Positions 1 to 45,832 of a stretch of DNA of 45,832 bases are shown in pieces. Source of the stretch: Lachnospiraceae bacterium (GTDB lineage Bacteria; Bacillota; Clostridia; Lachnospirales; Lachnospiraceae); contig JAFUKJ010000112.1 in assembly GCA_017467805.1 (NCBI GenBank), positions 1 to 45,832 of the forward strand, written 5' to 3'. The notes below the pieces were generated by a model, which was given only the letters and a program-made list of their open reading frames with translations, was not told the origin of the DNA and made no database searches. Position 1 is the first letter of the stretch. Every line of letters starts with the position of its first letter. Made by a program: the position numbers and the translations under genes.

Positions 1-1
1 G

Positions 2-3000
2 GAGATTGAGGCGACGAATGGAAAGCTTGCTTACAGAGAAGCCAATCAGGATACGCAGATGAATGCAGGAACCATAGTATCTATTCCTGTAACTGGTGCA
101 TGTACAGTGGTAGTAACTGCGACAAGCGCGGCTAATGCTAATAAGATTTGTTTGGATAGTGGTCATGGAAGTGAAGCTACAATTACGTATGATGACGCAA
201 GCTATACTGCAAATATAGTTTATACGGGTGAAAAGGGTTATATAAAGATAGGAGCAACAGAAGGTACATACATTAAGCTAATTGAGGCAATTTATGATGA
301 GGTAGGGGATATTCCTGAAGAAGAGCCTGTCGAAGACGACAAACTTCCACGTATAGCCCAAACAGGTGAACTTTTGGGAAGTAAGGCGAGCATCGTGTCA
401 GAAACAGTTGATGGACAGAGAATCACTGTGTCTTCAACGGGTGGACAGAAGTTTGGTAAGGTATACAAGAATGGTGGAAGTGGAATCTTTGAGGATGGTT
501 CAACCTTCGATGGTATGGGATACTATATCTTTGAAGCTACGAACGGCTATGATGTTTTGTCGTTTGATATGAAGATAACTCAGAATAATAGCAGTAGCTG
601 GTATGGTGTATTCCCAGGTATTTTCTCGGCTGAAAATGAGTATACTCTTTCTTTCAGAAATGATGGGAAATTGGAGAAGGTGTATCCGACAGATTCGTTG
701 TATACAACAAATTCAGGTATAGGAACACATACAGCAGGTCAGAAGTTACATATTGAGATTAGCAGAACAGGAGCTACAACATGTACAATCAGCTACGCAA
801 GCTATGAGGATGAGACAATTGCAGGTGTGGTTTCATATAATATGCTGGATGATGCGGGGACGGATTTGTATTTTGGTCTTGCAATATCAGAGGCGTCTGT
901 AGAAATCAGTAATTTACTCTATACACAGAGAAGTTCGACATCAGATGTCGGTACAGAATATTATGACCAGAATGATATCTATGCACCAGTAGGCAGCGTG
1001 CCGACAGTGCGTGCTTTGTACGCCGCAGCGGCTGAAGTTAATGGAGCTACTGTTGTGAAATTATCTATTTTAGGTGATGCACCAACAGGAGATGCATTCT
1101 ATATTATTGAACGTTCTGAGGACAACGGTGCTACATGGAAGACAGTAAAAGAAACTTTATATGCTGTGAATTGCATTGATGATACTTTGATACCAGGACA
1201 GGCAGCTACCTATATTTATCGTGTAACAGGACAGCTCGGAAGACCGAGTCTTGGTGGAGCGCAGAGTGCATCTGTTCTTTCAAAGAGTGTTATGGTAGAT
1301 GGCGCCTTAGAGCAGCCAAAGCTTACTGCTGTAGGAAACGCGACTGGAGTTACTTTGACATGGGAATATGATGGTGCTTATGATTACTTTACAATTTATC
1401 GTTATTCCTTTGATGAAGGATATGATGGTTTAGAAGTAATTAGAAGAAAGGAAACAAGCAAAACATTTACGGACACTATTGCAGAAGGTGGTATTATTGC
1501 AGATGATCCATATTACTATATTGTACAGGCTGTATTAGAGGCAACTGACACTACAGAATATAATGAGAGCTTGTTAACGGAGGAGTCTGCAATATGGGCA
1601 GTGCCTGCTTCGAATAGAACGGGTTATGATTATGAGAAGTACGATATTATAATAACCAATCGTTCTTATCAGACTGTATTTACAGACAAGATTCTGATTG
1701 AAGGTTTGGTGGATGGCGGTAGTGGTACGATTACTGCCTATGTAAATGGTGCAGGTACAAGTAAGAGTGTTTCAGATAGAGAAACATTTAGCTTTGAATT
1801 GACTTTGAAGCAGGGTAGAAATGATGTTTACCTGGTATTCACAGGGGCGGATGGAACGCAGACAAAGAAGTCATTTAATTATGTATATGCAACAGATTAT
1901 GATGCGATTGTAGATGCAAGCTTTACTGGAGCGGATGGAGATATTTCAACAATTGCAAGCGGTGCATCTGTGCCGACCTATAAGACGGTAACAGCAGCGT
2001 TGGATGCAGCACCAACGAATGCAACATCAAGTAACAGACATGTTATTTTGGTATTGGAAGGTTCTTATGAAGAGAGGATAGTGGTGAATAAGTCGTATAT
2101 TACTCTTTTAGGTGAAGAACCTGACAAGACGATACTTCACTATTATCCAGGTGTACTGGGGTCATCTTATGAAGCTGGTGGAGATATGGCATTGCGTTGT
2201 GCGACTTATATTCAGTCAGGCGCAACAGGCTTTAGTGCTGAAAATATTTCTTTTGTAAACGATTATGTATATTCAACCAATGATGGAAAGAGTAATAAGT
2301 CTGCGGATGCTCTCCGTATTGATGCGACTAATACAACCTTTATTGGATGTACGATGACTGGTGTGCAGGATACGTTGTATATTCATCAGGGACAGCAGTA
2401 TTTCTATCGCTGTCAGATTAATGGTCTTGTTGACTATATTTACAGTGGTGATAATGCAAAGGTACTCTTTAATGAATGTATATTGAATAACGTTTATGAA
2501 AGTACCAAGCTTCAAGGATATGTAGCGGTACCTAAGACTGCAGCAGATAACAACTATGGTTTAGTATTTAATCAGTGTGCAGTTGTATATGAGGATGGCT
2601 GTTCAGGTACAAAGTATCTGTTATCCAGACCTTGGGGACCTGATGGTATGGTTACATGGATTAACTGTTATATGGGAAGTATCTTGAACGCAACATTACC
2701 ATATGCTGATATGAGTGGTAACGCTTATCAGGATGCGAGATTTACAGAGTACTATTCGTATGGACCAGGATATTCGATTAATGCGGATAGAGAGCAGGTA
2801 TCGAAGAGATATGCGAATGCGCTGATAAGTGCAGGAAAGCTCGGTTATCAGGATACCTTTATCGGAAGTATTACAACTGCCAGAGAGATGAGATATACAG
2901 GTACGCCGTTTGTATCAGAGACCTATTCGTGGTCAGAAGGCGACGATTCTCTGATGTCAGATTTCTTTATGGAAGGTTACGCTGTAGACTATGGCGTAAG

Positions 3001-5383
3001 CGGTGGTGGACTTCTGAAGGAAGAAAGTGAGAATTATTATCAGGTAGGAACAGCAGTGGAGTTCCTGGAGGCATTAACTCAGGTTAAGTCAAAGGGAAAA
3101 CCTTCTGTTATCGAGTTGACGGCAGATATTGGTCTTGGAAGTAAGGAGCTTGGAGCTACAGTAATGAGCAAGTATTCATCCATTATCAAAGCATATAGTA
3201 ATCAACCGTTAACACATCCGACACTGCTTAAAACAGGTGTGTCAGTATTAACGTTACAGAAGATGAAAGACCTTACAATCTTTTCACACAAGGGTTATAC
3301 CATTAAGCATACGAATATTACCATTAAGGAAAGCTCAAATATCATGATTCGAAATCTTCGATTTGATGAGCTTTGGGAGTGGGATGAAGCTACTTCTGGT
3401 GCGTATGACCGCAATGACTGGGACTTTATGACAATTCAGAAATCAGATGGTATTTGGATTGACCATTGTTCCTTCTACAAGGCATACGATGGTATTATCG
3501 ATATTAAGACACCGACACCGACATCAAATGTCACAATTTCGTGGTGTAACTTCCTTCCAGGAAGTAAGGATGGCACGTTCCTCCAGGCAATGATGGATGA
3601 ACTGAAAGCAAATCCTGGTAAATATCCGAATACTTATCAGACAATGCTGAATGCAGGTATGACAGAGGAACAGATTTACGACTATGCATATGCACAGAAG
3701 AAGACCTTCCTTTTGGGTCAGAGTGATAGTGCATCGGATGCAGTAGGTATTAAAGCAACCTTTGCAAATAATTACTTTGCAAACTCAATGGACCGTTTGC
3801 CGAGACTTCGTTTTGGTACGGCGCATGTATATAATACGATTATGGATTCACAGGCTGTTCTTGATGCCAAAAATTCAGTTACAAGTAATGCAATGAAGAC
3901 GAAGTTTGTAAGTAATGGTGCAGCTTCAACCTGCGGAGCGCAGATGCTTCTTGAGGGTTGTTATATCAGTGGTATCACAAATGCACTTTCATCAGGTAAT
4001 GGCAGCAGTCCAGCAGGATATATTAATGCGATTAATTCACTTTATTATATGAATGGCACGATTGCGAAACTTGAAGTAAAAAATAATACTTCTGCAGATG
4101 ATGATGTATTAGTAACAAATGCGACTACCTTTAGACGTAATTTACCATATACTTATGCAACTAAGAATGCGGCAAATCTCTATAATAGTGTATTTCCGTA
4201 TTCGGGAGCGGGTAAGATTGCACTTACGACTTTGCAGTGGGAGAAGACCTCTTATAATGTAACGAAAGCCTCTTCAGAAAGCTCATCAGTAACGGATGCA
4301 CCAGAGAATAATGAGGATATTTCTGGTAAGGTAGATTATGAAGATGTTAAGGATGATTTGGCAAATGGAACGGGAGAAGAACTTCGACCTGAGGAGACCT
4401 TGCCAGAGGAGACTTTACCTGAAGAAATCTTACCAGAGGAGACTTTACCAGAGGAAACCTTGCCAGAAGAGACTTTGCCAGAGGAGTTAGAACGGGAAAA
4501 TGATGAGTCGTCCGATAATGACAACAGGCAAACATCTTCGGCTAAGAAGCCTGGTGATACTGTTGTGGTAAATGGAAAGACTTATATTGTAGTTGGCGAA
4601 AAGGGAGATATTGCGTATCGTGTTGCAAATTCATTACCAGAGGATACTTTAACTGAAGAAGTAAAGGAAGCAACAGGTGCAAACACAATCTTTGATTTGG
4701 AAACCTTCTTGAAGAAGGACCTTCAGAATACCAATGTGGGCCAGGTTCTTCATATGTTGAATCGTTCAATAGAGAATATGGTAGTATATGATATTGCGAT
4801 AGTTGTTCTTACGAAGGATGGAACATGGGTGGAGGTTACGGCAGCCACATTCCCTAAGAGCGGAATTAATATAACAATTCCATATCCTGTGGGAACCAGC
4901 GGTAAGACACATCAGTATGCGGTCAGCCATATGATTGTTCACGGATATAATGGAAAGGTTCCTGGAACGATTGAGTATTTGACTCCGTATTGTAACGATG
5001 AGGGATTACTGATACATATCACTGGAGCATCGCCATTTACGGTAGCTTGGGAAGAGATTGCATCTGCAGTGGTACCTGACAACAATTCAATTACTACAGG
5101 ACAGACTATAACCTTAGAGGATGGTACTGTTGTAAATAAGTGGGTAGCGGCATTGCAGAATAATGGAAGCATGGGTGCTACGGCAGAAGAGGATGCGGCA
5201 TCCAGAGCCAGAAATGGTTCTATGTCTACCCGATTTACGATTGATAGTGTTATGGGTTCAGGATATCTGTTGATGGTAAGCTTTATCAGTATAGCGGTAA
5301 TGTTTACAGGCAATTACCTGTATTATCGTTATAAGAGAAAGAAAGAAATCGAAGAAGAGGAAATGCGCATGAGTATGCGTTAA
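2..5383 (+). CDS. Cell-surface pectin methylesterase-pectate lyase fusion (5' end outside the window)
   Basis: The frame is open to the window edge, so the N-terminus and signal peptide are missing; residues here count from the Met at 59. In order: a beta-rich module (1-85), a jelly-roll-like module (about 95-305), fibronectin-III-like modules (about 320-605), a pectinesterase domain (about 620-910), a PL1-type pectate lyase domain (about 1000-1390), an acidic PEETL repeat (1444-1477), a C-terminal surface domain, and one membrane segment (about 1735-1755) with a basic tail. The esterase shows GVQDTLY (Asp771), VDYIYSG (Asp792) and RPWG (Arg857). The lyase shows WIDHCSF, DGIIDIK, VTISWCNF and the catalytic-type RLPRLRFG (Arg1249). 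The esterase should demethylate homogalacturonan and the lyase then cleave the polygalacturonate by calcium-dependent beta-elimination. The C-terminal segment probably anchors it to the membrane. Domain identities are confident; the accessory module assignments are not. Confidence 0.93.
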   Translation, partial: EIEATNGKLAYREANQDTQMNAGTIVSIPVTGACTVVVTATSAANANKICLDSGHGSEATITYDDASYTANIVYTGEKGYIKIGATEGTYIKLIEAIYDEVGDIPEEEPVEDDKLPRIAQTGELLGSKASIVSETVDGQRITVSSTGGQKFGKVYKNGGSGIFEDGSTFDGMGYYIFEATNGYDVLSFDMKITQNNSSSWYGVFPGIFSAENEYTLSFRNDGKLEKVYPTDSLYTTNSGIGTHTAGQKLHIEISRTGATTCTISYASYEDETIAGVVSYNMLDDAGTDLYFGLAISEASVEISNLLYTQRSSTSDVGTEYYDQNDIYAPVGSVPTVRALYAAAAEVNGATVVKLSILGDAPTGDAFYIIERSEDNGATWKTVKETLYAVNCIDDTLIPGQAATYIYRVTGQLGRPSLGGAQSASVLSKSVMVDGALEQPKLTAVGNATGVTLTWEYDGAYDYFTIYRYSFDEGYDGLEVIRRKETSKTFTDTIAEGGIIADDPYYYIVQAVLEATDTTEYNESLLTEESAIWAVPASNRTGYDYEKYDIIITNRSYQTVFTDKILIEGLVDGGSGTITAYVNGAGTSKSVSDRETFSFELTLKQGRNDVYLVFTGADGTQTKKSFNYVYATDYDAIVDASFTGADGDISTIASGASVPTYKTVTAALDAAPTNATSSNRHVILVLEGSYEERIVVNKSYITLLGEEPDKTILHYYPGVLGSSYEAGGDMALRCATYIQSGATGFSAENISFVNDYVYSTNDGKSNKSADALRIDATNTTFIGCTMTGVQDTLYIHQGQQYFYRCQINGLVDYIYSGDNAKVLFNECILNNVYESTKLQGYVAVPKTAADNNYGLVFNQCAVVYEDGCSGTKYLLSRPWGPDGMVTWINCYMGSILNATLPYADMSGNAYQDARFTEYYSYGPGYSINADREQVSKRYANALISAGKLGYQDTFIGSITTAREMRYTGTPFVSETYSWSEGDDSLMSDFFMEGYAVDYGVSGGGLLKEESENYYQVGTAVEFLEALTQVKSKGKPSVIELTADIGLGSKELGATVMSKYSSIIKAYSNQPLTHPTLLKTGVSVLTLQKMKDLTIFSHKGYTIKHTNITIKESSNIMIRNLRFDELWEWDEATSGAYDRNDWDFMTIQKSDGIWIDHCSFYKAYDGIIDIKTPTPTSNVTISWCNFLPGSKDGTFLQAMMDELKANPGKYPNTYQTMLNAGMTEEQIYDYAYAQKKTFLLGQSDSASDAVGIKATFANNYFANSMDRLPRLRFGTAHVYNTIMDSQAVLDAKNSVTSNAMKTKFVSNGAASTCGAQMLLEGCYISGITNALSSGNGSSPAGYINAINSLYYMNGTIAKLEVKNNTSADDDVLVTNATTFRRNLPYTYATKNAANLYNSVFPYSGAGKIALTTLQWEKTSYNVTKASSESSSVTDAPENNEDISGKVDYEDVKDDLANGTGEELRPEETLPEETLPEEILPEETLPEETLPEETLPEELERENDESSDNDNRQTSSAKKPGDTVVVNGKTYIVVGEKGDIAYRVANSLPEDTLTEEVKEATGANTIFDLETFLKKDLQNTNVGQVLHMLNRSIENMVVYDIAIVVLTKDGTWVEVTAATFPKSGINITIPYPVGTSGKTHQYAVSHMIVHGYNGKVPGTIEYLTPYCNDEGLLIHITGASPFTVAWEEIASAVVPDNNSITTGQTITLEDGTVVNKWVAALQNNGSMGATAEEDAASRARNGSMSTRFTIDSVMGSGYLLMVSFISIAVMFTGNYLYYRYKRKKEIEEEEMRMSMR
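4388..4489 (+). repeat. 15-bp tandem repeat encoding PEETL linker
   Basis: Six full copies plus a partial one of a 15-nt unit encode Pro-Glu-Glu-Thr-Leu (one copy has Ile for Thr). It forms an acidic, extended linker between the pectate lyase domain and the C-terminal surface domain. Codons differ between units (CCT/CCA, GAG/GAA, ACC/ACT, TTG/TTA), so it is not a very recent expansion, but it could still change length by slippage. Confidence 0.9.
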
Positions 5384-5387
5384 GCGA

Positions 5388-5425
5388 AAAGGAAGCACTT
5401 TGAATTAAGAAGTGCTTCCTTTCAC
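5388..5425 (+). terminator. Rho-independent terminator after the pectinase gene
   Basis: A perfect 13-bp inverted repeat (5388-5400 with 5410-5422) has a 9-nt loop and starts 4 nt after the stop codon. The right arm ends in TTT and is followed by CACTTT. Confidence 0.85.
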
Positions 5426-5436
5426 TTTGAAGTATA

Positions 5437-5509
5437 TGGTATAATATCAGGCGATATTATACAGGCCGAATGGCCATAGACTTACCGTAATCACGAAGTG
5501 ATTATGGTA
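5437..5509 (+). promoter_or_regulatory. Extended -10 promoter and stacked palindromes upstream of the LysR gene
   Basis: TGGTATAAT (5437-5445) is an extended -10; no good -35 is visible. The -10 lies in a perfect 10-bp inverted repeat (5439-5448 / 5453-5462). Downstream are GGCC-GAAT-GGCC (5464-5475) and a near-perfect 12-bp-arm palindrome (5483-5494 / 5498-5509) with ATCAC-GAA-GTGAT at its centre. LysR-type regulators commonly bind interrupted dyads near their own promoter, so this could be an autoregulatory operator. The same repeats could instead fold as RNA hairpins. Confidence 0.45.
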
Positions 5510-5554
5510 TGATATTTTTGAAATAAGATTTCCGAAGAAACGAGGAGACTAACG

Positions 5555-6451
5555 ATGACCTTACAACAGCTTAGATATGTAGTGACAGTGGCAGAGACTG
5601 GAAATATTACGGAAGCGGCAAAGCGTTTGTTTGTTTCGCAGCCCAGCCTTACCAATGCAATCCGCGAATTGGAAAAAGAGATGCAGATTAGCATTTTTGT
5701 GCGTACTAATAAGGGGGTAACAGTTTCTAATGAGGGAGATTTATTTCTTTCTTATGCCAGACAGGTTTTGGAGCAGACAAGCCTGTTAGAAGAAAAGTTT
5801 CTTAATAAAAAGGAACAGAGTCCAAGATTTTCCGTGTCCTGCCAGCATTATTCCTTTGCGGTGAATGCTTTTGTGGATGTGATTCGTGAGTTTGGCGGTG
5901 AGAAGTATGACTTTACTTTGAGAGAGACACAAACACATGAGATTATTGAGGATGTCAGCCGTCTAAAGAGTGAGATTGGTATTTTGTATACATCGCCTAA
6001 GAATGAAGAGGTGATATTAAAGCTTGTGCGTCAGTATGGTCTGATATTTGAAGAACTGTTTGTTGCGAAGCCGCATGTATTTATTTCGGCAGAGCATCCT
6101 TTGGCAGCGAAAAGTATTGTAACATTGGAGGATTTGGAGCCGTATCCGTATTTGTCTTTTGAGCAGGGAGAATATAATTCCTTTTATTTTTCGGAGGAGA
6201 TACTTAGTACTCTTGACCACAGTAAGAATATTAAGGTAAGGGACAGAGCAACGCTTTTTAATCTGGTAATTGGTTTGCATGGCTATACGGTAAGTAGTGG
6301 TGTAATTAGTCAGGAGTTGAATGGTGAGAATATCATTGCGAAGCCTCTTGATGTGGATGAGTGTATGCGGATAGGCACGATTCATCAGAAGGATATGCCA
6401 TTAAGTCGATATGCAGCTGCTTATATGGAATATTTGAAGAATCATATATAA
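5555..6451 (+). CDS. LysR-family transcriptional regulator
   Basis: The 298-residue protein has the usual LysR length. Residues 1-60 form the winged helix-turn-helix (LQQLRYVVTVAETGNITEA, then the recognition helix around SQPSLTNAIRELE). Residues 90-298 form the effector-binding domain. The start is the ATG after a GAGGAG ribosome binding site at 5542-5547. It is flanked by terminators, so it is transcribed alone. The next gene is metF, which invites a MetR-like role in one-carbon or methionine control, but nothing in the sequence proves this. The target and effector are unknown. Confidence 0.9.
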   Translation: MTLQQLRYVVTVAETGNITEAAKRLFVSQPSLTNAIRELEKEMQISIFVRTNKGVTVSNEGDLFLSYARQVLEQTSLLEEKFLNKKEQSPRFSVSCQHYSFAVNAFVDVIREFGGEKYDFTLRETQTHEIIEDVSRLKSEIGILYTSPKNEEVILKLVRQYGLIFEELFVAKPHVFISAEHPLAAKSIVTLEDLEPYPYLSFEQGEYNSFYFSEEILSTLDHSKNIKVRDRATLFNLVIGLHGYTVSSGVISQELNGENIIAKPLDVDECMRIGTIHQKDMPLSRYAAAYMEYLKNHI

Positions 6452-6470
6452 TTGAAATTTGAAAAATGAG

Positions 6471-6520
6471 AAAATGATACTTTGCTATAGCCTAAAACTA
6501 TGACAGAGTATCATTTTTTT
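6471..6520 (+). terminator. Terminator after the LysR gene
   Basis: A 10-bp inverted repeat (6471-6480 / 6508-6517) has a 27-nt loop that contains a small inner ATAG/CTAT pairing. The right arm runs into seven T residues. Confidence 0.8.
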
Positions 6521-6604
6521 GTATTTTTCAAATGATAGAAGAAATTGTAAACTTATATTCATAGAAACATAGTGCATGAAATGATGGGAAGGACATGAGA
6601 GTAT

Positions 6605-7465
6605 ATGAGAATTTCAGACATACATAATAATAACAAGACAGTTTTATCCTTTGAGATATTTCCACCTAAGCGAGATACGGAGCTTAGAGATATAGATGAG
6701 ACTTTAGAGATTTTGTGTGAGTTAAAGCCACAGTATATTAGCGTAACCTTTGGTGCAGGTGGAAGTGCCAACTGCAATAATACGATAGAGCTTGCTAAGA
6801 AGATTAAGTATCAGTATGGCGTGGAGCCTGTGGTTCATTTGACCTGCCGCGGCTATGATAAGGCTGAGATAGATGAATTTTCCAAGGTGCTGGTTAGCGA
6901 AGGGATAGAAAATATCTTAGCACTTCGTGGAGACCCTAATCCGAATATTCAGGAGAAGGATGATTTTAAGTATGCATCTGATTTGGTAGCATACCTGAAG
7001 CAGAAGAATCAGTTCTGTATCGCAGGTGCCTGCTATCCTGAGTGCCATCCTGAGTCAGAGAGCAGGGTTAGCGAGATTAAGAACCTTAAGACTAAGGTAG
7101 ATGCGGGAGCAGAGATATTGCTTTCTCAGTTGTTTTTTGATAATGAGACTTTCTTCAAGTTTGAAGAGGATTGCAGAATTGCAGGAATTAATGTTCCGAT
7201 TGTTCCAGGAATTATGCCTGTTATCAATGCGGCACAGATTAAGAGAATGGTATCTCTTTGCGGAGCATCCTTTCCAACACGTTTCCAGAAGATTATTACA
7301 AAATATGAGGATAATAAGGAAGGACTTTTTGATGCGGGTATGTCATATGCATTGAGTCAGATTATTGATTTGCTTGCTAACGATGTGAACAGCATTCATC
7401 TGTATACAATGAATAACCCAAGAGTTGCAAGAAGAATTTGCGAGGGTGTGAAAAATATTATTTGA
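6605..7465 (+). CDS. metF: 5,10-methylenetetrahydrofolate reductase
   Basis: This cytosolic flavoenzyme reduces 5,10-methylene-THF to 5-methyl-THF for methionine synthesis. The 286-residue length fits the bacterial MetF family. The N-terminal FEIFPPK carries the family's catalytic Glu position, TFGAGGS is the first barrel-loop motif, LALRGDP is a flavin/folate-contact segment, and the chain ends with HLYTMNNP, also typical. A GGGAAGG ribosome binding site ends about 11 nt before the ATG. It sits alone between terminators. I saw no SAM riboswitch in the 84 nt between the preceding terminator and the start. Confidence 0.95.
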   Translation: MRISDIHNNNKTVLSFEIFPPKRDTELRDIDETLEILCELKPQYISVTFGAGGSANCNNTIELAKKIKYQYGVEPVVHLTCRGYDKAEIDEFSKVLVSEGIENILALRGDPNPNIQEKDDFKYASDLVAYLKQKNQFCIAGACYPECHPESESRVSEIKNLKTKVDAGAEILLSQLFFDNETFFKFEEDCRIAGINVPIVPGIMPVINAAQIKRMVSLCGASFPTRFQKIITKYEDNKEGLFDAGMSYALSQIIDLLANDVNSIHLYTMNNPRVARRICEGVKNII

Positions 7466-7479
7466 TATGGTTAATCGAG

Positions 7480-7512
7480 GTCGGGTAAGCATTTTGCTTG
7501 TCCGACTTTTGC
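7480..7512 (+). terminator. Terminator after metF
   Basis: GTCGGGTAAGC (7480-7490) pairs with GCTTGTCCGAC (7496-7506) around a 5-nt loop, with near-complete pairing, and is followed by TTTT. Confidence 0.85.
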
Positions 7513-7602
7513 ATTGCCTTTTGCGTTGAAAAAAGCAATGTATTATGTTACCATAAGTCAGAAGAAATATTTAGCGATGGTATAGATGGAGGGAATTGCT
7601 AT

Positions 7603-8844
7603 ATGATAAAGAAGGCTAGGGCGCTGCTGGAAAGGTATGCGGTTGAAATTGCGACAGCGGTATATTTGATTTATATGTTATATATTAATGTGGCAGATAG
7701 AATATACAGCTATGTTAATGTCTGGTATGTACTGGATTATTCATATGGTTTTGGTTCGAGATTGATGCTTGGAAGCTTGCTGCATATGCTTACAGGCGAT
7801 TTTATAGATGAGAAGTTTGTTTATCATTTTATTATTATGATGCTGGCAGTATTGTGTATATTGTTGGCGATATTAGTTGGAATGGTGTATAGGAAGATAG
7901 AACACACAGACAAAAAAGCTGGAGTTTTATTTTTGATAGTATTTTATCTGGCATCGCCAGCAGCACCAGGATATTTGTGGACGGATGAAAATATGGGACG
8001 ACTGGATACCTATCTGTTTATCTGTGCGCTTGCTCTTGCACTGATTTTTTGCAAGGTAAAAAGAGCATGGCTGAGATATGTATTATTTGTGCTGATAGGT
8101 GTTTTTGCAATTTCTGTTCATCAGGTATACTTTTTCTTATTCTTCCCATCTCTTCTCGTTATGATGATACAGGATATGTGGAAGGCGAAATTTGCGAAGA
8201 AGCAGATTATTTTATCGGTTGGAAGTGTGGTTATCATAGGTATAGTATTTCTGTTTATGCAGTTTGGCTCAGGTATTTACTATGATGATTTGGCAGTTCT
8301 GATATCTGATATGAGTAAGACGACTAATATTGCAGTATCAGAGGCACCTTTAGAGGCGGAGTACTGGTGGACAATTAAAGACCATATTGTGAAGAATCAA
8401 CTGCCTGAGCTTCCTGAGAGAATCCGATTTGGAGTTTTGACTGTCGCTATGCTGGTTCCAGTATGGGGTATCAGCTTATATATCTGGATTCAGGCGATTA
8501 AGAGTAAGCAGGAGAAGCTGCAGAAGTGTAAGTATTGGCTGATGTTATTATCGAATATTGCGTATGTGCCTGTGTTTGCTTTGATGACGGACTGGGGCAG
8601 ATGGTTTGCTGCATTTTTTGTTGTTACATTTTTGAATCTAATGGTATTGATTTATGATGGTGATGAAGGTATTGGATGCGGTGTTGAAAAGCTGAGTACA
8701 GCTGTCAGAAGATATCCTATAGTATTCATTGTATTGGTATTATATGTAGCGAGCTTTGAAAAGTTTGAAGGTATTAATTATTTGAATCAGGTTCAGGATT
8801 TCTTCTATCAGACTTATGATTTGAAGGAGCTTTTGTTAGGGTAG
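7603..8844 (+). CDS. Polytopic membrane protein of unknown function
   Basis: I do not recognise this protein. From the ATG at 7603, which follows a good GGAGGGA site at 7588-7594, it has 413 residues and roughly 10-11 hydrophobic segments. The frame extends upstream to a TTG inside the metF terminator, so the longer form is unlikely. A loop with WTDENMGRLDTY and another with TDWGRWF carry acidic, Arg and Trp residues between membrane spans. This is reminiscent of polytopic glycan-handling membrane proteins (GT-C or polymerase type), but that is only a resemblance. It is a single gene between metF and citrate synthase with no functional clue from its neighbours. Confidence 0.75.
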   Translation: MIKKARALLERYAVEIATAVYLIYMLYINVADRIYSYVNVWYVLDYSYGFGSRLMLGSLLHMLTGDFIDEKFVYHFIIMMLAVLCILLAILVGMVYRKIEHTDKKAGVLFLIVFYLASPAAPGYLWTDENMGRLDTYLFICALALALIFCKVKRAWLRYVLFVLIGVFAISVHQVYFFLFFPSLLVMMIQDMWKAKFAKKQIILSVGSVVIIGIVFLFMQFGSGIYYDDLAVLISDMSKTTNIAVSEAPLEAEYWWTIKDHIVKNQLPELPERIRFGVLTVAMLVPVWGISLYIWIQAIKSKQEKLQKCKYWLMLLSNIAYVPVFALMTDWGRWFAAFFVVTFLNLMVLIYDGDEGIGCGVEKLSTAVRRYPIVFIVLVLYVASFEKFEGINYLNQVQDFFYQTYDLKELLLG

Positions 8845-8858
8845 GTTGAGTATTTGTT

Positions 8859-9003
8859 ACCTGCCGAGTCATTCGCAAACCCGCCTCTTCGAGGCTTTAC
8901 GTTTGCTCATGTGTGGCTACTCGCCACATAGAATTATAAGAGAAGTCTTTATCAAGCAAGCTTGATAGAGACTTCTTTTATAATTCTGCATGACTCGACA
9001 GGT
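8859..9003 (+). ncRNA. Cloverleaf-like four-stem intergenic element (includes a terminator-like arm)
   Basis: Four stems fill this 145-nt gap segment. The outer stem pairs 8859-8872 with 8990-9003 (13 of 14 pairs). P2 pairs GCAAAC (8875-8880) with GTTTGC (8901-8906) and encloses GCCTC-TTC-GAGGC. P3 is TGTGGC-TACTC-GCCACA (8912-8928). P4 is a long hairpin with 17-bp arms (8931-8947 / 8970-8986, one G-U), extended inward by TATCAAGC/GCTTGATA. P4 could terminate the membrane-protein transcript. The closed four-way layout is more than a terminator needs, so it may be a structured RNA or a palindromic repeat element. Its function is unknown. Confidence 0.6.
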
Positions 9004-9051
9004 TTTGCATAATATTCATAAATTCTTCAAATTTTATTTATAATTATAAAC

Positions 9052-9080
9052 TTGCTCTATAACTTTTCTTACTATATAAT
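9052..9080 (+). promoter_or_regulatory. Sigma-A promoter for citrate synthase
   Basis: TTGCTC (9052-9057), a 17-bp spacer and a perfect TATAAT (9075-9080). The predicted transcription start near 9087 leaves a leader of about 50 nt. Confidence 0.75.
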
Positions 9081-9135
9081 AGTTATGTAGACTAACGGGA
9101 GTGAGAAACCCAAGGGAAGAAAGAGGGGCGAGTGT

Positions 9136-10557
9136 ATGGGTAGAAAAAGTGATACCGTTATTAAGAATTTTACAGAGAAGTATACAAAGGTTTGTATAGA
9201 TAATAATGCAATTGATGTGAATTTATATGCGGAGCATGGTGTAAAGCGCGGACTCAGAGATAAGAATGGAAAAGGTGTATTGTCAGGATTGACTAATATT
9301 TCCCTGATTAAATCATCAGAGATGGTAGACGGAAAGAGTGTGCCTTGTGAGGGACAGCTTTATTATAGAGGCTATAATATCTATGATTTGGTTGCGGGCT
9401 TTAGGAATGACGGGCGACTGGGCTTTGATGAATGTGCGTATTTGTTGTTGTTTGGTTCACTGCCGACAGCTGACCAGCTGGCGGAGTTTAAGCAGACTTT
9501 AGGGTATAGCATGACGTTACCGACTAATTTCGTGCGTGATGTTATTATGAAGGCGCCAAGCCACGATATTATGAATTCGTTGACCAAGAGTGTACTGACG
9601 CTTGCGTCCTATGATGATAATGTATCAGATTTATCCTTGGATAATGTTCTTCGTCAGAGCTTGATGCTGATTAGTGTATTTCCAATGCTGTCAGTATATG
9701 GTTATCATGCTTATAACCACTACGAATGTGATGACAGCTTATATATTCACAGACCTGACCCGAGTCTGTCAACAGCGGAGAATTTGTTGCGCTTGTTAAG
9801 ACCTGATAAGAAATACAGTGAGCTTGAAGCAAGTGTGCTGGATGCAGCACTGGTGCTTCATATGGAGCATGGCGGCGGTAATAATTCGACTTTTACCACC
9901 AGAGTTGTAACAAGTTCGGGCTCTGATACTTATTCGGTTATTGCAGCAGCATTATCCTCTTTGAAGGGACCAAAGCATGGTGGTGCTAATATCAAGGTGG
10001 TACAGATGATGGAGGATTTGCGTCGCAATGTAAAGGATGTTACGGATGAGGCGCAGGTAAGAGAGTATCTGTATCGTTTGTTGAATAAGGAGGCTTTTGA
10101 CAGAAGTGGTTTGATTTACGGTATGGGACATGCCGTGTATTCTATTTCTGACCCGAGAGCCAAGATATTTAAGGGCTTTGTGGAACAGCTTGCATTTGAG
10201 AAGAAGCGTCATGATGATTTTGAGTTATATTCCATGATAGAGAGACTGGCGCCAGAGGTAATCGCTGAGAAGTGTAAGATTTACAAGGGCGTTAGCGCGA
10301 ATGTGGACTTCTATAGCGGATTTGTATATAGTATGCTGGATATTCCGCTGGAGCTTTATACACCAATCTTTGCGATAGCGAGAATTGTCGGCTGGAGTGC
10401 GCATCGTATGGAGGAGCTGATTAATGTAGATAAGATTATCAGACCTGCATATATGAGTATTGCACAGCTTCGACCATATCATACCTTGAAGGAGCGTTCG
10501 ACACCTATTCTGGATGATAATGCGGAGCCGATGTATAAGCTGCCGATGAATGAATAA
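9136..10557 (+). CDS. gltA: Citrate synthase (citrate/2-methylcitrate synthase family)
   Basis: It condenses oxaloacetate and acetyl-CoA to citrate in the cytosol; in a fermentative anaerobe this mainly serves 2-oxoglutarate and glutamate supply. At 473 residues it is slightly long because of an N-terminal extension of about 40 residues. The catalytic residues are visible: His in PKHGGAN, His in GMGHAVYSISDPRA, and Asp in VDFYSGFVYSMLDIP. An EHGGGNNSTFTTR segment is characteristic of the clostridial form. It has its own promoter and is monocistronic; no aconitase or isocitrate dehydrogenase gene is adjacent. A methylcitrate activity cannot be excluded from sequence alone. Confidence 0.93.
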   Translation: MGRKSDTVIKNFTEKYTKVCIDNNAIDVNLYAEHGVKRGLRDKNGKGVLSGLTNISLIKSSEMVDGKSVPCEGQLYYRGYNIYDLVAGFRNDGRLGFDECAYLLLFGSLPTADQLAEFKQTLGYSMTLPTNFVRDVIMKAPSHDIMNSLTKSVLTLASYDDNVSDLSLDNVLRQSLMLISVFPMLSVYGYHAYNHYECDDSLYIHRPDPSLSTAENLLRLLRPDKKYSELEASVLDAALVLHMEHGGGNNSTFTTRVVTSSGSDTYSVIAAALSSLKGPKHGGANIKVVQMMEDLRRNVKDVTDEAQVREYLYRLLNKEAFDRSGLIYGMGHAVYSISDPRAKIFKGFVEQLAFEKKRHDDFELYSMIERLAPEVIAEKCKIYKGVSANVDFYSGFVYSMLDIPLELYTPIFAIARIVGWSAHRMEELINVDKIIRPAYMSIAQLRPYHTLKERSTPILDDNAEPMYKLPMNE

Positions 10558-10593
10558 ATTAATTTAATAAATTTAATAAATTCTTAAAATGTG

Positions 10594-10622
10594 TTGATTT
10601 TTAAAAAACACGGTGCTACAAT
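10594..10622 (+). promoter_or_regulatory. Promoter of the rimP-nusA-infB operon
   Basis: TTGATT (10594-10599), a 17-bp spacer and TACAAT (10617-10622) preceded by TG at 10614-10615, an extended -10. Transcription should start near 10629, upstream of the hairpin at 10651, leaving a leader of about 100 nt. Confidence 0.75.
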
Positions 10623-10650
10623 ATTATTAGATTTAATAATGCTTGATGAT

Positions 10651-10684
10651 AAGAGTGGGCTTGCAAGTCCACTCTTTAGTTTTG
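10651..10684 (+). terminator. Leader terminator (candidate attenuator) upstream of rimP
   Basis: AAGAGTGGG (10651-10659) pairs with TCCACTCTT around CTTG/CAAG, followed by a broken T tract (TAGTTTTG). It lies downstream of the predicted promoter at 10594-10622, so it is inside the operon leader as well as after gltA. The interrupted U tract suggests a weak, factor-dependent terminator. From memory, NusA-dependent termination in the equivalent leader has been reported for Bacillus subtilis, which would allow NusA to limit its own synthesis. Confidence 0.6.
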
Positions 10685-10729
10685 TAAAACATTTAATCTA
10701 TGAAAACTGAATAAAGGAAAGGTGAAAAG

Positions 10730-11194
10730 ATGGCGAAGAAAGACACGTATGAGTCACGCGCAGAGGAACTTCTGCAGCCGATTGTGGAAGCAAACGGATG
10801 TGAGATTTATGATGTTGAGTATGTCAAGGAAGGTTCCGAGTGGTATTTGAGAGCCTATATTGACAAAGAGGGCGGTGTAAATATCGTCGATTGTGAGAAT
10901 GTAAGCCGTGCATTTTCAGAGAAGCTGGATGAAGTGGATTTCATTTCGGAGGCGTATATTCTGGAGGTGAGCAGTCCTGGACTTGGAAGAGCTTTGAAGA
11001 AGGACCGACATCTGGAGAAGAGTATTGGAGAAGAGGTGGAGCTTAAGACCTATAAGCCCATCGACAGGCAAAAGGATTTTGCAGGTATTCTAAAGAGCTT
11101 TGATAAGGATACCGTTACAATAGAAACAGAGGAAAAAGAAATAGTCTTTGCAAAGTCTGATATTGCGATTATCAGATTGGCATTGGATTTTTAG
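10730..11194 (+). CDS. rimP: Ribosome maturation factor RimP
   Basis: RimP helps 30S subunit assembly. The 154-residue chain has the typical length, with an N-terminal alpha/beta domain (CEIYDVEYVKEGSEWYLRAY) containing the VSSPGLGRALKK signature (about 80-92) and a C-terminal SH3-like domain. A ribosome binding site AAAGG precedes the ATG. It is the first gene of the rimP-nusA-ylxR-ylxQ-infB-rbfA operon, an order conserved across Firmicutes. Confidence 0.95.
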   Translation: MAKKDTYESRAEELLQPIVEANGCEIYDVEYVKEGSEWYLRAYIDKEGGVNIVDCENVSRAFSEKLDEVDFISEAYILEVSSPGLGRALKKDRHLEKSIGEEVELKTYKPIDRQKDFAGILKSFDKDTVTIETEEKEIVFAKSDIAIIRLALDF

Positions 11195-11214
11195 CATAGG
11201 AGGTATATAGGAAA

Positions 11215-12378
11215 ATGAACAAAGAATTATTGGAAGCACTCAATATTTTAGAGAAGGAGAAGGAGATTAGCAAGGAGACCTTGTTTGAAGCAATCGAGAA
11301 TTCTCTTATGACTGCTTGCAAGAACCATTTTGGAAAGGCAGATAACATCACAGTACAGATAGACAGAGAGACTTGTGACTTCTTATGCTACGCTACGAAG
11401 GAAATCGTTGCTACTCCTGAAGAGGTAGAGGATGACGTATTACAGATTTGCATTGATGACGCTGTAAAGATTTCCAAGAAGGCTGTTATTGGTGAGACAA
11501 TTAATGTTGAGATTAAGTCTAAGGAGTTTGGACGTATCGCGACACAGAATGCTAAGAACGTAATCTTACAGAAGATTCGTGAAGAGGAGAGAAGTGTTGT
11601 ATACAACCAGTTCTACGAGAAGGAAAAGGACGTAGTAACAGGTATTGTACAGCGTTATTCAGGAAGAAATATCAGTATTGACCTTGGTAAGGCAGATGCA
11701 TTGTTGAATGAGTCTGAGCAGGTTAAGGGTGAGGTATTCCGTCCAACAGAGCGTATTAAGGTATATATTGTAGAGGTTAAGAATACACCAAAGGGACCTA
11801 AGATTATGGTCAGCAGAACACATCCTGAGCTTGTAAAGAGACTTTTCGAGGCTGAGGTTACAGAGATTAAGGATGGAACAGTTGAGATTATGAGCATTGC
11901 CCGTGAGGCAGGCAGCAGAACAAAGATTGCTGTTAGAACAAATAATCCTAACGTAGATGCAGTTGGTGCATGTGTAGGTATTAACGGTGCCAGAGTAAAT
12001 GCAATTGTTGAAGAGCTTCGTGGTGAGAAGATTGATATTGTGAACTGGGATGAGAATCCAGGTAACTTTATTCAGAATGCATTATCACCAGCTAAGATTG
12101 TAGCAGTATTTGCTGACCCTGATGAGAAGACAGCGAAGGTCGTTGTACCTGATTATCAGTTATCACTTGCGATTGGTAAGGAAGGACAGAATGCAAGACT
12201 TGCTGCAAGACTTACAGGATATAAGATTGATATCAAGTCAGAGACACAGGCGAAGGATGCAGAAGGCTTCCGCTATGAAGACTATATGTATGATGAAGAA
12301 GGCGACGTATACTACGAAGAGGATGAGTACATCGAGGAAGAAGTAGTAGAAGAAGCTGCCGAAGAGACAGAGGAATAA
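11215..12378 (+). CDS. nusA: Transcription termination/antitermination factor NusA
   Basis: NusA binds RNA polymerase and nascent RNA and modulates pausing and termination. Domains in order: N-terminal polymerase-binding domain (1-125), S1 (about 135-200, around GRNISIDLGKAD), KH1 (GACVGINGARVNAIV) and KH2 (LAIGKEGQNARLAARLTGYKI, about 315-340), then an acidic Glu-rich tail (about 355-387). The short, unstructured acidic tail instead of C-terminal repeats is usual in Firmicutes. It starts 20 nt after rimP behind AGGAGG. Confidence 0.97.
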   Translation: MNKELLEALNILEKEKEISKETLFEAIENSLMTACKNHFGKADNITVQIDRETCDFLCYATKEIVATPEEVEDDVLQICIDDAVKISKKAVIGETINVEIKSKEFGRIATQNAKNVILQKIREEERSVVYNQFYEKEKDVVTGIVQRYSGRNISIDLGKADALLNESEQVKGEVFRPTERIKVYIVEVKNTPKGPKIMVSRTHPELVKRLFEAEVTEIKDGTVEIMSIAREAGSRTKIAVRTNNPNVDAVGACVGINGARVNAIVEELRGEKIDIVNWDENPGNFIQNALSPAKIVAVFADPDEKTAKVVVPDYQLSLAIGKEGQNARLAARLTGYKIDIKSETQAKDAEGFRYEDYMYDEEGDVYYEEDEYIEEEVVEEAAEETEE

Positions 12379-12379
12379 T

Positions 12380-12652
12380 ATGGCTAAGAAGATTCCGTTA
12401 AGACAGTGCATTGGCTGTGGTGAGATGAAGAGTAAGAAAGAAATGTTTCGCGTTCTCAAGACTGAGGACGAAGGAATTATCTTGGATGTGACAGGCAAGA
12501 AGAACGGCAGAGGCGCATATATATGCGGTAATGCAGAATGTCTGGTAAAGGCAAAGAAGACCAAGGGGCTGGACAGATCATTTAAGATGCCCGTTGCAGA
12601 GGAAGTCTACGACAGCTTGATAAAGGAGATTGAGACACTTGAATCCAAATAA
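12380..12652 (+). CDS. ylxR: YlxR-family protein (RNase P modulator RnpM)
   Basis: A 90-residue basic protein of the YlxR family, with the N-terminal RQCIGCGE motif and the family signature GRGAYIC near residue 50. Its Bacillus homologue has been described as binding the RNase P RNA and modulating its activity. It starts 1 nt after the nusA stop codon, so the two are translationally coupled, and its 3' end overlaps the start of ylxQ. Confidence 0.92.
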   Translation: MAKKIPLRQCIGCGEMKSKKEMFRVLKTEDEGIILDVTGKKNGRGAYICGNAECLVKAKKTKGLDRSFKMPVAEEVYDSLIKEIETLESK

Positions 12653-12953
12653 GATATATTCACTGCTTGGACTTGCGACCAAGGCAGGAAAGGTAGTAAG
12701 CGGAGAATTTGCAACTGAAAAGAGTGTGAAGAGCGGTACAGCGTGGCTGGTGCTGGTGTCAGAGGAGGCTTCCGATAATACAAAGAAGCTTTTTAATGAC
12801 AAGTGCAAATTTTACGAAGTTCCGATTTACTGCTTCGGGACGAAAGATATGTTAGGGCATGCAATTGGTAAAGCGATGCGTTCATCGCTGGCAATTACGG
12901 ATGAAGGCTTTGCCAAAGCAATTGTAAAGCTGATGGAACAAGATAAGTCTTAA
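12639..12953 (+). CDS. ylxQ: L7Ae/L30e-family RNA-binding protein YlxQ
   Basis: A small ribosomal L7Ae-like protein expected to bind kink-turn RNA; its cellular role is not well defined. I chose the TTG at 12639 because AAAGGAG (12622-12628) then lies 10 nt upstream; the earlier TTG at 12630 is too close to that site. From there the protein has 104 residues and begins with the familiar KIYSLLGLATKAGKVVSGE. It overlaps ylxR by 14 nt, as in other Firmicutes. Confidence 0.88.
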   Translation: MNPNKIYSLLGLATKAGKVVSGEFATEKSVKSGTAWLVLVSEEASDNTKKLFNDKCKFYEVPIYCFGTKDMLGHAIGKAMRSSLAITDEGFAKAIVKLMEQDKS

Positions 12954-12986
12954 GATAAGTAATGAGACGTAGAAAAGAGGATAATA

Positions 12987-15974
12987 ATGGCAAAAATTAA
13001 AGTTTATGAACTTGCACAGGAGTTGAATATGCAGAGCAAAGACCTCCTGGCAGTACTGAAAGATAAAGGTATAGAAGTTAAAAATCATATGAGCGTGCTT
13101 GAGGATGAGCAGGTAAGCGTTGCAAGAGCTGCAATGAAGAAGCCTGCAAGTGCAGAAGCACCTGCAAAGGCAGAGGCAAAAAAGGCGGAAGCACCTAAGG
13201 CTGAAGCAGAGCCAGTGAAAAAGAAAAAGAGTATCATCTTTGTAAGTAATCCACAAAATTCAAAGATGCCAGGAGCACAGGTTCCAAAGCAGCCTGCAAA
13301 GCCAGCTCCAAAGCCTGCACCAAAGGCAGCACCTGCGCCAGCACCTAAGGCAGCAGAGCCTGTAAAGCCACAGGTAGAGGTAAAGCCAGTGGAAAAACCA
13401 GTAGTTAAGGTAGAAGAACCAAAGGTAGTAGAAACACCGGTAGTTAAGGTAGAAGAGCCAGTGGAAGCACCTGTTGTTAAGGCAGAGACACCTGTAAAGG
13501 CAGAGGCACCTAAGGCAGCAGAAGTACAGCAGGAGAAGAAGCCACAGACAGATAGCAAGCCTTCTTACGATAGCAATCGAGATAATAATCGTGATAATAA
13601 CCGCGAGCGCAGACCATTTGATGGCAATCGTGACAATAACCGCGGTGATAATCGCGAGCGCAGACCATTTGATGGCAATCGTGATAATAATCGTGGTGAC
13701 AGAAAGCCATTTGATGGCAATCGTGATAATAACCGCGGAGACAGAAAGCCATTTGATGGCAATCGTGATAATAATCGTGGAGATAGAAAGCCATTTGATG
13801 GTAATCGTGATAATAACCGCGGAGATAGAAAGCCATTTGACGGCAATCGCAGAAACGATGGAAGATCATTTGATAACAATAGAAATCAGAATAGCAGACC
13901 TGGTCAGGGCGGATTCCAGAATCGTGGCATGATGAATAAGGATGACATGATGGATAAGGATAGAGACCAGAGAGGCGGCAGAGGCAGCTATGGTAACAAA
14001 GCTGGTGCAAAGGGCGGCAAGTCAGGATTTATTCCAGATGGTCCTATGATGGAGCCAGAGAAGCATAGAGACGAAGAGAAGCGTCGTATCAGCCAGGAGA
14101 AGGATAAGAAGAATAAGAAAGATCTTATCTACGAAGATGATGGCGATATGAAGAATCTTAAGAACAAGCCAGGCAAGTTCATTAAGCCTGAGAAGAAGCC
14201 TGTGGAGCAGGTTGAGGAGCAGATTAAGGTTATTACTCTTCCTGAGAAGCTTACGATTAAGGAGCTTGCTGATAAGATGAAGATGCAGCCTTCTGTTATC
14301 GTTAAGAAGCTTTTCTTACAGGGACAGATTGTAACTGTTAATCAGGAAATTTCCTATGAAGAAGCTGAGAATATCGCAATTGAATATGATATCATCTGCG
14401 AGCAGGAGGTTAAGGTTGACGTAATCGAAGAACTCCTGAAGGAGGATGAAGAGCAGGAAGAGAACTTAGTAAAGAGACCACCTGTTATCTGTGTAATGGG
14501 ACACGTTGACCACGGTAAGACATCTCTTCTTGATGCCATCAGAAAGACAAATGTTACAGATAAAGAGGCTGGTGGTATTACACAGCACATTGGTGCTTAT
14601 ACTGTTAATGTAAACGGAGAGAAGATTACATTCCTTGATACACCTGGACATGAGGCGTTTACAGCTATGCGTATGCGTGGTGCCAATGCTACAGATATTG
14701 CAATTCTTGTAGTTGCAGCAGATGATGGTGTTATGCCACAGACTGTTGAGGCGATTAACCATGCAAAGGCAGCAGGTATCGAGATTATCGTTGCAGTTAA
14801 CAAGATTGATAAGCCAGGCGCTAATATTGACAGAGTTAAGCAGGAGTTAACAGAGTATGAACTCGTAGCAGAGGATTGGGGTGGAAGTACTGTATTTGCA
14901 CCTGTATCTGCTAAGAATGGCGAAGGTATTGAAGAACTTCTGGAAATGATTGTTTTAACAGCTGAAATGCTTGAGTTAAAGGCAAATCCTAACAGACGTG
15001 CAAGGGGGCTTGTAATCGAGGCTGAGCTGGATAAGGGCCGTGGTCCTGTAGCAACTATCCTTGTACAGAAGGGTACTTTGAAGGTTGGAGACTTTATTTC
15101 AGCAGGTGCTGCAAGTGGTAAGGTTCGTGCTATGGTTGATGATAAGGGTAGAAGAATCAAGGAAGCTGATCCGTCTACACCTGTAGAGATTCTTGGATTA
15201 AATGATGTACCAAATGCAGGAGAGATTTTCCTTGCACATGCAAATGATAAGGATGCGAAGTACTACGCAGAAACCTTCGTTGCACAGAATAAGGAGAAGT
15301 TATTAGAGGATACTAAGGCTAAGATGTCTCTTGATGATTTGTTCTCTAAGATTCAGGCTGGTAACCTTAAGGAGCTTAACCTTATTATCAAGGCTGACGT
15401 TCAGGGTAGTGTAGAGGCTGTTAAGCAGAGTCTTATGAAGCTTTCTAATGAGGAAGTAGTTGTTAAGTGTATCCACGGTGGTGTAGGTGCAATTAACGAA
15501 TCAGACGTAATCCTTGCATCTGCATCTAATGCGATTATCATTGGATTTAATGTTCGTCCTGATGCTATGGCTAAGACAACAGCTGAGCGCGAGGGCGTAG
15601 ATGTAAGACTTTATAAGGTTATTTACCAGGCTATTGAGGATATCGAGGCAGCTATGAAGGGGATGCTTGATCCTGTATTTGAAGAGAAGATTATCGGTCA
15701 TGCTGAGGTAAGACAGATTTTCAAGGCATCTGCAATTGGTAATATCGCAGGTTCTTACGTCCTTGACGGTACATTCCAGAGAGGCTGTAAGGTTCGTATC
15801 ACTCGTGAAGGCGAGCAGATTTACGAAGGTGAGCTTGCTTCATTGAAGAGATTTAAGGATGATGTTAAGGAAGTTAAGTCAGGCTTTGAGTGTGGTCTTG
15901 TATTTGACGGATTTGACAGCATGCAGGAATTTGATATTGTAGAAGCGTATATTATGGTAGAGGTTCCACGATGA
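12987..15974 (+). CDS. infB: Translation initiation factor IF-2
   Basis: This GTPase delivers initiator tRNA to the 30S subunit. The 995 residues comprise an IF2N helical module (1-55), a long disordered basic region (about 55-400) with Pro/Ala/Lys-rich and Arg/Asn/Asp-rich repeats, a second IF2N module (about 415-470), and the G domain beginning near 505. The G domain shows [22 protein letters not shown] and NKIDK; domains II-IV follow. Length is at the upper end for the family because of the repeat region. It overlaps rbfA by 4 nt. Confidence 0.97.
13575..13844 (+). repeat. 42-bp tandem repeat in infB encoding an Arg/Asn/Asp-rich disordered region
   Basis: Two 51-nt units are followed by four 42-nt units. 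The 14-residue consensus is [14 protein letters not shown]; the first two units are 17 residues and contain RERRPFDG. The last four units are almost identical in protein and differ mainly at synonymous sites. This resembles RGG-like RNA-binding or condensate-forming tracts and could vary in copy number between strains. Confidence 0.9.
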
Positions 15975-16348
15975 GAAAAAATAGTGTAAAGAATACCCGT
16001 ATTAACGGGGAAGTGCATAGAGTTCTTGCAGAGATTATCCGTGGTGAGATTAAGGACCCGAGAATTAATCCAATGACATCGGTTGTTGCTGTAGAGGTAG
16101 CACCTGATTTGAAGACCTGTAAGGCATGGATTAGTGTTCTTGGTAATGAAGAGTCTCAGCAGGATACTCTTAAGGGACTTAAGAGTGCAGAGGGATATAT
16201 TAAGAATCAACTGGCAAAGAAGATTAATCTTCGTAATACACCAGAGATTCGCTTTGTAATCGACCAGTCTATTGAGTATGGTGTAACCATGTCAAAGATG
16301 ATTGATGATGTAAATCGTGCTGATGATGAGAGGCATGTAGAAGATTAA
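15971..16348 (+). CDS. rbfA: Ribosome-binding factor A
   Basis: RbfA is a 30S maturation factor with a single KH-like domain. The 125-residue chain carries the family features [21 protein letters not shown] near the N-terminus (residues 9-29) and [18 protein letters not shown] (about 85-102). The ATG overlaps the infB stop as ATGA, giving translational coupling. A structured intergenic RNA begins 3 nt after its stop codon. Confidence 0.95.
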
Positions 16349-16351
16349 TTA

Positions 16352-16470
16352 TGTACACGAGTGCATGTGGAAAGTAGTAGCTTCGCTACATGCACTCGGT
16401 ACATGCGAGTAGACGTATGTCTACTCGGATTTGAGTGCCTCTGTGAGTGATTGCTCGCAGGGGCATACAT
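16352..16470 (+). ncRNA. Conserved structured RNA motif, copy A (upstream of nrnA)
   Basis: Stem 1 is TGTAC (16352-16356), bulged A57, CGAGTGCAT (16358-16366) paired with ATGCACTCG (16390-16398) and GTACA (16399-16403). A 10-nt one-sided internal loop GTGGAAAGTA (16367-16376) precedes the hairpin GTAGC-TTC-GCTAC (16377-16389). Hairpin 2 is CGAGTAGAC-GTAT-GTCTACTCG (16406-16427). After GATTT comes hairpin 3 with 12-bp arms (16436-16447 / 16454-16465). A second copy at 21055 shares the fold with compensating substitutions. Known families were not recognised. Confidence 0.8.
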
Positions 16471-16494
16471 TTTGACAATGAAAGGGTGATTTGT

Positions 16495-17442
16495 GTGTTG
16501 CACTTGCGTAAGGAATGCGAAGGGGCAAAAAGTATAGTGATATCGGGTCATATCAGACCTGATGGTGATTGTGTTGGCTCTTGTATGGCTGTGTATCTTT
16601 ATTTGAAGAAGATTATGCCAGAGGCAGATGTCCGTGTGTGCCTTGAACAACCACCAGAGATTTTTTCATGTATAAAGGATTTTGATAAGATTGATACAGA
16701 GTTTCAGATAGATGGCGAACCAGATGTTTTCATAGCATTGGATTGTGAGAAGACAAGACTTGGTGAGGCTGAAGCTGTTTTTGATAGAGCAAAGAAAACA
16801 ATTAATATTGACCATCATATCAGCAATGTAAAAGGCTGTGGTGAGGTGAATTATGTAGTGCCTGAGGCAAGCTCGGCATCGGAGCTGGTTTTTGATGTAT
16901 TAGAAGAGGAAGAAATGGATATGGAGATAGCAAAGGCTATTTACATAGGAATGATTCATGATACAGGAATATTCCAGTATTCTAATACTTCACCTAAGAC
17001 CTTACAGATAGCAGCAAAGCTGATAGGATATGGATTTGATTTTCCTGCACTAATTGATGAGACCTTCTATGAGAAGACCTATGTACAGAATCAAATTTTA
17101 GGCAGGGCGCTGTTAGAGAGCATTGTTTTCATGGATGGTAAGTGTATTGTAAGCTATGTGGATAGAAAGACAATGGATTTTTATCACGCAACCTCTAAGG
17201 ATTTAGATGGCGTGGTAAGCCAGCTTAGACTGACCAAGGGTGTAGAGTGTGCTATTTTTATGTATGAGATTGATACTTTGCAGTACAAGGTTAGTATGCG
17301 TTCCTGCAAATATGTGGATGTGAGCAAGGTGGCATCACAGTTTGGCGGAGGCGGTCACAAGAGGGCGGCAGGCTGTACCATGAACGGAACCTTCCATGAT
17401 GTGATTAACAATCTTTCGAGATATATTGAAGAACAGATGTAG
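16495..17442 (+). CDS. nrnA: Bifunctional oligoribonuclease/pAp phosphatase NrnA (DHH-DHHA1)
   Basis: NrnA degrades 2-5-nt RNA to mononucleotides and dephosphorylates pAp. Motifs in order: GHIRPDGDCVGS (DHH motif I), LDCEKTRLG, IDHHISN (the DHH motif), GMIHDTGIFQYSN, and the DHHA1 glycine motif GGGGHKRAAGC near the C-terminus. I placed the start at the GTG at 16495 because the GGGTGAT site (16483-16489) lies 5 nt upstream. The frame itself continues upstream into the structured RNA, which is unlikely to be coding. The protein is about 315 residues, normal for the family. It is followed closely by truB. Confidence 0.9.
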   Translation: MLHLRKECEGAKSIVISGHIRPDGDCVGSCMAVYLYLKKIMPEADVRVCLEQPPEIFSCIKDFDKIDTEFQIDGEPDVFIALDCEKTRLGEAEAVFDRAKKTINIDHHISNVKGCGEVNYVVPEASSASELVFDVLEEEEMDMEIAKAIYIGMIHDTGIFQYSNTSPKTLQIAAKLIGYGFDFPALIDETFYEKTYVQNQILGRALLESIVFMDGKCIVSYVDRKTMDFYHATSKDLDGVVSQLRLTKGVECAIFMYEIDTLQYKVSMRSCKYVDVSKVASQFGGGGHKRAAGCTMNGTFHDVINNLSRYIEEQM

Positions 17443-17470
17443 CTATATAACAGATAAAGGAAATGAATGC

Positions 17471-18376
17471 GTGATTAACGGAATTATAAATATATATAAG
17501 GAGGCTGGCTTCACATCACATGATGTGGTAGCTAAGCTTCGTGGAATAGTAAAGCAGAAGAAGATAGGGCATACGGGAACTTTGGACCCTGATGCAGTTG
17601 GTGTATTGCCAGTATGTTTTGGTAATGCAACAAAGCTTTGCGATATGCTGACAGATAAGAGCAAGGAATACGAGGCGTGTATGCTGCTTGGTGTTACGAC
17701 GGATACACTGGATATGAGTGGACAGATTTTGTCTGAAAGTAAGGTGGATGTATCGGAGGAGACGGTCAGAGAAGCAATTATGAGCTTTGTAGGTGGTTAT
17801 GACCAGATACCGCCGATGTATTCAGCACTTAAGGTTAATGGTAAGAAGCTTTATGAGCTTGCGAGAGAAGGTAAAGAGATTGAGCGTAAGCCAAGACGTG
17901 TAGAGATTCCAGATATAGAGATAGTAAGTATGCAATTGCCTGAGGTTGTGTTCAGAGTTAGCTGTTCTAAGGGGACTTATATTCGTTCCTTGTGTGCAGA
18001 TATAGGAGACAAGCTAGGCTGTGGTGCGGCAATGAAGAGTTTGAAGAGAACGAGAGTTGGCACCTTTAAGATAGAGGATTCTCTGACATTGGCACAGATT
18101 GAAGAGGTTATGGCAAAGGCATGTATAGAAGACTATGTACTGGCTTCTGATGAGGTATTTATGGAGTATCTTGGTGCAACGGTTAGACCAGAGTTTGACA
18201 AGGTGCTTGCGAATGGCAATAAGCTTATTTTCCCACAGCTTGAACTGGAGGAGAGTCGTCTGGTACAGGATGGGGAAATGATTAGAATATATAATAGTCA
18301 AAAGGTTTTTTCAGGGGTTTATGTGTATGAAAAGGCGGCAGGGTGTCTGAAGCCTTTTAAAATGTTTTTGACGTAG
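17471..18376 (+). CDS. truB: tRNA pseudouridine-55 synthase
   Basis: TruB converts U55 in the T-loop of tRNAs to pseudouridine. The catalytic Asp lies in HTGTLDPDAVGVLP; other family motifs are PPMYSALKVNGKKLYELAR and CSKGTYIRSLCADIG. The GTG at 17471 gives the standard N-terminus INGIINIYKEAGFTSHDVV, with AAAGGAAA about 7 nt upstream. At 301 residues it is full length, with a short C-terminal PUA-like region. It lies 28 nt after nrnA and 12 nt before ribF. Confidence 0.95.
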   Translation: MINGIINIYKEAGFTSHDVVAKLRGIVKQKKIGHTGTLDPDAVGVLPVCFGNATKLCDMLTDKSKEYEACMLLGVTTDTLDMSGQILSESKVDVSEETVREAIMSFVGGYDQIPPMYSALKVNGKKLYELAREGKEIERKPRRVEIPDIEIVSMQLPEVVFRVSCSKGTYIRSLCADIGDKLGCGAAMKSLKRTRVGTFKIEDSLTLAQIEEVMAKACIEDYVLASDEVFMEYLGATVRPEFDKVLANGNKLIFPQLELEESRLVQDGEMIRIYNSQKVFSGVYVYEKAAGCLKPFKMFLT

Positions 18377-18388
18377 AGGATATTGTAA

Positions 18389-19339
18389 ATGAAGATTATT
18401 AACAACACGACAGAATTTTATATAGAGGAAGAAACTGCGGTTGCGATTGGTAAGTTTGATGGATTTCATAGAGGCCATCAGAAGCTTTTGAAGATTATTC
18501 AGGAGCAGAAGGAAAAGGGACTTGCAACAGTGGTATTTACATTTGTACCTTCCCCAACGGCATTTTTTAGTAAGGAAGTGTTGCGAGATTTAACAACAGT
18601 TGAGGAAAAGAGAAGAATCTTTGAAGCAGCGGGTGTTGATTATTTGATAGAGTATCCATTTTATCAGGAGACTGCAGATATGGAGCCTGAGACCTATATT
18701 AAGGAAGTACTGGTGGACAAGCTTCATGCAAGGTGTATTGTGGCTGGAGATGATTTGTCCTATGGCAAGAGAGGGGCAGGAGATGATAAGCTTCTCAAGG
18801 AGAAAGCCTTGGAATATGGCTATGATGTAATTATCATCGAGAAGGTTCTTTATGAGGGACGTGAGGTCAGTTCAACCTATGTAAGAGATGAGGTAAAGCA
18901 GGGCAATATGGAGCTTGTGCATAATTTACTTGGGATGCCTTATCATGTAGGCGGGAAGATTATTCATGGCAGAAAGCTCGGAAGAACAATTGGTATGCCG
19001 ACAGTGAACCTGGAGCCTCCACAGGAGAAGCTTTTACCGCCTAAGGGAGTTTACTATTCCTATGCGGTGTTACAGGGAAAGCGATATTCGGCTATAACGA
19101 ATATTGGAACGAAGCCTACGGTGGATGCTAATAAGGTCATGGGTGTGGAGACATATATCTATGATTTTGATGATAATGTATATGGAGAAGAGCTTGAGGT
19201 TTATTTATTAAGCTATAAGAGAGCAGAAATGCGTTTTGATAGTGTAGAATTACTAAAGGAACAGATGGCAAAAGATATACAGGATGGTAAAAATTACCAT
19301 AGTTATGTTAACAAATGTTGCCAAAATGGGCAGTGTTGA
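18389..19339 (+). CDS. ribF: Bifunctional riboflavin kinase/FMN adenylyltransferase
   Basis: RibF makes FMN and FAD from riboflavin. The N-terminal adenylyltransferase domain (about 1-180) has GKFDGFHRGHQ (HxGH-type nucleotide-binding motif) and SSTYVRDEVKQG. The C-terminal kinase domain (about 185-310) has GRTIGMPTVNL and GVYYSYAVL. The length of 316 is typical. It ends the rimP-ribF gene string; the next gene's -35 box overlaps its stop codon and no terminator separates them. Confidence 0.96.
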   Translation: MKIINNTTEFYIEEETAVAIGKFDGFHRGHQKLLKIIQEQKEKGLATVVFTFVPSPTAFFSKEVLRDLTTVEEKRRIFEAAGVDYLIEYPFYQETADMEPETYIKEVLVDKLHARCIVAGDDLSYGKRGAGDDKLLKEKALEYGYDVIIIEKVLYEGREVSSTYVRDEVKQGNMELVHNLLGMPYHVGGKIIHGRKLGRTIGMPTVNLEPPQEKLLPPKGVYYSYAVLQGKRYSAITNIGTKPTVDANKVMGVETYIYDFDDNVYGEELEVYLLSYKRAEMRFDSVELLKEQMAKDIQDGKNYHSYVNKCCQNGQC

Positions 19340-19385
19340 CATAAAAAGTAAATAATGATATAATTTTTTTGTAACATTTTGTAAT
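19336..19385 (+). promoter_or_regulatory. Consensus sigma-A promoter with a WalR-like repeat
   Basis: TTGACA (19336-19341), a 17-bp spacer and TATAAT (19359-19364), with TGA forming an extended -10. Every consensus base is present. The -35 overlaps the ribF stop codon. TGTAAC (19370-19375) and TGTAAT (19380-19385) follow in direct repeat, 10 bp apart. The WalR consensus in Firmicutes is two TGTWAH hexamers with a 5-nt gap; here the gap is 4, so the operator assignment is tentative. WalR typically controls cell-wall hydrolases such as the gene downstream. Confidence 0.7.
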
Positions 19386-19425
19386 AATGACGTAATGAAA
19401 AAAGTTAATGGGAGTTACAAGGGTA

Positions 19426-20589
19426 ATGAAAAGAAGATCATGCGTGCGAATACTGATGCTTATCAGTATTTCAACTATGCTGTCCTGTAATGTAGCATAT
19501 GCTAATGGGACGACACAGAACGCATCCTCGAAGGAAGTACAGGATACGCAATTACAAAAGACTACAAAGAAAGACACTGAAGAGAATAGATTGTTTGCAG
19601 GAGTTGCCTGGGTGCTTGAGGATGCAGTACATGGAGAGGAGTCCATGACAGTCATAACAGGTGCAACAGAAGCGACAGATGGAGAACAGACTAGATTAGT
19701 AACTGTTGAAGAAACAAAGGTTGAAGGAACGGAACAACAAAAGAAATATTGGGGTTATACGAATTTGGGTATTGCGAATGTGAGCAATAACCTGAATATT
19801 CGTGAAACACCATCCGAGAAGGGCAAGCTGGTAGGTAAGCTGACGAAGGATGCCGCTTGTGAGATTTTATCGGTAGAAGATGGCTGGGCACATATCAAGT
19901 CTGGCAAGGTGGAGGGCTATTGTAGCACAGAATTTCTCTTTATGGGAGAGGACGCGATTGCCAAAGGGCATGAGGTGGCTTCCATGATAGCGATTGTTAA
20001 CACACAGACGCTGAAGGTTAGAGAAGAACCGAATACGGATTGTGCAGTCATTACACTGATTCCAGAGGGCGAGGAGCTTGATGTTGTGGAAGTCATGGAG
20101 AATGGCTGGGTTAAGTTCATGCTCGATGATGAAGAAGCTTATGTCTGCGGAGATTATGTAGATATTGAAGAAAGATTGAAGAAGGCAACATCATTAACTG
20201 AGCTGATGTATGGTCAGGGTGTATCAGATGTGCGTGTAGAGCTGGTACAGTATGCGAAGCAGTTCCTTGGTAATCCGTATGTATGGGGCGGTACAAGCCT
20301 TACGAATGGTGTTGACTGTTCTGGCTTTACGATGCAGGTTTATAAGAAGTTTGGAATTTCCTTACCACATTATTCTGTATCACAGTCTAAGATAGGAACA
20401 AAGATTTCGCTTTCAGAGGCAAAGCCTGGTGACTTGGTCTTCTATGCGAAGAATGGAACGATTAATCATGTTGCTATTTATATAGGAAATGGACAGGTTA
20501 TTCATGCATCGAATCCGAAGTCGGGTATTAAGATTTCGAGTGCAAGCTATCGAACACCTGCGGTTGTTAGAAGATTATTGAATGATTAA
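19426..20589 (+). CDS. Secreted SH3-SH3-NlpC/P60 peptidoglycan hydrolase
   Basis: From the ATG at 19426 the protein has 387 residues and starts with a signal peptide (MKRRSC, then a hydrophobic core, cleavage expected near AYA-NG). An upstream in-frame ATG at 19408 lacks a ribosome binding site. Two bacterial SH3 domains (about 110-170 and 180-240) precede a C-terminal NlpC/P60 domain (about 265-387) with catalytic Cys in DCSGF and His in NHVAIYIG. Such enzymes cleave the D-Glu-diamino acid bond of stem peptides during growth or separation. It has its own strong promoter and no operon partner. Confidence 0.92.
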   Translation: MKRRSCVRILMLISISTMLSCNVAYANGTTQNASSKEVQDTQLQKTTKKDTEENRLFAGVAWVLEDAVHGEESMTVITGATEATDGEQTRLVTVEETKVEGTEQQKKYWGYTNLGIANVSNNLNIRETPSEKGKLVGKLTKDAACEILSVEDGWAHIKSGKVEGYCSTEFLFMGEDAIAKGHEVASMIAIVNTQTLKVREEPNTDCAVITLIPEGEELDVVEVMENGWVKFMLDDEEAYVCGDYVDIEERLKKATSLTELMYGQGVSDVRVELVQYAKQFLGNPYVWGGTSLTNGVDCSGFTMQVYKKFGISLPHYSVSQSKIGTKISLSEAKPGDLVFYAKNGTINHVAIYIGNGQVIHASNPKSGIKISSASYRTPAVVRRLLND

Positions 20590-20612
20590 ACTAATCAAAA
20601 TTAAAATTGTTA

Positions 20613-20641
20613 TTGCATGAACAAGTTTTGTGTGATAAAAT
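20613..20641 (+). promoter_or_regulatory. Promoter of rpsO
   Basis: TTGCAT (20613-20618), a 17-bp spacer and TAAAAT (20636-20641) with TGA just upstream (extended -10). Transcription should start near 20648. Confidence 0.65.
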
Positions 20642-20644
20642 ACA

Positions 20645-20700
20645 TGAGTATGGCATGAAGTATGCCGTAGCCGATACTCAGTGTCGGGACACTCCGACCC
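20645..20700 (+). promoter_or_regulatory. Structured rpsO leader (candidate S15 autoregulatory site)
   Basis: TGAGTAT (20645-20651) pairs with ATACTCA (20674-20680) and encloses GGCAT-GAAGT-ATGCC. A second hairpin GTCGG-GACACT-CCGAC (20683-20698) follows directly. S15 leaders of several bacteria fold into a few adjacent stems that mimic the 16S rRNA site, so autogenous control by S15 is plausible. I cannot match it to a specific published structural class. Part of the left outer arm precedes the predicted start site. Confidence 0.5.
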
Positions 20701-20749
20701 AAGCTTAGTATCTGGCGTTTATAGTTTATTATTTAAGGAGGATATCAAG

Positions 20750-21016
20750 ATGATTTCTAAGGAAAAGAAGCAGGCGATTATCGCTGAGTATGCAAGAACA
20801 CCTGGCGATACAGGTTCACCAGAGGTACAGGTAGCTGTATTAACAGCAAGAATCCAGGAGTTAACTGAGCATTTAAAGAGCAACCAGAAGGATCATCATT
20901 CAAGACGTGGTCTTCTTAAGATGGTAGGTCAGAGACGTGGTTTACTTGATTATTTAAAGAAGACAGATATCGAAAGATATCGTGCTTTGATTGAGAAGCT
21001 TGGAATTAGAAAGTAA
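20750..21016 (+). CDS. rpsO: 30S ribosomal protein S15
   Basis: S15 binds 16S rRNA early in 30S assembly. The 88-residue protein has the universal length and motifs: [38 protein letters not shown]. The ATG follows AAGGAGG by 9 nt. It is followed by a strong terminator and then pnp, the conserved rpsO-pnp order. The frame is open further upstream but no ribosome binding site supports a longer form. Confidence 0.98.
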
Positions 21017-21025
21017 TTCAAAAAC

Positions 21026-21054
21026 AAAGGGCGGAAGTATTTTTCCGCCCTTTA
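21026..21054 (+). terminator. Terminator between rpsO and pnp
   Basis: A perfect 11-bp stem AAAGGGCGGAA / TTCCGCCCTTT (21026-21036 / 21043-21053) has a 6-nt loop and almost no U tract beyond the arm. It could act as a partial terminator or as a 3'-end stabiliser for rpsO mRNA. No promoter is visible between it and pnp, so pnp expression must depend on read-through or an unrecognised promoter. Confidence 0.75.
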
Positions 21055-21180
21055 TGTACACAAATGCCTAAGGAAAATGCAGCTACGCTGCGGCATTTGG
21101 TACAACAAGTAGGCTTAAGTCTACTTGATTTACGAGCACAAACGCATAACGGAGAGACATGTGTAGGAGATTGCTTCGAG
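21055..21180 (+). ncRNA. Conserved structured RNA motif, copy B (pnp leader)
   Basis: Stem 1 is TGTAC (21055-21059), bulged A60, CAAATGCC (21061-21068) paired with GGCATTTG (21092-21099) and GTACA (21100-21104). The one-sided internal loop TAAGGAAAAT (21069-21078) is 10 nt, as in copy A. The inner hairpin is GCAGC-TAC-GCTGC (21079-21091). Hairpin 2 is CAAGTAGGC-TTAA-GTCTACTTG (21106-21127), then ATTT. A third segment holds GATTGCT (21169-21175), which is also in hairpin 3 of copy A. Paired substitutions relative to copy A support the fold. Confidence 0.8.
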
Positions 21181-21258
21181 ACCACTGAAAAGCGTAGGCG
21201 CGCCCTGCATTTTTCAGTAGTTTCGGCTTCTTCTACAAACATCATGAATGCGCATATG
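21177..21258 (+). promoter_or_regulatory. Further stem structures in the pnp leader
   Basis: A long imperfect stem pairs 21177-21191 with 21211-21225 (one G-U, one mismatch), with a loop containing the palindrome GGCGCGCC (21197-21204). A perfect 14-bp palindrome TGCGCATATGCGCA follows near 21245-21258. In enterobacteria PNPase controls its own mRNA through a leader stem cut by RNase III; this leader could serve a similar purpose. That is analogy, not homology. Confidence 0.5.
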
Positions 21259-21298
21259 CGCAATCAACTAGTTTAATAGAAGAAAGGAAGGTTTAAAC

Positions 21299-23425
21299 AT
21301 GTACAACGGAACTTTTAGTGAGAAAAAAGACAAACAGTTTAAGACATTTAGCATGGAGTTAGGCGGACGTACACTTTCAGTAGATATCGGAAGAGTGTCT
21401 GCACAGGCAAATGGTGCTGCATTTATGCATTATGGTGATACAACAGTATTATCTACAGCTACAGCATCTGACAAGCCAAGAGATGGGATTGATTTCTTCC
21501 CATTATCAGTAGAATATGAAGAGAAGTTATACGCAGTAGGTAAGATTCCTGGCGGTTTCAATAAGAGAGAGGGTAAGGCAAGTGAGAATGCAATCCTTAC
21601 AAGCCGTGTTATCGACAGACCAATGCGTCCATTATTCCCTAAGGATTACAGAAACGATGTTACATTGAATAATATGGTAATGTCAGTTGACCCTGAGTGC
21701 CGTCCTGAGTTAGTAGCTATGCTTGGTTCAGCTATCGCAACAAGTATTTCAGACATCCCATTTAATGGTCCATGTGCTACTACACAGTTAGGTATGGTGA
21801 ACGGTGAGTTCATCGTTAACCCTAATCAGGAGCAGTGGAAGAACGGTGACTTACAGTTAACAGTTGCTTCTACAAGCACAAAGGTTATCATGATTGAGGC
21901 TGGTGCAAACGAGATTCCTGAGGATAAGATGATTGAGGCTATTTACAAGTGCCATGAGATTAACCAGACTATTATCGAGTTTATTAATAAGATGGTAGCA
22001 GAGGTTGGTAAGGCTAAGCATGAGTATACAAGCTGTGCTATTCCAGAGGAAATGTTTGCTAAGATGAAGGAAATTGTAACTCCTGCTGAGATGGAAGTTG
22101 CAGTATTCACAGATGAGAAGCAGGTTCGTGAAGAGAACATGAAGAAGGTTACAGAGAAGCTTGAAGAGGCTTTTGCTGATAACGAGGAGTGGATGGCAGT
22201 TCTTGGAGAGGCTATCTACCAGTATGAGAAGAAGACAGTTCGTAAGATGATTTTGAAGGACCAGAAGCGTCCAGATGGTCGTCAGATGACACAGATTAGA
22301 CCTTTATTTGCTGAGGTTGATGTTGTTCCTAGAGTTCATGGTTCGGCTATGTTCACAAGAGGACAGACACAGATTTGTAACGTAGTTACATTAGCTCCTC
22401 TTTCAGAGGCTCAGAAGGTTGATGGTCTTGATGAGAACGAGACAACTAAGAGATATATGCACCACTATAACTTCACTTCATACTCTGTAGGTGAGACAAA
22501 GCCTTCAAGAGGACCAGGACGTAGAGAGATTGGACATGGTGCATTAGCTGAGAAGGCATTGGTAGCAGTATTACCTTCAGAGGCTGATTTCCCATATGCT
22601 ATCAGAAGCGTATCTGAGACATTTGAGTCTAACGGTTCAACATCTATGGCTTCTACATGTTCATCTTGTATGGCATTGATGGCTGCAGGTGTTCCTATTA
22701 AGAGAATGGTAGCAGGTATTTCATGTGGTCTTGTTACAGGCGAGGCTGATGAGGATTTCGTATTATTAACAGATATTCAGGGACTTGAGGACTTCTTCGG
22801 AGATATGGACTTCAAGGTAACTGGTACAACAGAGGGTATCACAGCTATTCAGATGGATATCAAGATTAACGGTTTAACAAGAGAAATCGTTGAGGGTGCT
22901 ATTAGAAGATGTCGTGATGCAAGATTATATATTATGGATAACTGCATGAAGCCAGCTATCGCTGAGCCAAGAGCAGAGGTTGGAGAGTATGCTCCTAAGA
23001 TTATCCAGATTCAGATTGACCCTGAGAAGATTGGTGATGTTGTTGGTCAGAGAGGTAAGACTATCAACGCTATCATCGACCAGACAGGCGTTAAGATTGA
23101 TATCACAGATGATGGTGCTGTAAGCGTATGCGGTACAGACCAGAAGATGATGGATAAGGCTGTTGAGATGATTAAGATTATCACAACAGAGTTTGAAGAG
23201 GGACAGGTATTCAAGGGTAAGGTTATCAGCATCAAAGAGTTCGGTGCATTCCTTGAGTTTGCTCCTGGTAAGGAAGGTATGGTTCATATTTCTAAGATTT
23301 CTAAGGAAAGAATCAACCATGTAGAGGATGTTCTTACATTAGGCGACGTTGTTACAGTTGTTTGCTTAGGTAAGGATAAGATGGGACGTATCAGCTTCTC
23401 TATGAAGGATGTAGCTGAGGCGTAA
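21299..23425 (+). CDS. pnp: Polyribonucleotide nucleotidyltransferase (PNPase)
   Basis: PNPase is the phosphorolytic 3'-5' exoribonuclease of mRNA decay. The 708-residue chain has the full domain set: RNase PH domain 1 (about 10-215), the helical linker, RNase PH domain 2 (about 315-545, with KRPDGRQ, RGQTQ and GPGRREIGHGALAEKAL), KH (IGDVVGQRGKTINAII, about 575-635) and S1 (about 640-705). A GAAAGGAAGG site precedes the ATG. It is preceded by an unusual leader of about 240 nt and followed by two terminators. Confidence 0.98.
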   Translation: MYNGTFSEKKDKQFKTFSMELGGRTLSVDIGRVSAQANGAAFMHYGDTTVLSTATASDKPRDGIDFFPLSVEYEEKLYAVGKIPGGFNKREGKASENAILTSRVIDRPMRPLFPKDYRNDVTLNNMVMSVDPECRPELVAMLGSAIATSISDIPFNGPCATTQLGMVNGEFIVNPNQEQWKNGDLQLTVASTSTKVIMIEAGANEIPEDKMIEAIYKCHEINQTIIEFINKMVAEVGKAKHEYTSCAIPEEMFAKMKEIVTPAEMEVAVFTDEKQVREENMKKVTEKLEEAFADNEEWMAVLGEAIYQYEKKTVRKMILKDQKRPDGRQMTQIRPLFAEVDVVPRVHGSAMFTRGQTQICNVVTLAPLSEAQKVDGLDENETTKRYMHHYNFTSYSVGETKPSRGPGRREIGHGALAEKALVAVLPSEADFPYAIRSVSETFESNGSTSMASTCSSCMALMAAGVPIKRMVAGISCGLVTGEADEDFVLLTDIQGLEDFFGDMDFKVTGTTEGITAIQMDIKINGLTREIVEGAIRRCRDARLYIMDNCMKPAIAEPRAEVGEYAPKIIQIQIDPEKIGDVVGQRGKTINAIIDQTGVKIDITDDGAVSVCGTDQKMMDKAVEMIKIITTEFEEGQVFKGKVISIKEFGAFLEFAPGKEGMVHISKISKERINHVEDVLTLGDVVTVVCLGKDKMGRISFSMKDVAEA

Positions 23426-23445
23426 TCGAATATTATAGCTTTGAG

Positions 23446-23475
23446 CGGCACACCTACGGTGTGCCGTTTAATTTT
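23446..23475 (+). terminator. First terminator after pnp
   Basis: CGGCACACC (23446-23454), loop TAC, GGTGTGCCG (23458-23466), followed by TTTAATTTT. Confidence 0.85.
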
Positions 23476-23479
23476 ATGA

Positions 23480-23506
23480 GACTTGCGAATAGCAGGTCTT
23501 TTTTTT
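23480..23506 (+). terminator. Second terminator after pnp
   Basis: GACTTGC (23480-23486) pairs with GCAGGTC (23492-23498, one G-U) around GAATA, followed by eight T residues. Together with the first it isolates the spoIIIA operon from pnp. Confidence 0.85.
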
Positions 23507-23616
23507 GTGGCTTGGACATATATTGAGATAAGGCTAACTAAAGAGTGAATCTGAATATCATGAAAGAGATATGATTGAGAAAGTGTGGCAACGAGAAAAG
23601 ATAGGAGGTTGGGAGA

Positions 23617-24591
23617 GTGATAAAGAGCATAGAGGCATTTTTTCCAGCGCGATTAAGAGAACCATGGAGACGATGTATGTTGGCATTTGACAAGCTGGAA
23701 GAGGTTCGAATACGTGTAATGCAGCCCGTATTAATCAAGTGGAATGGTTTGGAATATGGACTGACGTTAGAAGGAAAATTGCAAACTATAGATGAAATAA
23801 AAAATGGAACACCTGTTATTTATTCGGATAAGGATATAGACGACATCTTCCGCTACTTCTGCCATGACTCTATATATGCCTATGAAGAAGAGCGAAGAAA
23901 AGGTTTTATGACACTTGAAGGGGGACATAGAGTTGGACTTGCAGGGGAGATGGTATATACGGAGGGACAAGGCTACATATTGAAATATATTCGCTATATG
24001 AATATACGAGTGGCACATGAGATAAAAGGAATTGCAGAAGGGGTGCTGCCTTGGTTGTATGAGAAGAATGAAGTGTGTAACACCTTGATAGTATCGCCTC
24101 CTGGAATCGGGAAAACTACCCTATTAAGAGATACAATACGCCTGTTATCTAACGGAAAAGGCATGGAAAAAGGATGTGCAGTTGGAGTAATTGATGAGCG
24201 TAGTGAGATTGCAGCAGCCTATAGAGGAGGTGCTTCTATGGATTGCGGTTGTAGAACGGATGTAATCACGGGAGGAACGAAAAAAGAGGGAGTAAGAAGA
24301 TTATTGCGAACCTTTGCACCAAGGGTGATTGCGATGGATGAGATTGGACTTGCTGAGGATGCAGAGGCGATACGATACGCCAGCGTGAGCGGTTGTAGTG
24401 TAGTTGCTACAATTCATGCCAGCTCGTGGGAGGATTTGACATATAAAAAAGAAGTAAAACAATTGTTACAGGAGCATATATTTCAAAGAGTGTTAGTTTT
24501 ATCCAAAGATAAAGAAAGGGAACGTTGTGTACAGATTTTTGATGAAGGAGGGCAGGAGTTATGTGGTATCAGGCAATTGCGGGCAGTTTAG
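23617..24591 (+). CDS. spoIIIAA: Stage III sporulation protein AA (ATPase)
   Basis: SpoIIIAA is the secretion-type ATPase of the mother-cell channel complex that joins SpoIIQ of the forespore. It is 324 residues with Walker A in SPPGIGKTTLLRDT (about 160-175), Walker B in RVIAMDEIGL, and DERSEIAA between them. The start is a GTG after AGGAGG. It is the first of eight genes; the end overlaps spoIIIAB by 31 nt. I found no convincing sigma-E promoter in the 110 nt upstream. Confidence 0.95.
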   Translation: MIKSIEAFFPARLREPWRRCMLAFDKLEEVRIRVMQPVLIKWNGLEYGLTLEGKLQTIDEIKNGTPVIYSDKDIDDIFRYFCHDSIYAYEEERRKGFMTLEGGHRVGLAGEMVYTEGQGYILKYIRYMNIRVAHEIKGIAEGVLPWLYEKNEVCNTLIVSPPGIGKTTLLRDTIRLLSNGKGMEKGCAVGVIDERSEIAAAYRGGASMDCGCRTDVITGGTKKEGVRRLLRTFAPRVIAMDEIGLAEDAEAIRYASVSGCSVVATIHASSWEDLTYKKEVKQLLQEHIFQRVLVLSKDKERERCVQIFDEGGQELCGIRQLRAV

Positions 24592-25082
24592 TGATGGTGG
24601 GAGCATATGGATTCGGTATGGCAATGTGTCAGGATATGAGATGCCTTTTATACCATCTGAAAGAACAAAAACGTATGTTATTATATTTTGAAAGAGAAAC
24701 GGATTTTCTGCATCGCCCAATACAGGAAAGTTTTGATGCGATTGCAGAAAGGCTGTTGCCCCCATATCAGGAATTTGCTCTCGCGATTGTAAAGGGAATG
24801 AGACAGGGGGACGGAAGAAGCTTTCGGGAGATATGGCAACATGAGACCTCGAGATTGCAAGCCAGCCATCGATATCCGAGTGTGGCAATAAAATATTTGT
24901 ATCGTATAGGAGATGGAATTGGAAGTGAAGAGGATGAACTTCAGGTGGAACTATGCGTATTGCTACGAAAAGAGTTAGAGGAAGAAGTAGAACGATTAAA
25001 AGCAGAGAAGGCACAAAAGGGGCGAGTGATTCATACCATGAGTTTAGTCTGTGGCATATTATGTGTGGTGCTGTTCCTTTAA
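24561..25082 (+). CDS. spoIIIAB: Stage III sporulation protein AB
   Basis: SpoIIIAB is a membrane protein related to type II/IV secretion platform proteins. The 173 residues have an N-terminal hydrophobic segment, a helical cytoplasmic domain with several charged helices, and a C-terminal membrane segment, as usual. It overlaps spoIIIAA by 31 nt. Confidence 0.93.
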   Translation: MWYQAIAGSLVMVGAYGFGMAMCQDMRCLLYHLKEQKRMLLYFERETDFLHRPIQESFDAIAERLLPPYQEFALAIVKGMRQGDGRSFREIWQHETSRLQASHRYPSVAIKYLYRIGDGIGSEEDELQVELCVLLRKELEEEVERLKAEKAQKGRVIHTMSLVCGILCVVLFL

Positions 25083-25181
25083 TAAACGAGTTTGAGGTTG
25101 GAAAATGTATGAGGTGTAGTAAGACGCATAAATTGAGAACTTGTATTGGATGTACAGGTTGATGAAAGGTGCGGTTAAGAA

Positions 25182-25376
25182 ATGGAAGTAAATATTATTT
25201 TTAAAATAGCAGCAGTAGGAATCTTAATAACAATTTTAGGACAGGTATTGAAGCATAGCGGAAGAGATGAACATGCATTTCTAATCAGCTTAGCAGGACT
25301 GATACTTGTTCTTAGTTGGATTGTACCGTACATATATGACTTGTTTGACATGGTACAGGCATTGTTCCAGTTGTAA
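25182..25376 (+). CDS. spoIIIAC: Stage III sporulation protein AC
   Basis: A 64-residue protein with two membrane helices, typical for SpoIIIAC (KIAAVGILITILGQVLKHSG, then a second hydrophobic span). The 99-nt gap after spoIIIAB holds no other supported gene. It is an inner-membrane component of the mother-cell complex. Confidence 0.93.
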   Translation: MEVNIIFKIAAVGILITILGQVLKHSGRDEHAFLISLAGLILVLSWIVPYIYDLFDMVQALFQL

Positions 25377-25417
25377 TGAGAGGTGCTGAATAATAAAAGA
25401 AGGGAAAGGCTTTTTGT

Positions 25418-25795
25418 ATGATACAAGTTTGTGTAATGGTAGCGGCAGGCTTATTCGCAGCAATTATGTTGAAGAAGGACAGGCCAGAGTATTCTATGCT
25501 GGTTATTATTCTGGTGAGTCTGATGATTGCATTACAGATATTTGACATTATGGAAGAGTGCTTGAAAGAGGTGGAGGCATGGGGAAATCTGTTACAGAAT
25601 AATGTAAAGTATATAAAGCTTTTTCTGAAAATCATAGGAATCACTTATTTGTGTGATTTTACCTCTAATATGTGTAAGGATGCAGGATATTCATCTTTAA
25701 GCAATCATATTGAGCTTATGGGAAAGGTTATGATTATGCTGGCAGGGATGCCGATTATCAAAACAATGTTGGGTATGATACAGGAGATTATGTGA
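25418..25795 (+). CDS. spoIIIAD: Stage III sporulation protein AD
   Basis: 125 residues with about four membrane segments and the family motif YLCDFTSNMCKDAGYSSLSN. It is paralogous to SpoIIIAC in membrane topology. Its stop overlaps the spoIIIAE start. Confidence 0.93.
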   Translation: MIQVCVMVAAGLFAAIMLKKDRPEYSMLVIILVSLMIALQIFDIMEECLKEVEAWGNLLQNNVKYIKLFLKIIGITYLCDFTSNMCKDAGYSSLSNHIELMGKVMIMLAGMPIIKTMLGMIQEIM

Positions 25796-26850
25796 TGGAA
25801 ATGGAATACGAAATTTTTCCTGATACAGGGGCTGTGGAAGAATACTTAGAGAAGATTTTGCCTAATTTTGAGATGACGTCTATGGATTTTTATGAAGATG
25901 TGTTGAAAGGGAATTGGGTCTTGGAGCCTACGGTTTTGTGGGAATACATAAAGGAGAGTCTTTTTGGAGATTTTGGCGAATTAAAGACTTTGCTGATTTC
26001 GATACTGGTGTTATTTATTCTTTCTTCGGTGATGAGCTCGGTAATGGAGGCATTTCGTTCAGAAGGAGCTGCCAAAGTGGTACGTTTTTTCTTTCTGCTA
26101 AGTCTGATGGGAGTCCTGTTATCGGCATTTCAAAGAGTAATGGCAATTTCTGTAGAAGCAATGGAGAATATGCTGGACTTTCTTAAGATAGCACTTCCGA
26201 TATACATGATGACAGTAGCGACAGCAGGGGCAGGACTTACAGCGGTGTTATTTTATAAATTATTACTTGGGGTTTTATGCCTGTTGGAGGGAACCGTCAT
26301 ATCAAATATGGTGCCAATTATTGAAGCGTATATGATGCTTGGAATTCTGGAGGCAGTGGAGGGAGAAGAAAGATTTCAGTCTCTGAAGCGATTGATGAAA
26401 AAGGGAATTCTTGGATTTATGAAGCTGATGATTTTTGTTGTAAATGGAAGCGGGTTAATTCAATTGATAATAACACCTGTTATAGATAAAGCAAACCTTG
26501 CAGTTGCGCAGAAGACGGCAGGAGCAATTCCAGGAATCGGAGATATTGCACAGGCAGCCTCAGGGATTGCAGTAACTTCCGCAGTTGTAATTAAGAATAG
26601 TCTTGGAGTGTTTATTATGGTCATTATGGTTGTGATTCTAGTGATACCTGTTGTTCAGATGTTTGCTATATTGGCGACAATGAAGGTGGGATGCGCATTG
26701 GGAGATATCTGTGGCGAACGCAGACTGGTTTCCTGCACAGAATCTATTTCGGATGCTGGATTTATGCTGCTTAGATTACTGATTACGGTTACAACACTGT
26801 TTTTTATAACAATTGCAATGTTAACACATATTGCAGGAGGAACGATGTAG
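25795..26850 (+). CDS. spoIIIAE: Stage III sporulation protein AE
   Basis: A polytopic protein of about 351 residues with an N-terminal extracytoplasmic segment and about seven to eight membrane spans; AGAIPGIGDIAQAASG (about residue 235) is the recognisable family segment. The ATG at 25795 overlaps the spoIIIAD stop and has AGGAG 8 nt upstream, so it is preferred over a GTG one codon earlier. It is a likely membrane core of the feeding channel. Confidence 0.94.
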   Translation: MEMEYEIFPDTGAVEEYLEKILPNFEMTSMDFYEDVLKGNWVLEPTVLWEYIKESLFGDFGELKTLLISILVLFILSSVMSSVMEAFRSEGAAKVVRFFFLLSLMGVLLSAFQRVMAISVEAMENMLDFLKIALPIYMMTVATAGAGLTAVLFYKLLLGVLCLLEGTVISNMVPIIEAYMMLGILEAVEGEERFQSLKRLMKKGILGFMKLMIFVVNGSGLIQLIITPVIDKANLAVAQKTAGAIPGIGDIAQAASGIAVTSAVVIKNSLGVFIMVIMVVILVIPVVQMFAILATMKVGCALGDICGERRLVSCTESISDAGFMLLRLLITVTTLFFITIAMLTHIAGGTM

Positions 26851-27084
26851 ATGGACGAGTTTATGAATGAAGTGAGAGCCTTGGTATATACAATTATATG
26901 CCTTCAATGCTTGCTACAGTTTGTGTCAGGAAGCAGTTATCAGAAGTATCTAAAGCTATTTACAGGGCTTTTAGTAGTTTGTCTTTGCTGCAGTGTTGTA
27001 TTTTCGGCGGTGTCTTCTTTTAAAAATTATGAGGTGGAAATAAAGTCCTTTGAAGAGATATGGGAGGAGCAATGGAATGGCTAA
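26851..27084 (+). CDS. spoIIIAF: Stage III sporulation protein AF, short form
   Basis: The position between spoIIIAE and spoIIIAG and the two N-terminal membrane segments (about 11-30 and 36-55) identify it. At 77 residues it is far shorter than the roughly 200-residue Bacillus protein: the C-terminal soluble ring-building domain is absent. The spoIIIAG ribosome binding site lies inside its last codons and spoIIIAG follows with an 8-nt overlap, so this is not a frameshifted longer gene in another frame. Confidence 0.8.
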   Translation: MDEFMNEVRALVYTIICLQCLLQFVSGSSYQKYLKLFTGLLVVCLCCSVVFSAVSSFKNYEVEIKSFEEIWEEQWNG

Positions 27085-27706
27085 CAGTATGCAAAAGTAT
27101 ATTGATATGTGGAAGCAGTATGTAGAAGGAATCAAGCGTGGGGATAGAAAAATGTCCAAGAATAATATGTTGATTCTTTTTTTATGCGGAATTTTGCTAT
27201 ATATTATATGGCTTCCAGTAAATGATAACAGTAGTTATGAAAATGAAAAAGTAGATAATATAGGTGTTTCCAAGGATGTGACTATAAAGACAGAGGGTAA
27301 TGTATCAACTTATCAGGATAAGCTGGAAGCAGAGCTTGCAGAATTCTTAGAGATGGTGGATGGGGTAGGCGCGGTAGAGGTGCTAATCTATCTGGATTCT
27401 TCGGAGGAATATATCGTGGAAAAGGATACGCCTATTGTGGATTCGGCCAGTGAGGAGAGCGGAGCAGATGGTGCAAAGAGTTCTAAGCTGGAAACAGAAA
27501 TAGATGAGACTACGGTATATACGGTTAATTCCAATGGAGATGAGGTTCCTTTTGTGTCTCGGACGAAGAATCCTGCTATTGCTGGAATTGTGATTGCTGC
27601 ACAAGGGGCTGATAATGAAACGGTAAAGCTTCGGATTATCAAGATGACGATGGCACTATATGGGTTAGAAGCAAATAAGGTGGAGGTTTTATCTATGAAA
27701 AAATAA
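27077..27706 (+). CDS. spoIIIAG: Stage III sporulation protein AG
   Basis: SpoIIIAG forms a large ring in the intermembrane space. The ATG at 27077 follows GGGAGGAG by 7 nt and gives 209 residues: a short basic N-terminus, one membrane helix (about 30-48) and a soluble domain with VDGVGAVEVLIYLDSSEEY and NPAIAGIVIAAQGADN. It has the usual length. Confidence 0.93.
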   Translation: MANSMQKYIDMWKQYVEGIKRGDRKMSKNNMLILFLCGILLYIIWLPVNDNSSYENEKVDNIGVSKDVTIKTEGNVSTYQDKLEAELAEFLEMVDGVGAVEVLIYLDSSEEYIVEKDTPIVDSASEESGADGAKSSKLETEIDETTVYTVNSNGDEVPFVSRTKNPAIAGIVIAAQGADNETVKLRIIKMTMALYGLEANKVEVLSMKK

Positions 27707-27784
27707 TTTAAGGTTTTAGTGCTAAGCTGATTTTTGTAAGAATATGATAGAGTAAAGAATTTGAGGATAGGAAGGAATGCTTTG

Positions 27785-28456
27785 ATGAAGAAGATATTTA
27801 GAAAGAATCAGGTTATGATTAGTGTACTTGCGATTATGATTGCGGTTGCAGCATATTTGAATTTCGCAGGAACCCAAATTGGAGAGCAGGATTTTTTAGC
27901 AATGAACGATACAGAAGATACAATGTCTTACGAGCTTACATATGAAACCACTGATATTTCGGCTGAAGATATGCTGGCAAGCAACTTTACGGAATTAGGA
28001 GAAACGGAGAATGAAGAGGCTGCGGAGGTATTGGATACAATTTCATTGCCTGATGAGAGCTTTGAGGTTCCAGGAGAAGCTGTGTTTACAAGTGCGACAG
28101 TATCAACAAGTCTGGATGGTGCAAAGCTTTTGAAGGAACAGACTCGTGCAAAGAACAAAGAAACCTTATTGGAGATTATTAATAATGAAAATCTTACGGA
28201 AGCTGCAAAACAGGAAGCAGTAGACAGTATGGTGGCATTGACTGAGATTTCACAGATGGAAACAGATGCTGAAGTACTTTTGGAGGCAAAGGGCTATTCG
28301 TCAGTCGTTGTCAGCATTAGTGATAATACAGCAGATGTTATGGTGGAAGCAGCGCAATTGACAGATAGCCAGACTGCACAGATTATAGATATTGTACAGC
28401 GCAAAACAGAGGTTGCGGCTGAGAATATTATTATCACACTTTCTAATGCTAAGTAG
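27785..28456 (+). CDS. spoIIIAH: Stage III sporulation protein AH
   Basis: SpoIIIAH interacts with SpoIIQ across the intermembrane space. The 223 residues have one N-terminal membrane helix (about 10-28) and a C-terminal YscJ-like ring-building domain (about 120-220, ending VQRKTEVAAENIIITLSNAK). I chose the ATG at 27785 with AGGAAGG upstream over an in-frame TTG at 27761. It is the last gene of the operon; no clear terminator follows. Confidence 0.92.
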   Translation: MKKIFRKNQVMISVLAIMIAVAAYLNFAGTQIGEQDFLAMNDTEDTMSYELTYETTDISAEDMLASNFTELGETENEEAAEVLDTISLPDESFEVPGEAVFTSATVSTSLDGAKLLKEQTRAKNKETLLEIINNENLTEAAKQEAVDSMVALTEISQMETDAEVLLEAKGYSSVVVSISDNTADVMVEAAQLTDSQTAQIIDIVQRKTEVAAENIIITLSNAK

Positions 28457-28493
28457 AATGCTTAATAAGCATGAAAATAAGGATAAATTCATT

Positions 28494-28522
28494 TTGTGTT
28501 TTTGATGTTACTGTGATATACT
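28494..28522 (+). promoter_or_regulatory. Promoter of deoB
   Basis: TTGTGT (28494-28499), a 17-bp spacer and TATACT (28517-28522) with TGA upstream (extended -10). The leader of about 70 nt contains a short GTTGA/TCAAC dyad. Confidence 0.65.
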
Positions 28523-28601
28523 AAGATGTTGAATTGTGCGCGAATCAACAGTAAACGTTTGGTTCATACTAAGATTGGTTTGAATCAGGAAAGGAGCACG
28601 G

Positions 28602-29759
28602 ATGAAGAGAGTATTTTTAATTGTTTTAGACAGTTTTGGAATTGGTGAGATGGAAGATGCTGCCGAATATGGAGATAAAGGAACCAACACCATAGGCTCG
28701 GTGTCTTCCAGCTCCTATTTTCAGGTGCCTAATTTAAAAAAGTTAGGATTATTTAATATTGAAGGTGTAGAGTGTCAGAAGAAGGAGCCTGTGGATGCAC
28801 CGATGGCTTGTGTGGCGAGGATGAAAGAGGCTTCTAAGGGTAAGGACACAACAATAGGACATTGGGAAATCGCAGGAATGATTTCTGAGAATCCTTTGCC
28901 AACCTATCCGAACGGATTTCCTAAGGAGGTTTTAGAGGAGTTCTCAAGACTGACAGGAAGAGGCGTGTTATGTAATAAGCCGTATTCAGGAACAGAGGTA
29001 ATTAAGGATTACGGTGAAGAACATATGCGCACTGGCGATTTGATTGTATATACTTCCGCAGATAGCGTTTTTCAGATTGCTGCACACGAAGAAGTTGTGC
29101 CTTTGGAAAGCTTATATGAGTATTGTACTATGGCAAGAGAACTTCTACAGGGAGAGCATGGTGTAGGACGTGTGATTGCAAGACCATTTGTTGGTACAGC
29201 AGGTAGTTTCACAAGAACGCCTAATCGCCATGATTATTCTTTGTTGCCGCCTAAGACTACGATGCTTGACCAGTTAAAGGATGCAGGTAAGGCAGTAATC
29301 GCAGTAGGCAAGATTAAGGATATCTTTGCAGGAAAGGGCATTACCGAGTTTACCTATACAAAGGGCAACGCAGAGGGAATAGAGAAGACTTTAGAGTATT
29401 TGGATAAGGATTTTGAGGGTCTGTGCTTTGTCAATCTTGTCGATTATGACATGTTATATGGACATAGAAATGATATAGAGGGCTATGCAAAGGCATTGGC
29501 ATATTTTGATGAGAAGTTACCAATGATTTTGGATAAGCTACGAGAGGACGATGTTCTGATTATTACAGCAGACCATGGCTGTGACCCTGGTTATACTGTG
29601 ACGACAGACCATTCCAGGGAGCATACGCCAATGCTTATGTATGGTAAGAACATTAAGCCTGTGAATTTAGGAACAAGAGATACTTTTGCAGATATTGCTG
29701 CAACAGTATTGGATTATCTGGGAGTGAAGCAGGAGGTAGCAGGACAATCCATGCTATAA
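28602..29759 (+). CDS. deoB: Phosphopentomutase
   Basis: DeoB interconverts (deoxy)ribose 1-phosphate and 5-phosphate in nucleoside salvage. The 385-residue chain is typical, with metal-binding motifs of the alkaline phosphatase superfamily: VLDSFGIGEM at the N-terminus, ADHGCDP and DHSREHTPML at the C-terminus, and TTIGHWEIAG, which carries the phospho-acceptor Thr. GAAAGGAGC precedes the ATG. It lies alone; nucleoside phosphorylases are not adjacent. Confidence 0.97.
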   Translation: MKRVFLIVLDSFGIGEMEDAAEYGDKGTNTIGSVSSSSYFQVPNLKKLGLFNIEGVECQKKEPVDAPMACVARMKEASKGKDTTIGHWEIAGMISENPLPTYPNGFPKEVLEEFSRLTGRGVLCNKPYSGTEVIKDYGEEHMRTGDLIVYTSADSVFQIAAHEEVVPLESLYEYCTMARELLQGEHGVGRVIARPFVGTAGSFTRTPNRHDYSLLPPKTTMLDQLKDAGKAVIAVGKIKDIFAGKGITEFTYTKGNAEGIEKTLEYLDKDFEGLCFVNLVDYDMLYGHRNDIEGYAKALAYFDEKLPMILDKLREDDVLIITADHGCDPGYTVTTDHSREHTPMLMYGKNIKPVNLGTRDTFADIAATVLDYLGVKQEVAGQSML

Positions 29760-29825
29760 CTATTCTGTTTTAGATAAATAACAAACGTTATAAAGAATTA
29801 TGAAAGATATACGGAGGAAACACAA

Positions 29826-31421
29826 GTGGGAAATTACGCAGAGGAAATAAATAAGAGAAGGACATTCGCTATTATTTCGCATCCCGATGCAGGTAAGACA
29901 ACATTAACAGAGAAGTTTTTGCTTTATGGTGGTGCCATCAATCTGGCAGGTAGTGTAAAGGGAAAAGCTACAGCAAGACATGCAGTTTCAGACTGGATGG
30001 AAATTGAGAAGGAGAGAGGTATTTCTGTTACTTCTTCAGTTCTCCAATTTAATTACGATGGTTATTGTATTAATATTCTGGATACACCAGGACATCAGGA
30101 CTTCTCAGAGGATACCTACAGAACATTAATGGCTGCTGACTCTGCAGTAATGGTTATCGATGCCTCTAAGGGTGTAGAGGCACAGACAAGAAAGCTGTTC
30201 AAGGTATGTGGAATGAGAGGAATTCCGATTTTCACATTCATTAATAAGATGGATAGAGATGCTAATGATACCTTTGAATTATTGGACGAAATCGAGAAGG
30301 AGCTGGGAATTGCGACCTGTCCTGTGAACTGGCCGATTGGTTCAGGTAAGGCATTTAAGGGTGTGTATGACAGACACAATAATTGTGTGGTTACCTATTC
30401 TGATACAGAGAAGGGTACTAAGGAAGGCGAGACAACTGTTATTTCATTAGAGAATGAAGCGCAGTTGGAGGAAGCGATTGGTGCAGATGCGATGTCTTTA
30501 TTACAGGATGAGATTGAACTTTTAGACGGAGCAAGTGCTGAATTTGATATAGAGGAAGTGAGAAGAGGAAAGCTAACACCTGTTTTCTTTGGTTCAGCGT
30601 TGACGAACTTTGGTGTTGAGATTTTCTTACAGAACTTCCTTAAGATGGCAACTACACCACTTCCGAGAGTATCGAAGGGAGAGGTATTAGACCCTGTTGA
30701 GAATGATTTTTCAGCATTTGTCTTTAAGATTCAGGCAAATATGAATAAGGCACATCGTGACAGAATTGCATTTATGAGAATCTGTTCAGGTAAATTTGAT
30801 GCCAGTGCTGAGGTAAAGCATGTGCAGGGTGGTAAGGTAATGCGTTTGTCACAGCCGCAGCAGATTATGGCAGACGAGAGAAAGATATTAAGCGAGGCTT
30901 ATGCAGGAGATATTATTGGTGTATTCGACCCAGGTATTTTCTCTATTGGTGATACAGTGTGTATGCCAAAGGCAGATGTCTGCTATGATGGTATTCCTAC
31001 CTTTGCGCCAGAGCATTTTGCCAGAGTTCGTCAGGTGGATACTATGAAGCGTAAGCAGTTTATTAAGGGTATCAATCAGATTGCACAGGAAGGTGCGATT
31101 CAGATTTTCCAGGAATTTAATACAGGTATGGAGGAAATCATCGTAGGAGTAGTTGGCGTGTTACAGTTTGATGTATTAAAGTACAGACTGGAAAGCGAAT
31201 ATAATGTAGATATTAAGCTTGAGCCATTGCCATACGAGCATATCAGATGGATTGAGAATAAGGATGAGATTGACCTTGCTAAGCTGGTAGGAACATCAGA
31301 TATGAAGAAGATTAAAGACTTAAAGGGTAATCCTTTATTACTCTTTATTAATTCATGGAGTATTGGTATGACTTTAGATAGAAATAAAGGTCTTGTTTTG
31401 TCAGAATTTGGACGCAATTAA
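29826..31421 (+). CDS. prfC: Peptide chain release factor 3
   Basis: RF3 is the GTPase that removes RF1/RF2 from the ribosome after termination. 531 residues with SHPDAGKTTLTEK (P-loop), ERGISVTSS (switch I region), DTPGHQDFSEDT and NKMDRD, then the beta-barrel and C-terminal domains. The start is the GTG with GGAGGAAA upstream. It is 66 nt after deoB, with no clear terminator between, so the two may be cotranscribed. Confidence 0.97.
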   Translation: MGNYAEEINKRRTFAIISHPDAGKTTLTEKFLLYGGAINLAGSVKGKATARHAVSDWMEIEKERGISVTSSVLQFNYDGYCINILDTPGHQDFSEDTYRTLMAADSAVMVIDASKGVEAQTRKLFKVCGMRGIPIFTFINKMDRDANDTFELLDEIEKELGIATCPVNWPIGSGKAFKGVYDRHNNCVVTYSDTEKGTKEGETTVISLENEAQLEEAIGADAMSLLQDEIELLDGASAEFDIEEVRRGKLTPVFFGSALTNFGVEIFLQNFLKMATTPLPRVSKGEVLDPVENDFSAFVFKIQANMNKAHRDRIAFMRICSGKFDASAEVKHVQGGKVMRLSQPQQIMADERKILSEAYAGDIIGVFDPGIFSIGDTVCMPKADVCYDGIPTFAPEHFARVRQVDTMKRKQFIKGINQIAQEGAIQIFQEFNTGMEEIIVGVVGVLQFDVLKYRLESEYNVDIKLEPLPYEHIRWIENKDEIDLAKLVGTSDMKKIKDLKGNPLLLFINSWSIGMTLDRNKGLVLSEFGRN

Positions 31422-31449
31422 AATCATACTATGCAAATATTTTGTGTTT

Positions 31450-31516
31450 TGGTATAATGAGAACAGTACAGTAGGTGTTAAGTTAAAGTCTTTATAGCTA
31501 GAATTTACTGTACTGT
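31450..31516 (+). promoter_or_regulatory. Extended -10 promoter and 11-bp inverted repeat in the yqhY leader
   Basis: TGGTATAAT (31450-31458) is an extended -10 without a good -35. ACAGTACAGTA (31463-31473) and TACTGTACTGT (31506-31516) form a perfect 11-bp inverted repeat 32 nt apart, starting at the predicted transcription start. Each arm contains a tandem ACAGT/AGT pattern, so it may be a protein site or a 5' stem of the mRNA. Confidence 0.5.
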
Positions 31517-31541
31517 GATAAAAGGTAGGAGGTTTTGGCTC

Positions 31542-31925
31542 ATGGAGAGAGGTACAGAAAAGCGAATGATGACAAATAGTGATAAGAACGAGTTCGGAAC
31601 TGTAAGAATTGCAAATGATGTAGTAGCTATGATAGCTGGTCTTGCAGCAACAGAGGTTGATGGTGTGACTGCTATGGTTGGAAATATTACGAATGAGCTG
31701 ATTAGCAAGGTAGGTGCGAAGAAGCTGACTAAGGGTGTTAAGGTTGACATCTTAGAGAAGCTTGTAAGTGTAGACCTTGCCGTAAACCTTGCATATGGAT
31801 TTAATATTCCTGATACCTGCAAGGCTGTGCAGGATAGAGTTAAGAATGCAATCGAGACGATGACAGGACTTCAGGTGGCAGATGTGAATATTCGTATTGT
31901 CGGAATCGACATGGCTACTAATTAA
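31542..31925 (+). CDS. yqhY: Asp23/Gls24-family protein YqhY
   Basis: An Asp23/DUF322 protein of 127 residues; the conserved core is GTVRIANDVVAMIAGLAATE and the later VNIRIVGIDM. YqhY in Bacillus is linked to acetyl-CoA carboxylase control and usually sits before nusB; accB and accC are absent here. The ATG at 31542 follows AGGAGG by 9 nt. Confidence 0.9.
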   Translation: MERGTEKRMMTNSDKNEFGTVRIANDVVAMIAGLAATEVDGVTAMVGNITNELISKVGAKKLTKGVKVDILEKLVSVDLAVNLAYGFNIPDTCKAVQDRVKNAIETMTGLQVADVNIRIVGIDMATN

Positions 31926-31959
31926 GCGAATTAAAAAGACAAGCAGAGGATAGGAATCA

Positions 31960-32358
31960 ATGAGCAGAAGAGAGCTTAGAGAGCAGATTTTCAAATTTGT
32001 TTTCAGAATAGAATTTAACGATAAGAGTGAGATGTCAGAGCAGGAGAAGTATTTCTTTGAGGATTATGAGTTAGAGCTGAAGGAAGAGCATGCTGCATAC
32101 ATCTCTAATAAGAGTGGTCAGATTATTGAGAAGTTAGAAGAGCTTGATGAGATGATTAATCAGAAGGCTAAGGGCTGGAAAACAGAGCGAATGAATAAGG
32201 TGGACCTTACTATTTTGCGTGTGGCAGTATATGAGATTATGTTTGACGAGGATGTGCCAACAGGTGTAGCGATTAATGAAGCGGTAGAGCTTGCTAAGAA
32301 GTTTGGTACAGAGGAGTCAGCAGGCTTCGTAAATGGAGTGTTAGCTAAGTTTGCATAA
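31960..32358 (+). CDS. nusB: Transcription antitermination factor NusB
   Basis: NusB binds boxA RNA with S10 and supports rRNA transcription. 132 residues, all helical, with SRRELREQIFKFVFRIEF at the N-terminus and VPTGVAINEAVELAKKFG and ESAGFVNGVL near the end. It follows yqhY in the usual order; folD, often next, is missing. Confidence 0.95.
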   Translation: MSRRELREQIFKFVFRIEFNDKSEMSEQEKYFFEDYELELKEEHAAYISNKSGQIIEKLEELDEMINQKAKGWKTERMNKVDLTILRVAVYEIMFDEDVPTGVAINEAVELAKKFGTEESAGFVNGVLAKFA

Positions 32359-32406
32359 TAGCAGGGAATAAAGCATTGTATGCAGACAGCGTAGAAAAGG
32401 CATGTG

Positions 32407-33636
32407 ATGATTATGCAGAACGTATATACAGTTGCACAGGAGAATAGCTATATCAAGAATATGTTTACACAGGATTATATGCTGCGTGCTATTTTTGTGA
32501 AAGGTGAAGTGAGCAATTGTAAGTATCATTCGACAGGGCATATTTATTTTACTCTGAAGGATGCAAAAGGAACAATAGCGTGTGTTATGTTTGCCGGCAA
32601 TCGCACCGGCCTTTCCTTTAAATTAGAGGAAGGGCAAATGGTAGTGGTTGGCGGTACAATTGATGTATATGAAAGAGATGGAAAGTACCAGCTTTATGCA
32701 AAGCAGATTGTATTGGATGGAGCTGGGCTTTTATATGAGAAATTTGAAAGATTGAAAAGACGTCTGGAAGAGATGGGGATGTTTGCTACAGAGTATAAGC
32801 AGCCAATTCCTAAATATGTTCAGACATTAGGCGTAGTTACCGCGCCGACAGGAGCAGCAGTACGAGACATTATCACAGTTACAAAGCGAAGGAATCCATA
32901 TATCAGAATTATTCTCTATCCAGCCATTGTGCAGGGAGAGAATGCGGCGCAGAGCATTGTGAATGGTATTCGTGCATTAGAGCAGCAGAATGTGGATGTT
33001 ATGATTGTTGGCCGTGGTGGCGGTTCTATAGAGGATTTATGGGCATTTAATGAAGAAATCGTGGCAGAGGCGGTGTTCAACTGTTCTGTGCCGATTATTT
33101 CAGCGGTAGGTCATGAGACAGATACGACAATTATAGATTATGTGTCTGATTTACGCGCCCCTACGCCATCGGCGGCAGCTGAGCTTGCTGTGTATTCTTA
33201 TCAGCAGCTTGTGGATAAGTTGGCGGGATATCAGCAGCAGTTGGGGATTCGTATGTATCAGAAGATTAACAGGCAGCGTAGTGAACTGGAGAAGCTTCAG
33301 ATGCAGATGAAATATTTATCTCCTGCAAACCAAATACAGGAGAAAAGAACTTACTGTATGGAACTCGAGGAGAAGCTGGATGCCCGAATGAAGATGAAAA
33401 TTACGATGCAGAAGCATAGGCTTGCATTGAATATAGAGAAGCTAAAGGGATTATCGCCTTTGGATAAGCTGAGCAAGGGATATGCCTTTGTAGAGGATGC
33501 CAAGGGGCAGGCGCTACGAAGCATTGAGCAGCTTCAGGAGGAGGATACACTCCGTATTTATCTGAAAGACGGTAGTGTGGATGCAGTTGTAAAGAAGTGT
33601 TATTCAGAGATTCATGATGAGAAAGGCAAGGATTAG
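32407..33636 (+). CDS. xseA: Exodeoxyribonuclease VII large subunit
   Basis: XseA is the catalytic subunit of the single-strand DNA exonuclease. From the ATG at 32407 (AAAAGG 6 nt upstream) it has 409 residues: an N-terminal OB-fold (VKGEVSNCKYHSTGHIYFTLKD), a catalytic core (VGRGGGSIEDLWAFNEE, ISAVGHETDTTIIDYV) and a coiled-coil C-terminus that binds XseB. A later ATG at 32413 is possible. xseB follows after 2 nt. Confidence 0.95.
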   Translation: MIMQNVYTVAQENSYIKNMFTQDYMLRAIFVKGEVSNCKYHSTGHIYFTLKDAKGTIACVMFAGNRTGLSFKLEEGQMVVVGGTIDVYERDGKYQLYAKQIVLDGAGLLYEKFERLKRRLEEMGMFATEYKQPIPKYVQTLGVVTAPTGAAVRDIITVTKRRNPYIRIILYPAIVQGENAAQSIVNGIRALEQQNVDVMIVGRGGGSIEDLWAFNEEIVAEAVFNCSVPIISAVGHETDTTIIDYVSDLRAPTPSAAAELAVYSYQQLVDKLAGYQQQLGIRMYQKINRQRSELEKLQMQMKYLSPANQIQEKRTYCMELEEKLDARMKMKITMQKHRLALNIEKLKGLSPLDKLSKGYAFVEDAKGQALRSIEQLQEEDTLRIYLKDGSVDAVVKKCYSEIHDEKGKD

Positions 33637-33638
33637 AC

Positions 33639-33845
33639 ATGGCAAAGGACCTGACATTAGAGCAGACATTTGAGAAGCTTGAGGAAACAATTGCTAAGCT
33701 GGAGGCTGAGGATATTTCTTTGGAGGCTTCCTTCAAGGCGTATCAGGAAGGAATGCAGCTGATTCAGTCATGCAATGATAAGATTGACAGAATCGAGAAG
33801 GAAGTTTTAAAAATCAATGAAAATGGTGAGTTAGATGAATTTTAA
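33639..33845 (+). CDS. xseB: Exodeoxyribonuclease VII small subunit
   Basis: A 68-residue helical-hairpin protein with the motif TFEKLEETIAKLEAEDISLE, normal for XseB. It lies 2 nt after xseA and overlaps ispA by 11 nt. Confidence 0.95.
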   Translation: MAKDLTLEQTFEKLEETIAKLEAEDISLEASFKAYQEGMQLIQSCNDKIDRIEKEVLKINENGELDEF

Positions 33846-34728
33846 AGAGGAATTACAAGGTAGAACGTCTCAAATAGAATCAATACTGGAGGCATATCTT
33901 CCGAAGGAAGATGGACCACAGAAGACAGTCATTGAAGCAATGAATTATAGTGTTAGAGTAGGTGGAAAGCGTCTGCGTCCTATGCTGATGCAGGAGACCT
34001 ATCGTTTGTTTGGTGGAGAAGGAAAGGTAGTAGAGCCATTTATGGCAGCTATGGAAATGATACATACCTATTCTCTTGTACATGATGATTTACCTGCAAT
34101 GGATAATGATGAATATCGAAGAGGTCAGCTGACGACACATAAAAAGTTTGGTGAAGCAGAGGCGATTTTGGCAGGCGATGGATTACTGAACTTTGCTTTT
34201 GAAACTGCATTGAAGGCTTTTGAAATGTCCAAGCAGCCGTTAGCCGTTGCCAAGGCTATGCTGATATTGGCAAACAAAGCAGGTATTTATGGAATGATAG
34301 GTGGGCAGACTGCTGATATAGAGGCTGAGAGTTTAGGGGATAAAGTAACAGAAGAACAACTGTTATTTATCCATGAACATAAGACAGCGGCGTTGATTCA
34401 AGCATCGATGATGATTGGTGCTGTGCTTGCTGGAGCATCTAATGAAAATGTTGCGTTGATGGAACAGGCAGCCTATGAGGTTGGAGTTGCATTTCAGATT
34501 CAGGATGATATTTTGGATGTGACCAGTACCTTGGAAGTTCTAGGAAAGCCTATCGGAAGTGATGAGAAGAATCATAAGACAACATATGTTACATTAAAGG
34601 GATTGGAGCAGGCAACAAGGGAACAGCAGGAGATGTCGGCTCACGCAATTTCGGTGTTGGAATCATTGGAACAGAAGAATGAGTTTTTGGTGGAGCTTAT
34701 TAGAAGCCTGATAACAAGGGTAAAATAA
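33835..34728 (+). CDS. ispA: Polyprenyl (farnesyl) diphosphate synthase
   Basis: It condenses IPP with allylic diphosphates to make farnesyl diphosphate for undecaprenyl and other isoprenoids. 297 residues with the first Asp-rich motif in VHDDLPAMDND and the second in FQIQDDILDVT, plus GGKRLRPML. It overlaps xseB, and dxs follows, so isoprenoid genes are coexpressed with xseAB as in other Firmicutes. Confidence 0.95.
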   Translation: MNFKEELQGRTSQIESILEAYLPKEDGPQKTVIEAMNYSVRVGGKRLRPMLMQETYRLFGGEGKVVEPFMAAMEMIHTYSLVHDDLPAMDNDEYRRGQLTTHKKFGEAEAILAGDGLLNFAFETALKAFEMSKQPLAVAKAMLILANKAGIYGMIGGQTADIEAESLGDKVTEEQLLFIHEHKTAALIQASMMIGAVLAGASNENVALMEQAAYEVGVAFQIQDDILDVTSTLEVLGKPIGSDEKNHKTTYVTLKGLEQATREQQEMSAHAISVLESLEQKNEFLVELIRSLITRVK

Positions 34729-34755
34729 GCGTAGCCCTGATAAGGAGCTAATGAA

Positions 34756-36630
34756 ATGATATTAGAGTCTATAGAAAGAGAAAATGATATAAAAAAGGTT
34801 GCACCCGAACAGTACAATCAGCTTGCACAGGAAATCAGAGAGTTCCTGATTCAGAAAATCAGTGTAAATGGTGGTCATTTAGGCTCCAATCTTGGTGCAG
34901 TTGAGTTAACAATGGCTTTGCATTTAAGCCTCAATCTGCCAGAGGATAAGATTGTATGGGACGTGGGACACCAGTCTTACACTCATAAGCTTTTGACAGG
35001 TAGAAGAGCAGGGTTTGAGAATTTAAGAAAATATGGTGGAATGAGCGGATTCCCAAAGCGTAATGAAAGTGAATGTGACTGCTTTGACACAGGGCATAGT
35101 TCTACTTCTATTTCGGCGGGGCTTGGTCTTGTAAAGGCACGTGATATTATGCATCAGAATCATACCATTGTCTCTGTAATCGGAGATGGTTCCCTTACTG
35201 GTGGAATGGCGTATGAGGCGTTAAATAACGCAGCAAGAATGAAGACTAATTTTATTATTGTGTTAAATGATAATAATATGTCTATTTCTGAGAATGTAGG
35301 CGGTGTTTCTAAGTATTTGAATAATATCAGAACAGCGGATAAATATTTGGACATGAAAGAGGGTATCTATAATTCATTAATGGATACTAAGCTCGGCGAG
35401 CCAATTGTTGAGAGCATTAGAAGAGCTAAGAGCTCAGTAAAACATTTGGTAATTCCAGGAATGTTTTTTGAGGATATGGGAATTACCTATCTTGGTCCTG
35501 TGGATGGACATAACATCAATGCGATGTTAAAGGTCTTCCGTGAGGCCAAGAGATGCAAGTCTGCAGTATTAGTGCATGTACTGACGAATAAAGGAAAGGG
35601 CTTTTTACCTGCAGAGCGTCATCCTGCAAGATTTCATGGTGCAGAGCCTTTTGATATAGAAACAGGACTTCCGTTAAAGCAGAAAACAAAGTCGAATTAT
35701 ACGGATGTATTTTCCACAGTTATGTGTAAGATGGGAGAGCGTGAGGAGAAGCTGGTAGCGATAACAGCTGCTATGGCAGATGGAACAGGTTTAAAGCGAT
35801 TCCGTAATATGTATCCTGAGCGTTTCTTTGACGTGGGAATTGCAGAAGAACATGCAGTGACCTTTGCAGCGGGACTTGCGGCAGGCGGCTTAAAGCCCGT
35901 AGTTGCGGTATATTCATCTTTCCTACAGAGAGCTTATGACCAGATATTGCATGATGTGTGTATTCAGAATTTACCTGTTGTATTTGCAATTGATAGGGCA
36001 GGTTTGGTAGGAAGTGATGGAGAGACTCATCAGGGAATTTTTGATTTATCCTATCTTTCATCTATTCCGAATATGAATATTATGGCTCCTAAGAATAAAT
36101 GGGAGCTTTCAGATATGCTGAAGTTTGCAATTGATTTTGAAGGACCGATAGCGATTCGTTATCCAAGAGGGGAAGCCTTTGATGAGTTAAAGGAATTCCG
36201 CGCGCCGATTATATATGGAAAGGGTGAGTGGATTTATAAGGAAAAGGATATCGTACTGGTTGCTGTGGGCAGTATGCTTAAGACTGCGCTTGCAGTAAGA
36301 GAAGCGTTGGTACTTGATGGATATTTTTGTAGTATTATTAACGCGCGATTTGTTAAGCCGATTGACACAGATATTCTAGACGAAGCATGCAGAGAGCATT
36401 CGCTTGTAGTTACTATGGAAGAGAATGTGGCAAGTGGCGGATTTGGTGAGAAGGTTCGTAGTTATCTTGATTCCAAGAAGGGTTCAAAAGTAACACCTGA
36501 TATTTTAAATATAACCATACCAGATGAGTATGTAGAGCATGGAAACGTGGATATTCTGCGTGAAGAAGTTGGCATTGATGCGGCATCGATTATTCGCAAG
36601 ATAAAGAAGCGTTTTGAAAGAGAGGCTTAG
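34756..36630 (+). CDS. dxs: 1-deoxy-D-xylulose-5-phosphate synthase
   Basis: Dxs makes DXP from pyruvate and glyceraldehyde 3-phosphate, the first step of the MEP pathway, using thiamine diphosphate. 624 residues with GGHLGSNLG, the thiamine-binding GDGSLTGGMAYEALNNA, FDVGIAEEHAVTFAAGLA (catalytic Glu and His region) and DRAGLVGSDGETHQGIFD. It starts 27 nt after ispA and ends 1 nt before tlyA. Confidence 0.97.
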   Translation: MILESIERENDIKKVAPEQYNQLAQEIREFLIQKISVNGGHLGSNLGAVELTMALHLSLNLPEDKIVWDVGHQSYTHKLLTGRRAGFENLRKYGGMSGFPKRNESECDCFDTGHSSTSISAGLGLVKARDIMHQNHTIVSVIGDGSLTGGMAYEALNNAARMKTNFIIVLNDNNMSISENVGGVSKYLNNIRTADKYLDMKEGIYNSLMDTKLGEPIVESIRRAKSSVKHLVIPGMFFEDMGITYLGPVDGHNINAMLKVFREAKRCKSAVLVHVLTNKGKGFLPAERHPARFHGAEPFDIETGLPLKQKTKSNYTDVFSTVMCKMGEREEKLVAITAAMADGTGLKRFRNMYPERFFDVGIAEEHAVTFAAGLAAGGLKPVVAVYSSFLQRAYDQILHDVCIQNLPVVFAIDRAGLVGSDGETHQGIFDLSYLSSIPNMNIMAPKNKWELSDMLKFAIDFEGPIAIRYPRGEAFDELKEFRAPIIYGKGEWIYKEKDIVLVAVGSMLKTALAVREALVLDGYFCSIINARFVKPIDTDILDEACREHSLVVTMEENVASGGFGEKVRSYLDSKKGSKVTPDILNITIPDEYVEHGNVDILREEVGIDAASIIRKIKKRFEREA

Positions 36631-36631
36631 A

Positions 36632-37459
36632 ATGAAAGAACGTTTAGACGTTTTGCTGGTGAGACAGGGAATGGCTGAATCGAGAGAGAAGGCAAAGGCT
36701 GTTATCATGGCAGGCTGTGTATATGTAAATGACCAAAAGGAAGACAAAGCAGGTGCTATGTTTGACGAGACAAAGGTCACAATAGAGGTAAGAGGCAATA
36801 CTCTTAAATATGTGAGTAGAGGTGGTTTGAAGCTTGAAAAAGCAATGAATCATTTTGATATTACTCTTACAGATAAGGTATGTATGGATATTGGTGCGTC
36901 TACAGGCGGGTTTACAGATTGTATGCTGCAGAATGGTGCATGTAAAGTGTATTCCGTGGATGTAGGTCATGGCCAGCTTGCATGGAAACTGAGAAATGAT
37001 GAGCGTGTTGTATGTATGGAAAAGACGAATTTCAGATATATGGTGCGCGAAGATATAGAGGATGATTTGGATTTTGCATCTGTAGATGTTTCTTTTATAT
37101 CGCTGACTAAGATTTTAGAGCCTGCTTACAATCTTTTGAAGACAGGAGCACAGATGGTTTGCCTAATTAAGCCGCAGTTTGAGGCTGGTAAAGAGAAGGT
37201 TGGTAAGAAGGGTGTAGTCAGAGAGCCTGAGGTTCATATAGAGGTTATTGAAAAGGTTATGGACTATGCGGTAAGTATAGGATTTGAAGTATTGCATTTG
37301 GAATTTTCACCAATTCGTGGTCCTGAAGGCAATATTGAATATTTATTGCATATATATAAGGCAGAGGATAAATCAAATGTGGAAACTCCACCACATGTTA
37401 TTTATGCGGACTTGATACATAGTATTGTAAAAGAAGCGCATAAAACTTTAGATATTTAG
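36632..37459 (+). CDS. tlyA: TlyA-family rRNA 2'-O-methyltransferase (S4-FtsJ)
   Basis: A 275-residue protein with an N-terminal S4 RNA-binding domain (RLDVLLVRQGMAESREKAKA) and an FtsJ-like SAM domain (MDIGASTGGFTDCMLQNGA, then VDVSFISL). Mycobacterial TlyA methylates 16S and 23S rRNA and its presence confers capreomycin sensitivity; the clostridial role is presumably similar. I placed the start at 36632, 1 nt after the dxs stop, with AGAGAGG upstream. Confidence 0.9.
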   Translation: MKERLDVLLVRQGMAESREKAKAVIMAGCVYVNDQKEDKAGAMFDETKVTIEVRGNTLKYVSRGGLKLEKAMNHFDITLTDKVCMDIGASTGGFTDCMLQNGACKVYSVDVGHGQLAWKLRNDERVVCMEKTNFRYMVREDIEDDLDFASVDVSFISLTKILEPAYNLLKTGAQMVCLIKPQFEAGKEKVGKKGVVREPEVHIEVIEKVMDYAVSIGFEVLHLEFSPIRGPEGNIEYLLHIYKAEDKSNVETPPHVIYADLIHSIVKEAHKTLDI

Positions 37460-37488
37460 TAAATTTGACTAGAATTTCATGAAAAATG

Positions 37489-37497
37489 TGTTATGAT
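37489..37497 (+). promoter_or_regulatory. Candidate extended -10 promoter of nadK
   Basis: TGTTATGAT (37489-37497) is an extended -10. TTGACT lies upstream but 21 bp away, too far for a normal -35. It could add to read-through from tlyA, which ends 69 nt before nadK. Confidence 0.4.
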
Positions 37498-37527
37498 AGT
37501 AATAGCAAAGCGGACACAGGAGCATAG

Positions 37528-38340
37528 ATGAAGACTTTTTATATTTATACAAATGAGTTAAAAGATACGAACTGTGAGACAACCGAATACATACGCAAGT
37601 ATCTGACAGAGCATGGATGCATCTGTAAGGAGAAGGCAGACGATAGTGTAGAGTGTATTATAGTCCTTGGCGGCGATGGCACGATGTTGCGAGCTGCAGG
37701 AGATTATCAGGAGATGCATATTCCTTTTATTGGAGTGAATCTTGGTACATTGGGATATCTTGCAGAGGTTGAGAAGGACCAGATAGACAGTGCCTTGGAT
37801 CGTCTGATTGAGGATAAGTATGAGGTTGAGAGCAGGATGATGCTGACAGGATTTCCAGTCATAGCAGGGGAACGTATTACTCCAATGATTGCCCTCAACG
37901 ATATCGTAATTAATCGTAAGGGTGCATTGCATGTTATTAACTTTAAAATCTATGTTAACGGTCAGCTTTTGAGTACTTATAGTGCCGATGGAATGATTAT
38001 ATCAACACCGACAGGCTCAACAGCTTATAATTTGTCCGCAGGTGGTCCTATCGTAGAGCCTAAGGCAAGATTGATTTTAATGACTCCTGTCTGCACACAT
38101 TCTATGGTGAATAATCGTACAATTATTCTTGCTGAGGATGATGTGATTGACGTAGAGATTGGTGATTACAAGCAGGGAGAGAAGCAGGAGGTAGATGCCA
38201 GCTTTGATGGTCGTAATCCTGTGAATCTCAATGAGGGAGATAAGATTAGAATCATTCGTTCCGATAAGGTGACAAAGATTATCAAGCTAAGTAAGGAAAG
38301 TTTCTTAGATACATTACAAAAGAAAATGAGGATCATTTAA
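37528..38340 (+). CDS. nadK: NAD kinase
   Basis: NadK phosphorylates NAD to NADP. 270 residues with the GGDGT motif (VLGGDGTMLRA), NLGTLGYLAEV, NDIVINR and TPTGSTAYNLSAGGP. CACAGGAG precedes the ATG. It is followed by argR after 16 nt, the standard clostridial order. Confidence 0.96.
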   Translation: MKTFYIYTNELKDTNCETTEYIRKYLTEHGCICKEKADDSVECIIVLGGDGTMLRAAGDYQEMHIPFIGVNLGTLGYLAEVEKDQIDSALDRLIEDKYEVESRMMLTGFPVIAGERITPMIALNDIVINRKGALHVINFKIYVNGQLLSTYSADGMIISTPTGSTAYNLSAGGPIVEPKARLILMTPVCTHSMVNNRTIILAEDDVIDVEIGDYKQGEKQEVDASFDGRNPVNLNEGDKIRIIRSDKVTKIIKLSKESFLDTLQKKMRII

Positions 38341-38356
38341 TAAGGGGATTACTGGA

Positions 38357-38809
38357 ATGAAGAGACAGAGACATGAAGTAGTAGTTGATTTGATTAAGAA
38401 GTACGATATCGAGACACAGGAGGAACTGGCTGCTTACTTAAAGGCAGAGGGTTTTGAGGTAACGCAGGCAACTGTTTCCAGAGATATTCGTGAGTTGAAG
38501 CTTTCTAAGATTGCAACAGGCAATGGCAAGCAGAAGTATATTATTTTAAAGAATGATGACAGTTATCTGGGAGACAAGTTTATCAGAGTATTAAAGGATG
38601 GCTTTGTATCCATGGATAATGCACAGAATATATTAGTTATCAAGACGGTGCAGGGTATGGCTATGGCTGTAGCTGCGGCACTTGATGCAATGAAGTTCCC
38701 TGAGATTCTTGGTTGTATTGCAGGGGATGACACAATTATGGCTGCTGTTAAGACTGTAGAAGAGACAGAAGCCTTGATGGACAAGATTAGTGAGATTCTG
38801 GAGAACTAA
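38357..38809 (+). CDS. argR: Arginine repressor
   Basis: ArgR (AhrC) is the arginine-sensing hexameric regulator. 150 residues: N-terminal winged helix (about 1-70, with ATVSRDIRELKL) and C-terminal arginine-binding oligomerisation domain containing the GDDTIM motif. No arginine genes are in the window, so it acts in trans. Confidence 0.96.
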   Translation: MKRQRHEVVVDLIKKYDIETQEELAAYLKAEGFEVTQATVSRDIRELKLSKIATGNGKQKYIILKNDDSYLGDKFIRVLKDGFVSMDNAQNILVIKTVQGMAMAVAAALDAMKFPEILGCIAGDDTIMAAVKTVEETEALMDKISEILEN

Positions 38810-38880
38810 GTCTTTAGAATTTGGCTATAGATAAGCGCACATAATAGTCTAAAGCCCGAGGAGATGCATAGGAGAAGGAT

Positions 38881-40566
38881 ATGTTAATAAGTTTACATGT
38901 TAAGAATCTCGCGCTCATTAAGGAGACAGAGGTAAGCTTTAGGGAAGGACTTAATATTTTAAGTGGAGAAACAGGAGCGGGTAAGTCAATTATTATCGGC
39001 TCTATTAATCTTGCTTTGGGAGCAAGAGCTGACAAGGATATGATTCGTCATGGTGCAGAATATGCGCTGGTGGAGTTGGTTTTCCAGATTTCTGATGCAG
39101 ATATGCTACAGAGAATTAAGGAGATGGAGATTCCAGTAGAAGAGGACGGTATCGTGATTATCCAGCGTAAGATTCAGCCAAATCGGAGCATTTGTAAGGT
39201 ATGTGGTGAGACTGTTACGACTAAGCAGATTAAGGAGCTGGCTGAGCTTTTGATTGATATTCATGGGCAGCATGAGCATCAGTCATTGCTATATAAGAAG
39301 AATCATATGGAGATTTTGGATTCCTTTGCGGCAGAAGAGCTTGCACCGATTAAGGTTAAGCTAAAGGAAAGCTATCGCAGATATGTTGCATTGAGAAAGG
39401 AATTGGACGAGTTCCGTGTGGATGAGAGTGCAAAGGCAAAGGAACTGTCTTTGGCAGAGTTTGAATATTCAGAGATAGAGGATGCCAATCTGACTTCAGG
39501 TGAGGATGACGAGTTAGAGACATTATATCGTAGGATGACTAACAGCAGACAGTTGGTAGAAGCGGCTTCTAAGGTTTATTCTTTATTAGGAGCAGGTTCC
39601 AACAGTGTCGCTGATTCGGTAGGCAGAGCGGTAAGAGAACTGCGTGCGATTGAGGAGTTTGACGACACGGCAAAGCAGTTGACCTTAGAGCTTGAGAATA
39701 TAGATGATTTAGTAAGTGACTTTAATCGAAGTATAGCAGGCTATATGTCTGATATGGAGTTTGACGAGCAAAGCTTTAGAGAAACAGAGGAGCGTTTGAA
39801 TCTTCTGAATCATATGAAGCTCAAATATGGCGGCAGTATAGAAGCTGTTAAGCAGTATCAGGAGGAGTTAGAGCAGCGAATCGAGAAGCTTCGTAATGCG
39901 GATGCATATCAGGCAAAGCTGGAGAAAGAGCTTGCAGATACCGAGAAGGAGTTATTGCAGACCTGTGAGGCGGCATCAGCGGTACGCAAGAAAGAGGCGA
40001 AGAAGCTTTCGGAGGATATGATTCAGGCATTAACAGAGCTTAATTTTCTGGAGGTGTCATTTGAAATACAGGTTCGTAAGAAGGAAGAGTATTCTGCATT
40101 AGGAAATGACGATGTTGAGTTTATGATTTCAACGAATCCTGGTGAGCCGATGAAGAACCTTGGCAGTGTAGCCAGCGGTGGTGAGTTATCGCGTATTATG
40201 TTGGCAATTAAGACTGTACTTGCGTCAAGAGACCAGATTCCGACTATGATATTTGATGAGATTGATACGGGTATCAGTGGTAAGACAGCATGGAAGGTAT
40301 CTGAGAAGCTTGGTGTGATTGCGAAGAATCATCAGATTATTTGTATTACGCATTTACCGCAGATTGCAGCGATGGCAGACCATCATTTCATCATTGCCAA
40401 GAGAGCAGAGGACAATGCAACTGTTACAGGCATTACGGAGATGAATGCCGAGGAGTCTGTTGATGAGCTTGCAAGAATGCTTGGCGGAGAAGTAATTACA
40501 GATGCAGTCAGAGAGAATGCAAAAGAGTTAATTCATACAGCGAAAATGAAAAAGGAAGCCTTATAA
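38881..40566 (+). CDS. recN: DNA repair protein RecN
   Basis: RecN is the SMC-like ATPase of double-strand break repair. 561 residues: Walker A in SGETGAGKSIIIG near residue 30, a coiled-coil middle (about 150-370), the ABC signature in ASGGELSRIMLAI and Walker B in IFDEIDTGISG. The usual clostridial successor, spoIVB, is separated from it here by a minus-strand gene. Confidence 0.97.
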   Translation: MLISLHVKNLALIKETEVSFREGLNILSGETGAGKSIIIGSINLALGARADKDMIRHGAEYALVELVFQISDADMLQRIKEMEIPVEEDGIVIIQRKIQPNRSICKVCGETVTTKQIKELAELLIDIHGQHEHQSLLYKKNHMEILDSFAAEELAPIKVKLKESYRRYVALRKELDEFRVDESAKAKELSLAEFEYSEIEDANLTSGEDDELETLYRRMTNSRQLVEAASKVYSLLGAGSNSVADSVGRAVRELRAIEEFDDTAKQLTLELENIDDLVSDFNRSIAGYMSDMEFDEQSFRETEERLNLLNHMKLKYGGSIEAVKQYQEELEQRIEKLRNADAYQAKLEKELADTEKELLQTCEAASAVRKKEAKKLSEDMIQALTELNFLEVSFEIQVRKKEEYSALGNDDVEFMISTNPGEPMKNLGSVASGGELSRIMLAIKTVLASRDQIPTMIFDEIDTGISGKTAWKVSEKLGVIAKNHQIICITHLPQIAAMADHHFIIAKRAEDNATVTGITEMNAEESVDELARMLGGEVITDAVRENAKELIHTAKMKKEAL

Positions 40567-40577
40567 GGCTTCCTTTT
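40550..40577. terminator. Bidirectional terminator between recN and the EAL gene
   Basis: A perfect 28-bp palindrome with AAAAGGAAGCC and GGCTTCCTTTT ends contains the recN stop codon (40564-40566) and two of the three bases of the opposing gene's stop codon (40576-40578). It has A and T tracts on both sides, so it can end transcripts from both directions. Confidence 0.9.
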
Positions 40578-41889
40578 AAACATGGTATAGTAAGTAGCTG
40601 TATTCCATATATTTCTTTTGGAAGATGTCAAGCGGCATAGGGCGGTCGTAGAAGTAACCCTGTACATAGCGACAGCCGCATTCCTTGGCAAATTCTTCTT
40701 CCTCTTTATTTTCAATTCCCTCACAGATAACAGAAATATTGCAATCCTGGAAGGTCTCTATTAATTTCTGAATGTAAAGGAAGTTCTTTGTGTTTTTCAT
40801 ACCCATATTTAAAAAGCTGCGATTAAGCTTAATAGTATCCACAGGTGGAATGCCGTAGGTATTCATTGCAAAGTTATTTTTGCCAAAGGCGTCCATTGTA
40901 ATTCGATATCCGAGATTGTGTAGCTTATTCAGCTCCTGAAGCATATAATCAGGGTTATCAAAGAAGGTACTTTCTGAAATTTCAAACTCAATATATTTCA
41001 GTGCAGAAGGATATTTCTCCATCATTTCAGCAAAAATCTTAGTAAATTCATCTGATGAAAAATCACGTCCTGATAAATTAATACTAATTGGAATCGGCTG
41101 AATACCAGTGGTATACCATTTATCAATAATCTTCAAAATACTTTCAATTACCATTAAATCCAGCTCATGAATGAAGCCATAACGCTCTAATACAGATAAA
41201 AAAGCATTGGGTTTCAGAATCTTACCGTTGGAATCCATAATACGAACCAAGGCTTCTGCGCCAATCGGCTGCAAATCATCAATATCAAATTTGGGCTGAA
41301 GATAAATAATTAAATGATTTGCGACCATAATATCCTCGAAGAGAGGAATGATTTTATGGGCAGGATTTAACTTTCCAAGTAAAGCATCCTGATAAAAGGA
41401 GATTTGGCTGCTTCCTGCTGCGGTATGTGAAGTCTCTTCTATGGAATTTCTGGCGATGTCTGCATGCTCAATGGCCTCATGAATGGTTGTTGTATAGTCG
41501 GAAAGAAGATAAATACCACCATGAAGTGCAAGCTTTACGTCAGGGAATAATGGCTGTATAAGCTGCACGAAGTCAGCGAATGCTGTTTCGATATGTGTTT
41601 TCAGATTCTCCAGTGTAATTTGCGGAATATCAATCAGAACGACAAAAGAATCTGCTTGCATTCGACAGGCAGACAACATATAAGAATTTTTTCTGATTAA
41701 TTTTTGGGTAAGCAATGCAAGAAAATCATTTCCCTTCTGATAACCATAGATTTGGTTAATACGATGAAATGATTTCATGTTAAGTGAAAGAATTGCAAAG
41801 CGATTTCTTTCAGAAGCAGCTCTCATTTTCTGCGAAAAGTCCAAAAAGGACTCGTATACAGGAAGTCCTGTAATGTTGTCATGATACAT
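40576..41889 (-). CDS. Degenerate GGDEF-EAL domain protein (c-di-GMP related)
   Basis: The start at 41889 follows AAAGGGGAT on the minus strand; upstream in-frame codons lack a site. The 437 residues hold a GGDEF-like domain (about 1-160), whose signature is replaced by RMQADSFVVL, so diguanylate cyclase activity is not expected. An EAL domain follows (about 185-430), keeping GAEALVR, NLSGRDF, FEISES, DTIKLNRSF, CEGIEN and VQGYFY. The metal-binding DDFGTG position reads DAFGKN, losing the second Asp, so phosphodiesterase activity may be weak or absent. It could be a c-di-GMP receptor. No sensor or membrane domain is visible. Confidence 0.88.
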   Translation of the reverse strand: MYHDNITGLPVYESFLDFSQKMRAASERNRFAILSLNMKSFHRINQIYGYQKGNDFLALLTQKLIRKNSYMLSACRMQADSFVVLIDIPQITLENLKTHIETAFADFVQLIQPLFPDVKLALHGGIYLLSDYTTTIHEAIEHADIARNSIEETSHTAAGSSQISFYQDALLGKLNPAHKIIPLFEDIMVANHLIIYLQPKFDIDDLQPIGAEALVRIMDSNGKILKPNAFLSVLERYGFIHELDLMVIESILKIIDKWYTTGIQPIPISINLSGRDFSSDEFTKIFAEMMEKYPSALKYIEFEISESTFFDNPDYMLQELNKLHNLGYRITMDAFGKNNFAMNTYGIPPVDTIKLNRSFLNMGMKNTKNFLYIQKLIETFQDCNISVICEGIENKEEEEFAKECGCRYVQGYFYDRPMPLDIFQKKYMEYSYLLYHV

Positions 41890-41950
41890 AAAAATATCCC
41901 CTTTTACATTAAAATTACACTCAATTATCTTAATATTCAGAATATATTTT

Positions 41951-41979
41951 ATTTTATCATATAATTTTTGTTTCAACAA
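41951..41979 (-). promoter_or_regulatory. Promoter of the EAL gene (minus strand)
   Basis: Read on the minus strand: TTGTTG (41979-41974), a 17-bp spacer and TAAAAT (41956-41951) with TGA upstream of the -10. The leader is about 55 nt. Confidence 0.6.
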
Positions 41980-42001
41980 TCAAATATTTACATAATAATC
42001 C

Positions 42002-42032
42002 TGATTAATTTTTGTGAAAACATCACATACTA
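42002..42032 (+). promoter_or_regulatory. Sigma-G/F-like promoter of spoIVB
   Basis: CATACTA (42026-42032) is an exact match to the sigma-G-type -10. TGATTA lies 18 bp upstream (42002-42007), close to the -35. In Bacillus spoIVB is a forespore sigma-F/sigma-G gene, which fits. Downstream are a 9-bp inverted repeat (42059-42067 / 42081-42089) and a 10-bp direct repeat GAAAACATCA (42016-42025, 42074-42083). Confidence 0.55.
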
Positions 42033-42108
42033 CAGATGTAGATAGAGATACGAAAGCGTTTATTTGAAGGTAGGAAAACATCAAATAAATAGGTGAGATG
42101 GGGAAGGT

Positions 42109-43347
42109 ATGGATATGGGAAAGAAAAAAAGATTTTGGTGGTTATATGTATTATTTGGCTTTGGACTTGGAATCTTTACCTTGGCATTATACGGTTACTA
42201 TCTGGCACAAATTCCCGATACGATTCGCATTAAGGCAGGAACAAGCGAAAGATTTGATTTGCAGATTCCAGCATCAGGCACAGTGAATGCGGATTCATCT
42301 ACCGTAATTGCATTAAATCAGCCAGTAACATTAATTGCAGGAGAGACGATGGACACTTATCAGATGGAATTGAAGCTTTTTGGAATTGTTCCCTTTAAAA
42401 ACATAGAAATCGAGATTGTTGAAGATATATTGCTGACACCGATAGGACAGCCGATTGGAATCTACATGAAAACGCAGGGCGTCTTAGTCGTGGATATCGG
42501 AAGCTTCAGTAGTGCAGACGGAGAACGATATTCGCCAGCAGAAAATAAGCTGCAGGTTGGAGATTATATTTTGGCAGTAGATGGTATCGCGGCAAATGAT
42601 AAGAAGCAGGTACGAGAGTATGTGGAAGAGAATGGTGACAGGGAGATTGTTTTTCAGATATCCAGACAAGATGAGCTTCTTCAGGTTGTAATTAAGCCAG
42701 AAACAGATGAAGGCGGAGTGTATAAAATTGGAGCATGGCTTCGTGATAGTGCGCAGGGTATTGGAACGATGACATATGTTGATTCCAACAATAACTTTGG
42801 TGCATTAGGACATGGGGTGAATGACAATGATACAGGAGAACTGCTTACACTTGGAAATGGTTTGTTGTATCAGGCGGAAATCGTTAATATTAAAAAGGGA
42901 GAAAAGGGTTCGCCAGGTGAGCTTACAGGTGTTATTGAATATAATGAGAACAATGTATATGGTATGATTACGACCAATTCTACACAGGGAATCTACGGTG
43001 TGGTAGGTGATAATTATCAGGTAAATAGAGCGGATGCTCTTCCTGCGGGATTTAAACAGGAGGTTGAAGTTGGAGATGCGCAGATATACTGCAATGTGAA
43101 TGGCGAAGCGGCATATTATGATGTAAAGATTACGAAATTATCATTAAATCATGAGAATCTGAACAGACAGATTTCGATTGAAGTGGTGGATGAAGAGTTG
43201 CTTGCGTTGACGGGCGGCATCGTGCAGGGAATGAGCGGCTCACCTATCGTACAAAATGGTAAAATTATCGGTGCGGTGACGCATGTGCTGGTGAATGACC
43301 CGACTAGAGGGTATGGGATATTTATTGAAGAGATGTTGAAGAATTGA
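42109..43347 (+). CDS. spoIVB: SpoIVB peptidase (family S55)
   Basis: SpoIVB is secreted from the forespore into the intermembrane space and triggers pro-sigma-K processing. 412 residues: an N-terminal membrane anchor (about 9-30), a PDZ domain (about 110-200, LQVGDYILAVDG) and the S55 protease domain with His in GALGHGVND and Ser in QGMSGSPIVQNG; the conserved NDPTRGYGIFIEEML ends it. A second ATG at 42115 is also possible. The gene normally followed by spo0A ends here in a terminator instead. Confidence 0.95.
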   Translation: MDMGKKKRFWWLYVLFGFGLGIFTLALYGYYLAQIPDTIRIKAGTSERFDLQIPASGTVNADSSTVIALNQPVTLIAGETMDTYQMELKLFGIVPFKNIEIEIVEDILLTPIGQPIGIYMKTQGVLVVDIGSFSSADGERYSPAENKLQVGDYILAVDGIAANDKKQVREYVEENGDREIVFQISRQDELLQVVIKPETDEGGVYKIGAWLRDSAQGIGTMTYVDSNNNFGALGHGVNDNDTGELLTLGNGLLYQAEIVNIKKGEKGSPGELTGVIEYNENNVYGMITTNSTQGIYGVVGDNYQVNRADALPAGFKQEVEVGDAQIYCNVNGEAAYYDVKITKLSLNHENLNRQISIEVVDEELLALTGGIVQGMSGSPIVQNGKIIGAVTHVLVNDPTRGYGIFIEEMLKN

Positions 43348-43370
43348 GTTCATTTTTGACAGGAGTAATA

Positions 43371-43408
43371 GGAGGCGATGCAAGTTTTCTTGTAGGAGCC
43401 TCTTTTTT
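43371..43408 (+). terminator. Terminator after spoIVB
   Basis: GAGGC (43372-43376) pairs with GCCTC (43398-43402); an inner stem TGCAAG / CTTGTA closes a TTTT loop. Six T residues follow. Confidence 0.88.
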
Positions 43409-43420
43409 ACGAGTGGACAA

Positions 43421-43469
43421 TTTGGCGAATGCCAAACATGAGTAAAGTAGCAGGTCTGTAAATGTTTGC
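43421..43469 (-). repeat. Possible decayed relative of the 8859-9003 element
   Basis: On the minus strand this reads GCAAAC, about 20 nt, CTTTA, CTCATG, TTTGGC-ATTC-GCCAAA, T. The 8859-9003 element has, in the same order, GCAAAC, CTTTA, CTCATG, TGTGGC-TACTC-GCCACA, T. The hairpin differs by a paired change (G-C to T-A), but the first hairpin is not preserved here. Confidence 0.4.
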
Positions 43470-43481
43470 ATTGACGTATTT

Positions 43482-43514
43482 TTGCAACATAAACGATGTA
43501 ATTGCAACATAAAC
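43482..43514 (+). promoter_or_regulatory. Direct repeat with 20-bp period: candidate LytTR operator
   Basis: TTGCAACATAAAC occurs at 43482-43494 and exactly again at 43502-43514, 20 bp start to start, about two helical turns. LytTR-domain proteins typically bind pairs of direct repeats at roughly 21-bp spacing, and a LytTR gene lies two genes downstream. TATAAA near 43557 could be the -10, placing the repeat upstream of RNA polymerase as expected for activation. Confidence 0.6.
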
Positions 43515-43582
43515 AAAATCGCTTTTCTTTTTCGGGAATTTTTATTAAAGTTCATTTATAAAAGAAAGGACGGTATGAATCA

Positions 43583-44257
43583 ATGATAAACAAAATAAAA
43601 TCTTTTTTTAAAAGCGAGAGTTATCAGTATTTTGAATTAGCAATGTTGGCGTTTGGCGGGCTGGGTATAGAGGTACTATATGCATATTGGCTGGAGCCGC
43701 TTATTTATGGTCATCCCATGAATGAATTTACAGCGACAGAACGTATTATTCACTGGTCTGTAACTATTATTACCTGGCTGGTAGTTGCAGCTTTTATTGT
43801 GAGAAGTGCCAAAAAGGATTTAGGTTTTCAGTTAAAAGGAATCGACAGTAAGTGGACTCGTAAGGGAATTATAGCAAGCTGTGTTTTAATCGGATTTATG
43901 GTGCTTGAAAATTATGTTGATGCAGGTGGGTTAAAAATTATTCGTGAATTTCAAAAACTCGGCGTGCTGAAATTTGTATTTCAACATCTTTATTATCTGG
44001 CAGAAGTAGTTCTTTTCACTTTAATTATTGTATTCGGACAGAATTCGCTGGAGAAGCTATTTAAAAAGAAGAATGTTCCTTATGGAGGTATTATCGTAGG
44101 ACTTACTTGGGGATTTGCTCATTGCTTTACCAAGGGTAGTATATGGATTGGGTTGGTAGGTATCGTAGTAGGTTTTCTGTTTGGTGCAGTTTACGTGTTT
44201 TGGAACAAGGATTTTAAGAAAACTTATGCTGTGCTAGCTTTGGCATTTATTATATAA
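43583..44257 (+). CDS. Membrane protein, CPBP/CAAX-protease-like
   Basis: 224 residues with about six membrane segments. The C-terminal half (YYLAEVVLFTLIIVF, then GLTWGFAHC, then FLFGAVYVFWNKD) has the layout of the CPBP family, but the usual EExxxR motif is reduced to one Glu without the Arg. Protease activity is therefore doubtful. AAAGGACGG precedes the ATG. It starts the operon with the LytTR regulator and is the probable effector or target gene. I am unsure of the family. Confidence 0.6.
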   Translation: MINKIKSFFKSESYQYFELAMLAFGGLGIEVLYAYWLEPLIYGHPMNEFTATERIIHWSVTIITWLVVAAFIVRSAKKDLGFQLKGIDSKWTRKGIIASCVLIGFMVLENYVDAGGLKIIREFQKLGVLKFVFQHLYYLAEVVLFTLIIVFGQNSLEKLFKKKNVPYGGIIVGLTWGFAHCFTKGSIWIGLVGIVVGFLFGAVYVFWNKDFKKTYAVLALAFII

Positions 44258-44300
44258 TATAAGCTGTTGAAATAGAATAAAAGGAAATGAGGTATTGACA

Positions 44301-44759
44301 GTGAAAATTAATGTCTACCAAGAGCCTAATTTAAAAGAAAATCATATAGACTTGTATTATAATCAAATGGACGAAGAAACCATGGCAATAAAACAATATT
44401 TGTCTGCCCTTGAGGGAATGATTCCAGGGAAAGATGAAGAAACGGAAAGAGAAAGAATGATGACACCTGGAGAAATTCTTTACATAGAGGTTGTGGAACG
44501 AAAAACGTACGCGTACCTGAAGGACAGTGTTTGGCGTATTACTTATGGCTTGCAGCAGTTTATGGATAAGTTTGGTTCAGTGGGTTTTGCAAGAAATAGT
44601 AAGTCTATGCTAGTCAACATTTACCATATTCAGGAGCTGAATGCACAGATGAATATGCGTGTGAATATTGTGATGGATAATGGGGAACGGATTGTTTTAA
44701 ATCGAAGCTATAAAAATGAGTTTTATAAGTATTTGGAAAAGAAGGTGACGGAATCATGA
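44301..44759 (+). CDS. LytTR-domain DNA-binding regulator
   Basis: 152 residues without a response-regulator receiver domain: an N-terminal segment of about 50 residues, then a LytTR domain (about 55-150) with GEILYIEVVERKTYAYL, FARNSKSMLVNIYHI and RIVLNRSYKNEFYKYL. The GTG at 44301 has GAGG 8 nt upstream; a TTG at 44295 is an alternative. It overlaps the DUF3021 gene by 4 nt. In LytTR regulatory systems the paired membrane protein holds the regulator inactive until a signal arrives. Confidence 0.9.
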   Translation: MKINVYQEPNLKENHIDLYYNQMDEETMAIKQYLSALEGMIPGKDEETERERMMTPGEILYIEVVERKTYAYLKDSVWRITYGLQQFMDKFGSVGFARNSKSMLVNIYHIQELNAQMNMRVNIVMDNGERIVLNRSYKNEFYKYLEKKVTES

Positions 44760-45187
44760 AAGTTGTAAAAGAATATTTGCTTTCTGTATGTGTGGTATAT
44801 ACAATTTTGTCCCTGGTAAAAATTTTCATGGAAGGAATAAGCAGTTATCAGGATCCTTACTATGTGATGAATTTTGGAATGATGTTTGTGGTTACCTGTT
44901 TCGCGACTTTTGTATTGTTTATGCATCGCATTTTTGATAAAGTGCCTCTGGTTTTTGTTATGATAGGACAATATATTGTTGTGATCGGTGGAGTAATGCT
45001 TGGCCTCTTTGTGATGAGCAAACTGGTGGAGGTGTCTCCTAATGCTTATCGGGAGCTGTTTCTACAGATTACAGTGCCTTATATTGTGCTTGCGGGTATT
45101 TATTACGTGTCATATTTTAATGAGGTGAGAAGAGCAAACCACAATCTGAGCGAGCTTAAGAAAATGGAAAATAGAAACGATAATTAA
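44756..45187 (+). CDS. DUF3021 membrane protein (partner of the LytTR regulator)
   Basis: 143 residues with four membrane segments (about 5-22, 37-55, 66-88, 101-118) and a charged C-terminal tail, the DUF3021 pattern. The ATGA overlap with the LytTR gene indicates coupled synthesis. It is the likely membrane-bound antagonist of the LytTR protein. No terminator is evident before the next region. Confidence 0.88.
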   Translation: MKVVKEYLLSVCVVYTILSLVKIFMEGISSYQDPYYVMNFGMMFVVTCFATFVLFMHRIFDKVPLVFVMIGQYIVVIGGVMLGLFVMSKLVEVSPNAYRELFLQITVPYIVLAGIYYVSYFNEVRRANHNLSELKKMENRNDN

Positions 45188-45190
45188 TTA

Positions 45191-45367
45191 GTGTCAAGAG
45201 GTCATGAAGTGTGGTATTATTCCTATGAAACATTTCGAGAGAAGATAGAGGCAGCTGGTGCAAAGTTTATTGCTTGCGATGTCTATGATGTTGAGCAGGG
45301 GGGGCGTGGATGCGATTCGTGCTGGTGTGGAGGAGCTTCCTTTGCGTATATTACGAATTTAGGGTAG
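45191..45367 (+). pseudogene. Remnant of an MGT-type UDP-glycosyltransferase
   Basis: The frame from 45191 reads GHEVWYYSYETFREKIEAAG, then AKFIACDVYDVE, which resembles the N-terminal segment of macrolide-type UDP-glycosyltransferases after its first strand (RGHEV, then a position-specific YY..E.F..KIEA.GA). It then meets a run of seven G (45298-45304) and loses the family pattern. In the +1 frame after the run the text GVDAIRAGVEELPLR could be a family C-terminus. Start, core and end are missing, so it is a remnant with a large internal deletion or frameshift. It follows the DUF3021 stop by only 3 nt. The identification rests on about 30 residues. Confidence 0.45.
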
Positions 45368-45832
45368 CGCCTAGGTAGTCGAATAAAAGTGGAGTTGTCA
45401 CCTATCACTATTATCTAGAAAATTACATATTTTGGTGTACCACAGCGATTTTTGCTCTCCTGTACACCTTTTTAGCCGATTAAATAATGGTACAACAAAG
45501 GTCAAAGTACTTATAAACAGATTCAACTATCTATACGTACTGCACAAACCTTGTTAGCGCATGCGCCTGAGTAGTCAGACATTCCAAACTGTGACATATG
45601 AGGTACAGGCAAAATAATTTAAGCACAAGATATCGAAAACTAGTAAAACCGATATCCTATGCTCAATAAAAGTGTTCCTGTACCCAAAAATCTTATTAAA
45701 TGGATATAAAATACCTAGATTCGAGGTACCACGACAGGATTTTCGTTACCGTACCTCGTAGGTATTAGCAATATACAAATATAGGGATAAAACCAAGAGT
45801 TAAAGCACCTGTGTATAGGATAAATATGTACC
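45368..45832. repeat. Gene-free region with GTAC-cored inverted repeats
   Basis: No supported gene lies here. GTAC occurs at 45437, 45462, 45490, 45507, 45537, 45603, 45680, 45726, 45751 and 45828, about six times the number expected by chance. Inverted repeats: GGTGTAC/GTACACC (45434-45440 / 45462-45468); GGTACAGG/CCTGTACC (45602-45609 / 45677-45684) enclosing GATATCG/CGATATC; ATACCTA plus CGAGGTAC against GTACCTCG plus TAGGTAT (45711-45729 / 45751-45765). The first and third share a 21-nt loop starting CAC and containing GATTTT. Function unknown. Confidence 0.6.

Follow-up and report, generated by a model that had tools for sequence, protein, structure and literature searches.

PATEs and REP elements, which derive from IS200/IS605, fold into hairpins that carry an extrahelical base, and they lack a target duplication. 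In the Bacillus cereus group, bcr1-bcr3 are described as short, non-coding, MITE-like intergenic repeats that often lie within UTRs (PMC3446304), and the mobility of bcr repeats is reported to be tied to a TTTAT motif (PMC6542083). Group IIC introns are described as inserting at intrinsic terminators (PMC4424553).

The repeat reported here occurs twice in the window, that is the whole stretch of DNA analysed (45,832 nucleotides from a Lachnospiraceae bacterium). It forms a dispersed family with a conserved fold and a preference for terminators, and its copies are present or absent at orthologous sites. Like bcr1-bcr3 it is short, non-coding and intergenic, and 39 of 72 copies have TTTAT at their left junction; compared by description only, it differs from them in its host family, in having a hairpin plus T-tract as its target, and in that TTTAT does not flank both sides (4/72 at the right junction). 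It resembles group IIC introns in lying behind terminators in sense orientation (71/85, see below) but, at about 80–170 nt, is too short for a ribozyme core with domain V, gives no group II match in Rfam, and is carried by several genomes without a reverse transcriptase match. Like PATEs and REP elements it folds into hairpins in which one base is extrahelical, and at the one site resolved a duplication was not evident. In contrast to these, its target is the terminator, and 9 of the 14 genomes searched, mostly carriers, gave no match to a Y1 transposase, with a match in the other 5. Terminal inverted repeats with a fixed duplication, a feature of MITEs, were not seen when the ends of window-type copies were read, which is not a formal test, and some subtypes are alike at both ends. 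The repeat is probably a miniature mobile element of Lachnospiraceae, non-autonomous and aimed at intrinsic terminators.

Two copies in the window and their common fold

Copy 1 (16350..16431; all features given here are on the forward strand) lies between rbfA (15971..16348; NCBIfam rbfA, 105 bits, above cut-off) and an NrnA-like coding region whose start is not settled (16501..17442; NCBIfam NrnA, 111 bits, below the cut-off of 350). It starts 1 nt past the rbfA stop and is followed by a hairpin on its 3' side. Copy 2 (21053..21131) lies between the terminator of rpsO (coding region 20750..21016; NCBIfam S15, 135 bits, above cut-off) and pnp (21299..23425; NCBIfam polyribonucleotide nucleotidyltransferase, 928 bits, above cut-off). 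This terminator-like hairpin with T-tract, read directly at 21026..21053 (-17.8 kcal/mol), has counterparts behind rpsO in relatives both with and without the repeat, as seen by direct reading of the loci. Both copies were also read directly; they match covariance model R1 with 93 and 87.8 bits, respectively, scores of training members, as R1 was built from five copies including these two.

Copy 1 comprises P1 (16352-16356/16399-16403), a bulged A (16357), P2 (16358-16366/16390-16398), a one-sided loop (16367-16376), an inner hairpin (16377-16381/16385-16389) and hairpin 2 (16406-16414/16419-16427). The corresponding parts of copy 2 are P1 (21055-21059/21100-21104), bulged A (21060), P2 (21061-21068/21092-21099), loop (21069-21078), inner hairpin (21079-21083/21087-21091) and hairpin 2 (21106-21114/21119-21127). 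The layout that an earlier note on this DNA had proposed for both copies (order of parts, bulged A, 10-nt one-sided loop with GGAAA, triloop hairpin, GTACA arm, 9-bp hairpin 2) was confirmed, and the double-sided base changes that it listed between them are present in the sequence. Its common third segment with ATTGCT, however, is unshared and consists of two different structures. Behind copy 1 it is a strongly folding native hairpin 3' of rbfA (16433..16468), outside the repeat, with a counterpart in the relative G011, which has no copy at this site. Behind copy 2 the segment belongs to a separate RNA (21158-21242), whose 5' arm it forms and which contains the ATTGCT.

The 81-nt stretches of copies 1 and 2 fold far more stably than shuffled sequences (z -8.15 and -6.12). 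In the minimum-energy fold of copy 1 the inner pairs differ from the described triloop hairpin, the latter being the version favoured by the family alignments. Across 72 related sequences, 94.4% of the cells are paired, 26 of 28 pairs show changes on both sides, and the covariation score is 0.604 (0.216 shuffled, at most 0.113 slid); for 83 matches from loci chosen by a pattern, 25/28 pairs changed on both sides and the score was 0.505 against 0.162. Both sets, like the copies used for the terminator and orientation counts below, are biased to one type, as the locus-selection pattern fixes some of the sequence, and alignments A4, A5 and A7 were fitted to models. The bulged A is kept in 72/72 aligned copies. 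G-U cells outnumber A-C cells by 45 to 23 in the 72 rows when two pairs are left out, one being U-G in 42/72 rows and the other A-C in 33/72. We did not accept this excess as proof that the element acts as RNA and not as DNA, given its weakness and the two excluded pairs.

No Rfam 15 family matched in the window at gathering score, in line with the earlier note, which recognised no published family, and nothing in the literature consulted (mostly without subscription papers) was recognised as this repeat. At relaxed thresholds the copies were touched only by matches far under the gathering scores, such as an L20 leader match over copy 2 on the opposite strand (19.3 of the 58.7 bits for gathering) and sub-threshold matches to miRNA and sRNA families for copies in L022, L075 and L078.

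Spread and placement behind terminators

The window's genome contains 12 strong copies (R1 search). Further homologues, sought with the covariance model in Lachnospiraceae genomes as the earlier note had proposed, were found in 29 of the 299 that were sampled (E 0.001). At E 0.1 the repeat occurs in 30 of 36 genomes of the same genus and in 1/24 from other families of the order. Among viral contigs, considered as a carrier, just one stretch gave a match. With many dispersed copies, the view that the motif is unlike a recently moved repeat finds no support. The outcome that the earlier note had named as contrary to its reading, a dispersed repeat with random placement, largely applies as regards dispersal, but the placement is behind terminators and not random.

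The earlier note had taken the motif for a cis-acting RNA specific to genes of RNA-degrading enzymes, as the window's two copies precede nrnA and pnp. We regard this as extremely unlikely, and a regulator at nrnA and pnp was rejected because of the distribution: the 10 other strong copies of the same genome sit elsewhere, following rarA-like, purF-like, efp and further genes that look unrelated, while copies at nrnA and pnp are rare within the genus. The nrnA-site copy occurs in 1/30 genus loci, in the window's genome only; at the pnp site R1 finds copies in 2/30, with two more recognised by eye; and outside the genus all 29 rpsO-pnp loci searched lack the repeat at E 0.1. A covarying fold seen twice is thus not necessarily a riboregulator.

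By an RNA-fold test, a terminator-like hairpin with T-tract lies upstream of 71 of the 85 copies without a 5' module of their own, compared with 101/1700 random places and 104/379 places after TTTT|AT, the latter control being conservative as it contains real terminators. The other 14 of the 85 failed the test, and the grouping by 5' module (30 copies have one of their own, 85 do not) is heuristic, made after failures of a simple stem finder had been seen. That earlier scan (64/115 copies; controls 30/2300 and 49/470; downstream side 1/112) was replaced, since it overlooked long-looped terminators. In genome G296, 16/18 copies lie behind a terminator; in the window's genome only 7/12 pass the strict test, with copy 1 among the failures.

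The nearest called upstream gene is on the strand of the repeat for 53/59 copies, against an all-ORF background of 498 to 238. Orientation is less clear for copies with their own 5' module (20 on the same strand, 9 on the opposite). A first, cruder count of 70 matches had given 46 on the same strand, 12 on the opposite strand, 11 inside ORF calls and one without a call.

Sense orientation behind genes, adjacency to terminators and a strong fold would also suit an RNA that serves the host in 3' regions, catching read-through past the terminator or shaping the 3' ends, stability or termination of upstream transcripts, and kept where it is useful; the excess of G-U over A-C cells weakly favours such a function of the sense strand. 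We nevertheless consider this unlikely, as the copy number within one genus ranges from 0 to 29 (among genomes that differ in completeness), the neighbouring genes appear unrelated, and orthologous sites of conserved genes lack copies, some of them with remnant-like traces.

Filled and empty sites, and how the repeat may move

The nrnA-site copy is absent from the closest relative. At the pnp site, genomes of the genus carry one copy, two copies or none, with apparent remnants at some orthologous sites: G011 has a tandem pair of copies behind the rpsO terminator, and the sites of G012, G010 and G036 are empty. When these three were compared with the filled pnp sites of G028 and G004 (recognised by eye, R1 giving no match there even at E 10), a target duplication was not evident, a T-run leaving 1–2 nt ambiguous. 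An empty-site search with the joined flanks of the 72 matches, and of the 44 of 83 further matches with long enough flanks, against the collected loci gave only the nrnA site, the pnp site, a tandem locus and one match that was weak and short.

Such a junction, together with the sense orientation, would fit a SINE-like element that parasitises group IIC introns, its RNA being inserted at terminators in trans by a reverse transcriptase that the intron encodes, as these introns are described as targeting intrinsic terminators (PMC4424553). RVT_1 matches were found in 8/16 genomes searched, among them the window's own (one reverse transcriptase match, no Y1 match). We think this origin rather improbable, since at the element the Rfam scans matched no group II intron and the carriers G296, G033, G014, G021 and G202 have no RVT_1 match, although loss is possible.

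The terminal hairpins, the invariant bulged base and the lack of a clear target duplication recall instead a PATE- or REP-like descendant of IS200/IS605-type elements, whose mover would be a Y1 transposase recognising hairpins in which one base is extrahelical. Y1 matches do occur in the carriers G033, G018 and G331, but not in the carriers G000 (the window's genome), G296, G175, G324, G014, G021 and G202, where loss is again possible; conversely, G017 and G029 have Y1 matches, the one in G029 being fragmentary, yet no R1 match, and a limited search gave no full-length parent, so that the chance of such a derivation seems small. The search for a mover covered Y1 transposases and reverse transcriptases, and no mover was found; G296, rich in similar copies, has a match to neither.

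In the explanation that we favour, a mobile element aimed at terminators, a unit that measures about 80 nt in the form seen in the window and has no gene of its own would carry its information in a folded single strand (P1 with the bulged A, P2, the one-sided GGAAA loop, the inner hairpin and, at the end, a hairpin closing with ATT). The unit lies in sense orientation directly past the T-tract of intrinsic terminators, and its distribution and presence or absence suggest that it moves. An enzyme supplied in trans may read both the folded strand and the terminator hairpin, with the invariant bulged A as a likely contact, and entry would occur without a target duplication of at least 3 nt, judging from the one site resolved. 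The fold would persist since only folding copies spread, and not through service of single copies to the host.

More tentatively, protein-less elements of this kind could use the folded single strand as mobility signal and host terminators as attachment site, with newcomers inserting beside the terminator and displacing older copies, and an unrecognised hairpin-reading enzyme as the mover; we hold this wider picture to be possible, though doubtful. In G296 the inner arm of the element mirrors the T-tract of the host, hinting at fold-back copying at insertion. Group IIC introns being known to target intrinsic terminators, a gene-less element of less than 100 nt that does likewise would point to a further mobility system that reads terminators, and the repeat illustrates the remodelling of gene 3' regions in a major gut family.

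The separate leader RNA of pnp

In E. coli, RNase III is described as cleaving the rpsO-pnp mRNA, which destabilises the pnp mRNA (PMC8708148). The RNA at 21158..21242 resembles that system by its position between rpsO and pnp; the core CGAGAC/GUUUCG is a feature of the Lachnospiraceae leader. This leader probably controls pnp and is a candidate cis-acting RNA unrelated to the repeat. The earlier note's proposal of a new cis-acting RNA survives in part, in a conserved covarying fold; that a candidate cis-acting RNA also lies before pnp is a coincidence, as this leader is not the motif that was seen twice. Nothing in the literature consulted (again mostly without subscription papers) was recognised as this leader. 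Across the family it is a candidate for regulating, as an RNA, an enzyme central to RNA decay.

With model R2 the leader is found in 191 of the 299 family genomes sampled (E 0.01), and a pnp motif lies downstream in 29 of the best 30 loci. Its alignment shows covariation (one leader analysis took 16 of the 19 leaders detected in the genus), and the core of the Lachnospiraceae RNA is invariant.

A family of folded repeats

The two structured motifs of the window are members of a repeat family. Copy 1 (16350-16431) lies between rbfA and an NrnA-like gene; copy 2 (21053-21131) follows the rpsO terminator and precedes pnp. Of the gene names, rbfA, S15 and PNPase score above their NCBIfam cut-offs, and the NrnA identification, at 111 bits, stays below the cut-off of 350. 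The core anatomy set out in an earlier note is common to both copies when the sequence is read directly, the inner triloop hairpin included, although the minimum-energy fold of copy 1 has other inner pairs. Compared with shuffled sequence, the folds of both copies are far more stable (z -8.15 and -6.12). A search of the whole window against Rfam 15 returned no family that attains its gathering score. With E values of up to 10 allowed, nine matches lie in 15900-21700, some of them over copy 2, all far below gathering scores. A different kind of repetition, seen in translation, occurs at about 13560-13880, where 14-letter protein units recur in the N-terminal part of a long ORF (12987-15974), presumably an infB-like gene.

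With copy 1 as BLAST query, more copies were found in the same genome on contigs C42, C5 and C62. These copies follow a RarA-like gene and efp or lie between a PurF-like gene and purA (purA and efp above NCBIfam cut-offs, the other two below). A covariance model built from five copies (R1) detects 12 strong copies in this genome, which score between 39.5 and 97.6 bits with E values of 2.2e-4 or lower, followed by two weak matches with E 6 and 8. At E 0.1, R1 matched 32 of 61 relatives' genomes, this one included: 30 of 36 congeneric genomes, each bearing between 1 and 29 matches, and 1 of 24 in other families of the order; the match in genome G025 is no better than E 0.017. Of 299 genomes sampled across the family, R1 matched 29 at E 0.001, a lower bound, as G036 has 3 matches in the relatives' search and none under the stricter family-wide filters. 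Scanning public genomes with a DNA pattern gave at least 117 stretches, the 80 titles listed being Lachnospiraceae, Clostridiaceae, Eubacterium, Dorea, Acetatifactor, Mobilitalea or a bacterium without taxon, and a similar core pattern matched one stretch among viral contigs (L329, IMG/VR). In G296, a genome of another genus, BLAST with one copy yielded 19 matches of at least 147 nt and 90-100% identity, with differing flanks.

The fold is under strong constraint. An alignment of 72 hits from 69 loci has 94.4% paired cells, and 26 of 28 pairs show double-sided changes, the covariation score being 0.604 vs 0.216 for shuffled and at most 0.113 for slid controls; for 83 hits that come from 80 of the 117 pattern loci the values are 95.3% and 25 of 28, with a score of 0.505 vs 0.162 and at most 0.078. 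Both alignments were fitted to the model and so lean towards structure, the margins being large nonetheless. The bulged A is present in all 72 hits of the first set, loop positions G24 and A26 each in 71, and one pair of outer stem P1 is frequently A-C (33/72).

Placement behind terminators and at orthologous sites

The best reading of the repeat, in our view, is a non-autonomous miniature mobile element whose folded strand is recognised and which inserts at terminators. We examined 115 pattern copies, set aside 30 with an apparent 5' hairpin module of their own, and scored the remaining 85 for a stable hairpin ending at most 12 nt before the copy together with 4 or more T among the final 9 nt. 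This test was passed by 71 of the 85, by 101 of 1700 random places in the same loci and by 104 of 379 places after TTTT|AT. Judged by crude ORF calls, 59 copies have a nearest upstream gene, and in 53 of them it shares the strand of the copy (19 inside ORF calls and 7 without an upstream call being outside this count), against a background of 498 to 238 for all ORFs of these loci; the 30 copies with a 5' module split 20 to 9, with 1 uncalled. In the genome of the window, 7 of the 12 copies pass the strict test. Copy 1 fails it, standing behind the rbfA stop, and copy 2 fails by one T, with a clear hairpin preceding it. In G296, the 5' hairpin is complete in 18 of the 19 BLAST matches, and the test is passed by 16 of these 18.

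The earlier note, largely right in its observation, had tied the motif to RNA turnover, and for the repeat this is wrong: with R1 at E up to 1, the nrnA copy occurs in 1 of 30 loci of the genus (that of the window's own genome) and the pnp copy in 2 of 30 (own genome and G011), while other copies stand beside genes that look unrelated. G011 is the closest relative by its NrnA-like and pnp proteins. It lacks the nrnA copy, a native hairpin starting a few bases past the rbfA stop, and at pnp it carries two tandem copies, the second like the window's; the other lies between that copy and the terminator and is therefore probably the younger. By eye, G028 and G004 have a divergent copy at the same pnp place, where R1 finds nothing at E 10. 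The junction of these by-eye copies, CTTTT/element/TAACC vs CTTTTTAACC in the empty sites of G012, G010 and G036, shows no target duplication of 3 nt or more. Remnant-like sequence was seen by eye behind the same rpsO terminator in some other genomes, none of it confirmed by R1, and the repeat is found in 0 of 29 rpsO-pnp loci of other genera.

Head-to-tail tandem copies stand at L270 (G011), L071/L097 (G324), G031:C66, G033:C70 and G011:C150; in G011 the additional copy is the one beside the rpsO terminator. At the rpsO-pnp site of G025 (L283), all that is left behind the terminator is ATGCAT, perhaps the footprint of an excision or deletion.

Flank pairing and candidate movers

The G296 copies (L082-L091, L112-L135) are longer relatives whose 5' hairpin has an inner arm that tends to mirror the T-tract of the host. 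Among 22 distinct 5' hairpins, all 6 with a variant arm show full pairing to their own flank across the 6-7 nt compared; of the 16 with the common arm, 12 pair along 5 nt or more and the other 4 do not. Fold-back copying at insertion and later correction of an imperfect palindrome would both explain this mirroring.

In one G296 copy, L125, the flanks on either side (CAGGAACAGTG / CACTGTTCCTG) complement each other, as though this copy had gone into a hairpin loop. Further subtypes (L166, L177, L033, L035 and others; L092-L096 of G175) have a 5' hairpin of their own (e.g. TATACTGGCGG...CAGTATA) similar to the 3' hairpin, so that the two ends look related; by eye, some are not behind terminators.

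If the repeat is such a mobile element, a putative mover would recognise its folded strand, and insertion would take place at terminators. A Y1 transposase match was absent from 9 of 14 genomes searched, including G296 and the window's own, and a reverse transcriptase match from 8 of 16, including G296; the window's genome has one reverse transcriptase match (85 bits). The mover could have been lost from G296, because the copies there differ by several percent.

A separate RNA before pnp

A third segment, counted as shared in the earlier note, does not belong to the repeat: next to copy 1 it corresponds to the hairpin that follows rbfA, and next to copy 2 it is part of a separate RNA on the forward strand (21158-21242), identified by matches to its own covariance model (R2) and by covariation. 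What the analysis gained in passing is a real and distinct RNA ahead of pnp, spread across the family. A pattern search located its core in 19 of the 30 pnp loci from the genus; among the 16 of these leaders that were compared, the core is invariant and double-sided changes occur only in 5 basal-stem pairs, a covariation equalled by 39 of 500 shuffles and therefore modest for the genus alone. Across the leaders of the 30 best-scoring R2 loci, 12 of 21 pairs show double-sided changes (covariation score 0.353 vs 0.143 shuffled), nine core pairs never varying and the basal stem covarying. Rfam returned no family at its gathering score at the leader in eight loci.

The 30 best-scoring R2 loci all have an rpsO motif upstream (within about 500 nt in 29, at 1.4 kb in L355), and a pnp motif was found downstream in 29, L349 being the exception. 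The RNA is most likely a regulatory pnp leader, perhaps acting via RNase III or PNPase, and is possibly more useful for RNA turnover than the repeat. Cleavage of the rpsO-pnp mRNA by RNase III in E. coli is described in PMC8708148. At E 0.01, R2 matched 191 of 299 family genomes; of those listed, most have one match and some two, the second falling in at least three cases on the other strand of one and the same place, and four weak matches occur in G202.
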